In this document: piece by piece, positions 1 through 64,000 of the stretch | Numbering within the stretch: position 1 is the first letter of the stretch | How the letters are laid out: every line of letters begins with the position of its first letter | From: Blastococcus atacamensis | Lineage (GTDB): Bacteria; Actinomycetota; Actinomycetes; Mycobacteriales; Geodermatophilaceae | Length of the DNA: 64,000 bases | Reading direction: 5' to 3' | Assembly (NCBI RefSeq): GCF_002938425.1 | Contig: NZ_POQU01000010.1 | Span: 1-64,000 of the forward strand | The notes under the pieces: model-generated | Told to the model about the DNA's origin: nothing | The model's database searches: none | The model's input: only the letters and a program-made list of their open reading frames with translations | Position numbers and translations under genes: made by a program

Positions 1-73
1 TTATATGATCGGGCGACTACAGCCATCTGCTTCAGTTGTGTATAAGAGAGCGTCAGATGTGTATAGGAGACGG
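1..73. other. Sequencing adapter remnant at contig end
   Basis: Bases 55-73 match the 19-base Tn5/Nextera mosaic end AGATGTGTATAAGAGACAG at 17 of 19 positions, and the bases just before (gcgtc) continue the known read-1 adapter. Bases 34-52 form a second, poorer copy (16 of 19). The first 33 bases show nothing recognisable. Genomic sequence begins near base 74. This is library-preparation DNA left on the contig end, not a transposon. Confidence 0.9.
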
Positions 74-903
74 GCCGCACCGACAAGGTGATCGGTGGCG
101 TCAACGGCGGCCTGGCCGAGTACACCGGCATCGACGCCCTGCTGTGGCGGGTCGGCTTCATCGCCCTCACCCTCGCCGCGGGCTCCGGCGTCCTCGTCTA
201 CCTGCTGCTGTGGGTGCTGCTGCCCGCCGGCCCCGACGGACCCGCCGGCGAGCGCCCCGCGGCCCGCGCCAAGGAGCCGGCCGCGCCCCGCTCCCCCGTC
301 CCCGGCATCACCCTCGCCGCGCTGCTCATCGCGCTCGGCGCCCTCGCGCTGACCGACCAGTTCACCGGGTGGGACGTCGACGCCCGCGGCTTCCTCGGAA
401 CGGCGCTGCTCCTGGTCGGGCTCGGGCTCGTCGCGGCCGCGTTCACCGGTGGCAGGCGGGCCCGCGGCGGCCTTATCGCCCTGGGCCTGGCGCTGTCGGT
501 CGCCGTCGTCGTCGAGGCCACGGAACCGTGGCCGGCCGACGCCCAGGTCGGCGACCGGACCTTCCACCCGAGCACCGTGGCCGGCGTCCAGGACGCCTAC
601 CGCGGCGGGGTCGGCGACCTCACCGTCGACCTCTCCGACGTGCCGCTGGGGGACCTGGACGAGGTGCTCCGGATCCGGATCGAGCACGGGATCGGCAACG
701 TCGAGGTGATCGTGCCGGACTCGGCGGACGCGCGCGTCAGCGTGGCGCACGGCCTCGGCGAGGTCGACGTCTTCGGCGAGAGCGTGGAGGGACCGCAGAC
801 GTTCCCGGGGACCGGATCCGCCTCGTGGACCGACGACGACGAACTGGAGTTCGTGCTCGACATCGAGGCCGGTGTCGGAGAGGTGGAGGTGTCCCGTGGC
901 TGA
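74..903 (+). CDS. PspC-domain membrane protein with LiaF-like C-terminal domain, 5' truncated
   Basis: The reading frame is open from the adapter junction (GRTDKVIGGVNGGLAEYTGI), so the true start is lost. The first visible residues are the PspC core, followed by a membrane helix at about residues 20-48 counted from the GTG at base 88. Three more hydrophobic stretches lie near 73-92, 101-119 and 126-143. The C-terminal third (about 160-271) is polar and beta-rich with repeated GxGxVEV motifs, like the cell-wall-active antibiotic response (toastrack/LiaF) domain. PspC proteins sense or buffer envelope stress; that role is inferred. The stop overlaps the next gene, so the two are probably co-translated. 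Because the N terminus is missing, the full length is unknown. Confidence 0.8.
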
Positions 904-1189
904 CTACAGCGAGTTCCCGACCACGCCGACCGCCTGGCAGGAGCAGCAGTGGCAGGAGGTGCGCCCGCTGGAGACCGAGGACCGGCAGGAGCCGGCTCCC
1001 CGGAAGCGCGTCGACCTGGTCGCCCTCGTCCCCGGTGTGCTGTTCGTCCTCCTGGCCGTCACCGCGATGGCCGGCGTGGATCTGCGGCTGGACCTCCTGG
1101 CCGACGGCGGCTTCATCTGGATCGCGGTGATCGTCGCCGGGATCATGCTGCTGGTGCGCGAGCTGCGGAGGTCCCGCCGCACGGGGTGA
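896..1189 (+). CDS. Small two-helix membrane protein
   Basis: A 97-residue protein of unknown function. The N-terminal 38 residues are polar and rich in Glu, Gln and Pro. Hydrophobic helices follow at about 41-60 and 72-88, with a short basic tail (RELRRSRRTG). The GTG at 896 is chosen because GGAGG lies at 886-890; an in-frame GTG at 872 would add 8 residues. It overlaps the end of the PspC gene by 8 bases, which suggests translational coupling and a shared envelope role. I do not recognise a named family. Confidence 0.7.
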   Translation: MADYSEFPTTPTAWQEQQWQEVRPLETEDRQEPAPRKRVDLVALVPGVLFVLLAVTAMAGVDLRLDLLADGGFIWIAVIVAGIMLLVRELRRSRRTG

Positions 1190-1286
1190 GCCGGGGAGGC
1201 GGTGCGGGCCGGGGCCCGGGGAGCGGTCGCTCCCCGGGCCCCGTCGTCGTCCGGAACCGTGCCGCCCGCCCGTGCGTCCCTGGGAC

Positions 1287-2066
1287 ATGACGCGGACCGC
1301 GCTGCTGCTCCTGGTGGCCCTCGCCCTCGCCGCCTGCGGTGGAGGTGGCGGTGGCGGTGCTGCGCCGCCGGCCGAGGAGCTCGGCGACGTCCGCGGCGAC
1401 TGGGTGGTCACCGAACTCCGCCGGAAAGGTGAGGTCGTGCCGATACCGGCGGCCACCGACGGCTCGCTGAGCCTCGACGACCGGCTGAGCGGCACGGCCT
1501 TCTGCAACGACTTCGGGGCGCAGGACTACCGGATCGAGGACGACCGGCTGGTCGTGCAGGACCTGGCGCAGACGCTGATCGGCTGCGCGCCCGACATCGC
1601 CGGGCTCGAACGGCTCTACCTGGACGCCCTCACCGCCGCCGACGCCCGGCTCGCCCGGTCCGGCGACGGCCTGGTCCTCAGCGGCGGCGGGATCGACGTC
1701 CACCTCGTCCCCCGCCCGCCGGTGGCGGATGCCGACCTGACCGGCCGCTGGCAGCTCGCGGCGGTGATCACCCGCGAACTGGCGTCGTCGCCGATGCAGC
1801 CGGGTGAGGTCGAGCTCCGCGCCGACGGGACCCTGGCCGGCACCACCGGGTGCCGCGCCGTCCGAGGTACCTGGCGGGTGACCGACGAGCGACTGACCAC
1901 CGTCGACGTCGTGCCCGACGGCGAGTGCGCGCCGGAGTTCGCCGAGCAGGACGGTCACGTGCTCGACGTGCTCCGCCAGGGCGGCGCCGTCCGCATCGAC
2001 CGCGGCCGCCTCACCCTCACCGCCCCCGACGGCCTGGGCCTCCAGTTCGTCCGGCCCGAGCGCTAG
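1287..2066 (+). CDS. META-domain (HslJ-like) lipoprotein
   Basis: A 259-residue predicted lipoprotein. Residues 1-17 form a signal peptide ending in a lipobox (ALALAAC, Cys17), followed by a run of Gly. Two META/HslJ-like units are visible: about 31-140 (GDWVVTEL, a Cys-containing core, then LIGCAPDI) and about 150-259 (GRWQLAAV, TTGCRAVRGTW, QFVRPER). Each carries paired Cys typical of this family. HslJ-type proteins are tied to heat shock or antibiotic resistance in other bacteria; the role here is unknown. A GTG 15 bases upstream is an alternative start, but the ATG gives a normal signal peptide. The gene converges on guaA. Confidence 0.75.
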   Translation: MTRTALLLLVALALAACGGGGGGGAAPPAEELGDVRGDWVVTELRRKGEVVPIPAATDGSLSLDDRLSGTAFCNDFGAQDYRIEDDRLVVQDLAQTLIGCAPDIAGLERLYLDALTAADARLARSGDGLVLSGGGIDVHLVPRPPVADADLTGRWQLAAVITRELASSPMQPGEVELRADGTLAGTTGCRAVRGTWRVTDERLTTVDVVPDGECAPEFAEQDGHVLDVLRQGGAVRIDRGRLTLTAPDGLGLQFVRPER

Positions 2067-2088
2067 CGAGGGGCGGAGAGGCGACGGG

Positions 2089-2151
2089 CTGGAACGGCCC
2101 CCGTCCAGGGGCCCGCCCTGAGCGTGCGAAGGGTGGGGAGGACGGGGGTCC
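2089..2151 (-). terminator. guaA terminator, CTGGAACGG family
   Basis: Arms 2096-2106 (ggcccccgtcc) and 2140-2150 (ggacgggggtc) pair with one G-U, directly behind the guaA stop. The outer flank ctggaac (2089-2095) is shared with terminators behind map and rpsN. It lies in the short gap between two convergent genes. Confidence 0.65.
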
Positions 2152-3720
<1,569 letters not shown>

Positions 3721-3728
3721 GACGCGGC

Positions 3729-4856
3729 TCAGCCTCCGATGACGAGGTCGACCCGCTGGAACTCCTTGAGGTCCCGGTAGCCGGTCTTGGCCATGGTGCG
3801 GGCCAGCGCACCGAAGAGGTTGGTGCGCCCGTCGGCGGACTCCGCCGCCCCGAGCAGCACGTCGGCCAGCGAGCCCGCCGGCCCGACCGGCGCGGAGGTG
3901 GCGCCGCGCGGCAGCCGCGGGTGAGCCGCCACCGAGTCCCACCAGACGCCGCCGGCGGGCGCCTCGGCGGCGATCCGGAGCGGCTCCCCCAGCTGGACGG
4001 CGTCGGCCCCGCAGGCCAGCGCGCGGGCGATGGCGCCGCTGGTCTCGATCGCACCGTTGGCGATGACGTGCACGTACCGGCCGCCGGTCTCGTCGAGGTA
4101 GTCGCGGCGGGCCGCAGCGGCGTCGGCGATCGCACTGGCCAGCGGAACCCGGATGCCCATGACGGCGTCGGTGGTCGAGTAGGTGTCGGCCCCGACCCCG
4201 ACGATGACGCCGGCCGCTCCCGTGCGCATCAGGTGCAGCGCGGTCGTGTAGTTCGCGGCCCCGCCGACGATCACGGGGACGTCGAGGTCGGCGATGAACT
4301 CCTTGAGGTTCAGCGCATCGCCCTGGCTGGTCACGTGCTCGGCCGAGACGATCGTGCCCTGGATGACGAGCAGGTCCACGCCGGCGGACAGCGCGGCAGG
4401 CGCGAGCTGCTGGGTGTGCTGCGGGGAGACCCGGATCGCCGTGGTCACCCCGGCCTGGCTCATCTCCTTGATCCGCGCGGTGATCAGGTCGGTCTTCACC
4501 GGCTCGGCGTAGACCTTCTGCAGCAGCGCGACCGGCGGGGCGCCGGCGGCGGCCGCAGCGGCGATCTCCGCGTAGACCGGGGCCGGGTCCTCGTACCGGG
4601 TCCACAGCCCCTCGCCGTTGAGCACGCCGAGCCCGCCGGCCTGGCCGACGGCGACCGCGGTGGCCGGGCTGACGACGGCGTCGCTCGGGCTGGTGATCAG
4701 CGGGATGTCGAACCGGAAGGCGTCGATCTGCCAAGCGGTGGAGACGTCGTCGACGTCGCGGGTGCGCCGGGACGGGACGATGGAGACCTCGTCCAGGTCG
4801 TAGCCGCGACGGGCGGAGCGGTTCAGCCCGATCTCGACGGTGTCACGCAGGCTCAT
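3729..4856 (-). CDS. guaB3: GuaB3-family IMP dehydrogenase-related protein
   Basis: A 375-residue TIM-barrel protein of the IMPDH/GMP reductase superfamily, without CBS domains. The order ([10 protein letters not shown]-like N terminus, [36 protein letters not shown]) matches actinobacterial GuaB3. The loop that carries the catalytic Cys in IMPDH reads [13 protein letters not shown] at about 222-234 and has no Cys. Standard IMPDH chemistry is therefore unlikely. Cyanobacterial GuaB3 has been reported as a GMP reductase, but those proteins keep the Cys as far as I recall. The start lies 2 bases after the guaB stop, so the gene is translationally coupled; its role in guanylate balance is inferred from context. 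Confidence 0.88.
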
Positions 4857-4858
4857 GC

Positions 4859-6505
<1,647 letters not shown>

Positions 6506-6506
6506 C

Positions 6507-6512
6507 TACCGT
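6507..6512 (+). promoter_or_regulatory. Putative -10 box for leaderless DUF5319 gene
   Basis: TACCGT (TANNNT) ends 7 bases before the GTG at 6520, the spacing expected if transcription starts on the start codon itself. No usable Shine-Dalgarno site fits that start. Confidence 0.4.
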
Positions 6513-6519
6513 GGGAGGC

Positions 6520-6918
6520 GTGTCTCCGTTCGACGACGCCTTCGGGCCGGACTTCGGTTCCACCGATCGCCCCGCTCCGCCACCGCTCACGATGGAGGAG
6601 CGCGCGGGGGTCCTCGACGACCTCGCGGAGCTCGAGGTGTTCCGCACGCTCCTGGAGCCGACCGGCATCAAGGGCATCGTCGTGGACTGCCCCGACTGCG
6701 AGGAGGAGCACCACGTCGACTGGGCGCTGATGCAGGCCAACCTCCGGCAGCTGCTCGAGGAGGGCCAGACCGGCCGGCACGAGCCGCCGTTCGAGCCCAA
6801 CCCCGACGACTACGTCAGCTGGGACTACGCGAGCGGCTACGCCGACGGCGTCGCCGCCCTGGCCGAGCAGGACGAGCCCAGCGGCCGACGCACCGGCCGC
6901 CACGCCCGCGAGGAGTGA
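6520..6918 (+). CDS. DUF5319 family protein
   Basis: A 132-residue acidic cytoplasmic protein of the actinobacterial DUF5319 family, function unknown. It has a helical segment TMEERAGVLDDLAELE, a CxxC pair in DCPDCEEEHHVDW that could bind metal with the nearby His residues, and a tail rich in Asp and Tyr. In Mycobacterium a homologue (Rv3412) also sits beside guaB, so its place here is conserved. The GTG at 6520 is chosen on promoter spacing; a GTG at 6511 would add three residues. It is transcribed away from guaB and towards bldM. Confidence 0.8.
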   Translation: MSPFDDAFGPDFGSTDRPAPPPLTMEERAGVLDDLAELEVFRTLLEPTGIKGIVVDCPDCEEEHHVDWALMQANLRQLLEEGQTGRHEPPFEPNPDDYVSWDYASGYADGVAALAEQDEPSGRRTGRHAREE

Positions 6919-6934
6919 GGGCCGGAAAGCACTG

Positions 6935-7068
6935 ATCGCGCCGAGTGGTCCCCGGAGGGGTCCGCGCAGGCGCGATGCAGCGGCTCAACGGTGAGGAGCG
7001 GGCTCCGGGCCGCGATGCGATCCGGAGGATCGCAGTGTCACGGCGCGCGGTGCGATCCGGAGGATCGC
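6935..7068. repeat. Hairpin cluster with two copies of a 17-base palindrome
   Basis: Between two convergent genes lie arms atcgcgcc (6935-6942) and ggcgcgat (6969-6976), with ccccggagggg between them. They are followed by two identical copies of GCGATCCGGAGGATCGC at 7017-7033 and 7052-7068, 35 bases apart. Each copy is a 7-base stem with a 3-base loop. A related copy lies at 30016-30032, also at a convergent junction. A two-way terminator or a small REP-like repeat fits; neither is proven. Confidence 0.7.
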
Positions 7069-7074
7069 GATCAA

Positions 7075-7788
7075 CTACGCCATGATGCCGCGGCGGAATC
7101 CCAGCGCGACCGCCTCGGCCCGGTCCTTCGCGCCCAGCTTGCGGAACAACCGCCGGGCGTGGGTCTTGATGGTGTCCTCGGACAGGTAGAGCTCGCGGCC
7201 GATCTGGGCGTTGCTCTTGCCCTGGCTCATGCCGGTGAGCACCTGCATCTCGCGCATGGACAGCGCCGGCGACGGCGTGGCCTCGCGGACCGTCGACCGC
7301 ACGGTGGTGGGCGCGGAGCCCACCAGCGGGGCCGCACCGCTCCAGGCCGGGGCCGGGGCGGGGACCTGCTGCATCGGGATGCGGCCGTCGGCACGCAGGC
7401 CCACACGGGACAGGCCCAGGCCCATCTCGATCGGGGTGGCGTCCCAGCGCAGGTACCCGCGGGCACCGAAGGCGACGGCGGCGCGCACGCTCTCGGCGTC
7501 GTCGGGGGCACCCAGCACCAGAACCGGGAGACCCGGGTGGGCGCGCAGCGCCTGGGTGGCGGCGGACAGGCCGGTGTCGACGGCACGCTGGGTGCCGACC
7601 ACGAGCACGTCGGGGCTGCGGGTCGCCAGGCGCGACATCAGCGACTGGCCGTCGCCGACGACCTCGACGCGGCCGACGAAGGGGAGGGCGACCAGCCGCG
7701 AGGCGACGTCGTCACGGACCCGTCGCCGCTCGTCGTACACCCACACGGTCGCGCCGTGCACGGGTGCACGCATCCTGTCCTCGATCAC
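7075..7788 (-). CDS. bldM: BldM-like orphan response regulator (LuxR-type), degenerate receiver
   Basis: A 237-residue regulator. The C-terminal LuxR helix-turn-helix (about 176-232, LSMREMQVLTGMSQGKSN then LSEDTIKTHARRLFRKLGA) closely follows Streptomyces BldM, which governs development together with WhiI. The neighbours (whiD-type gene, groEL, guaB) are also those of bldM. The receiver (about 12-125) keeps an acidic pair (YDE, 18-20), but the phosphoacceptor position after VLVV is Gly65, and the conserved Lys is not found in GYLRWDATP. A Pro/Ala-rich linker joins the domains. Phosphorylation control is thus very unlikely. The symbol is given by synteny and by the DNA-binding domain. Confidence 0.8.
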   Translation of the reverse strand: MIEDRMRAPVHGATVWVYDERRRVRDDVASRLVALPFVGRVEVVGDGQSLMSRLATRSPDVLVVGTQRAVDTGLSAATQALRAHPGLPVLVLGAPDDAESVRAAVAFGARGYLRWDATPIEMGLGLSRVGLRADGRIPMQQVPAPAPAWSGAAPLVGSAPTTVRSTVREATPSPALSMREMQVLTGMSQGKSNAQIGRELYLSEDTIKTHARRLFRKLGAKDRAEAVALGFRRGIMA

Positions 7789-8147
7789 GCCTGCTCCTCA
7801 CTCTCCCCGGCTGCGCCGGGGCCCCCGACCGGCCGGGAAGCCCGGCCGGCAGTCGCTCGGGTGGAGAGCTCCCACCCGGGAGCCCTCCACCTCTGCGCGG
7901 GTCGCGCACCGGATCCGGGCAACTCCCCCACCCGGTCGTCGGCGCGCCCTGCAGCCACCTTGATCGACTCGCGGGGGCTCCGACAGACGCCCTCACCCCC
8001 CGGGGTGAGCGCCGGCGATCAGGCGTGATGCAGCGCACGGCGGCAAAAAGTTGCGAATCCGCGGTGTTTGACGGTGGGACGGCGAGGGCACCCGGCCCTT
8101 TGCAGCCGGACAGCTTCCTTCCGGCTCGTTCGAGTCCTGGAGGAGAC
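7789..8147. other. Divergent regulatory region between bldM and whiB-type genes
   Basis: 359 bases without a gene. It holds two inverted repeats: ccggccggg/cccggccgg (7829-7849, loop aag) and ctcacccc/ggggtgag (7992-8009, 2-base loop). Both could be operators or leader hairpins. The Shine-Dalgarno GGAGGA of the whiB-type gene is at 8139-8144. I see no convincing -35/-10 pair on either strand. Confidence 0.5.
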
Positions 8148-8447
8148 ATGGCCGACATCCGCAGACTCCCGACGCCCGTCGCCGAGGTCTGGGACTGGCA
8201 GCTCCACGGCGCATGCCGTGGCGAGAACACGTCCCTCTTCTTCCACCCGGACGGTGAGCGTGGTCCGGCGCGGGCGCGGCGGCAGACCGCGGCCAAGGCC
8301 GTGTGCGCGCGGTGCCCGGTGGTGGAGGCCTGCCTCAAGCACGCCCTCGCAGTCCGCGAGCCCTACGGCGTGTGGGGCGGCATGAGCGAGGAGGAGCGGA
8401 CCCGGTTGATCGCCGCCGAGCCGGCCGCCGTCGCCGCTGGGGTCTGA
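8148..8447 (+). CDS. whiB3: WhiB-family regulator, WhiD/WhiB3 type
   Basis: A 99-residue iron-sulfur transcription factor. Four Cys at 23, 53, 56 and 62 (CRGENTS, CARCPVVEAC) form the C-Xn-C-X2-C-X5-C cluster site, followed by the WhiB turn motif GVWGG (74-78). The N terminus MADIRRLPTPVAEVWDWQL closely matches Streptomyces WhiD and mycobacterial WhiB3. WhiB proteins bind the sigma-A domain 4 and sense O2, NO or redox state. GGAGGA 4 bases upstream of the ATG fixes the start. It is divergent from the bldM-like gene, as whiD and bldM are neighbours in Streptomyces. Confidence 0.92.
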   Translation: MADIRRLPTPVAEVWDWQLHGACRGENTSLFFHPDGERGPARARRQTAAKAVCARCPVVEACLKHALAVREPYGVWGGMSEEERTRLIAAEPAAVAAGV

Positions 8448-8463
8448 CACCCGAACCAACGCA

Positions 8464-8503
8464 CGAGAGGGCCCGGTCCAGAGTTCTGGACCGGGCCCTC
8501 TCG
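8464..8503 (+). terminator. Strong hairpin terminator after whiB-type gene
   Basis: A perfect 18-base stem (8464-8481 with 8486-8503) and loop agtt start 16 bases after the stop. There is no T-run, as is usual for actinobacterial terminators. Confidence 0.85.
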
Positions 8504-8516
8504 CGTCCGCCGGGGA

Positions 8517-8592
8517 TCCTGGCTCACCGCACAGGGTCCTGGCTCACGGTCGACAGTGAGCCAGGACCCCGAGTGATCAGGTCAGCTGATCA
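8517..8592 (-). repeat. 76-base structured element, copy A (behind groEL)
   Basis: The element abuts the groEL stop codon. Conserved boxes tcctggctcac (8517-8527), gggtcctggctcac (8534-8547), gtgagccaggaccc (8556-8569), tgatcagg and ctgatca are separated by variable loops of 6, 8, 4 and 4 bases. Box 3 can pair with box 2 (14 bases) or with box 1 (11 bases), so two hairpins exclude each other. A second copy with the same box lengths lies behind glmS at 21002-21077. Confidence 0.8.
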
Positions 8593-10251
<1,659 letters not shown>

Positions 10252-10274
10252 TCAGTAAGTGCAGGGCGAAAGAC

Positions 10275-10314
10275 GACCGCCCCGGGACCCGGTGTTCGGG
10301 TCGCCGGGGCGGTC
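10275..10314 (-). terminator. Hairpin between groES and groEL
   Basis: Arms gaccgccccggg-acccg and cgggtcgccggggcggtc pair along about 17 bases with one bulge, loop about 5. It lies within the groES-groEL transcript and could be a partial terminator or RNA-processing site. Confidence 0.6.
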
Positions 10315-10347
10315 GGAGAACTACGTGGTGGAGCTAGTGACCTGCGG

Positions 10348-10656
10348 TCACTTCTCCACGACGGCGAGCAGGTCGCGGGCGGAGAGCACGAGGTACTCCT
10401 CGCCGGCGTACTTGACCTCGGTGCCGCCGTACTTCGAGTAGATGACCACGTCGCCGACGTTCACGTCGAGCGGAACGCGGTTGCCGTTGTCGTCGATGCG
10501 GCCGGGGCCCACGGCGACGACGGTGCCCTCCTGGGGCTTCTCCTTGGCGGTGTCCGGGATGACCAGACCGGAGGCGGTGGTGGTCTCGGCCTCGTTGGCC
10601 TGGACCACGACGCGGTCCTCCAGCGGCTTGATGCTGACCTTGGTAGCGGTCGTCAC
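10348..10656 (-). CDS. groES: Co-chaperonin GroES
   Basis: 102 residues, the usual size of the 10 kDa lid of the chaperonin ring. The core reads [15 protein letters not shown], then a mobile loop [20 protein letters not shown] that contacts GroEL, and the C-terminal [15 protein letters not shown]. The GTG at 10656 is the only start at this point and has GGGGG about 10 bases upstream; frames that begin further upstream encode no family sequence. It heads the groES-groEL operon, with CIRCE about 120 bases upstream. Confidence 0.95.
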
Positions 10657-10776
10657 GTCGGTGACGCCCCCTTCGGTGTCGGACGGCTGGTGGGATGTAC
10701 TGCGGTACTGCTGATGCTGTGGCACGGGATTCGGGCACCCGCCGTCGCGGGGGTCGGGCGCCGGCCCGTGTCGCTT

Positions 10777-10801
10777 TGGCACTCTACCTATGAGAGTGCC
10801 A
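10777..10801 (-). promoter_or_regulatory. CIRCE operator (HrcA site) of groES-groEL
   Basis: TGGCACTC - 9 bases - GAGTGCCA is the CIRCE inverted repeat with one base different in each arm from TTAGCACTC/GAGTGCTAA. It is the binding site of the heat-shock repressor HrcA, so groESL should be derepressed by heat. Confidence 0.88.
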
Positions 10802-10810
10802 GCCGCTCAA
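10781..10810 (-). promoter_or_regulatory. Putative groES promoter overlapping CIRCE
   Basis: On the minus strand TTGAGC (10805-10810), an 18-base spacer and TAGAGT (10781-10786) resemble a sigma-A promoter. The -10 box lies inside CIRCE, so HrcA would block it directly. Motif-based inference. Confidence 0.5.
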
Positions 10811-10868
10811 CCTGGTCCCCGGGGTGGGTGACGGCAGAGCGGAACGGTCCGTACGCCACGCTGTCCCG

Positions 10869-12104
10869 GTGGATCGGGAACCCGAGGAGCAGACCGCCGA
10901 GACGGTGCGCCAGCTGCGGGCGCTGGCGACGCCCGAGGGCGCGGCGGCGCTGTCGCGGGCCGGAGCGCTGCTGGCCGACGGGGTCGACGCGGTCGCGGCG
11001 CTGACCCGGCTGCGTGCCGAGGTGGGCGCGGACCTGGCCGGACCCGCGTGGGGCATCGCGCGCCAGCGGCACAAGGCCCGGTCGGCCTTCGGAGCCGACG
11101 CGGACCGGTTGCTGTTCACCTCCGACACCCTGGAGCAGGCCGGCCGGCCGGAGCTCGCCGCACGCCGCGCGACCCGCCTGCTGGCCGGGGGCGCCGACTC
11201 CGTCGCCGACCTGGGGTGCGCGGCGGGCACGGACACGATCGCGCTCGCCCGCGCCGGGGCGCGGGTGCTCGCCGTCGACGTCGACCCGGTCGCCCGCGAG
11301 CTGACCGCCCTCAACGTCGAAGCCCTCGGCGTCGCGGACGACGTGTGGGTGGTCGCCGGGGACGCGGTGGAGATGGTGGCGGCGGCACGCGGCGGCGAGG
11401 TCGCCGGCTGCGGTGCGGCCGTGCTCGACCCGGCCCGCCGCGCCGGCGGCCGGCGTCAGCTCGATCCCGACCGGTGGTCACCGCCGTGGTCGACGGTCGT
11501 CGAGCTGCTGGCCAAGGTGCCGACGTCGGTGGTCAAGGTTGCCCCGGGACTCGACCACGACCGCGTACCCGCAGGGGTCGAGGCGGAGTGGGTGTCGGTC
11601 GGCGGATCGATCGTCGAGGCGCTGCTGTGGGGGCCGGCGGTCTCGCGGACCTGGCGACGCGCGACCGTCGTGCGCGACGGTGTCCCGCACGAGCTCGTCG
11701 CCGACACCGACCCCGGCCCGGCTCCGACCGGCCCCGTGCGCGGCTGGCTGCACGAGCCCGATCCGGCGGTGATCCGCTCGGGCCTGGTGTCGTTGGCCGC
11801 CGCCGACCTCACCGCCACCCTGATCGACCCCACGATCGCCTACCTGACCTCCGACGCCCGCGCGGAGTCCCCCTGGGTCAGCTCCTACCGGGTGGACGAG
11901 GTGCTGCCGTTCAACCTGAAGAAGCTCAAGGCCCTGCTGCGCGAGCGCGGCGTCGGCCGGGTGGTCGTGAAGAAGCGCGGTTCGGCGATCGAACCGGAGA
12001 CCCTGTCCCGGCAGCTGCGCACCGACGCATCCGGCACGGCGACCGTCGTCGTCACCCGCGTGGCCGGCGCCCCCACGGCGCTGATCTGCGACGTCAGCGA
12101 CTGA
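10869..12104 (+). CDS. SAM-dependent methyltransferase with THUMP-like C-terminal domain
   Basis: About 411 residues. A class I methyltransferase fold is seen from [14 protein letters not shown] (SAM motif I), through [10 protein letters not shown] (acidic residue for the ribose) to [14 protein letters not shown], a DPPR-like motif IV found in nucleic-acid methylases. The last 70 residues ([32 protein letters not shown]) form the THUMP-like domain, which is associated with RNA binding. An rRNA or tRNA target is likely but unproven. The GTG at 10869 is preferred; a GTG at 10824 is possible. The 3' end overlaps the convergent tsaD by 11 bases. Confidence 0.78.
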
Positions 12105-13128
12105 CGACGTCGATCGGCAGCGAGCTGTCCGCACCCAGGTCCGGGGCCGACGGCGCGACGCCGGCGGCCACCAGCCGCGAGCCCAGCGCCGCGACCATGG
12201 CGCCGTTGTCGGTGCAGAGTTTCGGGCTGGGCACGCGCAGCACGATGCCGGCCGCCGCGCAGCGCTCCTCGGCGAGCGCCCGCAGCCGCGAGTTCGCCGC
12301 CACTCCCCCACCGAGCACCAGGTGGTCCACCCCGTGGTCCTTGCAGGCACGGACCGCCTTGGCGGTCAGCACGTCGGCGACCGCCTCCTGGAACGACGCG
12401 GCGACGTCGGCGACCGGCACCGGCTCGCCCGCGCGCTCCCGGGCCTCGATCCACCGGGCCACGGCGGTCTTCAGGCCGGAGAACGAGAAGTCGTAGGCCG
12501 GGTCGCGGGGACCGGTCAGCCCCCGGGGGAACGCGATCGCCCGCGGGTCGCCGTCCCGGGCGGCGCGGTCGAGAGGCGGGCCACCGGGGAAGGGCAGGCC
12601 GAGCACGCGGGCGACCTTGTCGAAGGCCTCGCCCGCCGCGTCGTCGATGGTGCGGCCGAGCGACTGCACCTCCTGCGCCAGGTCGGGCACCAACAGCAGG
12701 GAGCTGTGCCCGCCGGAGACCAGCATCGCGATGGACGGCTCGGCCAGCGGGCCGTGCTGCAGCTCGTCGACGGCGACGTGCGCGGCCAGGTGGTTCACGC
12801 CGTACAGCGGCTTGTCCAGGGCGAGCGCATAGGCCTTGGCCGCGGCGACCCCGACCAGCAGGGCGCCGGTCAGCCCCGGCCCCGAGGTGACCGCCACGGC
12901 GTCGACGTCGGAGGCCTGCAGGCCCGCCTCGGCCAAGGCGCGGTGCACGGTGGGCACCATCGCCTCCAGATGCGCCCGGGACGCGATCTCGGGCACCACG
13001 CCGCCGAACCGCTCGTGCGCAGGGCTCGACGTCGCCAGGGCGTCGGCGAGCAGGGTGTGGCCGCGGACGATGCCCACGCCGGTCTCGTCGCACGAGGTCT
13101 CGAACCCGATCACCAACGGCTCGCTCAC
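12094..13128 (-). CDS. tsaD: tRNA N6-adenosine threonylcarbamoyltransferase TsaD
   Basis: Transfers threonylcarbamoyl to A37 of ANN-decoding tRNAs, in complex with TsaB and TsaE. 344 residues, ASKHA fold. [14 protein letters not shown] is the phosphate loop, and the metal ligands His113 and His117 lie in [17 protein letters not shown] and [13 protein letters not shown] are further ATPase motifs. The ATG overlaps the rimI stop (ATGA), so tsaB-rimI-tsaD are coupled. tsaE lies about 3 kb away in another operon. Confidence 0.95.
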
Positions 13129-13571
13129 GGCGTGCCCCTCCTCATCACGACCGCGTCGGTGCCACTCGGCTGGTAGTAGCCGCGCCGCCGGCCGATCTCG
13201 GCGAACCCGCGCCGCCGGTAGAGCCCCTGGGCCGTCTCGTTGTCCGCGCGCACCTCGAGGAGCACGACCGGGCTGCGCCGCCGGTCGGCCTCGGCCAGCA
13301 GCGCGTCGAGCAGCTGCGCCCCGATGCCCTCGCCCTGCCGGGCCGCGGTGACGCCGATCGTCGCGACGTGCGCCTCATCCTCGTAGGCGATGAGACCGGC
13401 GTACCCGACGACCCGGTCGGCGTCCTCGGCCACCAGGTAGTGCCTGGTGTCGGTCTGCGCGAGCTCTTCTCGGTACATCGCGGCGGTCCAGGTGTCGGGG
13501 GCGAAGAGCTCCTCCTCCAGCACCATGACCTCGGGGATGTCGGCGAGCCGCATCGGCCGCAGCCGGGTCAC
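13125..13571 (-). CDS. rimI: Ribosomal protein S18-alanine N-acetyltransferase RimI
   Basis: A 148-residue GNAT acetyltransferase. Motif A, the acetyl-CoA loop, is [22 protein letters not shown] (Q/RxxGxG/A), followed by [20 protein letters not shown], the signature of the RimI subgroup. RimI acetylates the N-terminal Ala of ribosomal protein S18 in E. coli; actinobacterial members have broader targets. It overlaps both tsaB and tsaD by 4 bases, the usual tsaB-rimI-tsaD order. Confidence 0.9.
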
Positions 13572-14203
13572 TGCGTCACCGCCTTGATCGACGTCGGCGG
13601 CACGGCATCGGGCCGGCGGAGGTAGAGCGGTACCAGCGGAGCCGCGGACGCCGGATCGGCCAGTTGCGGGGCCGCGGTGCGCAGCAGCCCGCCGGTGGTG
13701 ACGTCGGCCGCCGTGACCTCGGCACCCAGCCGGTCGGCGAAGGCCGGGTCTCCGGCGAAGGGCCCGGGCAGGCCGAGCTCCTCCGGCCGCACGACGGCAG
13801 GGCCCTCGGTGCGGGAGCCGTCGGCGGCATACGTGGCCCAGTAGACCTCCTTGCGGCGCGCGTCGGTGACGACGGTGCGCGCGCCCGAGCCGACCGCGTC
13901 CAGCGAGCAGACGCCGACGACGGGCAGCCCCCGGGCGTCGGCGATGGCCGCGGCCGTGACCACCCCGACCCGCAGACCGGTGAACGGACCGGGGCCGAGG
14001 CCGGTGACGACCGCCTCGACGTCGGCCAGCGCGACGCCCGCGTCGGCGAGCGCACCACGGATGGCCGGCGTGAGCAGCTCGGCGTGCTTGGTCCCCGACG
14101 GGACGGCGCGCTCGGCGAGGACCTGGATTCCCCCACCGGGCGTCCAGCGCGCCAGCCCCGCGACCAGCGTCGGGGTGGCGGTGTCGAGGGCGAGGACCAG
14201 CAC
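13568..14203 (-). CDS. tsaB: tRNA threonylcarbamoyladenosine biosynthesis protein TsaB
   Basis: 211 residues, a catalytically inactive paralogue of TsaD that acts as scaffold of the t6A complex. It opens with LVLALDTATPTLVAGL and carries the family stretch GLGPGPFTGLRVGV. It begins with GTG at 14203. TACTCT on the minus strand at 14212-14217 is a TANNNT box 8 bases upstream, and no Shine-Dalgarno is seen, so the operon may start with a nearly leaderless mRNA. Confidence 0.92.
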   Translation of the reverse strand: MLVLALDTATPTLVAGLARWTPGGGIQVLAERAVPSGTKHAELLTPAIRGALADAGVALADVEAVVTGLGPGPFTGLRVGVVTAAAIADARGLPVVGVCSLDAVGSGARTVVTDARRKEVYWATYAADGSRTEGPAVVRPEELGLPGPFAGDPAFADRLGAEVTAADVTTGGLLRTAAPQLADPASAAPLVPLYLRRPDAVPPTSIKAVTQ

Positions 14204-14279
14204 GGGAGGCCAGAGTAGTGCGCTCCGGCCGCCGGGGTGACGCCCGCCGATGCCCGGCGTCCCGGGTCAGCCGGACCGC

Positions 14280-14693
14280 TCAGCCGGCGATGGTCTGCCG
14301 CTCCGGCTCGATCCAGACGATGACCCGCTCGCTGCGGATGTTCTCCGCCGGGTACTGCTGCCCGTCGTACTTCTGCGACAGCTCGTCGATCTGGTCCCGG
14401 GCCCGCTGACCCCGCTCGGTCTCGACGACCCGGCCGCGCAGCTCCGCGTACCGGTAGGGGTTGGCCGCGTCGAGGATGGCGAGGGTGACGCGGGGGTCTC
14501 GCTCCAGGTCCTTGAACTTCTGCCGGTGCACCTCGGTGTTGACGCACACCCGGCGACCGTCGGTGTGCACCCACACGTACTGGGTCTGGATGCGCCCGCT
14601 GGGCAGCAGGGTGCTCATCGCCGCGTAGTTGGGGCCCTCCGCCAGCTCGCGGGTGACCGGGTGGAGCTCGGGACCGTCCTGGGTGTCTGCCAC
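14280..14693 (-). CDS. PPOX-class F420-dependent oxidoreductase family protein
   Basis: About 137 residues with the split-barrel flavin/F420-binding fold: YAAMSTLLPSGRIQTQYVWV, VCVNTEVHRQKFKDLERDP, then VTLAILDAANPYRYAELRG, all typical of the actinobacterial PPOX family that reduces small substrates with F420H2. The substrate is unknown. The GTG at 14693 removes a low-complexity N terminus; an ATG at 14726 would add 11 residues. It follows the GNAT gene on the same strand. Confidence 0.8.
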   Translation of the reverse strand: MADTQDGPELHPVTRELAEGPNYAAMSTLLPSGRIQTQYVWVHTDGRRVCVNTEVHRQKFKDLERDPRVTLAILDAANPYRYAELRGRVVETERGQRARDQIDELSQKYDGQQYPAENIRSERVIVWIEPERQTIAG

Positions 14694-14736
14694 GACGCGG
14701 CCCCTACCCGCGCCGGCCGCGGCCATGCGGGGTCGG

Positions 14737-15261
14737 TCAGCGGCGGAGCCACAGCTCGTGGACGATCTCGAGGCCGTCCACCTCGTCGACCTGCTCCCCC
14801 ACCGCGACGAACCCCTCCCCGTGCACCAGGTTCAGCGAGGGCGTGTTCTCCGGGCTGACCGACGCCCGCACGACGGAGACGCCGGATTCGGTGGCTCGAG
14901 CGATCAGTGCGCGCAGCGCCGCCCGGGCGTAGCCCTGGCGCCGGTGCTCCGGATCGATCGAGTACCCGACCTCGACCATCCCCGTCTCGTCCGGCACTCC
15001 GTGGAACCCGGCCCGTCCGACGGCGAGCCGCCGCTCGGGGTCCCAGACGACGCAGGTGATCCACTCGGCGCTGGGCGGATCCACCACGACCTGCACGGCG
15101 CGGATCTCCCACACCGGTCGGCACTCCGGGCCAGCCAGGTACGGGCTCAGCGACACCGGCGAGCTCGCCTCGGCGACTGCCAGGTCGCCGTCGGCGAGGG
15201 CCCGCAGCGTTCGGCCGTCCAGCTGCACCAGCTCCACCCGGGGAGAGCGCTCCGGAGTCAT
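14737..15261 (-). CDS. GNAT family N-acetyltransferase
   Basis: 174 residues. The acetyl-CoA-binding motif GYSIDPEHRRQGYARAALRA and the following VVRASVSPENTPSLNLVHGEGF place it in the RimJ/RimL-like GNAT group. The N-terminal half (TPERSPRVELVQLDGRTLRA) is the usual substrate-side fold. The target is unknown. The ATG at 15261 has no ribosome-binding site but sits 6 bases after a TANNNT box, so the mRNA is probably leaderless. Confidence 0.82.
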   Translation of the reverse strand: MTPERSPRVELVQLDGRTLRALADGDLAVAEASSPVSLSPYLAGPECRPVWEIRAVQVVVDPPSAEWITCVVWDPERRLAVGRAGFHGVPDETGMVEVGYSIDPEHRRQGYARAALRALIARATESGVSVVRASVSPENTPSLNLVHGEGFVAVGEQVDEVDGLEIVHELWLRR

Positions 15262-15267
15262 TGCGGC

Positions 15268-15273
15268 AGGCTA
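15268..15273 (-). promoter_or_regulatory. Putative -10 box for leaderless GNAT mRNA
   Basis: TAGCCT on the minus strand, 6 bases before the GNAT ATG. The gap to the divergent GtrA gene is only 17 bases, so any -35 box lies inside that gene. Confidence 0.45.
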
Positions 15274-15278
15274 GCCAG

Positions 15279-15692
15279 GTGGCCACGAACGGCGGCACCG
15301 GCTCCGGCCGTCCCGAGTGGTGGGACCAGCTCGTCCGGTTCGTGGTCGTGGGCGCGGCGAGCGCGCTGGTCGACCTGGGCGTCTACACGCTCGCCCTGCA
15401 CCTCGGGTCGGTCACGTACGCGGCCCGCGCGCTGAGCTTCGCCGCCGGCACGACGACGGCCTACGCGCTGAACCGGCGGTGGGCGTTCGGCGTATCCGGG
15501 AGCCGACGCCGCGCGGCGTCGTTCGCCCTGCTCTACGGAACCACCTTCGTCGTCATCCTGGCCACCAACGCCCTGGCCCTGGCCGCGCTCCCGGAGTCCC
15601 CGTGGCGGGTGACCCTGGCGTGGGCCCTCTCCCAGGGGCTCGGGACGACGGTCAACTTCGTGGTGCTGCGGCTGGTGGTCTTCCGGGACTGA
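15279..15692 (+). CDS. GtrA-family membrane protein
   Basis: About 137 residues with four predicted membrane helices: FVVVGAASALVDLGVYTLAL, AARALSFAAGTTTAYALNR, ALLYGTTFVVILATNALAL and TLAWALSQGLGTTVNFVVLR. Position and order, with the conserved NRRWAF after helix 2, match the GtrA/DPMS superfamily. Members help flip or transfer polyprenyl-linked sugars for cell-wall or surface polysaccharides. The GTG at 15279 is chosen; a TTG at 15261 is an alternative. It is alone on the plus strand inside a minus-strand region. Confidence 0.8.
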   Translation: MATNGGTGSGRPEWWDQLVRFVVVGAASALVDLGVYTLALHLGSVTYAARALSFAAGTTTAYALNRRWAFGVSGSRRRAASFALLYGTTFVVILATNALALAALPESPWRVTLAWALSQGLGTTVNFVVLRLVVFRD

Positions 15693-15700
15693 CCCGGAGA

Positions 15701-16147
15701 TCAGTCGAGCCGCTGCTCCCAGCCCGGACCGTGCGGGACGAGGACGGCAGTGCGGACGTCGTCGTCGCGCCGGTCCAGCCGGACCTCCAGGTGCTCGTCG
15801 GCGAGCTGCTCGACCAGTCCCTGACCCCACTCGACGACCGTGACGGACGAGGCGACCGTGACATCCAGGTCGAGGTCGTCCACGTCGGCGTGGCCGCCCA
15901 GCCGGTAGGCGTCGACGTGCACGAGTGGGATCCGGCCCTCGCGGTGCACCCGGGCGATGACGAACGTCGGCGACGTCACCGGTTCGCGCACGCCCAGGCC
16001 CGCGCCGATGCCCTGGGTCAGCGCCGTCTTGCCCGCGCCGAGCGGACCGACCAGCACGAGCAGGTCGCCGGGGCGGGCGAGGTCGGCCAACCCGCGGCCC
16101 AGGGCGTGGGTGTCGGCCAGGGTCGCCAGCACGTGCTCGCGCCTCAC
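15701..16147 (-). CDS. tsaE: tRNA t6A biosynthesis ATPase TsaE
   Basis: 148 residues. P-loop GPLGAGKTALTQGI, then SPTFVIARVHREG, HVDAYRL and VVEWGQGLVE are the four hallmarks of TsaE, the ATPase that drives the TsaB-TsaD complex. The GTG overlaps the udg stop (GTGA), so the gene is the last of the acpS-nnr-alr-hydrolase-udg-tsaE run. In many relatives tsaE directly precedes tsaB; here GtrA, GNAT and PPOX genes sit between. Confidence 0.93.
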   Translation of the reverse strand: MRREHVLATLADTHALGRGLADLARPGDLLVLVGPLGAGKTALTQGIGAGLGVREPVTSPTFVIARVHREGRIPLVHVDAYRLGGHADVDDLDLDVTVASSVTVVEWGQGLVEQLADEHLEVRLDRRDDDVRTAVLVPHGPGWEQRLD

Positions 16148-16773
16148 GGGGTCGCCTCCAGGGTCGCCGCGACGGCGGTGAGGTCGGCCAGCAGCCCGGC
16201 GCGCGGCGCACCGTTCGGGCCGAACCGGATGGCGGCCGAGGGGTGGTAGGTGGCCCACACCGCGCGGCCGTCGAGCTCGTGCGGGCGGCCGCGGACGGCG
16301 GCGAGGACGGTGCGCGGCCCGAGGAACCACTTGGCCGACGACAGCCCGAGGGCGACGACGACCGGCGCGCCGAGGAGGTCCAGCTGCCGTCGCAGCCATC
16401 CGCTGCATCGGGCGACCTCCGGGGCCCTCGGGGTGCGGTTGCCCGGCGGGCGGCACTTCACGACGTTGAGGACCGCGGCCTCGGCGCGGTCCAGGCCGGC
16501 CTCGCCGAGCAGGAGGTCCAGCAGCGCACCGGACTTCCCGACGAACGGCCGGCCCGTCTCGTCCTCGGTGGCTCCCGGCGCCTCGCCGACCAGCACGAAA
16601 CGGGGCCGACCGGTGACCGGGACGTCACCGACGACGACGTGCTGCCGGGTCGCGGCGAGCTCGGGGCAGGCGACGCAGGTGCTCGCCGCCGCGGCCAGCG
16701 CCGCCCAGTCGGGAGCGGCGGCGGCGGCCGCGGCGACCGTGCGGGCGTCGTGGTCGAGGCCGACGGGGCTCAC
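16144..16773 (-). CDS. Uracil-DNA glycosylase, family 4 (iron-sulfur)
   Basis: 209 residues. Motif GEAPGATEDETGRPFVG and the C-terminal TYHPSAAIRFG flank the uracil pocket. Cys33, Cys36, Cys107 and Cys123 are spaced as 4Fe-4S ligands of the thermophile-type (family 4) enzymes. It removes uracil from DNA in base-excision repair, a relevant task in a GC-rich genome with cytosine deamination. The GTG overlaps the hydrolase stop by 4 bases. No KRRIH insert is seen, so it is not UdgX. Confidence 0.88.
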   Translation of the reverse strand: MSPVGLDHDARTVAAAAAAAPDWAALAAAASTCVACPELAATRQHVVVGDVPVTGRPRFVLVGEAPGATEDETGRPFVGKSGALLDLLLGEAGLDRAEAAVLNVVKCRPPGNRTPRAPEVARCSGWLRRQLDLLGAPVVVALGLSSAKWFLGPRTVLAAVRGRPHELDGRAVWATYHPSAAIRFGPNGAPRAGLLADLTAVAATLEATP

Positions 16774-17948
16774 CGGCGTGCCTTCCGGGCCTGCTGCCCG
16801 GCGCCGGCCCGGCGCAGCAAGGCGGTCAGGGCGTCGCTGACCTCGTCGGGCCGCTCGAGGGTGACCATGTGGCCGGTCTCCGGGAGCACCACGTACTCCG
16901 CGTCGTGCAGGCGTTCGACCAGCAGGTCGCTGTGCTCCTTCGGGATCATCTTGTCCCGGTCACCGGTGACCACCAGGGTCGGGACGGCGCGCAGCGGCTC
17001 GAGCGCCCCCGTGTGGTCCAGACCCGCGAGCGCCGGGTAGAACTCCGCGATCACATCGACCGGGGTGCCGGCGATCATCGCGTCCACGTAGCGGGCCAGC
17101 GCCGGGTCGACGTCGGAGGAGCCGAACGACAGCGAGCGCGTCACGACCGAGACCAGCTCCGCGGCCACCCGCCGGGTGCGCTCGGCGAAGGCCGGGCGGT
17201 GCCGCATGGTCCACGCGGCCACCGGCAGGACGGCGGCGCGGACGCGGGTGAGCACGTCGGGCAGACCGAAGTTCAGGTCGGCGAGGTTGCCGCTGGAGGT
17301 CGAGAGCAGCGCGGCGCCGACGATCCGGCTGCCGAAGATGTCCGGCCGCAGCGCCGCCAGGCCCATGATCGTCATGCCGCCCATCGAGTGGCCGACGAGC
17401 ACGACGGGTCCGCGGGGCACCCGCGCGTCGAGCACCGAGAGCAGGTCCCGGGCGAGCTGCTCGATCCTGGAGTTCTCCGACCTCCCCCGCCCGGAGGCGC
17501 CGTGACCCCGCTGGTCGTAGAAGACCAGCCGGGCGTCGGGACGGTGTCCGTTGCCGGTGGCCAGCTCGGCGGCGAGGGTGCGCCGCTGGAAGGCCCACGA
17601 GGCCATCGAGAGCGTGTAGCCGTGCACGAAGACGACGGTCAGCGGGGCGTCGCGCGGGCCGATCTCCTCGACCGCCAGCAGGACGCCGTCGTCGGTCTGC
17701 ACCAGCGCGGTGCGGTCCGCCGGCCGCGCCTCGATGCCGAGCGGGTCGACCTGGCGCAGCTGCCCCTCGGTGAGGTTCTCCGGCAGCTCCGCCGCCGGCC
17801 CCAGCTCGGCGGCCCGGACCCTGTGGGCGGCGATCCGGCTGACCGCCATCCCCGCGGCGGTGCCGGCCGCCGCGAGGCCGAGGACGGCACCGACGACGCC
17901 GGCCCGGTGCGCCCGCGGGGGCGGAACCGAAGTGCTCCGTCGGGCCAT
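16770..17948 (-). CDS. Alpha/beta hydrolase with N-terminal membrane anchor
   Basis: 392 residues. A basic N terminus and a hydrophobic stretch at about 17-38 form a signal anchor. The hydrolase domain has the oxyanion HG (109-110), VFYDQRGHGASG, nucleophile Ser188 in GHSMGG, an Asp in VTGDRDKMIP and a His in ETGHMVTLERP. The substrate is unknown; lipid or ester hydrolysis is usual. The ATG overlaps the alr stop by one base (TGATG), and homologues are often found between alr and tsaE in actinobacteria. Confidence 0.85.
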   Translation of the reverse strand: MARRSTSVPPPRAHRAGVVGAVLGLAAAGTAAGMAVSRIAAHRVRAAELGPAAELPENLTEGQLRQVDPLGIEARPADRTALVQTDDGVLLAVEEIGPRDAPLTVVFVHGYTLSMASWAFQRRTLAAELATGNGHRPDARLVFYDQRGHGASGRGRSENSRIEQLARDLLSVLDARVPRGPVVLVGHSMGGMTIMGLAALRPDIFGSRIVGAALLSTSSGNLADLNFGLPDVLTRVRAAVLPVAAWTMRHRPAFAERTRRVAAELVSVVTRSLSFGSSDVDPALARYVDAMIAGTPVDVIAEFYPALAGLDHTGALEPLRAVPTLVVTGDRDKMIPKEHSDLLVERLHDAEYVVLPETGHMVTLERPDEVSDALTALLRRAGAGQQARKARR

Positions 17949-19084
17949 CAGACCGCTCCCGCCGAGCCGACGTAGCGGCGGGCGAACCGTCCCCCGATCC
18001 GGGTGACGAGCTCGTAGTGGATCGTGCCGACGGCGTCCGCCCACTGCTGCGCGGTGGGCTCACCGCCGTCGCCCGGACCCCAGAGGACCACCTCGTCCCC
18101 CGGTGCGACCGCCGCGTCGCCGACGTCCACGACGAACTGGTCCATGCACACCCGCCCGGCGATCGTGCGCTGGGCGCCGGCCGCCAGGACCGGTGCGGAG
18201 TTCCCACCGGCACGCGGCACACCGTCGGCGTACCCGACGGGCACCAGGGCCAGCGTCGTCTCGCCGGCAGTCGTGTAGGTGTGCCCGTAGGACACCCCGG
18301 CGCCGGCCGGCACGCGCTTGGTCAGCGCCACCCGGGCCCGCACCGTCATGGCCGGTCGCAGCCCGTGCGCGGCCGCGTCCCCGCCCATCGGGTCCAGGCC
18401 GTACACGGCGATGCCGGGGCGCACCATGTCGAACCAGGTGTCGGGCAGCGCGACGGTGGCCGCCGAGTTGGCGAGGTGGCGGCGCGCGTCGGTGAGGCCG
18501 GCGGCGCGGGCGATGGCGACCGCCTCCTCGAAGACCGCGACCTGGGCGCCGATCGTCGGGTGGGTCGGGGCGTCGGCGTAGGCCATGTGGCTCCACAGCC
18601 CGACGACGACGACGTCCCCGTCGGTCTGGGCCCTGGCCGCCGCGGCGACCAGGGCGGGCCACTCGGCCATGGTCGCGCCCTCGCGGGAGAGGCCCGTGTC
18701 GACGAACAGGTGCAGCCGGGCGGTGCGCCCGGTGGCCCGCGCGGCGGCGACCACCGCGGTCAGCCCCCAGACCGCGTTCACCGAGACCTCGAGATCCGCG
18801 GAGAGCGCCGCCGCGTAGTCGGCGCCGGGACCGTTGAGCCAGGCGAGCACCGGCGCGGTGATCCCGGCGTCCCGCAGGGCCAGCCCCTCGGCCAGCACGG
18901 CCACCCCCAGCTGATCGGCGCCCCCGGCCAGGGCGGCCCGGGCGGCGGGCACGAGACCGTGCCCGTAGCCGTCGGCCTTCACCACCGCCATCAGCGGACG
19001 GCCCACCCGCTCGCGCAGCACGGCGGTGTTGGCCGCGATCGCATCGAGGTCGACGACCACCTCGGCCCCGGTCCCGTTCGTCAC
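17948..19084 (-). CDS. alr: Alanine racemase
   Basis: Makes D-alanine for peptidoglycan. 378 residues. The PLP lysine is Lys36 (VVKADGYGHG) and the second catalytic residue Tyr266 (AGVSYGHTYTT). RPGIAVYGLDP and VCMDQFVVDVG are conserved. It overlaps the nnr stop by 4 bases and is the third gene of the run starting at acpS. Confidence 0.96.
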   Translation of the reverse strand: MTNGTGAEVVVDLDAIAANTAVLRERVGRPLMAVVKADGYGHGLVPAARAALAGGADQLGVAVLAEGLALRDAGITAPVLAWLNGPGADYAAALSADLEVSVNAVWGLTAVVAAARATGRTARLHLFVDTGLSREGATMAEWPALVAAAARAQTDGDVVVVGLWSHMAYADAPTHPTIGAQVAVFEEAVAIARAAGLTDARRHLANSAATVALPDTWFDMVRPGIAVYGLDPMGGDAAAHGLRPAMTVRARVALTKRVPAGAGVSYGHTYTTAGETTLALVPVGYADGVPRAGGNSAPVLAAGAQRTIAGRVCMDQFVVDVGDAAVAPGDEVVLWGPGDGGEPTAQQWADAVGTIHYELVTRIGGRFARRYVGSAGAV

Positions 19085-20547
19085 GGGCCCGAGTCTGGCA
19101 GGCGTGCCGGACGCGCACCGCGCACCCGCCCGATCGCCGCCGGCAGGTGCCGCACCAGGTCGCCCGCGATCAGCGGTCCGGCGGACGCGGCGAGCTGGCC
19201 CGCGCGACCGTGCAGGTGCGCCGCCACGGCCGCCGCCTCGACCGCGGGCAAGCCCGTGGCGAGCACGGCTCCGGCGATGCCCGAGAGCACGTCACCGGTT
19301 CCCGCCGTGGCCAGCCACGGGGTGCCGGTGGCGTTCACGTAGGCGGTTCCGTCGGGGTCGGCGATCACGGTGGCCTCGCCCTTGAGCAGGACGACGACGC
19401 CCAGGTCCGCCGCCAGGCGCCGGGCTGCCCCGATGCGATCGGACCCGACCTCGGGCCCGAACCGCGCGAACTCGCGGTCGTGCGGGGTGAGCACCGTCGG
19501 CGCCGCCCGCCCGCGCACCAGGTCCGGCTCCGCGGCGAGCAGGGTGAGCGCGTCGGCGTCCACGAGGACCGGCAGGTCGGTCGCCAGCACCTCGGCCAGC
19601 ACCGCGCGGGCCGCGTCGTCGGTCCCCGCGCCGGGGCCGACCGCCCAGGCCTGCACCCGACCGGCCTCCGAGGGCCGGCCCTCGGTGACGAGGGCTTCGG
19701 GCCACGCCGCCCGGACGCCGTCGGCCGCCGTGCCGGCGTAGCGGACGAGACCGGGCCGGGTGCGCAGTGCCGCGCCGGTGCAGAGCACGCCCGCCCCGGG
19801 GTAGGTCGCTGATCCGGCCACGATCCCCACGACGCCCTGCGAGTACTTGTCGTCGCCCGCCTCCGGCACGGGCAGCCGGGCCGCGACGTCGTCATCGGTG
19901 AGCTGCCACGCCCGCGCGGCCGGCAGGAACTCGGCCAGCCCGATGTCGACCAGGTGCACCTCGCCGGCGTGGGCGCGCCCCTCGCCGACGACGAGGCCGG
20001 GCTTCACTGCGCCGAAGGTGACCGTGTGCGTCGCCGGGAACGCGGCGCCATCGACGGCGCCGGTGTCGGCGTCCACCCCGCTCGGGACGTCGACGGCCAC
20101 CATGAGCGCAGGTCCCGCCGCCGCACGCTCCACGAGCGCCGCCGCCGGCGCCCGGAGCCCACCGGACCCGCCGATCCCCACGATGCCGTCGAGCACCAGG
20201 GAGGCGTGGTCGAGGAGGGGTCCGGCGTCGTCATGGTCGAGCGTGCGGCCACCGGCCCGCCGGAGGGCTGCCAGGCCCTCGGGGTGCGCGCGGTCGGGGT
20301 CCAGCAGGACGGCGGTCACCCGGGCTCCGCGGCCGGCGAGGAGCGCACCGGCGTGCAGCGCGTCGCCCCCGTTGTTGCCGGCGCCCACCAGCAGGACGAC
20401 GTCCGCGCCGTAGGGACGCCCGAGCAACCGCAGGCACACGACCCCGAGCCCGGTGGCCGCCCGCTGCATGAGCGCACCGGCCGGCAGCGCCGACAGGAGC
20501 GGCTCCTCGGCGGCGCGGACCTCGCCGGCGGCGTGCAGGCCGATCAC
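19081..20547 (-). CDS. nnr: Bifunctional NAD(P)H-hydrate epimerase/dehydratase
   Basis: Repairs damaged NAD(P)HX. 488 residues. The N-terminal epimerase (about 1-205) has [17 protein letters not shown] and [12 protein letters not shown]. The ADP-dependent dehydratase (about 225-480, ribokinase fold) has [24 protein letters not shown] and the ATP/ADP site [15 protein letters not shown]. It overlaps acpS and alr by 4 bases at either end. Confidence 0.94.
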
Positions 20548-20975
20548 GGGAGGTCCCGGCCCGTGGCGTCACGGGCAGCGACGTCACGGGCAGCGACGTC
20601 ACGGGCCATGCCTTCGGCGACGACGACAGCCGAGGCGATCCCGCCGTCGTGGCTGAGCGACACGTGCCAGGACGTGACCCCCAGCTGCGCCGCCCGGCCG
20701 GCGACCGACCCACGCACCTCCAGGTGCGGGCGCCCGTGCTCGCCCACGGTGACCTCGGCGTCGTGCCAGTGCAGGTCACCGGGGGCACCGAGCGCCTTGG
20801 CCAGCGCCTCCTTGGCCGCGAACCGGGCCGCCAGCGACTCACCGGTCCTCGGGTTCCCGCTGGGCGTGAGCTGCTCGGCCGCGGTGAACAGCCGATCGCG
20901 CAGCCCCCGCGTCCGGCTGAGCGACTCCGCGAACCGATCGACCGGCACCACGTCGATCCCGACCCCGATGATCAC
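20544..20975 (-). CDS. acpS: Holo-[acyl-carrier-protein] synthase
   Basis: Attaches 4'-phosphopantetheine from CoA to ACP. 143 residues, slightly long. It starts with [14 protein letters not shown] (Mg-binding Asp), has [13 protein letters not shown] and [10 protein letters not shown], all family signatures. The last 20 residues are an Arg/Asp/Ala repeat ([15 protein letters not shown]) from a 15-base tandem repeat, probably disordered. It begins the overlapped operon acpS-nnr-alr-hydrolase-udg-tsaE. Confidence 0.94.
20568..20606. repeat. 15-base tandem repeat at the 3' end of acpS
   Basis: Unit gtcacgggcagcgac at 20568-20582 and 20583-20597, then a partial copy to 20606. It is in frame and encodes VAARD repeats, so copy changes would alter only the AcpS tail. 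Confidence 0.85.
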
Positions 20976-21001
20976 GACCCCAGTCTGCCGTCTGATCGAC
21001 G

Positions 21002-21084
21002 TCCTGGCTCACGGCGGTGGGTCCTGGCTCACCATCGGCGGTGAGCCAGGACCCTTGATGATCAGGAGACCTGATCATCAAGGG
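21002..21084 (-). repeat. 76-base structured element, copy B (behind glmS)
   Basis: The same boxes as copy A (8517-8592): tcctggctcac (21002-21012), gggtcctggctcac (21019-21032), gtgagccaggaccc (21041-21054), tgatcagg, ctgatca, with equal spacing but different loops. The last hairpin is extended to a perfect 15-base stem (21052-21066 with 21070-21084, loop aga). It shares bases with box 3, so the two stems also compete. It ends 2 bases from the glmS stop. Confidence 0.82.
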
Positions 21085-21086
21085 TG

Positions 21087-22964
21087 TCACTCGACGGTGA
21101 CGGACTTCGCCAGGTTGCGCGGCTGGTCGACGTCGAACCCGCGGGTGTCGGCGATCTCGCACGCCAGCACCTGCAGCGGCACGGTGGTGACCACCGGCGC
21201 CATCAGGGTCGGGGTGCGGGGCACCCGGATCAGGTGGTCGGCATAGGGGACGACGTCCTCGTCGCCCTCCTCGGCGATCACGATGGTGCGGGCGCCGCGG
21301 GCGCGGACCTCCTGGATGTTGGAGACCACCTTCCCGTGCACCGAGTTCCGGCTCTTCGGCGACGGGACCACCACGATGACCGGCGTGCCCTGGTCGATGA
21401 CGGCGATCGGCCCGTGCTTGAGCTCACCCGCCGCGAAGCCCTCCGCGTGGATGTAGGCCAGCTCCTTGAGCTTGAGCGCGCCCTCGAGGGCCACCGGGAA
21501 GCCCACGTGGCGGCCCAGGAACAGGATGGTGTTCGCATCGGCCAGCGAGCGGCCCAGCGCCCGGACCGGCTCCATCTGCTCGAGCACCTTGGTCACGGCG
21601 TCGGGGAGCCGGCGCAGGTCCTCGACGATGGCGGAGATCTCGTCCTCGTACTTCACCCCGCGCACCTGGGCCAGGAAGAGCCCCACCAGGTAGCAGGCCA
21701 CGATCTGGCTGAGGAACGCCTTGGTGGAGGCGACGGCGATCTCCGGCCCCGCGTGCGTGTAGAGGACCGCGTCGGACTCGCGCGGAATCGTCGACCCGTT
21801 GGCGTTGCAGATGGCCAGGACGCGGGCCTTCTGCTCCTTGGCGTGCCGCAGCGCCATCAAGGTGTCCATCGTCTCGCCGGACTGGCTGATGACGACGACG
21901 AGCGTGGAGCGGTCGAGCACCGGGTCGCGGTAGCGGAACTCGCTGGCCACCTCGACCTCGACGGGGATGCGGGTCCAGTGCTCGATGGCGTACTTCGCGA
22001 TCAGGCCGGCGTGGTACGAGGTGCCGCAGGAGACGACGAAGATCTTGTCGATGTCGCGCAGTTCCTGGTCGGACAGGCGGACCTCGTCGAGCAGCAGCTC
22101 GCCGCTCTCGCCCAGGCGACCGAGCAGCGTGTCGGCGATGGCCTGCGGCTGCTCGGCGATCTCCTTGAGCATGAACCAGTCGTAACCGCCCTTCTCGGCG
22201 GCGGCGGCGTCCCAGTCGACCGTGTAGGCGACCGGCTCGGCCGGCGTCCCGTCGAAGCCGGTGACGGTCAGGCCGCGGTCGCGGTCGATCTCCACGACCT
22301 GGTCCTGGCCGAGCTCGCGGGCCTCGCGCGTGTGACCGATGAAGGCGGCGACGTCGGAACCCAGGAAGTACTCGGGCGTTCCGTCGGCCGTCTCGCCCAG
22401 GCCCACCACGAGCGGGCTGCTGCGGCGCGCGGCGACCAGGGTGTCGGGCTCGGCGACGTGCGTGGCGACGAGGGTGAAGGCACCCTCCAGCCGCCGGCAG
22501 ACCGCGCGCATGGCCTCGGCGAGGCGGCTCTCGCCCTCGGGGGTGGCCCGGTAGACGGCGGCCAGCAGGTGGGCGACGACCTCGGTGTCGGTCTCGGACG
22601 TGAACTCGACGCCGTCGGCCTCGCACTCGGCCCGGAGGGCGGCGAAGTTCTCGATGATGCCGTTGTGGATCACCGCGACGGTGCCGTCGGCGGAGACGTG
22701 CGGGTGGGCGTTGCGGTCGGTCGGCCCCCCGTGGGTGGCCCACCGGGTGTGCCCGATGCCGATCGTGGAGTCCGGGAGGGGCTGCTCGACCAGCGCCTTC
22801 TCCAGGTTGGCCAACTTGCCCGCCTTCTTGGCGGTGGTCAGCTCCCCGTCACACAGCAGAGCGACGCCCGCGGAGTCGTATCCGCGGTACTCCAGCCGAC
22901 GGAGGCCCTCCAGGACGACGTCCAGCGCGCCCTGCGGACCCACGTACCCCACGATTCCGCACAT
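21087..22964 (-). CDS. glmS: Glutamine-fructose-6-phosphate aminotransferase (isomerising)
   Basis: Makes glucosamine-6-phosphate, the first step to UDP-GlcNAc. 625 residues. Met1 is followed by nucleophile Cys2 (CGIVGYVGPQGA). HTRWATHGGPTDRNAHPH is the glutamine domain, two SIS domains follow (SCGTSYHAG, VVISQSGETMDT, VPSPKSRNSVHGK), and the C terminus DQPRNLAKSVTVE has the sugar-binding Lys. glmM precedes it by 85 bases on the same strand. No glmS ribozyme fits in that gap. Confidence 0.97.
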   Translation of the reverse strand: MCGIVGYVGPQGALDVVLEGLRRLEYRGYDSAGVALLCDGELTTAKKAGKLANLEKALVEQPLPDSTIGIGHTRWATHGGPTDRNAHPHVSADGTVAVIHNGIIENFAALRAECEADGVEFTSETDTEVVAHLLAAVYRATPEGESRLAEAMRAVCRRLEGAFTLVATHVAEPDTLVAARRSSPLVVGLGETADGTPEYFLGSDVAAFIGHTREARELGQDQVVEIDRDRGLTVTGFDGTPAEPVAYTVDWDAAAAEKGGYDWFMLKEIAEQPQAIADTLLGRLGESGELLLDEVRLSDQELRDIDKIFVVSCGTSYHAGLIAKYAIEHWTRIPVEVEVASEFRYRDPVLDRSTLVVVISQSGETMDTLMALRHAKEQKARVLAICNANGSTIPRESDAVLYTHAGPEIAVASTKAFLSQIVACYLVGLFLAQVRGVKYEDEISAIVEDLRRLPDAVTKVLEQMEPVRALGRSLADANTILFLGRHVGFPVALEGALKLKELAYIHAEGFAAGELKHGPIAVIDQGTPVIVVVPSPKSRNSVHGKVVSNIQEVRARGARTIVIAEEGDEDVVPYADHLIRVPRTPTLMAPVVTTVPLQVLACEIADTRGFDVDQPRNLAKSVTVE

Positions 22965-23049
22965 TGGACCCAGCGTACCGGCGACGTCGGCGGTGAGTGC
23001 CCACGACGGCCGGGTGGCCCCCCGGCGAGTGAGGAAGGCAGGCGGCGGG

Positions 23050-24396
23050 TCAGCCGACCTGGGCCACCACGGCGGCCAGGCGCTGGGCGACCTCGTCGGC
23101 CAGTTCCTGCGTCGGGGCCTCGACCATGACCCGCACGAGCTGCTCGGTGCCCGAGGGCCGCAGCAGCACCCGGCCGGACTCGCCGAGCTGCTCCTCCACG
23201 GCGTTCACCGCGGCGGCGACGTCGTCGCTCTCGGCGACGGCGAGGCGGTCCTGCACCGGGACGTTGATCAGCACCTGCGGCAGCCGGCGCACCACGGAGG
23301 CGAGTTCGGCCAGCGAGGACCCGGTCTCGGCCATGCGCGACAGCAGGGCGAGCCCGGTGAGCAGGCCGTCGCCGGTGGTGGCGTGCTCGAGGAACACCAG
23401 GTGCCCGCTCTGCTCGCCACCGAGGCTCAGGCCCCGTGACCGCAGCGCCTCGAGGACGTACCGGTCGCCGACCGCGGTGGTGTGCACCGCGATGCCGGCA
23501 TCGCGCATCGTGTGGTGGAAGCCGAGGTTGCTCATCACGGTGGCCACGACGGTCCGGTCCGCGAGCCCACCGCGCTCGTGCAGGGCCAGCGCGCAGATGG
23601 CGAGGATGGCGTCGCCGTCGACGACGTCGCCCGCGGCGGTCACCGCGAGGCACCGGTCGGCGTCGCCGTCGTGCGCGATGCCGATGTCGGCGTTGTGCTC
23701 GCGTACCGCGTCGGTCAGCGGCCCGAGGTGGGTGGAGCCGATGCCGTCGTTGATGTTCCAGCCGTCGGGGTCGCAGCCGATGGCGTGGACGGTGGCCCCG
23801 GCCCGGCGGTAGACCTCGGGCGCGACGGTGGCGGCGGCGCCGTGCGCGCCGTCCACGACGACGCTCAGCCCGGACAGCGGCCGGTCGACGGTCGAGAGCA
23901 GGTGCTCGACGTAGCGCTCGTTGCCGTCGGCGAGGGCGCTCACGCGACCGATCGCGGCGCCTGTCGGGCGGTGGTCCACGGAGGAGCCGGAGGCCACGGT
24001 CTTCTCGATGGCGGCCTCGACGGCGTCGGGCAGCTTGTGCCCACCCCGGCTGAAGAGCTTGATGCCGTTGTCGGGCATCGGGTTGTGACTGGCCGAGATC
24101 ATGACGCCGAGGTCGGCGTCGCTGCGCGCGGTCAGGTAGGCCAGCGCGGGCGTGGGAACCACACCGGCCAGGAGCACCTCGGCTCCGGCGCTCGTGAGGC
24201 CCGCGACGACCGCGGCCTCGAGCATCTCCCCGCTGGCGCGGGGGTCGCGGCCGACGACCGCGACGGGACGCGAGGTCCCGTCGCGGTCGGCGAGCACGCC
24301 AGCGGCGGCGCGAGCCACCGAGAGGGCCAACTCCGGCGTGAGGTCGGAGTTGGCCCGACCCCGGACGCCGTCGGTCCCGAAGAGTCTCCCCCCCAT
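23050..24396 (-). CDS. glmM: Phosphoglucosamine mutase
   Basis: Converts glucosamine-6-P to glucosamine-1-P. 448 residues. [14 protein letters not shown] opens the family, the phosphoserine is Ser103 in [12 protein letters not shown], the Mg loop is [10 protein letters not shown], and the phosphate-binding loop [14 protein letters not shown] is near the end. It follows rpsI by 20 bases; rplM-rpsI-glmM is a common actinobacterial operon that couples cell-wall supply to ribosome synthesis. Confidence 0.96.
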
Positions 24397-24416
24397 GGAC
24401 GACGCCGCCGTACCGG

Positions 24417-24836
24417 TCAGCGCTTGGAGTACTGGGGAGCCTTGCGGGCCTTCTTGAGCCCGTACTTCTTGCGCTCCTTGACCCGGGGGTCACGCGTCAG
24501 GAAGCCGGCCTTCTTGAGGGCCGGACGGTCCTCGGCCTCGACCTCGATGAGGGCGCGGGCGATGGCCAGGCGGAGTGCACCGGCCTGGCCGGTGACGCCA
24601 CCACCCTTGAGGAGGGCGACGACGTCGTACTGCTCGGCCTTCTCGAGGGTCACGAACGGCTCACGGATGAGCTGCTGGTGCACCTTGTTCGGGAAGTACT
24701 GCTCGAGGGTGCGGCCGTTCAGCGTGAACTGGCCGGTGCCGGGGAGCAGCCGGACGCGGACGACGGCCTCCTTGCGACGGCCGACGGTCTGGATCGGACG
24801 CCCGTCGGCGTCGGTCACGGTCAGTGCGCTGGTCAC
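24417..24836 (-). CDS. rpsI: 30S ribosomal protein S9 (uS9)
   Basis: 139 residues. [19 protein letters not shown] and [19 protein letters not shown] are the S9 core, and the C terminus KAPQYSKR is the tail that reaches P-site tRNA. The ATG overlaps the rplM stop by 4 bases. Confidence 0.97.
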
Positions 24837-25276
24837 TGGGCCACCTGCTTGATCTCGTAGGTCTGGGGCTGCTGCGCGGCGTGGGGGTGCTCCGGGCCGG
24901 CGTAGACCTTGAGCTTGGAGAGCATCTGACGCCCGAGGGTGTTGTGCGGCAGCATGCCCTTGATCGCGCGCTCGATGACGCGGTCGGGGTGGGTGCGGAG
25001 CTGGTCGCCCACGTTGATGGTCTTGAGACCACCCGGGTGACCGGAGTGCCGGTAGGCGACCTTGTTGTCCCGCTTCGACCCGGTCAGGGCGACCTTGCCT
25101 GCGTTGACGATGACGACGAAGTCGCCGACGTCGACGTGCGGGGCGTACTGGGGCTTGTGCTTGCCGCGCAGGAGCTGCGCGGTCTGGCTGGCCAGTCGAC
25201 CGAGCACCACGTCAGTGGCGTCGATGACATGCCAGGCCCGGGCGATCTCGCCGGGCTTGGGGGTGTACGTGCGCAC
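24833..25276 (-). CDS. rplM: 50S ribosomal protein L13 (uL13)
   Basis: 147 residues, an early-assembly 50S protein. [36 protein letters not shown] and [20 protein letters not shown] are diagnostic. The GTG at 25276 is fixed by GGAGG 9 bases upstream; sequence upstream of it is not conserved. First gene of rplM-rpsI-glmM. Confidence 0.97.
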
Positions 25277-25443
25277 GCGCTCGTTCCTCCGTCGTCGTCG
25301 GGATGGCTGGTCGGTTCGCCTCACCGAGCACGGGAGACGTGGATCGACGCGCGCAGCACCAGCCTGCTCGCGCGCGCCAGCCGACGACGATACCAGCCGC
25401 TCCGCGTGCCCCTTCCCCGCGGAAGGAGGCCGGACGGCGGAGA

Positions 25444-25468
25444 GGCCGGGCACAGCACGCGCCCGGCC
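25444..25468 (-). terminator. Hairpin after the subtilase gene
   Basis: Arms ggccgggc (25444-25451) and gcccggcc (25461-25468), loop of 9, 17 bases after the stop of the S8 peptidase gene and ahead of rplM. Confidence 0.55.
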
Positions 25469-25485
25469 CCTCCCTGCTCGTCAGG

Positions 25486-27141
25486 TCAGCCGTTCGACCT
25501 GTCGCCGGTCACCGCGGCGAGCGCGTCGACCTGCCCCTGGCCGTACCAGGACGTGTGACCCCCGTTGCCCTGGCACTCCTGGGGAGCGCCGCTCTCCGAG
25601 CCGACGAACGTCGCGTACGGCCGGCCGAACTGCGCGCTGCCGACAGCGTTGGAGTTCGGCAGCGTCTCCGGGCAGGCCTGCGGGTCGGCCGTCTGGGTGA
25701 TGATCTGCTCGACCTGGGTGGGTCGCATCTTCCCGTTCTGCGGGGTGTCCAGGTCGCCGTAGCGGCTGATCACCAGCGCAGCCAGCCCGGCCACGTGCGG
25801 CCCGGCCATCGACGTCCCCTGGATGCCGCAGTAGGTGGCCGTGGGGTAGGTCGGGTCACCGGTGGTCTCCTGCCGGCTGCGCGTGCAGGGGAGGCCCTCC
25901 GGCCAGGTGGAGAGCACCTGCCCCTGGATGGCCTGCGCCCCCGGGTCGGCGCCGCGGAAGTAGAAGTCCCCTCCGGGCGCCGCCACGTCGGCGGTGCTCA
26001 TGCCGTAGGACGAGTAGTAGGACTTCAGGCTGTCCGGGTACTGGCCCTCGGTGGTGTCCTGGGTGAAGCTGCCGGTGGCGGTGACGCCGATGACGCCGGG
26101 CAGTTCGACCGGCAGGACCACGCACGCGTTGGTGACGTCGCGGGTCACCTCGTTGCCCGGCGGGTAGTCCGGGCTGGTCGCGTCCGTGGTCGGGTGCGAG
26201 AGGTCCTCGGAGTTGTTGCCCTCCGAGGCCACGACGGTGACCCCCTGCTGCTGGGCGTACCGGACGGCCCGCTGCACGGCCTTCCAGATGGCCCGCTGCT
26301 CCTCGTCGTTGCGGCAGTTGAAGAGGAACGGGTCGACGAAGTAGCTGTTGTTGGTCACGTCGAGCTTCCGGTCGCCGGCCCAGACGAAGGAGCAGACGAC
26401 GGCCTCGGGGAAGAAGTAGCCCTCCGCCGTCGCCGCCTTGATGGCGGCGATCCGCACGTTCGGCGCGACGCCGATGATCCCGGCACTGTTGTCCGCCGCG
26501 GCGATGGTCCCGGCGGTGTGCGTGCCGTGACCGTTGTCGTCGTCGGCCGCCACCATGCCCGGGACCGGGGCGCCGCTCAGGCAGTTGGCGCTGTCCGCGT
26601 CCGACATGTTCGCGCGCAGGTCGGGGTGCCGGTGGTCGACGCCGGTGTCGATGGTCCCGGCGACCACGGCCTGGCTCCCGCCGGTGATCGCGTGGGCCTG
26701 CGGCACCTGCATCTGGCGCATGTCCCACTGCAGCCCGGCGAACGTCTCGTCGCCGTCGCCGGCCGGCGCGTTCGGCAGCTCACCGGGCTGCGACCCCTCG
26801 GCCTGGACGACGTCGAGGCTGGTGGCGAAGCGGCTCGTCGCCGACGCACCCTCGACCCGCCTGTCGGCGCGCATGCGGTCGTCGAAGGCGTTGTCACCGC
26901 TGCGGGCGACGAGCACGCCGATCTTCGAGTAGTCGGCCACCACGGTCCCGCCGGCGCGGGCGACGGCGGCGCCTGCGTCGGCGGGGCTCTGCGAACCCTT
27001 GAACAGGACCAGGTAGGTCTCTGCCGGGCCCGTGGTCCCCGCCGGTGCGGCGGTGGCCGCGGTGGGGACGCTCATGCCGGTCGCGGTGATGACCGCTGCA
27101 CCGACGAGGAGGCGACCGAGTCGCCCTCCAGAAGACTGCAT
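25486..27141 (-). CDS. Secreted S8 family serine peptidase (subtilase)
   Basis: 551 residues. A signal peptide covers about 1-32 (LLVGAAVITATGMSVPTAAT, then AAPA). Residues 40-110 look like an inhibitor I9 propeptide (ETYLVLFKGS, GGTVVADYSKIGVLV). The catalytic triad is Asp165 (GTIDTGVDH), His205 (DNGHGTHTAG) and Ser444 (QGTSMAGPHVAG). Several Cys in the catalytic and C-terminal parts suggest disulfides outside the cell. It probably degrades extracellular protein for nutrition. It is an accessory gene within the core block, with its own promoter upstream. Confidence 0.92.
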   Translation of the reverse strand: MQSSGGRLGRLLVGAAVITATGMSVPTAATAAPAGTTGPAETYLVLFKGSQSPADAGAAVARAGGTVVADYSKIGVLVARSGDNAFDDRMRADRRVEGASATSRFATSLDVVQAEGSQPGELPNAPAGDGDETFAGLQWDMRQMQVPQAHAITGGSQAVVAGTIDTGVDHRHPDLRANMSDADSANCLSGAPVPGMVAADDDNGHGTHTAGTIAAADNSAGIIGVAPNVRIAAIKAATAEGYFFPEAVVCSFVWAGDRKLDVTNNSYFVDPFLFNCRNDEEQRAIWKAVQRAVRYAQQQGVTVVASEGNNSEDLSHPTTDATSPDYPPGNEVTRDVTNACVVLPVELPGVIGVTATGSFTQDTTEGQYPDSLKSYYSSYGMSTADVAAPGGDFYFRGADPGAQAIQGQVLSTWPEGLPCTRSRQETTGDPTYPTATYCGIQGTSMAGPHVAGLAALVISRYGDLDTPQNGKMRPTQVEQIITQTADPQACPETLPNSNAVGSAQFGRPYATFVGSESGAPQECQGNGGHTSWYGQGQVDALAAVTGDRSNG

Positions 27142-27261
27142 GCTGCTTCTCCGTTTCGGTCCGGATACGTGCCGTGATCACGGCGGTTCGGACGCTAACG
27201 GTGATCCACATCACCCGCACGTCGAGCGATGAGACGCTCACGGGGTGGTGTCGGCAGCAGG

Positions 27262-27747
27262 TCAGACGACCTCGCGCAGCAGTCCGGTGTCGACGTCGTA
27301 GACGGTGCCGCGGACCTCGTGGGACAGCAGGTAGGGGCTGTCGCGCAGCAGGCGCATCGACTCGCGCACGTCGGAGTCGACGTCGGTGAAGGTGCGGGCC
27401 GCCCACGGCGGGCGCCGCCCGGTGGCTTCCTCGACGAGGTCGGCGAAGGCGACGTCGTCGGTGGCCTGCAGGCCGCACTGCGTGTGGTGGACCAGCACGA
27501 TCTCGCGGGTGCCCAGCAGGTGCTGGGAGATGGTCAGCGAGCGGATGGTGTCCTCGGTGATGACGCCACCGGCGTTGCGGATGACGTGGGCGTCGCCGAC
27601 GTCCAGACCCAGCAGCGGGAACAGCGGCATCCGGGAGTCCATGCAGGCGACGACGGCGACGGCGCGCGCCGGGCGCACCGGCTTGCTCCCCGGGAAGCGC
27701 TCCGCCCAGGCCACGTTCGCCTCGAGCATCCGGTCGATCTCCGCCAT
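27262..27747 (-). CDS. Beta-class carbonic anhydrase
   Basis: Interconverts CO2 and bicarbonate. 161 residues, a small beta-CA like mycobacterial Rv1284. Zinc ligands are Cys35 and the Asp37/Arg39 dyad (CMDSR), His88 and Cys91 (HHTQCG). HVIRNAGGVITEDTIRSL is the conserved strand-helix. The ATG at 27747 gives the family N terminus MAEIDRMLEANVAWAERF; GGAGG lies only 2 bases away, closer than usual. It is divergent from moeA. Confidence 0.92.
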   Translation of the reverse strand: MAEIDRMLEANVAWAERFPGSKPVRPARAVAVVACMDSRMPLFPLLGLDVGDAHVIRNAGGVITEDTIRSLTISQHLLGTREIVLVHHTQCGLQATDDVAFADLVEEATGRRPPWAARTFTDVDSDVRESMRLLRDSPYLLSHEVRGTVYDVDTGLLREVV

Positions 27748-27835
27748 GTCCGTCCTCCGTCTCTCCGTCGGTGCCCGGGGACAGTAACCGGCGGCCGCCG
27801 GGCCTGCAGGAGCGGTGATCGGCCAGGATGGGCGT

Positions 27836-29038
27836 ATGCGCACGGTCGAGGAACACCAGTCGGCGGTCAACGCCCTGCTGCCGGCCATGCCCGAGGAGGT
27901 CGTCCCGGTGGCCGCGGCGCACGGCCGGGTGCTGGCACGCGACGTCGTCGCGCAGGTCCCGCTGCCCGGCTTCGACAACTCCGCGATGGACGGCTACGCC
28001 GGCCGGTGGGCCGAGCTGGCCGGTGCCGACGGCGCCCCGGTCCGGCTGCCCGTCGCCGAGGACATCCCCGCCGGGCGCACCGACGTCGTCCCGCTGGCCC
28101 CGGGCACGGTGCATCGCATCATGACCGGCGCCCCGCTCCCCCCGGGCGCCGACGTCGTCGTCCCCGTCGAGCTGACCGACGGCGGCACCGACGTCGTCGA
28201 GATCCGCGACCGCCCGCCGGTGGGCAGCCACCTCCGCGGAGCCGGGGAGGACATCGCCGCGGGCACCGTCGCCCTCGTCGCCGGAGCGCCGCTCGGGGCC
28301 GCCCAGCTGGGACTCGCGGCCGCGGTCGGGGTGACGGAGCTGACCGTCCGGCGCCGCCCGAGGGTGCTCGTCCTGTCCACGGGCAGCGAGCTGGTGGCAC
28401 CCGGCGAGCCCCTGGCGCGTGGGCAGATCTACGAGTCGAACTCGGTGCTGCTGGCCGCGGCGGTCGAGGAGGCGGGCGGCATCCCCCGGCGGCTGCACTT
28501 CGTCCCCGACGACGTCGACCAGTTCCTCTCCACCGTCCGTGCCGAGGTGGCGTCGGCGGACCTGCTGATCACCAGCGGCGGCGTGAGCGCCGGCGCGTAC
28601 GAGGTGGTCAAGGACGCGTTCCGCACCCTCGGCACCGTCGAGTTCGGCAAGGTCGGCATGCAGCCCGGTGGCCCGCAGGGAGCCGGCACCGTGGACGGCG
28701 TCCCGGTCATCACCCTGCCCGGGAACCCGGTGAGCGCGTTCGTCTCCTTCGAGGTGTTCGTCCGCCCGGCGCTGCGCCGCGCACTCGGGCACGCCTTCCC
28801 CGACCGGCTGCGGGCGCCGGCCCGGCTCACCGGCCCGCTGCGCTCCCCCGCCGGTCGCCGCCAGTTCCTGCGCGGCCGCTACGACGGCGGCGAGGTCTCC
28901 CAGGTCGGCGGGCCCGGCTCGCACCTGGTGGCGCACCTCGCCCGCGCCAACTGCCTGGTCGTCGTCCCCGAGGACGTCACCGAACTACCCGCCGGCGCCG
29001 TGGTGGACGTCGTGCTGATCGAAGGAGCGCTCCAGTGA
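27836..29038 (+). CDS. moeA: Molybdopterin molybdotransferase MoeA
   Basis: Inserts molybdate into adenylylated molybdopterin. 400 residues. FDNSAMDGYAGR near residue 45 and ITLPGNPVSAFVSFEVFV are the family signatures. VLVLSTGSELVAPG and ITSGGVSAGAYEVVKDAF belong to the MoaB-like domain III. The ATG at 27836 is chosen; an ATG-type start 21 bases upstream is less likely. Its last bases overlap moaC (GTGA). Confidence 0.93.
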   Translation: MRTVEEHQSAVNALLPAMPEEVVPVAAAHGRVLARDVVAQVPLPGFDNSAMDGYAGRWAELAGADGAPVRLPVAEDIPAGRTDVVPLAPGTVHRIMTGAPLPPGADVVVPVELTDGGTDVVEIRDRPPVGSHLRGAGEDIAAGTVALVAGAPLGAAQLGLAAAVGVTELTVRRRPRVLVLSTGSELVAPGEPLARGQIYESNSVLLAAAVEEAGGIPRRLHFVPDDVDQFLSTVRAEVASADLLITSGGVSAGAYEVVKDAFRTLGTVEFGKVGMQPGGPQGAGTVDGVPVITLPGNPVSAFVSFEVFVRPALRRALGHAFPDRLRAPARLTGPLRSPAGRRQFLRGRYDGGEVSQVGGPGSHLVAHLARANCLVVVPEDVTELPAGAVVDVVLIEGALQ

Positions 29039-29508
29039 GCGATGCGAAGTTGACCCACGTCGACGAGACCGGCGCGGCGCGCATGGTCGACGTCAGCGCC
29101 AAGGCCGTCACGGTCCGGGAGGCGACCGCCGCCGGACGGGTGCTGGTGAGCCCCGAGGTGGTCGGTCTGCTGCGCGGCGACGGCGTGCCGAAGGGCGACG
29201 CCGTCGCCGTGGCCCGCATCGCGGGCATCGCGGGGGCCAAGCGGACGCCGGACCTGGTGCCCCTGTGCCACCCCATCGCCCTGCACGGCGTCACCGTCGA
29301 CATCGAGGTCGCCGACGACGCCGTGGAGATCACCGCCACCGCCCGCACCGCCGACCGCACCGGTGTGGAGATGGAGGCCCTGACCGCCGTCACCGTGGCC
29401 GGCCTGACGATGATCGACATGGTCAAGGCGGTCGACCCGCGCGCCACCATCACCGACGTCCGCCTGCTGCGGAAGTCCGGCGGCAAGAAGGGCGAGTGGA
29501 CCCGGTGA
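29035..29508 (+). CDS. moaC: Cyclic pyranopterin monophosphate synthase MoaC
   Basis: With MoaA it turns GTP into cyclic pyranopterin phosphate. 157 residues. LTHVDETGAARMVDVS, KRTPDLVPLCHPIAL and TGVEMEALTAVTVAGLT are hallmark motifs; the two His/Lys regions form the active site between subunits. The GTG overlaps moeA by 4 bases, and the stop overlaps moaB in the same way. No moaA or moaE is in the window, so the pathway must be completed elsewhere. Confidence 0.95.
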   Translation: MSDAKLTHVDETGAARMVDVSAKAVTVREATAAGRVLVSPEVVGLLRGDGVPKGDAVAVARIAGIAGAKRTPDLVPLCHPIALHGVTVDIEVADDAVEITATARTADRTGVEMEALTAVTVAGLTMIDMVKAVDPRATITDVRLLRKSGGKKGEWTR

Positions 29509-30002
29509 GCGACCTTCCCGCCGGCGCCCGCGCCGTCGTCGTCACCGCCTCCAACCGGGCCTCGGCCGGCGTCTACGAGGACCGCAGCGGCCAGGCGCTC
29601 GCCGCCGGGCTGCGGGAGCTGGGTTTCGCCGTCGAGGGGCCGCACGTGCGTCCCGACGACACCGAGGCGCTCGCCTCGGTGCTGCGCGACGCGGTGGACG
29701 CCGGGGCCGACCTCGTCGTCACCACCGGCGGCACCGGGCTCTCCCCCACCGATGTGACGCCGGAGGCCACCCGCGCCGTCGTCGAGCGCGAGGCGCCCGG
29801 CATCGCCGAGGCGGTGCGCCGGTACGGCGCCGAGAACGGGGTGCCGACGGCGGTGCTCTCCCGTGGGCTGGCCGGGACGACCGGGCGGACGCTGATCGTC
29901 AACCTGCCGGGTTCCACCGGCGGCGTGAAGGACGGCCTGGCCGTGCTCGGGCCGCTGCTCCCCCACGTGGTCAGCCAGCTCCGCGGAGGCGACCATGTCT
30001 GA
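29505..30002 (+). CDS. moaB: MoaB/MogA family molybdopterin adenylyltransferase
   Basis: 165 residues. AVVVTASNRASAGVYEDRSG, TTGGTGLSPTDVTPEAT and VNLPGSTGGVKDGLAVL match the MogA/MoaB family that adenylylates molybdopterin before MoeA acts. The GTG overlaps the moaC stop by 4 bases (GTGA). Whether it is MogA-type by function is likely but not proven by sequence alone. Confidence 0.92.
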   Translation: MSDLPAGARAVVVTASNRASAGVYEDRSGQALAAGLRELGFAVEGPHVRPDDTEALASVLRDAVDAGADLVVTTGGTGLSPTDVTPEATRAVVEREAPGIAEAVRRYGAENGVPTAVLSRGLAGTTGRTLIVNLPGSTGGVKDGLAVLGPLLPHVVSQLRGGDHV

Positions 30003-30015
30003 TCGCGACGACATG

Positions 30016-30032
30016 GCGGTCCTCCGGACCGC
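30016..30032. repeat. 17-base palindrome at moaB/fdhD convergent junction
   Basis: GCGGTCCTCCGGACCGC: a 7-base stem with tcc loop, differing from the two copies at 7017-7068 (read on the other strand) by one compensated base pair. The remaining gap to 30154 holds GC-rich partial inverted repeats and no gene. Confidence 0.7.
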
Positions 30033-30154
30033 ACCGCCACCAGGTGCCGCCCCCCACCTTCGTGGAGCCCTTCCCGGTCACCCGATGAGGACCCTCGGGG
30101 CCCATCCTCGGGCCACCGCCTCGCGGGGCGGCTCAGGTCACCGAGGTGGCGTGC

Positions 30155-30985
30155 TCAGTCGGGCAGCACGATCCGTTCGGGATGGGTGTAGACGTTGCAG
30201 CCGTCACCGCGCAGGAAGCCGACGAGCGTGATGCCGACCTCGCGGGCCAGCTCCACCGCCAGCGAGGACGGTGCCGACACGGCGGCGAGCACCGGGATGC
30301 CCGCCATCGCCGCCTTCTGCGTCAGCTCGAAGCTCGCCCGCCCGCTCACCATCAGCACGTGCCCGGCCAGGGGCAGTCGCGCCCCGCGGACGCCGTCGCC
30401 GATCACCTTGTCCACGGCGTTGTGCCGGCCGACGTCCTCGCGCAGCGCGAGCAGCTCCCCGTCCGCGGTGAACAGCCCCGCGGCGTGCAACCCACCGGTC
30501 TTGTCGAAGACCTGCTGGGCGGCCCGCAACCGGTCGGGCAGCGCGAGCAGCACCTCCAGCGGGAGCCCCACGCCGTCGGCCGCCACGTCGTAGGCGGTCT
30601 TGGTGCGGATGGCGTCGATGCTCGCCTTCCCGCACACCCCGCAGGAGCTGGACGTGTAGAAGTTCCGCTCCAGCCCGGTGTCGGGAATCGGAACCCCGGG
30701 GGCGAGGTCGACGTCGACCACGTTGTAGGTGTTGCGACCCTCGGCGTCGACGGAGTCGCAGTAGCGCAGGCCGGCGACGTCGTCCGGACCGGCGATGACG
30801 CCCTCGGTGGCCAGGAAGCCGTGCACCAGGTCGAAGTCGTCGCCCGGGGTGCGCATGGTCACCGCCAGGGCGGTGCCGCCCAACCGGATCTCCAGCGGCT
30901 CCTCGGCCGCCACGGTGTCGGGCCGGGTGGTGTGCTGCGGCCCGCGGATGCGCAGCACCGGAGTGCGGCTGGTGACTCGTCCCAC
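30155..30985 (-). CDS. fdhD: Formate dehydrogenase accessory sulfurtransferase FdhD
   Basis: Sulfurates the molybdenum bis-MGD cofactor for formate dehydrogenase. 276 residues. The sulfur-carrying loop is SSSCGVCGKAS with Cys115 and Cys118. EEPLEIRLGG, LVHGFLATEGVI, VGRHNAVDKVIG and SGRASFELTQKAAMAGIPV are conserved. It begins with GTG at 30985; upstream of that the frame is not conserved. It is divergent from mobA and presumably serves a formate dehydrogenase outside the window. Confidence 0.94.
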   Translation of the reverse strand: MGRVTSRTPVLRIRGPQHTTRPDTVAAEEPLEIRLGGTALAVTMRTPGDDFDLVHGFLATEGVIAGPDDVAGLRYCDSVDAEGRNTYNVVDVDLAPGVPIPDTGLERNFYTSSSCGVCGKASIDAIRTKTAYDVAADGVGLPLEVLLALPDRLRAAQQVFDKTGGLHAAGLFTADGELLALREDVGRHNAVDKVIGDGVRGARLPLAGHVLMVSGRASFELTQKAAMAGIPVLAAVSAPSSLAVELAREVGITLVGFLRGDGCNVYTHPERIVLPD

Positions 30986-31014
30986 GGGGCCGACGGTACC
31001 CACCTGCCCCGGCC

Positions 31015-31020
31015 TACGGT
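31015..31020 (+). promoter_or_regulatory. Putative -10 box for leaderless mobA
   Basis: TACGGT fits TANNNT and lies 7 bases before the mobA ATG at 31028; no ribosome-binding site is seen. Confidence 0.4.
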
Positions 31021-31027
31021 GCTGCGC

Positions 31028-31612
31028 ATGGACCAGCTGCCGCCGTACACCGCCGTCGTGCTGGCCGGAGGCCGGGCGGAGCGGCTGGGTGGGGCGGACA
31101 AGCCCCAGCTCCAGGTCGGGGGCCGCACGATGCTCGATGCGGTGCTCGACGCCGTGGCCGACGCCCGCGCGTGGGTCGTGGTCGGGCCACCGCAGCCCGT
31201 GCCGCCCGGCGTCGTCGTGGTGCGGGAGGAACCCCCCGCAGGCGGTCCGGTGGCGGCGCTGCGCGCCGGGCTGCGGGAGGTGCGCACCGACGTGGTCGCC
31301 GTGCTGGCCGGAGATCTCCCCTTCCTGACCGGTGAGGTGGTCGCCGACCTGCGCCGGCAGCTCCGGGGCGACGGCGCCCTGGTCGTCGACGACGACGGAC
31401 GGGACCAGCTGCTCCTCGGCGTGTGGCGCACCGAGCCGCTGCGCGCCGCCGTCGCCGACGGGCCGCCCGCCCTGCATCGCGCCCTGCGGGGGCTGGACGT
31501 CGACCGCCACCGGCCCCGCGTCCGGGCCGGGGCACCCGCCCCCTGGGTGGACTGCGACACACCCGAGGAACTGGCGCGCGCCCGCGCGGTAGCCGCGCGC
31601 CTCCCCGGGTAG
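31028..31612 (+). CDS. mobA: Molybdenum cofactor guanylyltransferase MobA
   Basis: Adds GMP to the Mo cofactor. 194 residues. The nucleotide-binding signature is VVLAGGRAERLGGADKPQL near residues 10-28, then PPAGGPVAALRAGL and VLAGDLPFL (metal Asp). APWVDCDTPEELARA near the end matches the family's DIDTPEDL motif. Divergent from fdhD, which fits with a bis-MGD enzyme such as formate dehydrogenase. Confidence 0.92.
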   Translation: MDQLPPYTAVVLAGGRAERLGGADKPQLQVGGRTMLDAVLDAVADARAWVVVGPPQPVPPGVVVVREEPPAGGPVAALRAGLREVRTDVVAVLAGDLPFLTGEVVADLRRQLRGDGALVVDDDGRDQLLLGVWRTEPLRAAVADGPPALHRALRGLDVDRHRPRVRAGAPAPWVDCDTPEELARARAVAARLPG

Positions 31613-31621
31613 GGCGGGGCC

Positions 31622-32287
31622 ATGCACATCGTCATCGCCGGGGCCCACGGCCAGATCGCCCGCCGGCTCGGCCGCCTCCTGTCCGCCCGCGGCGACGCCG
31701 TCACCGGCCTCGTCCGCAGCCCTGACCACCGGGCCGACCTGAAGGACGACGGGGTGACGCCGGTGGTGCTCGACCTCGAGTCGGCCGCCGTCGAGGAGGT
31801 CGCCGAGGCGCTCTCCGGGGCCGACGCCGTGGTGTTCGCCGCCGGCGCCGGCCCGGGCAGCGGCGTCGCCCGCAAGGAGACCGTGGACCGGGGCGCCGCG
31901 GTCCTGCTGGCCGACGCCGCCGAGCGCGCGGGGGTGCGCCGCTACGTCCTCGTCTCGTCGATGGGCGTGGACCTGGTCGCCGACGGAGCACAGCCCGAGG
32001 GCGTCGACGAGGTGTTCACCGCCTATCTGCGGGCCAAGCTGGGCGCCGAGCAGGACCTGCTGGCGCGCGAGCGCCTGGCCGTCAGCGTCGTCCGGCCCGG
32101 CGGGCTCACCGACGACGCCGGGACCGGTCGGGTGACGCTCGCCCGGCACGCCGACCGCGGGAGCATCCCCCGCGATGACGTGGCCGCCGTCCTGCTCGCC
32201 CTCCTGGACGCCGGACGGGACGGCGCGGTCGTCGAGCTCGTCTCCGGGGACACCCCCATCCCCGACGCCGTCGCCGCCCTGCCGTGA
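31622..32287 (+). CDS. NAD(P)-binding SDR/NmrA-like protein
   Basis: 221 residues of the atypical short-chain dehydrogenase group. MHIVIAGAHGQIARRLGRLL is the Rossmann dinucleotide-binding start (GxxGxxA). VVFAAGAGPGSG and RYVLVSSMGVDL follow. A YLRAK segment fills the place of the YxxxK active site, and VVRPGGLTDD is typical of the NmrA/HSCARG-type family. The substrate is unknown. It follows mobA by 9 bases, so it may be co-transcribed. It converges on truA. Confidence 0.82.
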   Translation: MHIVIAGAHGQIARRLGRLLSARGDAVTGLVRSPDHRADLKDDGVTPVVLDLESAAVEEVAEALSGADAVVFAAGAGPGSGVARKETVDRGAAVLLADAAERAGVRRYVLVSSMGVDLVADGAQPEGVDEVFTAYLRAKLGAEQDLLARERLAVSVVRPGGLTDDAGTGRVTLARHADRGSIPRDDVAAVLLALLDAGRDGAVVELVSGDTPIPDAVAALP

Positions 32288-32297
32288 CACGCCGGGC

Positions 32298-33110
32298 TCA
32301 GCCGCCGCGGCGGGCCCGCGTGACCTGGGTGCGCGCTCCGAGCTCGGCGTCGGGCGGGTAGTCGACCGCGACGAGCGCCAGCCCGTGCGCGGGTGCCACC
32401 GGCACCTCGCTGGCCCGCTCCGCGCGGCTGAGCAGGGCGGCCGGCCAGTCCACCGGGCGGCGTCCCTCCCCGACGGCGATCAGCCCGCCGACGAGGCTGC
32501 GGACCATGGAGTGGCAGAAGGCGTCGGCCGAGGCGTCGACGCGCACGATCTCGCTGCCGTCGTCCTCCCGCTGCCGGGCGACGGTGAGCCGGAGCAGGGT
32601 CCGCACGGTCGTCGCGCCCTCCCTGCGCTTGCAATAGGCGGCGAAGTCGTTCTCGCCCAGCAGCAGCCCCGCGGCGAGGTCCATGGCGGCGGCGTCGAGG
32701 CGCCGGGGCCAGGCCACGGTGTCCGACCGGCGCAGGGGTGGCGGCCCGGCCGGATCGTCGGTCAACCGGTAGACGTAGTGCCGCGCCAGTGCGCTGAAGC
32801 GGGCGTCGAAGTCGGGGTGCGCCTCGACGACCGACCGGACGGCGACGTCGGAGGGCAGCACGCCCCGCAACCGTCGAACCAGCTTCGCCTGCTGCTGCTC
32901 CCAGAGCTCGACCGGGACGTCGCAGTGCACCACCTGGCCCGTGGCGTGCACCCCCGCGTCGGTCCGGCCGGCGACGGTGAGGTCGACGGGCCGGCGCAGG
33001 ACGGTGGCGAGGGCCTGCTCCAGTTCGGCCTGGACGGTGCGGAGGGCGGGCTGGCGGGCCCAGCCGTGGAACGCCGTCCCGTCGTACTGGACGTCCAGAC
33101 GAAGACGGAC
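32298..33110 (-). CDS. truA: tRNA pseudouridine(38-40) synthase TruA, no canonical start
   Basis: Isomerises U38-U40 in tRNA anticodon arms. Family sequence runs [20 protein letters not shown], then [17 protein letters not shown] with catalytic Asp51 (numbered from the Val), and [16 protein letters not shown]. The expected GTG/ATG for the first Val is GTC (33108-33110). In this frame there is no ATG, GTG or TTG between the upstream stop and His-Ala-Thr well inside the protein. Possible starts are CTG at 33098, a CTG further upstream (CTGACCAGT), or a one-base error in the hairpin 33106-33145 that hides an ATG at 33127. The coding end is certain, the start is not. Confidence 0.85.
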
Positions 33111-33145
33111 GAGCCCGCCACCGACATCGGTGGCGGGCTCGTCCG
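33106..33145 (-). terminator. Hairpin after the rpoA-rplQ operon, overlapping the truA start
   Basis: cggacgagcccgccaccga (33106-33124) and its exact complement (33127-33145) make a perfect 19-base stem with a 2-base loop. On the RNA it lies 44 bases after the acidic ORF and runs into the first codons of truA, so it may both end the ribosomal transcript and restrict truA translation. Confidence 0.8.
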
Positions 33146-33189
33146 GATGCTGCTGACTGGTCAGCGACGCGTCGCGATCGGGAGGCGCG

Positions 33190-33573
33190 TCAGCGCGGGT
33201 CGGGAGCCGACTCGCCGCCGGGAGCGTTCAGGCCGGCCGTGGCGGCGTCACCCATCTCGGCGGCGTTGACCTCGGCGGCGACGGCGTCAGCCACCTCGGG
33301 CGAGAGCGTCGGGTCGTCGACGACCGCGGTGTTGTGCGCGGTCGGCTGACGGGTGACGTCGCCGTCGTCCTGGCGCTCACCGTCGGGGTTGAAGACGTCG
33401 GCGACGACCTCCTGCGCCTCGTCGCTCACGCTGCCGTCGACCACGGCCGGGGAGGTGTCCCCACCCGGGCCTGTCGTCTCGCCCTCGAAGGTCGCGCCCT
33501 CGTCGCCGCCACCGGCGGAGACGCCGGCAGCGCCGGCGCCCGCGCCCGGGGTCTCCTGGGGCTGGCTGCTCAT
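33190..33573 (-). CDS. Acidic, low-complexity hypothetical protein coupled to rplQ
   Basis: 127 residues, function unknown. It is rich in Ala, Gly, Asp, Glu, Thr and Pro, with almost no hydrophobic core and no Cys, so it is probably disordered. A short more ordered stretch is [18 protein letters not shown]. The ATG overlaps the rplQ stop by 4 bases (ATGA), so it is translated with L17 at the end of the ribosomal operon. Codon use looks like that of a real gene (third-base GC) and the frame is closed by a clean stop before the terminator. A spurious ORF cannot be excluded. Confidence 0.6.
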
Positions 33574-34172
33574 CGCGCGTCCGTGCCCTCGGCGTCGGTC
33601 GGCTCCGCGTCGGCGGCAGCCTCGTCGGCGGCCTCCTCGGCGACCTCGTCCGCGGCGGCGTCCTCGACAGCGGTGTCCTCGGCAGCGGTGGTGTCGTCCG
33701 CGGCCTCGACGGCGTCGGCGGTGACCTCACCCGCGGCAGCCGACGAGCCGGCACCGGAGGCGAACTTGGTGCCGCGGGCGCGCTCGGCCTCGCCGACGGC
33801 CTGCTGGCCGACGGTCAGCGCCTCGACGAGCTCGATGACCGCCATGGGCGCGTTGTCGCCCTTGCGGGGGCCCACCTTGGTAATGCGGGTGTAGCCGCCA
33901 GGACGGTTCTCGAAGCGAGGACCGATCTCGGCGAAGAGGGTGTGGACGACGTCCTTGTCACGGATGGTGGTCATCACCTGACGGCGGGCGTGCAGGTCGC
34001 CGCGCTTGGCGAAGGTGACCAGCTTCTCGGCCAGCGGACGGAGCCGCTTCGCCTTCGCCTCGGTCGTGGTGATGCGGCCGTGCTCGAACAGCGAGGTGGC
34101 CAGGTTGGCCAGCATCAGCCGCTCGTGCGCCGGGCCGCCGCCGAGACGGGGTCCCTTGGTGGGGGTGGGCAT
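33570..34172 (-). CDS. rplQ: 50S ribosomal protein L17 (bL17) with acidic tail
   Basis: 200 residues. The core, about 1-120 ([50 protein letters not shown]), is L17, near the exit tunnel. The remaining 80 residues are an Ala/Asp/Glu tail not found in short L17s; such tails do occur in some actinobacteria. Last recognised gene of the infA-rpmJ-rpsM-rpsK-rpsD-rpoA-rplQ operon. Confidence 0.96.
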
Positions 34173-34322
34173 GTCGGTCCTTCCTCAGGCGGCCGGGCGG
34201 TGCATGCGCGGCTGCGTCCGTGGTGCTGCTGTCGTCCGTACTGCGGTGGTGCTCGCGTTCAGTGTGGCTGCCCGGGGGGCGGTGCCGGACGGCGGGTGCA
34301 CCCCGCCGTCCGGCACTCGGCC

Positions 34323-35399
34323 TCAGAGCTGCTCGGTCTCCTGGTAGGAGGTCTCGTCGTACTGGGCCTGGTCGTAGCCCGCGGCGTACTCGCCGGTGCC
34401 CTGGTAGGCGTCGGTCTCGTAGCCCTCGTCGTAGCTCTCCACCGAGGTGGGGATGAACCCGGGCGGGCTGTCCTTGAGCGCGAGGCCCATGGCCGCCAGC
34501 TTCATCTTGACCTCGTCGATCGACTTGGCCCCGAAGTTCCGGATGTCGAGCAGGTCGGCCTCCGAACGGGTGACGAGCTCACCGACGGTGTGCACGCCCT
34601 CGCGCTTGAGGCAGTTGTAGGACCGGACGGTGAGGTCCATGTCCTCGATCGGCATCGAGAAGTTCGCGATGTCGGCGGCCTCGGCCGGGCTGGGCCCGAC
34701 CTCGATGCCCTCGGCGTCGACGTTCAGCTCGCGGAGCAGACCGAACAGCTCGACCAGCGTGGAGCCGGCGGACGCGATGGCGTCGCGCGGGGCGATCGAC
34801 GGCTTGGTCTCGACGTCGACCACGAGGCGGTCGAAGTCGGTGCGCTGCTCGACACGGGTGGCCTCGACGGCGTAGGTGACCTTGAGGACCGGCGAGTAGA
34901 TCGAGTCGACCGGGATGCGGCCGATCTCCTGGCCGGGCTGCTTGTTCTGCGGAGCCGGCACGTATCCGCGCCCCCGCTCGACGACCAACTCGATCTCGAG
35001 ACGGCCCTTGCCGTTGAGGGTGGCGATGTGCAGGTCCGGGTTGTGCACCTCGACGCCGGCCGGCGGAGCGATGTCCGCGGCGGTGACCTCACCCGGGCCC
35101 TGCTTGCGCAGGTACATCGTCACCGGCTCGTCGGAGTCGGAGCTGACGACGAGACCCTTGAGGTTCAGGATGATCTCGGTGACGTCCTCCTTGACGCCCG
35201 GCACGGTGGTGAACTCGTGCAGGGTGCCCTCGATGCGGATGCTGGTGACAGCCGCGCCGGGGATGGACGAGAGCAGCGTGCGCCGCAGGGAGTTGCCGAG
35301 GGTGTAGCCGAAACCCGGCTCGAGCGGCTCGATGACGAACCGCGAGCGCTGCTCCGAGATGATCTCCTCGGTCAGAGTGGGGCGCTGTGCGATGAGCAT
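34323..35399 (-). CDS. rpoA: DNA-directed RNA polymerase subunit alpha
   Basis: 358 residues. The N-terminal dimerisation domain (about 1-235; [20 protein letters not shown]) and C-terminal domain (about 255-320; [17 protein letters not shown], then [16 protein letters not shown]) are complete. The extra acidic tail [19 protein letters not shown] is unusual in length but seen in actinobacteria. The ATG at 35399 has AAGGAGAACC directly upstream, which rules out a longer start. Confidence 0.97.
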
Positions 35400-35457
35400 G
35401 TGGTTCTCCTTCAGGTCCTCCGGCACCCGCCATATGACGCCGTGAGGGAGTGGTGCC

Positions 35458-35489
35458 GGCGGGGCGGGCATCTGTCCGCCCGCCCCGCC
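35458..35489 (-). terminator. Hairpin between rpsD and rpoA
   Basis: ggcggggcgggc (35458-35469) pairs perfectly with gcccgccccgcc (35478-35489), loop of 8. It lies inside the operon and could dampen rpoA expression or mark processing. Confidence 0.55.
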
Positions 35490-35494
35490 TCGAT

Positions 35495-35540
35495 CCCCCT
35501 GCAGGGTCCCACCGCGACCGTGCGAGTGGGGGGCAGGGGT
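35495..35540 (-). terminator. Second hairpin behind rpsD, related to the CTGGAACGG family
   Basis: Arms cccctgc (35496-35502) and gcagggg (35533-35539). It shares the segment GGGACCCTGCAG with the rpsN terminator on the minus strand. Near the rpsD stop at 35548. Confidence 0.5.
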
Positions 35541-35547
35541 ACTTCTG

Positions 35548-36174
35548 CTACTTGGAGTAGAGCTCCACGATCAGCTGCTCCTGGACCGGGGTGTCGATCA
35601 CCTGGCGGGCCGGAATGCTGTGCACGAGCACGCGCAGCTGGCTGCTGATGACCTCCAGCCACGGCGGGACCGGGCGCTCGCCGGCGCGGGCCTGGGCGAT
35701 CTCGAACGGCAGCATCGTGCGCGACTTCTCGGCCACCTCGATGATGTCGTTCTCGCTCACGCGGTACGACGGGATGTCGACCTTGCGGCCGTTCACCCGG
35801 ATGTGACCGTGGCGCACCAGCTGGCGGGCCATGTCCCGGGACTCGGCGAAGCCGGCCCGGTAGACCACGTTGTCCAGCCGCGACTCGAGGATCTGCAGGA
35901 GGACCTCACCGGTCTTGCCGGTCTTGCGGTTGGCCTCTTCGTAGTAGCCGCGGAACTGCTTCTCCAGCACGCCGTAGATGCGGCGGGCCTTCTGCTTCTC
36001 ACGCAGCTGCAGCAGGTACTCGCTGTCCTTGCTGCGGCCACGGCCATGCTCGCCCGGCGGGTAGGGCCGGATCTCGATCGGGCACTTCGCGGACTCGCAC
36101 TTGCTGCCCTTGAGGAACAGCTTCATCTTCTCCCGCCGGCACATGCGGCAGTCGGCTCCGGTGTAACGGGCCAC
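35548..36174 (-). CDS. rpsD: 30S ribosomal protein S4 (uS4), zinc-binding type
   Basis: 208 residues, a primary 16S rRNA binder that also helps set decoding accuracy. Cys9, Cys12, Cys26 and Cys31 form a zinc finger, so this is the C-plus paralogue. The S4 RNA-binding domain is at about 95-160 ([32 protein letters not shown]). GTG start. Confidence 0.97.
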
Positions 36175-36208
36175 GTCTATCTACCTCGTTCGTCTCGTAT
36201 GTGGCCGG

Positions 36209-36616
36209 TCAGACCCGGCGGCGCTTCTTGGGGCGGCAGCCGTTGTGCGGCTGCGGGGTGACGTCCTGGATCTGCCCGACCTCGAGGCCGGTGGCCTGGA
36301 GGGAGCGGATGGCGGTCTCGCGGCCGGAGCCGGGACCCTTCACGAAGACGTCCACCTTGCGCATGCCGTGCTCCTGCGCCTTGCGGGCCGCGTTCTCGGC
36401 GGCCATCTGCGCGGCGAAGGGAGTCGACTTGCGGGAGCCCTTGAAGCCGACGTGACCGGCCGAGGCCCAGCTGATCACGTTGCCGTTGGGGTCCGTGATC
36501 GAGACGATCGTGTTGTTGAACGTGCTCTTGATGTGCGCAGCACCGTGAGCGACGTTCTTCTTCTCCTTGCGGCGGACCTTCTTGGCACCAGCCGCGGTGC
36601 GAGCCCTGGGAGGCAT
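36209..36616 (-). CDS. rpsK: 30S ribosomal protein S11 (uS11)
   Basis: 135 residues, 30S platform near the Shine-Dalgarno helix. [40 protein letters not shown] and [15 protein letters not shown] are conserved. The N-terminal basic extension [16 protein letters not shown] is usual in actinobacteria. It lies between rpsM and rpsD in the alpha operon. Confidence 0.97.
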
Positions 36617-36729
36617 GTCTCTCCGAGTCCTTGATCTTTCAGTGGCCTGATGTGGTGAGCGCGAGCTCGAGACGCGGTGTCGCTCCCGCCCTCACGGGTA
36701 GCTGCGACGGCACGCCGGACGTGCTCGGA

Positions 36730-37104
36730 TCAGCGAGCCTTCTTCTTGCCCGCGATGGTCTTGCGCGGGCCCTTGCTCGAGCGCGCGTTGGTCTTGGTGC
36801 GCTGACCGTGCACCGGGAGACCACGGCGGTGCCGCAGACCCTGGTAGCAACCGATCTCCACCTTGCGACGGATGTCGGCGGCCACCTCACGGCGGAGGTC
36901 ACCCTCGACGCGGAAGTGCTCGTCGATGTAGTCGCGGAGCTTCAGCAGGTCCTCGTCGCCGAGGTCCTTGGCGCGCAGGTCCGGGCTCACGCCCGTAGCG
37001 GCCAGCACCTCCTTCGCGTGGTGCTTGCCGATGCCATAGATGTAGGTGAGCGCAATCTCCATCCGCTTCTCGCGGGGCAGGTCGACGCCAGCCAGTCGTG
37101 CCAT
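36730..37104 (-). CDS. rpsM: 30S ribosomal protein S13 (uS13)
   Basis: 124 residues, 30S head, in contact with L5 and P-site tRNA. It starts [20 protein letters not shown], and [19 protein letters not shown] and the basic tail [13 protein letters not shown] are typical. The start follows the rpmJ stop by 14 bases. Confidence 0.97.
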
Positions 37105-37118
37105 GTTCAGGTACTCCC

Positions 37119-37232
37119 TCAGCCCTGGCGCTGCTTGTGCCGGGCGTTGTCGCAGATGACCATGACCCGGCCGTGCCGGCGGATCACCTTGCACTTGTCG
37201 CAGATCTTCTTCACCGACGGCTGAACCTTCAC
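37119..37232 (-). CDS. rpmJ: 50S ribosomal protein L36 (bL36), zinc-binding
   Basis: 37 residues, the smallest 50S protein. It reads [19 protein letters not shown], then a stretch ending RHKQRQG. Cys11, Cys14, Cys27 and His32 are the zinc ligands, so it is the C-plus form. Starts with GTG, after GAGGGG, between infA and rpsM. Confidence 0.96.
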
Positions 37233-37298
37233 CGGTGCCGCCCCTCATTCCTCAGATCGATGTGGCCGGGCTCGCGCAGGTCGTGCGGGCGCCGGCGG

Positions 37299-37520
37299 TC
37301 ACTTGTAGCGGTAGACGATGCGACCGCGCGTCAGGTCGTAGGGCGAGAGCTCCACGACCACGCGGTCCTCGGGCAGGATGCGGATGTAGTGCTGACGCAT
37401 CTTGCCGCTGATGTGGGCGAGCACCCGGTGCCCGTTCTGCAGCTCGACCCGGAACATCGCATTGGGCAGCGGCTCGACGACGCGACCCTCGACCTCGATG
37501 GCCCCGTCCTTCTTCGCCAT
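37299..37520 (-). CDS. infA: Translation initiation factor IF-1
   Basis: 73 residues, an OB-fold factor that occupies the ribosomal A site during initiation. [39 protein letters not shown] and [18 protein letters not shown] are conserved throughout. First gene of the alpha operon; promoter predicted about 170 bases upstream. Confidence 0.97.
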
Positions 37521-37691
37521 GCCTAAGACGCGCTCCTTGACTCGGTGGTACTGGATCCTCGTGTGCCCGCGCCGGAACCCGGCGGGAGGCACGAGGAGAT
37601 TGCAGAACAGGTGGTGCCGGCGCTCTCGCAGAGGGCGTCTCGGGTCATGCGGCCACAGCACGACTACGAGACGGCGCTAGCGCCATCGAAG

Positions 37692-37721
37692 ATCGTACCC
37701 CGACGTCTCGCCCGTCACCAA
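37692..37721 (-). promoter_or_regulatory. Putative promoter of the infA-rplQ operon
   Basis: On the minus strand TTGGTG (37716-37721), 18 bases, TACGAT (37692-37697). The rest of the gap 37521-37761 shows no gene, so a leader of about 165 bases precedes infA. Confidence 0.45.
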
Positions 37722-37761
37722 CCCGCCCTGGGAGTGACGGTGCTGACCCCCAGGTGACGGG

Positions 37762-37846
37762 CTGGAACGGCCCCGGCGAGCTGCTGGAACGGCCCCGTCG
37801 CAGGGACCCGGACGAGCGCAGCGAGTCGCGGGGGGCGACGGGGTCC
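37762..37846 (-). terminator. map terminator, CTGGAACGG family (double flank)
   Basis: Arms ggccccgtcgc (37791-37801) and gcgacggggtcc (37835-37846) form the hairpin 2 bases after the map stop. The flank ctggaacggcccc occurs twice, at 37762-37774 and 37784-37796. Confidence 0.7.
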
Positions 37847-37848
37847 TT

Positions 37849-38706
37849 CTAGGTGCGGGGGGTGACGCCGAACGGCGCGAGGCCCGCCACGCCGCCGTCC
37901 TCCGCCGTCAGGACCCAGGGGCCCTCCGGGGTGATGGCGACGCTGTGCTCGAAATGGGCGGCCCGGGAACCGTCCTTGGTCACGACGGTCCAGCCGTCGT
38001 CGAGCTCTTCCGTGGACGGATCCCCCACGGTGACCATCGGCTCGATGGCGAGGGCCAGACCCGGCACGAGCTTGGGACCCCGCCCCGGCCGCCCGTAGTT
38101 CAGCACGTGCGGGTCTTGGTGCATCTCGGTGCCGATGCCGTGACCGCCGTACTGGTCGACGATCCCGTAGTCGTGCTCGTGCGAGCGGATCGACTCCTCG
38201 ACGGCATGGCTGATGTCGGTCAGCCGGCCGCCGGCCACGGCACGGGCCAGACCCGCCCACATGGAGCGTTCCGTCACCTCGAGGAGGGCGGCGTCCTCGG
38301 CAGAGGGCTCGCCCACCGTCACTGTGATCGCCGAATCGCTGTGCCAGCCGGCGAGGATGGCGCCGCAGTCGATCGAGATGTTGTCCCCGGCGGCCAGGCG
38401 CCGATCCGGGTTCGGGATGCCGTGCACGATCTCGTCGTTGATGGACGTGCAGATCGTGCCCGTGAACCCGTGGTAGCCCAGGAAGTTCGGCACACCACCG
38501 TGGGACCGGATGTAGTCCTCGGCGACCGCGTCCAGCTCACCGGTGCTGACCCCTGGGGCGACCGCGGCCTTGACCGCCTTCAGCGCACCGGCGGTGATCA
38601 GCCCGGATGCCCGCATGAGCTCGATCTCGTGCGCTGTCTTGATCTGGATCATGCGTCCACTCCACTTCGCCAGCAGCGGGAGGCGACCGAGGATGCCCGT
38701 CGTCAT
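37849..38706 (-). CDS. map: Methionine aminopeptidase, type I
   Basis: Removes the initiator Met from new proteins. With the ATG at 38706 the protein has 285 residues; an ATG at 38652 (MIQIKTAHEIELM) gives 267 and has GGAG 7 bases upstream. Metal ligands are Asp and His in SIDCGAILAGWHSDSAITV, His in GGHGIGTEMHQDP, Glu in AIEPMV and Glu in HFEHSVAI. It follows adk by 38 bases; secY-adk-map is the classical order. Confidence 0.95.
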   Translation of the reverse strand: MTTGILGRLPLLAKWSGRMIQIKTAHEIELMRASGLITAGALKAVKAAVAPGVSTGELDAVAEDYIRSHGGVPNFLGYHGFTGTICTSINDEIVHGIPNPDRRLAAGDNISIDCGAILAGWHSDSAITVTVGEPSAEDAALLEVTERSMWAGLARAVAGGRLTDISHAVEESIRSHEHDYGIVDQYGGHGIGTEMHQDPHVLNYGRPGRGPKLVPGLALAIEPMVTVGDPSTEELDDGWTVVTKDGSRAAHFEHSVAITPEGPWVLTAEDGGVAGLAPFGVTPRT

Positions 38707-38744
38707 CTGCCGCGCTGCTCCTTCACACCAGCCGGGGCGACGGC

Positions 38745-39359
38745 TCAGACGGCCGCCGGCTGACCGGCCTCGCCGTTCCCGTCGACGCCCAGCGCACGCA
38801 GGGCCCGGCTCGTGACCTCTTCGATCTCGCCGATCGCGTCGATGCGCGCCAGCAGGCCCTCGCCCTCGTAGAACCCCGCCACGGGCGCGGTCTGTTCCCG
38901 ATAGACGTGCAGCCGGTGCCGGACGGTCTCGGGCTTGTCGTCGTCGCGCTGGACCTCTTTGCCGTCGACGATCATGCGGCGGCCGGACAGCCGCCGGACC
39001 AGCTCGTCCTCGTCGACGACGAGCTCGAGCACGCGATCGAGCTCCTGACCCAGGTCGGTCAGGGAGTCCCGGAGCTGCTCCGCCTGCGGGATGCTGCGCG
39101 GGAATCCGTCGAGCAGGAAGCCGGACTCGGCGTCGGCCTCGGCCAACCGGTCCTTCACCATCGCGACGGTGATCTCGTCGGGAACGAGGTTCCCGGCGTC
39201 CAAGTAGGTCTTGACCTGCTTGCCGAGGTCGGTCTGCCCGCTCACGTTCGCCCGGAAGATGTCGCCGGTCGAGATCGCGGGGACACCGAGCTTGCCGGCG
39301 ATGATCTGCGCCTGGGTTCCCTTGCCCGCTCCGGGAGGGCCCAGGAGGACGATGCGCAC
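38745..39359 (-). CDS. adk: Adenylate kinase
   Basis: Balances ATP, ADP and AMP. 204 residues. P-loop [11 protein letters not shown] near the N terminus, AMP-binding [10 protein letters not shown] and [16 protein letters not shown]. The lid between [11 protein letters not shown] and DDDKPETV is short and lacks zinc-binding Cys, the short actinobacterial form. The GTG overlaps the secY stop by one base (TAGTG). Confidence 0.96.
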
Positions 39360-40669
39360 TACTTCAGGAACCCTTCGTAGTTCCGCTGGTTGAGTTGCGT
39401 CTCGATCTGCTTCACCGTCTCCAACCCCACTCCGACCATGATCAGGACCGCGGTGCCACCGAACGGGAAGTTCTGGTTCTGCCCCGGCTGCGTGAGCGAC
39501 AGGAACAGGTTGGGCAGCACGGCGACCAGCCCCAGGTAGATCGACCCCGGGAGGGTGATCCGGGACAGCACGTACTGCAGGTACTCGGCCGTGGGCCGGC
39601 CCGGACGGATACCGGGGATGAAGCCGCCGTAGCGCTTCATGTCGTCGGCCCGCTCCTCCGGGTTGAACGTGATCGACACGTAGAAATACGTGAAGAAGAC
39701 GATCAGCCCGAAGTACAGCGCCACGTGGACGGGGCTGCTCTGGTCGATGATGTAGTTCTCGAAGAACCGCCGCACCGCTCCGGTCTCGTTGCCCTGCAAC
39801 TGGGTGACCAGCTGGGGCAGGTAGAGCAGGGACGAGGCGAAGATGACCGGGATGACGCCGGCCTGGTTGACCTTCAGCGGCAGGTAGGTGGAGGTACCGC
39901 CGTACATGCGGCGCCCGACCATGCGCTTGGCGTACTGCACCGGGATGCGGCGCTGCGCCTGCTCGACGTAGACCACCGTGCCGATGATCAGGACCGCGAT
40001 GACGCAGACGACCGCGAAGACGATGCCGCCGCGGGACTGGAGGATCGCACCACCCTCGGCGGGGATGCGCGCCGCGATCGAGGTGAAGATCAGCACGGAC
40101 ATGCCGTTGCCGATCCCCTTCTCGGTCAGCAGCTCGCCGAGCCACATGATCAGGGCGGTGCCGGCAGTGAGGGCGATGACGAGGACCACCGTCGTCCACA
40201 CGGAGCTCGACGGGATGATCGACTCGCTGCAGTTGGGGAACAGCTGCCCGCTGCGCGCCAGCGCGATGATCCCGGTGCTCTGCAGGACCGCCAGGGCGAT
40301 CGTGAGATAGCGGGTGTACTGGGTCAGCTTGGCCTGACCCGACTGCCCTTCCTTCTTCAGCTGCTCGAACCGCGGGATCACGACCACCAGCAACTGCACG
40401 ATGATGCTGGCCGTGATGTACGGCATGATGCCCAGCGCGAAGACGGAGAGCTTCAGCAGCGCGCCACCGGAGAACAGGTTGACCAGGGAGTAGATGTCCC
40501 GCTGGTCCGAAGCCTGCGCCTGCTCCAGGCAGCTGTTGATGGCCTCCACCGAGACCCCGGGCCCGGGCACCTGGGCGCCCAGCCGGTAGACGGCGATGAT
40601 CGCCAGGGAGAACAGCAGCTTGCGCCGGAGGTCTGGCGTCCGGAACGCCGCAGCGAACGCCTGCAGCAC
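39359..40669 (-). CDS. secY: Protein translocase subunit SecY
   Basis: 436 residues, the channel of the general secretion system, with ten membrane helices. [18 protein letters not shown] and the plug after it, [20 protein letters not shown], and the late [19 protein letters not shown] loop that binds SecA are conserved. Starts with GTG. The rplO terminator lies upstream, so secY-adk-map probably has its own promoter in the 157-base gap 40670-40826. Confidence 0.96.
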
Positions 40670-40740
40670 GTGCCCTCCCCTGATCGGTCGAGTGAGGTTA
40701 GCAATCGGCCCGCCCCGCGGTTGCGCGGGGCGGAGAAAGT

Positions 40741-40820
40741 CGAAGGACCCCCGCGCCCCCCGCCGCTCGCAAGCTCGCGGCGCGGCCCCGGGAAGGGGCC
40801 TGGGGCAGGGGGGTCCTTCG
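40741..40820 (-). terminator. Terminator behind rplO
   Basis: Outer arms cgaaggaccccc (40741-40752) and gggggtccttcg (40809-40820) are exact complements; further GC-rich pairing fills the inside. The AAGGACCCC arm is shared with the map and rpsN terminators. It ends the spc ribosomal run before secY. Confidence 0.7.
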
Positions 40821-40826
40821 TCTCGT

Positions 40827-41270
40827 TCAGATACGGGTGGTGCTGCCCCCGGCCGCGCCGATCTTGTCGGCGGCGGACGCGGAGAAGGCGTGCGCCTGGA
40901 CGTCGACCTTCACGCCACCGAGGTCACCGGTGCCGAGCACCTTGACCGGGTGACCGCGACGGACCGCGCCGGCGTCCACGAGGGTGTCAGGGTTGACCTG
41001 ACCGCCCTGCGGGAACAGCGCCGCGATCCGGTCGAGGTTGACGACCTGGAAGACGACCTTGTTGGGGTTCTTGAAGCCCGAGAGCTTGGGCAGCCGCATG
41101 TGCAGCGGGGTCTGCCCACCCTCGAACCGGGCGTGCGTGTTGCCACGCGCGCCGGTGCCCTTGGTGCCGCGACCGGCCGTCTTGCCCTTGGAGCCCTCAC
41201 CACGACCCACGCGGGTCTTGGCGGTGTGGGCGCCCGGGGCCGGGCGCAGGTGGTGAACCTTCAGAGTCAT
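40827..41270 (-). CDS. rplO: 50S ribosomal protein L15 (uL15)
   Basis: 147 residues. [35 protein letters not shown] and a C-terminal globular part ([20 protein letters not shown]) are typical of this late-assembly protein. It lies 10 bases after rpmD and closes the spc ribosomal run. Confidence 0.97.
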
Positions 41271-41280
41271 AGCGAGTTCC

Positions 41281-41460
41281 TCAGACCTCTTCGACGGTGA
41301 CCAGGTGGGGAACCGTCGCGACCATCCCGCGGATCTCGGGACGGTCCTCCTGGACGACCTGGTCGTTGATCCGCTTCAGGCCCAGGGAACGCAGCGTCTG
41401 GCGCTGGTTGGGCTTGACGCCGATCGCGGACTTGATCTGGGTGACCTTCAGCTGCGCCAT
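41281..41460 (-). CDS. rpmD: 50S ribosomal protein L30 (uL30)
   Basis: 59 residues. [38 protein letters not shown] and [15 protein letters not shown] cover the whole small fold, and the short bacterial form is complete. It starts one base after the rpsE stop. Confidence 0.96.
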
Positions 41461-41461
41461 C

Positions 41462-42091
41462 TCAGACCCCCTGACCCGCGCGGGCACGCAGCATGGCGGC
41501 CGGGGCGACGTCCTCGAGCGGCAGACCACGGCGAGCCGCGATCTCCTCGGGGCGGACGAGGTCCTTCAGCGCCTGCATGGTGGCGTGCACGATGTTGATC
41601 GGGTTCGACGAGCCGAGGCTCTTCGAGAGCACGTCGTGGATGCCCGCGCACTCGAGGACGGCGCGCACCGGACCACCGGCGATGACACCGGTTCCCGGGC
41701 TGGCCGGCTTGAGCAGCACCACACCGGCCGCCGCCTCACCCTGCACCGGGTGCGGGATGGTGCTGGCGATGCGCGGCACGTTGTAGAAGTGCTTCTTGGC
41801 CTCCTCGACACCCTTGGCGATCGCCGCGGGCACCTCCTTGGCCTTGCCGTAGCCCACGCCGACCTTGCCGTCGCCGTCGCCCACGATCACCAGGGCGGTG
41901 AAGCTGAAGCGACGACCACCCTTGACGACCTTGGACACGCGGTTGATGGCGACCACGCGCTCGATGTAGTTGCTCTTCTCGGCCGGAGCGCCGCCGGGGC
42001 CCCGCCCGCCGTCACGACGGTCGCGGCGGTCGTTACCGCCGGCGCCACCGGGGCCTCCGGTGCCTCCGCCGCGTCGCTGTGGTCCTGGCAT
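41462..42091 (-). CDS. rpsE: 30S ribosomal protein S5 (uS5) with Gly/Arg-rich N terminus
   Basis: 209 residues. The first 38 are a Gly/Arg/Pro-rich extension that is probably disordered. The RNA-binding domain begins at about 41 ([20 protein letters not shown]) and the S5 core follows: [32 protein letters not shown]5 lies at the mRNA entry and affects accuracy. The ATG at 42091 removes an unconserved upstream stretch. Confidence 0.96.
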
Positions 42092-42140
42092 CAGAGGTCC
42101 CTCTCGATCTGCTCGCTCGTGCTGGTGCGGTGGGTGGTCA

Positions 42141-42548
42141 TCAGAAGTCCAGCCCACCCTCGCGGGCACCATCGGCCAGGGCGGCGATGCGCCCGGCGTA
42201 ACGGTTGCCACCGCGGTCGAAGACGACCGCCGAGACGCCGGCGGCCTTCGCGCGGTCGGCGATCAGCGCACCGACCTGGCGGGCCAGGGCGCTCTTGTCG
42301 CCCTCGGCACCCCGCAGGCTGGCGTCCATCGTCGACGCGCTGGCCAACGTGCGACCGACGGTGTCGTCGACCAGCTGCACGTGGATGTGCCGCGACGAGC
42401 GCTTGACCACCAGGCGCGGACGCTCCGGGGTTCCCTCGACGCGCTTGCGCAGCCGGTTGTGGCGACGCAGCCGCGAGACGCGGCGCGCCGTACTGATGTC
42501 GGTGCCCACGGGCTTGTGGACCCGAACGGCCTTCTCTGCCTGAGCCAT
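42141..42548 (-). CDS. rplR: 50S ribosomal protein L18 (uL18)
   Basis: 135 residues, binds 5S rRNA in the central protuberance. [37 protein letters not shown] and [20 protein letters not shown] are diagnostic. ATG overlaps the rplF stop by one base (TGATG); a GTG one codon earlier is possible. Confidence 0.96.
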
Positions 42549-43087
42549 CACTTACCCGTCTTCCCGACCTTGCGCTTGATGACCTCGCCCTGATACCGCA
42601 CGCCCTTGCCCTTGTACGGATCGGGCTTGCGGATCTTGCGGATCTTGGCTGCGACCTCGCCGACCAGCTGCTTGTCGATCCCGGTGACCCGCAGGCGGGT
42701 CGGGGACTCGACGGCGAAGGTGATGCCCTCGGGCGCCTTCACGGGCACCGGGTGGCTGAAGCCCAAGGCGAACTCGAGGTCCGAGCCGCGCGCCTGGACG
42801 CGGTAGCCGACGCCGACGATCTCGAGGGTCTTGGTGTAGCCCTCGGTGACGCCGGTGATCATGTTGGCGATCAGAGTCCGCGAGAGCCCGTGCAGGGCGC
42901 GGTTCTGCCGCTCGTCGTTGGGGCGCTGAACCTTCAGCGTGCCGTCCTCGTCGCGCTCGACGGTGATCGGGGCGGCGACGGTGTGGCTCAGGTTCCCCTT
43001 GGGGCCCTTCACGTTGACCGTCCGGCCGTCGATGGCGACGTCGACACCACTGGGCACGGCGATCGGGAGTCGTCCGATCCGTGACAT
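42548..43087 (-). CDS. rplF: 50S ribosomal protein L6 (uL6)
   Basis: 179 residues, two duplicated alpha/beta domains near the factor-binding site. [20 protein letters not shown] opens it; [20 protein letters not shown] and the C-terminal [19 protein letters not shown] are conserved. Order rpsH-rplF-rplR is standard. Confidence 0.97.
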
Positions 43088-43101
43088 TCTCGTTCGCTCC
43101 C

Positions 43102-43512
43102 TTACCAGACGTAGGCGAGGACTTCCCCACCCACGCCCTTCTTGTTCGCCTGCTTGTCGGTCAGCAGCCCGGTCGACGTCGAGATGATCGCCACGCCGAG
43201 GCCGCCCAGCACCTTGGGCAGCGAGGTGGACTTCGCGTAGACCCGCAGACCGGGCTTGGACACGCGCCGGACTCCGGCGATGCTCCGCTCCCGGTTGGGG
43301 CCGTACTTCAGGTCGATGTGCAGCTGCTTGAAGGTGGAGCCGTCCTTCTCGACGTCCTTCACCGTCCAGCCGGCGATGTAGCCCTCCTGCTGGAGGATCT
43401 CCGCGATGTGCGTCTTCAGCTTCGAGGACGGCATGACCGCGGCGTCGTGATACGCCTGGTTGGCGTTACGCAGACGCGTGAGCATGTCCGCGATGGGGTC
43501 GGTCATCGTCAT
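43102..43512 (-). CDS. rpsH: 30S ribosomal protein S8 (uS8)
   Basis: 136 residues, binds the central domain of 16S rRNA and in E. coli represses the spc operon. [40 protein letters not shown] and [17 protein letters not shown] match. A second ATG two codons in is also possible. The rpsN-rpsH gap carries a terminator. Confidence 0.97.
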
Positions 43513-43611
43513 GTCGGGTGTTGCCTCTCTCGCCGCGGTTCCTCATGCGCTGGGTCTCGGAGACTTGGCGCTGGGCCTCTCGGCGATCGGTGGTGCTCGG
43601 TAGGTGACTTA

Positions 43612-43673
43612 CTGGAACGGCCCCGCTGCAGGGTCCCGCGCCGAGGTACGAGGCGGGGGGGGCAGCGGGGTCC
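43612..43673 (-). terminator. rpsN terminator, CTGGAACGG family
   Basis: Arms ggccccgctgc (43619-43629) and gcagcggggtcc (43662-43673); flank ctggaac at 43612-43618. It lies 2 bases after the rpsN stop and inside the spc operon, so rpsH onwards may need read-through or a separate promoter. Confidence 0.7.
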
Positions 43674-43675
43674 TT

Positions 43676-43861
43676 CTACCAGGAGCTCTTCTTCACGCCG
43701 GGGAGCTCCCCGGCGTGCGCCATCTCTCGCAGACAGATTCGGCACAGGCCGAACTTGCGGAAGACGGCGTGCGGACGACCGCAGCGCTGGCAGCGCGTGT
43801 AGCCGCGGACCGCGAACTTGGGCTTGCGGGCCGCCTTGTTGATCAGAGCCTTCTTGGCCAT
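43676..43861 (-). CDS. rpsN: 30S ribosomal protein S14 type Z (uS14)
   Basis: 61 residues, the short zinc-binding S14. Cys24, Cys27, Cys40 and Cys43 ([18 protein letters not shown]) hold zinc. Actinobacteria often also have a longer zinc-free copy elsewhere, under Zur control. It follows rplE by 19 bases. Confidence 0.96.
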
Positions 43862-43880
43862 CAGTCTCTCCTGCCCCGGC

Positions 43881-44480
43881 TCAGCGGGTCGTGTTCACGA
43901 CGGTCAGGCCGGCGAAGGGGAATCCGAGCTGACGGAGCAGCTCGCGACCCTCCTCGTCGGTCGTGGCGGTGGTGACCAGCGTGATGTCCATACCGCGCTG
44001 CCGGTCGATCTTGTCGACGTCGATCTCGCGGAACATCGACTGCTCGGTCAGGCCGAACGTGTAGTTGCCGTGGCCGTCGAACTGCTTGGCGTTCAGGCCA
44101 CGGAAGTCGCGGATACGCGGCAGGGCCAGGGCCAGCAGCCGGTCCAGGAACTCCCACATGCGGTCGCCGCGGAGGGTGACCTTCGCGCCGATCGGCATGC
44201 CCTCGCGCAACTTGAACTGCGCGATGGACTTGCGGGCGCGGACGACGGCGGGCTTCTGGCCGGTGATGGCGGTGAGGTCGCGGACCGCGCCGTCCATCAG
44301 CTTCGCGTCACGGGTCGCCTCGCCGACGCCCATGTTGACCACGATCTTGGTCAGCCGCGGGATCTGCATGACGTTGTCGTAGCCGAACTCCGTCTGGAGG
44401 GCCGGCACGATGGCCTCGCGGTAGTGGGCGAGCATGCGGGGCAGCTCACGGGTGGGGGCGGTCCCCTGAGGAGAAGTCAT
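43881..44480 (-). CDS. rplE: 50S ribosomal protein L5 (uL5)
   Basis: 199 residues, binds 5S rRNA and touches P-site t[60 protein letters not shown] and the C-terminal [20 protein letters not shown] are family motifs. Five bases after rplX, so the two are coupled. Confidence 0.97.
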
Positions 44481-44485
44481 GGTGA

Positions 44486-44833
44486 TCAGAGGTCCTTACC
44501 GGTGCGCCGCGAAACCCGGATGTTGCGGCCTTCCTCGTCCTTGCGGTAGCCGACCCGGGTCGGCTTGCCCTCGGAGTCGACGACCATCACGTTGCTCACG
44601 TGGATGCGCGCCTCCTGGGTGACGATCCCGCCCTGCTGGGCGCCGCGCTGGTTGGAGCTGATCCGGGTGTGCTTCTTCACCCGGCCGACGCCCTCCACCA
44701 GGACCTTCTGGTCCTTCGGGTAGGCGGCGATGACCCGACCCTGCGCACCCTTGTCCTTGCCGGACAGCACGAGGACGGTGTCGCCCTTCTTGACCTTCAT
44801 CGACGGGGTCTTCCCGCTGGCAGCCTGAGCCAT
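44486..44833 (-). CDS. rplX: 50S ribosomal protein L24 (uL24)
   Basis: 115 residues. The KOW domain starts at the internal [20 protein letters not shown]; the 13 residues before it may or may not be translated (an ATG lies there). [19 protein letters not shown] and [20 protein letters not shown] are typical. It begins about 3 bases after the rplN stop. Confidence 0.94.
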
Positions 44834-44835
44834 GA

Positions 44836-45204
44836 TCACAGCACCTCCGGGGCGAGCGAGATGATCCGCATGAAGCGCTTGTCGCGCAGTTCACGGCCGA
44901 CGGGACCGAAGATGCGCGTGCCGCGCGGGTCGCCGCTGTCGCGGATGATGACCGCGGCGTTCTCGTCGAAGCGGATGTAGGAACCGTCGGGGCGACGGCG
45001 CTCCTTCACCGTGCGGACGACGACGGCCTTGACCACGTCGCCCTTCTTCACGCCGGCGCCGGGCAGCGCGTCCTTCACGGTGCCGACGATGACGTCACCG
45101 ATGCCCGCGTAGCGTCGCCCCGAGCCGCCGAGCACCCGGATGCAGAGGATCTCCTTCGCACCGGTGTTGTCGGCGACACGCAGTCGCGACTCCTGCTGGA
45201 TCAC
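44836..45204 (-). CDS. rplN: 50S ribosomal protein L14 (uL14)
   Basis: 122 residues at the subunit interface. [40 protein letters not shown] and [19 protein letters not shown] are conserved. GTG start after GGGGAG. It opens the spc run; 213 bases with hairpins separate it from rpsQ, so a separate promoter in 45205-45273 is likely, although I see no clear boxes. Confidence 0.97.
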
Positions 45205-45273
45205 GTCCTACTCCCCAAACTTGTGGTGACAGCCGGGCCGGATCGGTGAACCGGCTGTCCGGGACCCTGCGTG

Positions 45274-45309
45274 CGGACGCACCGGCGGCTGAGGCCGCCG
45301 GTGCGTCCG
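45274..45309 (-). terminator. Hairpin in the rpsQ-rplN gap
   Basis: cggacgcaccggcggc (45274-45289) and its complement (45294-45309), loop tgag: a perfect 16-base stem. A weaker pair ggtccagcg/cgctggacc lies at 45352-45379. Confidence 0.7.
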
Positions 45310-45382
45310 AGCGCGGGAACCGGGATGCGGCACACCCGCGGGCGCGCCAGTGGTCCAGCGTACTCGCTACCGCTGGACCGAT

Positions 45383-45410
45383 GGACCGCGGCCCCTGAGG
45401 GCCGCGGTCC
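45383..45410 (-). terminator. S10 operon terminator after rpsQ
   Basis: ggaccgcggccc (45383-45394) and gggccgcggtcc (45399-45410), loop ctga, 7 bases after the rpsQ stop. With the hairpin at 45274-45309 it separates the S10 and spc operons. Confidence 0.75.
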
Positions 45411-45417
45411 GGGGGTG

Positions 45418-45708
45418 CTACTTGGCCTTCTCGATGACCTGAACGAGCCGCCACCGCTTGGTGGCCGACATCGGACGGGTCTCCATGATCTGCACGCGGT
45501 CACCGATGCCGGCGACGCCCTGCTCGTCATGCGCCTTGAGCTTGCTGGTCCGACGGATGACCTTGGCGTACAGGCCGTGCTTCACGCGGTCCTCGACCTC
45601 GACGACGATGGTCTTCTCCATCTTGTCGCTGACGACGAGGCCCTCGCGGACCTTGCGGTAGCCACGGCCGGCCAGGCCGGGGCCCGACGACTCCTGGGTC
45701 TCGCTCAT
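45418..45708 (-). CDS. rpsQ: 30S ribosomal protein S17 (uS17)
   Basis: 96 residues, OB-fold binder of 16S r[33 protein letters not shown] and [19 protein letters not shown] are conserved; the N-terminal 15 residues are a short acidic extension. The ATG overlaps the rpmC stop by 4 bases. Last gene of the S10 operon. Confidence 0.96.
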
Positions 45709-45938
45709 GCCACACCCTCGTTCGGGGCGACGGAGAGACCCAGCTCGCGCTCGCGCATGATCGTGTAGATCCGGGCGATGTCGCGGCGGACGGTCTGCAG
45801 TCGCCGGTTGTTGTCCAGCTGGCCGGTGGCCACCTGGAAGCGCAGGTTGAACAGTTCTTCCTTCGACTCGCGCAGCCGCGCGGCGAGCTCGTCGACAGAG
45901 AGCTCGCGCAGCTCGGGAGCGGTCAGACCGGCGGCCAT
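45705..45938 (-). CDS. rpmC: 50S ribosomal protein L29 (uL29)
   Basis: 77 residues of coiled helix near the exit tunnel. [39 protein letters not shown] and [18 protein letters not shown] fit. ATG overlaps the rplP stop by one base (TGATG). Confidence 0.95.
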
Positions 45939-46354
45939 CACACTTCTCCTTCACGCGTGATGAAGCGGCACTTCATCGGCAGCTTGTGGATCGCCCGGCG
46001 CATGGCCTCGCGGGCCACGGGCTCGGCGACACCGGACAGCTCGAACAGCACGCGACCGGGCTTGACGTTGGCCACCCACCACTCGGGCGAACCCTTACCG
46101 GAACCCATGCGGGTCTCGGCCGGCTTCTTGGTCAGCGGACGGTCGGGGTAGATCGAGATCCACACCTTTCCGCCACGCTTGATGTGCCGCGTCATGGCGA
46201 TACGAGCGGACTCGATCTGGCGGTTGGTCACGTAGGCCGGCTCGAGAGCCTGGATCGCGAACTCACCGAAGTTGATCTCGGTGCCGCCCTTGGCCCGGCC
46301 GGACCGGCTCGGGTGGTGCTGCTTGCGGTGCTTGACGCGCCGTGGGATGAGCAT
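45938..46354 (-). CDS. rplP: 50S ribosomal protein L16 (uL16)
   Basis: 138 residues, sets the A-site tRNA position. [40 protein letters not shown] and [20 protein letters not shown] are conserved. Three bases after rpsC. Confidence 0.97.
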
Positions 46355-46357
46355 GGC

Positions 46358-47284
46358 TCAGCTCTCCGTGTTCTCGGTTGCGGCGGTCGCGGCGGCCGCG
46401 GTGGCCTCCGGGCCGGCGACCTCGGCGACGGTCGTCTCCGGGGCCACGTCGCCCGACGTGACGGCGACGGTGCTCTCGGCGGTGTCGGCAGTGCTGGTCC
46501 CCGGCCCCCCCGTGGAGGACTCCACCGCGGCGCGGCCGGCCTCGGTACCGCCGGCGGTGGTGCCCGAGGAGCCCGAACGACGGGGACGCTGGGGGCGCTC
46601 GCGGCGCTGGCCCTGCCGCTCGGCGAGCGCCTCGAGGGCCGCACGCTCGGCGCGCGATCCGCTGACGTCACCCTTGTAGATCCACACCTTGACGCCGATG
46701 CGACCGAAGGTCGTCCGGGCCTCGTAGATGCCGTAGTCGATGTTCGCGCGGAGCGTGTGCAGGGGCACGCGGCCCTCGCGGTAGAACTCCGAGCGGCTCA
46801 TCTCCGTGCCGCCGAGGCGACCGGAGCACTGCACGCGGATGCCCTTGACCTGGGGGCTGCGCTGCGCCGACTGCATCGCCTTGCGCATGGCACGACGGAA
46901 GCTCACCCGGCTGGAGAGCTGCTCGGCGACGCCCTGCGCGACCAGCTGCGCGTCCGACTCGGGGTTCTTCACCTCGAGGATGTTCAGCTGCACCTGCTTG
47001 CCGGTGAGCTTCTCCAGCTCGCCGCGGATGCGGTCGGCCTCGGCACCGCGACGGCCGATGACGATGCCCGGCCGGGCGGTGTGGATGTCGACGCGAACCC
47101 GGTCACGGGTGCGCTCGATCTCCACCTTGGAGATGCCGGCCCGCTCCATGCCCTTGGACATGAGCTTGCGGATCGCGACGTCTTCCTTGACGTAGTCCTT
47201 GTACAGCTTGTCCGCGTACCACCGGGACTTGTAGTCGGTGGTGATCCCGAGTCGGAACCCGTGCGGGTTGACCTTCTGACCCAC
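46358..47284 (-). CDS. rpsC: 30S ribosomal protein S3 (uS3) with long C-terminal tail
   Basis: 308 residues against about 210-275 usual. The KH domain is in the N-terminal half ([20 protein letters not shown]), and the S3 C-domain follows ([40 protein letters not shown]). After residue about 215 comes Arg/Gln-rich sequence, then an 80-residue Ala/Thr/Glu tail. S3 lines the mRNA entry. The GTG overlaps the rplV stop by one base (TAGTG). Confidence 0.96.
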
Positions 47285-47748
47285 TAGCGGGTCCCTCCCC
47301 TCGTGTTGTTCGTCTGCTGCGTGGCCGGGCCCGACATGCCGGTGTCCCGGCGCGCCTTGCGCGACTTCTGCGCGAGGACGTCGCTGGTGGCGACCTCGCT
47401 GACCTCGACGGTGATGTGGCTGGTCCGCTTGTTGATGCGGAACGCCCGGCCCTGCGCACGCGGACGGATCCGCTTGAGCGTGGGCCCCTCGTCGACGTAG
47501 GCGGCGCTGACCACGAGCGCAGCCGGGTCCAGCTGCAGGTTGTGCTCGGCGTTGGCCACCGCGCTGGCGACGACCTTGGCAACCGGCTCGCTGGCCGACT
47601 GCGGCGCGAAGCGCAGCAGAGCCAGGGCCTCGTCGGTGGGCAGGTAGCGGATGAGGTCCACCACCCGGCGGGCCTTCATGGGGGTCACGCGGACGAACCG
47701 GGCCGTAGCCCGGGCGACCGGCGCCTCCTGTCCCAACTGGGAAGTCAT
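47284..47748 (-). CDS. rplV: 50S ribosomal protein L22 (uL22)
   Basis: 154 residues; its loop forms part of the exit tunnel. [39 protein letters not shown] and [20 protein letters not shown] are conserved; the last 35 residues are a basic extension. Precedes rpsC in the S10 operon. Confidence 0.97.
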
Positions 47749-47768
47749 CTGAATCTCTCTCTACCTGG

Positions 47769-48050
47769 TCAGCCCCGCCGCGAGCGGCGGTCGTCCTTGA
47801 TGTGCCCACGGAACGTGCGCGTGGGGGCGAACTCGCCGAGCTTGTGCCCGACCATCGCCTCGGTCACGAACACCGGCACGTGCTTGCGGCCGTCGTGCAC
47901 CGCGAGGGTGTGACCGAGCATGTCCGGGATGATCGTCGAACGACGCGACCAGGTGCGGATCACGTTCTTGGTGCCCTTTTCGTTCTGAGCGTCCACCTTC
48001 TTGAGCAGGTGGTCGTCGACGAACGGGCCCTTCTTCAGGCTGCGTGGCAT
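47769..48050 (-). CDS. rpsS: 30S ribosomal protein S19 (uS19)
   Basis: 93 residues, 30S head near the A site. [39 protein letters not shown] and [17 protein letters not shown] are diagnostic. Between rplB and rplV, standard order. Confidence 0.97.
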
Positions 48051-48073
48051 CTCTGTCGGACTCCTCTTCCCGC

Positions 48074-48907
48074 TCAGCGCTTCTTGTTGGCGCGCCGGCG
48101 GCGCACGATCATGGCGTCACTGGCCTTCCGCTTGCGCGTCCGGCCCTCCGGCTTGCCGTTCGGGTTCACCGGGTGGCGACCACCGGACGTCTTGCCCTCA
48201 CCACCACCGTGCGGGTGGTCGACCGGGTTCATGGCCACACCGCGGACGGTCGGGCGCTTGCCCTTCCACCGCATGCGGCCGGCCTTGCCCCAGTTGATGT
48301 TCGACTGCTCGGCGTTGCCGACCTCGCCGACGGAGGCGCGGCAGCGCACGTCGACGTTGCGGATCTCGCCCGAGGGCATGCGCAGCTGGGCGAACCGACC
48401 CTCACGGGCGACCAGCTGGACGCTGGTACCCGCGGAGCGGGCGATCTTCGCGCCACCACCGGGACGGAGCTCGATGGCATGAACCACCGTGCCGACCGGG
48501 ATGTTCCGGAGCGGCAGGTTGTTGCCCGGCTTGATGTCGGCGGCGGGGCCGCACTCCACCGTGTCGCCCTGCTTGAGGCGGGCCGGCGCGATGATGTAGC
48601 GCTTCTCGCCGTCGGCGAAGTGCAGCAACGCGATGCGCGACGTGCGGTTCGGGTCGTACTCGATGTGCGCGACCTTGGCCGGCACGCCGTCCTTGTCGGC
48701 ACGACGGAAGTCGATCACCCGGTACGCGCGCTTGTGACCACCGCCCTGGTGACGAGCGGTGACCTTCCCGTGCACGTTGCGCCCGCCACGACCGTGCAGC
48801 GGTCGGACCAGCGACTTCTCGGGGTGGTCGCGGGTGACCTCGGCGAAGTCGGCGACACTCGAGCCGCGGCGGCCCGGCGTCGTCGGCTTGTACTTGCGGA
48901 TAGCCAT
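48074..48907 (-). CDS. rplB: 50S ribosomal protein L2 (uL2)
   Basis: 277 residues, needed for subunit association and peptidyl transfer. [37 protein letters not shown] and the C-terminal [20 protein letters not shown] with the important His are all present. Confidence 0.98.
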
Positions 48908-48955
48908 TGCTGACTCAGTCCCTGTCTTTTATCTCTGGTCCGTCGGTCCGGGCGC

Positions 48956-49258
48956 TCAGGCGCCCGGGCCCCCGAAGATCTCGATGCGGTCGCCCGCGGC
49001 CAGCGACACGATGGCGCGCTTGGTGTCCTTGCGCTTGCCCATCTGTGCACCCCGGCTGCGCTTGCGCTTGCCCTGGCGGTTGATCGTGTTCACGCCGAGG
49101 ACCTTCACGTTGAAGATCTGCTCGACCGCGATCTTGATCTGCGTCTTGTTGGCATCCGGGCGCACGATGAACGTGTACTGGTTGCCGTCGATCAGGCCGT
49201 AGCTCTTCTCGGAGATGACCGGGGCCAGCAGGACGTCCCGGGGGTCGCGGACGCTCAT
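48956..49258 (-). CDS. rplW: 50S ribosomal protein L23 (uL23)
   Basis: 100 residues at the tunnel exit, a docking point for trigger factor and [43 protein letters not shown] and [19 protein letters not shown] are conserved. ATG overlaps rplD by 4 bases. Confidence 0.96.
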
Positions 49259-50046
49259 GCCTTCTCCTCGGTGGTCTCTTCGACGGTGCCCTCGCCGACG
49301 GCGGGGGCGATGGACGGAACGCCACCGGAGATCTCGTGGGTGGCGAGGTCGGGCAGCTCGGCGCCGGCGCCCTTGCCCTTGGCCGGTCCGGCCACGTACT
49401 CGGCCAGCGCGGCCTCGGTGAAGATGACCTCGTCGGCCACCAGCACGTCATAGGTGTTGAGCTGACCGGCCTCGATCAGGTGCACCTGCGGCACGTTGCG
49501 CAGGCTGACCCAGTTGAGGACGTCCTCGCGGTCGAGCACGACCAGCACCCGCTTGGCCTGGGTGACGGCGTTCAGCGTGGCCAGCGCGGCCTTCGTCTTG
49601 GGGGCGTCGCCGTCGACGAACGCCGAGACCACGTGGACCCGGCCCTCACGGGCCCGGTCGGAGAGGGCACCGCGCAGAGCGGCGGCCTTCATCTTCTTCG
49701 GGGTCTTCTGCGTGTAGTCGCGCGGCTGCGGCCCGTGGACGGTGCCACCGCCGGTGAACTGCGGTGCGCGGATCGAGCCCTGGCGGGCCCGGCCGGTGCC
49801 CTTCTGGCGGTAGGGCTTGACGCCACCGCCGCTGACCATGGCCCGCGTCTTGGTGGCGTGCGTGCCCTGACGGGCCGCGGCCAGCTGGGCCACGACGACC
49901 TGGTGCATCAGGGAGACGTTCGCGTTGGCGTCGAAGAGCTCACCGGGCAGCGTGACGCTGCCGGTGGTGTCCCCCGCCGGGGTGCGGACATCGACCTGGC
50001 GGTCGGTGCGCGTCTCGGTGGTCGCGCCGTTGATGGACGTGGTCAC
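49255..50046 (-). CDS. rplD: 50S ribosomal protein L4 (uL4) with extended tail
   Basis: 263 residues, longer than the usual 200-220. The core has [19 protein letters not shown]-like sequence, [20 protein letters not shown] (tunnel loop) and [19 protein letters not shown]. The C-terminal 40 residues are Gly/Ala/Glu-rich ([22 protein letters not shown]). ATG overlaps the rplC stop by 4 bases. In E. coli L4 represses this operon. Confidence 0.96.
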
Positions 50047-50708
50047 TTCGTCTCACTCCCCACGGGGCCGCCCTTGACCGCGGAACGGACGAGGAGCAGA
50101 CCACCCTTCGGCCCGGGAACGGCACCCTTGATCAGGATGAGCCCGCGCTCCACGTCGACCTTGTGCACGACCAGCGACAGCGTGGTCGTCTTGACCGCGC
50201 CCATGCGGCCGGCCATCTTCAGGCCCTTGAACACGCGGCCCGGGGTGGACGCGCCACCGATGGAACCGGGCGAACGGTGCTTTCGCTGGGTGCCGTGCGA
50301 CGCGCCGAGGCCCTTGAAGCCGTGACGCTTCATGACGCCGGCGGTGCCCTTGCCCTTGCTGGTGCCGATGACGTCGACCTTGGCCACGCCGTCGAACACG
50401 TCGGCGGTCAGCTCCTGGCCGACCGTGTAGGTGCCGGCGTCCTTCGTGCGCAGCTCCACCAGGTGGCGCCGCGGCGTCACGCCCGCCTTGGTGAAGTGCC
50501 CGCCCTCGGGGCGGTTCACCTTGCGCGGGTCGATCTCACCGAAGCCGAGCTGGACGGCCGAGTAGCCGTCGACCTCGGGGGTGCGCACCTGGGTCACCAC
50601 ACACGGGCCCGCCTTGACGACGGTCACCGGCACGAGGCGGTTGTTCTCGTCGAAAACCTGGGTCATCCCCAGCTTCTCGCCGAGGAGACCGCGAAATGTG
50701 CTCGCCAT
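50043..50708 (-). CDS. rplC: 50S ribosomal protein L3 (uL3)
   Basis: 221 residues near the peptidyl transferase centre. [39 protein letters not shown] and [19 protein letters not shown] are conserved. Fifteen bases after rpsJ. Confidence 0.97.
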
Positions 50709-50723
50709 GTCTGCTGACTGCCC

Positions 50724-51029
50724 TTACTGAATGTTGACGTCGACCGAGGCCGGCAGGTCGATGCGCATGAGCGCGTCGACCGTCTTCGGCGTCGGGTCGA
50801 GGATGTCGATGAGCCGCTTGTGCGTGCGCATCTCGAAGTGCTCGAACGAGTCCTTGTACTTGTGCGGCGAACGGATCACCGCGTACACGTTCTTCTCCGT
50901 CGGCAGAGGCACCGGGCCGACCACACGCGCTCCGGTCTTGGTGACCGTCTCCACGATGCGCCGCGCCGAGGCGTCGATCGCCTCGTGGTCATAGGCCTTC
51001 AGCCGGATGCGGATCTTCTGTCCCGCCAT
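50724..51029 (-). CDS. rpsJ: 30S ribosomal protein S10 (uS10)
   Basis: 101 residues, 30S head, also NusE in antitermination. [39 protein letters not shown] and [19 protein letters not shown] are conserved. First gene of the S10 operon, promoter expected in 51030-51110; GCAGGAG lies upstream of the ATG. Confidence 0.97.
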
Positions 51030-51110
51030 CGCTGTCTTCTGCTCCTGCCGATCGGTTGTGAAAGTTCGAGTGGGTCTGTTGACCCGGGGTCCGGGCGTGG
51101 CCCGGGCTGG

Positions 51111-51141
51111 CGGGCGGCGGCCGGCTTGCGGCCGCCGCCCG
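51111..51141 (-). terminator. tuf terminator
   Basis: cgggcggcggccg (51111-51123) pairs with cggccgccgcccg (51129-51141), loop gcttg, 10 bases after the tuf stop. It separates the str operon from the S10 operon. Confidence 0.75.
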
Positions 51142-51151
51142 TCAGGGGGTG

Positions 51152-52345
51152 CTACTTGAGGATCTTGGTGACCCGGCCGGCACCTACGGTACGGCCACCC
51201 TCACGGATGGCGAAGCGCAGGCCCTCCTCCATGGCGATGGGCTGGATCAGCTCCACCGTCATCTCGGTGTTGTCGCCGGGCATGACCATCTCGGTGCCCG
51301 AGGGCAGGGTCACGACACCGGTGACGTCCGTCGTCCGGAAGTAGAACTGGGGACGGTAGTTGTTGAAGAACGGCGTGTGACGGCCACCCTCGTCCTTCGA
51401 GAGGATGTAGACCGAACCCTCGAAGTTGGTGTGCGGGGTGATCGAGCCGGGCTTCACGACGACCTGGCCGCGCTCCACGTCCTCACGCTTGATGCCGCGG
51501 AGGAGCAGACCGACGTTGTCACCGGCCTGGCCCTGGTCGAGCAGCTTGCGGAACATCTCGACGCCGGTGACCGTCGTCTTCGTCGAACCCTCGCGGATGC
51601 CGACGATCTCGATCTCCTCGGAGACCTTGACGATGCCACGCTCGACGCGGCCGGTGACGACCGTGCCACGACCGGTGATGGTGAAGACGTCCTCGACGGG
51701 CATGAGGAACGGCTTGTCGATCTCGCGCTCCGGCTCCGGGATCGCCGAGTCGACGGCGTCCATGAGCTCCATGAGCTTGTCGCCCCACTCGGCGTCGCCC
51801 TCGAGGGCCTTCAGCGCCGAGACGCGGACCACGGGGACGTCGTCGCCCGGGAACTCGTACTCGGAGAGCAGCTCGCGGACCTCGAGCTCGACGAGCTCCA
51901 GGATCTCCTCGTCGTCGACCATGTCGGCCTTGTTCAGCGCGACGACGATGTAGGGGACGCCGACCTGGCGGGCCAGGAGCACGTGCTCCTTGGTCTGCGG
52001 CATCGGGCCGTCGGTGGCAGCGACCACCAGGATCGCGCCGTCCATCTGGGCGGCACCGGTGATCATGTTCTTGATGTAGTCGGCGTGCCCGGGGCAGTCG
52101 ACGTGCGCGTAGTGACGGTTCTCCGTCTGGTACTCCACGTGCGCGATCGAGATCGTGATGCCGCGGGCCTTCTCCTCGGGCGCCTTGTCGATCTGGTCGA
52201 ACGCGGACGCCTCGTTGAGGTTCGGGTACTTGTCGTGCAGGACCTTGGTGATCGCCGCGGTCAGCGTCGTCTTCCCATGGTCGATGTGCCCGATGGTGCC
52301 GATGTTGACGTGCGGCTTGGTCCGCTCGAACTTGGCCTTGGCCAC
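51152..52345 (-). CDS. tuf: Elongation factor Tu
   Basis: 397 residues, a GTPase that brings aminoacyl-tRNA to the ribosome. G1 is [15 protein letters not shown]3 [14 protein letters not shown]4 [14 protein letters not shown]-like and [20 protein letters not shown] belong to domains 2 and 3. GTG start after GAGGAGAGGAA. It follows fusA by 92 bases that contain a weak hairpin gcgggcc/ggcccgc. Confidence 0.98.
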
Positions 52346-52437
52346 TGGGGGTTCCTCTCCTCGTGGTTACGCAGGTGGTGCGTGCTCTGGGGTGGGGCTG
52401 TGCTCGGGGAGCGCGGGCCTGCGGGCCCGCCCTCCGG

Positions 52438-54537
<2,100 letters not shown>

Positions 54538-54621
54538 TGCTTCCCCTCTTGGTTCAGGTCCGTGTGCGGGTGCCGGGGATCGCCCGGGAGTCCCGCCGAC
54601 GGCGGGCGCTGGTCGCGTGCG

Positions 54622-55092
54622 TTACCAGCGGTAGTGCGCGAAGGCCTTGTTCGACTCGGCCATCTTGTGCGTGTCCTCGCGCCGCTTGACGGCGGCACCG
54701 AGGCCGTTGCTCGCGTCGAGCAGCTCGTTCATCAGGCGCTCGGTCATCGTCTTCTCGCGGCGAGCCCGGCTGTACTGGATCAGCCAGCGCAACCCGAGCG
54801 TGGTGCTGCGGGAGGCGCGGACCTCGACCGGCACCTGGTAGGTCGCGCCACCGACACGGCGGCTGCGGACCTCGAGGGCCGGCTTCACGTTGTCCAGGGC
54901 GCGCTTGAGCGTGACGACCGGGTCGGTGTCGCTCTTGGCGCGGGCGCCCTCGAGGGCGCCGTAGACGATCGCCTCGGCGACAGAGCGCTTGCCGTCGACC
55001 AGCACCTTGTTCACCAGCTGGGTGACCAGGGGCGACTGGTACACCGGGTCGGCGATCAGCGGACGCTTCGGCGCGGGACCCTTGCGCGGCAT
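54622..55092 (-). CDS. rpsG: 30S ribosomal protein S7 (uS7)
   Basis: 156 residues, nucleates 30S head assembly. [40 protein letters not shown] and [20 protein letters not shown] are conserved. The ATG overlaps the rpsL stop by one base (TAATG). Confidence 0.97.
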
Positions 55093-55466
55093 TAGCTCTT
55101 CTCCTTCTTGGCGCCGTACTTGCTACGAGCCTGCTTGCGGTTGCGGACGCCCTGGGTGTCCAGCGAGCCGCGGATGATCTTGTAACGCACACCCGGGAGG
55201 TCCTTCACCCGGCCACCGCGCACCAGCACCATCGAGTGCTCCTGCAGGTTGTGGCCGACGCCCGGGATGTAGGCGGTCACCTCGATGCCACTGGTGAGGC
55301 GGACGCGGGCGACCTTCCGCAGCGCCGAGTTCGGCTTCTTCGGCGTGGTCGTGTACACGCGGGTGCACACGCCGCGGCGCTGGGGGGAACCCTTCAGCGC
55401 CGGCGTCGTGGTCTTGACGACCTTGTCCTCGCGGCCCTTGCGGACCAGCTGGTTGATCGTGGGCAT
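55092..55466 (-). CDS. rpsL: 30S ribosomal protein S12 (uS12)
   Basis: 124 residues in the decoding centre. [19 protein letters not shown] contains the Lys equivalent to Lys43, and [17 protein letters not shown] the one equivalent to Lys88; both are the wild-type residues linked to streptomycin sensitivity. [13 protein letters not shown] ends it. First gene of the str operon. Confidence 0.97.
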
Positions 55467-56011
55467 GGGTGGCCTTGATCTCCTACCTGCGCTGGGGTGG
55501 TGCTGTCCGGTGTCTTGCTACTGCTCATTGCCCTGGTGGTGCCGGGTGCCGGATCCCGTGGGGGAACCTTCCCGAGTGCTGCCGTGTTCCATCTCCGGTC
55601 CACGCGGTCGGGTGTGTCGCCCTCCCCGGGACCGGTCCGATGAAGGACCGAACTCGGTTGCCCCTCGCGACTCGGCGCCGCCAGCCTCCGGTCACCGCGC
55701 TGGGCGCGGCCCGGCGGATGGTCCCCGGCGACCGGGAGGCATGGCCTCCTGGTCACCCAGGCGCACCGCGAACGGGAGCAGGCCCAGGGCACCCTGGGCA
55801 CGGCTGACCACGATACCCGTGCGCTCTGGGCGGGTCAAAGCCGGGTCCCTCACACCAGGCCAGGACTGCCGCCACGCGCCCCTGCGGGGTCGACGCCGGA
55901 GGCCGGACATTACCGCCGCCGGCCGTCCGCGGACAGGTCCGCCGCTCCGGAGGACCGACCGATAGCGTGCGGACGGCGCCAACGGTGGTGCCGGGACACA
56001 GAGGAGTGCAC
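55467..56011. other. Divergent intergenic region between rpsL and LLM oxidoreductase
   Basis: 545 bases without a convincing gene. It must hold the str operon promoter on the minus strand (AGGAG near 55480 is the likely ribosome site), but I cannot assign boxes. Present also: an imperfect 11-base inverted repeat gaccgggaggc/gcctcctggtc (55730-55754, one G-T pair), and TAGCGT at 55963-55968, a possible -10 box for the plus-strand gene. Confidence 0.5.
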
Positions 56012-57052
56012 GTGCGCATCGGCATCCAGGCCAGCTACAGCGGCGGCTTCCAGGAGACGGCGGCCGAGATCCGCGACCTCGAGTCGGCCGGTCTCGACCT
56101 CGCCGCGGTCGCCGAGGTCTACACCTTCGACGCGGTCAGCCAGCTCGGGTACCTCGCCGCGGTGACCGAGCGGGTGGAGCTGCTCAGCGCCATCTTCCCG
56201 ATCTACAGCCGCACACCGGCCCTCACCGCCATGACCGCGGCCGGCCTGGACTTCGTCTCCGGCGGCCGCTTCACCCTGGGCCTGGGCGCCTCCGGCCCGC
56301 AGGTGATCGAGGGCTGGCACGGCGTCCCCTACGACGCCCCGCTCCAGCGCACCCGCGAGGTCGTCGAGATCTGCCGCCAGGTGTGGCGCCGCGAGCGCCT
56401 GGACCACCAGGGCAAGAAGTACACGGTGCCGCTGCCGGCCGACCAGGGCACCGGTTTGGGCAAGCCGCTCAAGCTGATCAACACCCCGGTGCGCGAGCGG
56501 GTCCCGGTGATGCTCGCCGCCCTGGGCCCGAAGAACGTCGAGCTGGCCGCGGAGATCGCCGAGGCGTGGGAGCCGATCTTCTTCGTGCCGGAGAAGGCGT
56601 CGTCGGTGTGGGGGAACTCCCTCGCGGCCGGCCGGGCCAAGCGCGATCCGTCGCTGGGCGAGCTGCAGGTCATCACCGGCGTTCCGGTCGCTATCGGCGA
56701 CGACACCGAGCAGCTGCTGGAGTTCGTGCGCCCGGCGCTCGCCCTCTACATCGGCGGCATGGGCGCGCGTGGCAAGAACTTCTACAACGACCTCGCCGTC
56801 CGCTACGGCTACGAGGCCGAGGCGAAGACCATCCAGGACCTCTACCTCGAGGGCAAGAAGGACGAGGCGGCCGCCGCGGTGCCGCTGGAGCTGGTGCGGG
56901 CGTCGTCGCTCATCGGGCCGGAGTCCTACGTGGCCGAGCGGATCGCGGCGTTCGCCGAGGCCGGCGTCACCACCCTGATGCTCCAGCCCCTCGACGACAC
57001 CCGCGAGGGCCGCCTGAAGACGGTCGAGACCATGAAGCGCCTCGCGGGGTGA
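56012..57052 (+). CDS. LLM-class F420-dependent oxidoreductase
   Basis: 346 residues with the luciferase-like TIM barrel. RIGIQASYSGGFQETAAEIR, DLAAVAEVYTFDAVSQLGYL, GLDFVSGGRFTLGLGASGPQ and HGVPYDAPLQRTREVVEI are typical of the actinobacterial F420 group; the substrate is unknown. The GTG at 56012 has GAGGAG 6 bases upstream; an ATG-type start 45 bases earlier lacks one. Plus strand, between the str operon and rpoC. Confidence 0.88.
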   Translation: MRIGIQASYSGGFQETAAEIRDLESAGLDLAAVAEVYTFDAVSQLGYLAAVTERVELLSAIFPIYSRTPALTAMTAAGLDFVSGGRFTLGLGASGPQVIEGWHGVPYDAPLQRTREVVEICRQVWRRERLDHQGKKYTVPLPADQGTGLGKPLKLINTPVRERVPVMLAALGPKNVELAAEIAEAWEPIFFVPEKASSVWGNSLAAGRAKRDPSLGELQVITGVPVAIGDDTEQLLEFVRPALALYIGGMGARGKNFYNDLAVRYGYEAEAKTIQDLYLEGKKDEAAAAVPLELVRASSLIGPESYVAERIAAFAEAGVTTLMLQPLDDTREGRLKTVETMKRLAG

Positions 57053-57059
57053 GCGGCGC

Positions 57060-57179
57060 TCAGCCGGTGAACGCCAGGATCGACCCGCAGATCACGCCCG
57101 TCACGACGATGGCGGCGTAGGCGAGCAGCTGCCACTGCCGTGGCGTGGGCGCCGGCCGGCGCCTGCGAGATCTGGACAT
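57060..57179 (-). CDS. 39-residue leaderless membrane protein
   Basis: A small protein: basic N terminus MSRSRRRRPAPTPRQWQ, then one hydrophobic helix LLAYAAIVVTGVICGSILAF, then TG. No ribosome site, but TACGCT lies 6 bases before the ATG, so the mRNA is predicted to be leaderless. Single-span type II topology is likely. Function unknown. It converges on the LLM gene 7 bases away and lies downstream of rpoC on the same strand, after its terminator. Confidence 0.65.
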   Translation of the reverse strand: MSRSRRRRPAPTPRQWQLLAYAAIVVTGVICGSILAFTG

Positions 57180-57185
57180 GGCGGG

Positions 57186-57191
57186 AGCGTA
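57186..57191 (-). promoter_or_regulatory. Putative -10 box for the 39-residue gene
   Basis: TACGCT on the minus strand, TANNNT consensus, exactly 6 bases before the ATG at 57179. Confidence 0.45.
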
Positions 57192-57221
57192 GCTGCATCG
57201 CCCACCGCCGGGCGGAACGAC

Positions 57222-57256
57222 AAAGGGCCCCGCAGGCAACGCCTGCGGGGCCCTTT
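57222..57256 (-). terminator. rpoC terminator
   Basis: aaagggccccgcaggc (57222-57237) and its exact complement (57241-57256), loop aac, end 21 bases after the rpoC stop: the strongest A/T-ended hairpin in the window. Confidence 0.88.
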
Positions 57257-57277
57257 CGTCACTGCCTGGTCAGGAGC

Positions 57278-61183
<3,906 letters not shown>

Positions 61184-61275
61184 GGTGACCCCTTTCAGGG
61201 GCTAGTTCTTCGCTTCTATGTCTGTGGTGTGGTGGCCGGCCGGCCCCGGTGGCTCAGGGGCCGGCCGGCGGACGA

Positions 61276-64000
<2,725 letters not shown>

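Follow-up and report, generated by a model that had tools for sequence, protein, structure and literature searches.

Inverted copies of a composite palindromic repeat of the Geodermatophilaceae enclose a gene for a predicted nuclease

Two copies of a short intergenic element lie in the genome of Blastococcus atacamensis, one behind groEL and one behind glmS, and they raise the question of what kind of sequence this is and how it came to occupy the ends of two such different genes. The window analysed here, meaning the whole stretch of DNA in which both copies were noticed, comprises 64,000 nucleotides (contig NZ_POQU01000010.1, positions 1 to 64,000). Dispersed palindromes are found in many bacteria, and the enzymes with which the literature consulted connects them are RAYTs of the HUH type (PMC2817692, PMC6006769), while some repeat families are without such an enzyme (PMC3733652). 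The known REPtrons do not seem to move as a unit (PMC6006769). Here we describe a composite, modular REP-like palindromic repeat family of the Geodermatophilaceae, of which the two window copies are members, and an association of this family with one gene, called X, which lies between copies of the repeat in inverted orientation. Such paired copies round a predicted nuclease gene suggest a previously unnoticed way for repeats of this kind to spread.

The repeat is built of modules: an H hairpin (GATCAGG-N3-CCTGATC with a variable outer stem), a C hairpin (13-base arms flanking an 8-base loop), and then either a third arm, referred to as the half, or a second H. The sequence-only reading had described an element of 76 bases at 8517-8592 (copy A) and 21002-21077 (copy B), and its description is correct base for base: boxes of 11, 14, 14, 8 and 7 bases are identical between the copies, the spacers of 6, 8, 4 and 4 bases are constant in length and free in sequence, the third box is complementary to both the first and the second, and a longer stem of 15 bases is present in copy B. 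The 76 bases are real, but the repeat itself extends over 83 columns; likewise, both copies are genuine, but two is an undercount, since the Blastococcus genome holds 31 sites. With groEL and glmS on the minus strand, the order in mRNA sense is stop codon, H, C, half, and the outer H stem of copy A overlaps the groEL stop codon (Table 1).

Table 1. Positions of the repeat modules and adjoining genes in the window, and of the second hairpin family F2 at other loci
Feature	Position	Strand	Remarks
Copy A, whole H-C-half element, groEL 3' end	8515..8597	-	R1 match E 3.0e-19
Copy A, H hairpin core GATCAGCTGACCTGATC	8575..8591	-	
Copy A, C hairpin	8535..8568	-	arms 8535-8547 and 8556-8568; loop 8 bases
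Copy A, half arm	8515..8527	-	
groEL, upstream of copy A (mRNA sense)	8593..10239	-	Pfam Cpn60_TCP1
Copy B, whole H-C-half element, gap between glmS and next gene	21000..21082	-	R1 match E 1.3e-22
Copy B, H hairpin core	21060..21076	-	stem extended to 15 bases
Copy B, C hairpin	21020..21053	-	arms 21020-21032 and 21041-21053
Copy B, half arm	21000..21012	-	
glmS, upstream of copy B (mRNA sense)	21087..22964	-	Pfam SIS domain
F2, groEL slot	L080 ~4645-4720		
F2, glmS slot	G092 L365 ~1990-2038		
F2, further loci	L306-L335		

A separate hairpin, strong and poor in U (GAGAGGGCCCGGTCCAG..CTGGACCGGGCCCTCTC, window 8464-8503), lies 3' of the convergent gene that faces groEL, a WhiB-like gene by eye, and its position is retained in other Geodermatophilaceae.

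The family is not a product of chance, since the 13-base arm GTGAGCCAGGACC has 39 exact occurrences genome-wide against 2 for a reversed-pattern control, and the H core GATCAGN5CTGATC is found at 38 sites against none for its control. A covariance model, R1, was built from 55 copies; searched against the genome and its relatives, the check that the sequence-only reading had proposed, it found further copies in both. In the Blastococcus genome the 31 distinct sites comprise 22 H-C-half and 9 H-C-H elements; all R1 matches there are composite elements, and isolated exact 13-mers are rare. The earlier statement that no named family resembles the element agrees with an Rfam scan, which gave no match at gathering score and a sub-threshold list of miRNA-type noise. 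No paper on this repeat, or on X with palindromes, was found in the open-access literature, a scope outside which most subscription journals fall. Variants of the modular plan also occur: at L292, from 1501 onward, at least four half arms stand in tandem with a 20-bp period, adjoining a C hairpin, and shorter arrays of half arms are seen at L276 and in contig C69 of G006.

Spacing is fixed and loops are free, as the first description had it, and in the 55-copy alignment the helices covary. Stem cells pair in 88.5% of cases and 134 cells have changed on both sides, compared with 66 in shuffles, both figures leaning upward because copies entered the alignment only if C passed a pairing filter and the H core was matched. 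The outer H stem, to which no filter was applied, is paired in 65% of cells, whereas shuffling the partners gives 54%, and none of 2000 shuffles reaches the observed value. The C hairpin has a mean energy of -30.7 kcal/mol and H one of -14.9 kcal/mol, with few Us. In a strand-specific test, the C stem contains 13 G-U and 13 A-C cells, that is, no bias; these equal counts do not tell an RNA hairpin from a DNA hairpin, and a role as RNA of one strand is not supported. The sequence-only reading had seen in the two alternative pairings a possible switch between two hairpins. The half pairing does have a mean probability of 0.30 and is preferred over the C hairpin in 17 of the 55 copies, but C is favoured on average (0.66), the preferred pairing varies from copy to copy, and 9 of the 31 genomic copies have a second H and no half at all. 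As a general function of the repeat the switch is not supported, and we regard it as highly improbable.

GroEL of this genome matches that of Blastococcus sp. TF02-8 at 98%, in agreement with its place in Blastococcus. R1 has matches in all 23 genomes of the genus and, across the Geodermatophilaceae, in 98 of 112; at the level of the order it has them in 52 of 298 genomes, nearly all of them Geodermatophilaceae; within the order, the repeat is almost confined to this family. One Blastococcus genome (G003, 99% complete) has a single weak match, where the other congeners examined have at least two. The arms come in two dialects, CTGG, found in B. atacamensis, and CTCC, found in many congeners, and 13 of the 17 genomes with at least 10 exact arms are at least 90% of one type. 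The dialect switches in all three arms jointly, even at one and the same gene end occupied in two species. Comparison of the 31 elements of B. atacamensis with the 27 of genome G022 gave 8 common sites in the same orientation, where about 0.5 would be expected given an estimated 1580 eligible gene ends, extrapolated from the window. The pair around X, with differing neighbours, makes up two of the eight, which leaves six true orthologous gene ends, still far above expectation. At all eight, both window copies included, the arms of the two genomes are of different dialect. In the variable columns the six orthologous pairs are slightly more alike (0.52) than other pairs (0.44). These switches in place at conserved gene ends constitute a clear case of concerted evolution.

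The unpaired half changes in step with the other arms, an observation that a protein half-site shared by all arms and copying between repeats predict equally well. It is worth considering that the repeat is an array of binding sites for a chromosomal or regulatory protein, with its three arms, spaced 20 and 21 bp, on one face of the helix. Exact arms indeed lie always 21 bp apart in inverted pairs and always 20 bp apart in tandem pairs, in lists compiled without regard to spacing, and both the half-arm arrays and the joint change of all arms would fit. The outer H stem, however, is arbitrary in sequence yet complementary, which is not what a shared half-site would lead one to expect, and the neighbouring genes are varied and form no common regulon. 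We judge such an array to be a decidedly unlikely explanation of the repeat.

Genes were called with a gene finder that had learned codon usage from the window, and none of the 31 copies in B. atacamensis falls within one. Of the 22 H-C-half copies, 18 have on their H side the 3' end of a gene reading into the element, their H core lying 1-57 nt past the stop codon (median about 10 nt). The flanking genes of the 22 are convergent in 12 cases, in the same direction in 9 and divergent in 1; the 107 other gaps of at least 60 bp in the fetched loci divide into 53 in the same direction, 47 divergent and 7 convergent. The elements of G022 follow the same pattern. The neighbours are diverse and include genes for GroEL, GlmS, FlhB, an aminopeptidase, a P450, carboxyltransferases, a sigma factor and a pterin-binding enzyme.

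This placement, together with the stability of the hairpins, points to a possible function in RNA at gene 3' ends by analogy with Streptomyces, in which structured transcript ends lacking Us are known (PMC8269248). As in such U-lacking intrinsic terminators, a stable GC-rich hairpin with few Us stands shortly past the stop codon, at a comparable distance; unlike them, the present hairpins belong to a dispersed repeat family and are known from sequence alone. Past stop codons, the hairpins would be tolerated or used as 3'-end structures, either as U-poor terminators or as barriers to exonucleases. One could go further and suppose that the repeats are host 3'-end structures and nothing else, U-poor terminators or stabilisers of RNA that ordinary recombination has spread, with X an unrelated gene that came to lie between two of them by chance. 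Much of the above is in keeping with this: placement 1-20 nt past stop codons, shared use by convergent genes, the energy of the C hairpin and its few Us, neighbours that are varied housekeeping genes, and a likeness to the Streptomyces ends, for which a median distance of 66-76 nt from the coding sequence is reported (PMC12207403). It leaves the genome-wide dialects unexplained by any ordinary process, and it has to account for the repeated enclosure of X described below.

In the B. atacamensis genome, two elements stand 1.16 kb apart with their halves facing inward and one gene between them, X, with a product of 331 aa (L034). The same layout, with different neighbours, surrounds an X homologue in G022 and G230; inward-facing element pairs about 1.1-1.3 kb apart contain X in G002, G128, G118, G066, G092, G006, G007 and G113, and X with both elements is also present in G031. 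There are thus at least 12 units in 12 genomes, each with inverted copies about 1.2 kb apart and one gene X, a count ascertained in that most units were found through inward element pairs among the matches listed. In each unit examined a single gene lies between the two repeats, and element pairs in the same orientation contain no X. By their outer neighbours, the twelve units occupy at least 7 sites, one shared by B. atacamensis, G002, G066 and, on one side, G006, a second shared by G118, G128 and G031, and single sites in G022, G092, G007, G113 and G230; given the noise of tblastx at high GC, only flank matches of about 180 aa at 70% identity or more were used. The G092 unit sits in the glmS gap, a slot with just one element in B. 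atacamensis (copy B), G002 and G022. Between copies, likeness is higher within a unit (0.82) than from one unit to another (0.65).

The unit in G230, a genome from another family of the order (82% complete), consists of two strong matches round X on one 3-kb contig (L287/L303), next to dnaK; from a contig of that length, contamination and transfer cannot be told apart. No copy of X was present in phage records and none was confirmed in viral contigs. Two further inward pairs of similar spacing, L369 (2047-3496) and L375 (2973-4407), enclose a metal-hydrolase-like gene instead of X, adjoining an Fpg/MutM-like gene at the same locus in two species. Paired repeats can accordingly enclose genes by position alone, and these two pairs would be the chance bracketing expected if the repeats were host 3'-end structures only; the enclosure of the same gene X at no fewer than 7 unrelated sites is hard to reconcile with that expectation.

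The protein encoded by X is predicted to consist of an AbiEi-like winged helix followed by a PD-(D/E)XK nuclease domain of the Vsr/EDxHD-like type. Its N-terminus matches AbiEi in PADLOC (2.4e-21, residues 4-175), and Pfam AbiEi_4 was found in all 13 members of the X family, below cut-off in that of B. atacamensis. Invariant among 13 aligned sequences are E203, Q221, D235, E246-x-D248-G249-xx-K252-Y253 and E269-K270-R271. The AlphaFold model has a mean pLDDT of 63.5 and is confident only for residues 1-50 and about 201-320, its middle part being unreliable. Aligned with VIA-align, the C-terminal domain of the model gave Z scores of 11.1 with I-Bth0305I, 10.2 with ngo0050 and 10.0 with Vsr, and the N-terminal domain one of 6.2 with AbiEi. 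A Foldseek search with the model returned nothing at E 0.001 or better, and the C-terminal domain had no family match at the sequence level; the single match of an X profile among sequences of solved structures, a spidroin at E 0.71, was taken as chance. A nuclease activity of X is thus a prediction from modelled fold and conserved residues. X would share with the EDxHD homing endonuclease I-Bth0305I and with Vsr the predicted C-terminal fold and conserved acidic residues, and with the AbiE antitoxin the N-terminal winged helix of AbiEi; it differs from I-Bth0305I and Vsr in having that AbiEi-like domain and an ExDGxxK motif, and, whereas I-Bth0305I is carried in an intron, X is enclosed by palindromic repeats. 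The AbiE antitoxin gene has the gene of the AbiEii nucleotidyltransferase toxin beside it; in the units examined, X stands by itself between the two repeats. Proteins of the AbiEi/DUF559 type, now annotated as antitoxin-domain or hypothetical proteins, would thereby gain a likely biological context.

Eight distant homologues of X were found by protein similarity and not by way of repeats, and six of the eight lie between inverted repeats unrelated in sequence (L382 and L389 in Tsukamurella, L386, L387 and L388 in Arthrobacter, and L089 in Modestobacter); the remaining two, L381 and L385, have no enclosing inverted repeats. Among 223 genes of 0.8-1.3 kb used as a baseline, the inverted-repeat score reached at most 25 in the absence of X or a known element pair. 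The enclosed homologues score 48 (L389), 40 (L386), 35 (L382), 32 (L387), 27 (L089, marginal) and 22 (L388). The last is within the baseline range; an array of near-identical units flanks L388 on one side and inverted copies flank it on the other. The repeat of L386 occurs at 39 places, that of L389 at 20 and that of L387 at 11, and solo repeats related to those of L382 lie between genes. That distant homologues of X are enclosed by unrelated repeats is a further point against host 3'-end structures with X between them by accident, an account that we now consider unlikely.

The reading we lean towards, with modest confidence, is that the repeat is a composite REP-like element, retained at gene 3' ends, that forms one system with X, a predicted DNA-binding nuclease encoded between inverted copies. 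X would recognise the arms and cut or nick at or near the repeats, and repair copied from another repeat would both spread and homogenise them, much as a homing nuclease drives conversion. Cutting by a nuclease with repair from another copy would account for the uniformity of dialects, the retention of elements in the same slots, the difference between single element and unit at one site, and the absence of target duplications. All four features fit recombination of other origin as well, and mobilisation by X is to that extent inferred. X might instead be a selfish gene of the homing type that inserts into repeats, using them as target and flanks, with the spread of the repeat due to some other cause. 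Its closest fold is that of a homing endonuclease, I-Bth0305I, and in G092 the unit fills a slot that elsewhere holds a single repeat; but the flanking copies are complete inverted elements, where the interruption of one element would leave two halves, and the greater likeness within units than between them is as expected if the copies move or convert together. An insertion of this kind is in our judgement improbable.

Whether a Vsr/EDxHD-like nuclease, and not an HUH transposase, drives mobile palindromic repeats across the Actinobacteria, each lineage having its own repeat and a matching enclosed nuclease gene, seems to us evenly balanced. If this is true, extragenic palindromes have a second enzymatic means of spreading, unrelated to the first, and an explanation would be on offer for repeat families of which no transposase is known. 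With a nuclease of non-RAYT fold enclosed by unrelated inverted repeats in several families of Actinobacteria, the spread and uniformity of such repeats could be tested in organisms without RAYTs.

With REPs, BIMEs and REPtrons (PMC2817692, PMC6006769) the present family shares extragenic palindromes in a mosaic of alternating orientations, mostly downstream of genes (31 intergenic sites), a species-specific sequence, co-varying arms and a gene within inverted copies. The element-X-element layout of the twelve units recalls REP-RAYT-REP, but the enzyme is an unrelated one: in the enclosed gene a predicted Vsr-like nuclease takes the place of the HUH enzyme, and the repeat unit is a fixed 83-base composite. 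The GT[AG]G foot of the REP class is absent from the 55-copy alignment, and a search for RAYTs (Y1_Tnp, PF01797) gave no match in the B. atacamensis genome, while 5 of 14 control genomes were positive. CGTC-tagged REPs (PMC3733652) are likewise palindromes downstream of genes with no known transposase, and CGTC is found at the arm end both there and in the CTCC dialect; there, however, the tag is unpaired beside a stem of 8-9 bp with a loop of 4-5, whereas here it is paired within a 13-bp stem with an 8-base loop, so that membership in that class was rejected. CGTC repeats are reported from five phyla, Actinobacteria not among them, and apparently lack a dedicated transposase (PMC3733652).

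Two other classes were considered and set aside. The DNA uptake sequences of Neisseriaceae (PMC3630211) likewise show genome-wide dialects, a constant core and inverted pairs at gene ends, but number hundreds to thousands of scattered motifs, compared with about a hundred units here, all in composite elements; single motifs scattered in genes were not seen, in keeping with the rarity of isolated exact 13-mers. The H-C-H copies are inverted repeats throughout, as are the terminal inverted repeats of MITEs, but no target-site duplication was apparent, the longest k-mer shared between flanks being 4.02 against 3.94 when shuffled. No clean empty site was found, and searches for carriage on plasmids or phages gave no match to the repeat.

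A second family of hairpin repeats, F2 (core CGCANGCTCGCGGCGGGNCC), has 23 copies in the B. atacamensis genome and 0-30 in other Blastococcus genomes, and most copies are centred 34-38 nt away from the 3' end of a gene. In some slots F2 replaces or adjoins the present repeat (Table 1), and the two families show no significant anticorrelation (Spearman -0.09, p 0.69). At L054 (about 1540-1580), a member of F2 seems to split the H module of an element, which would place one repeat family inside another.
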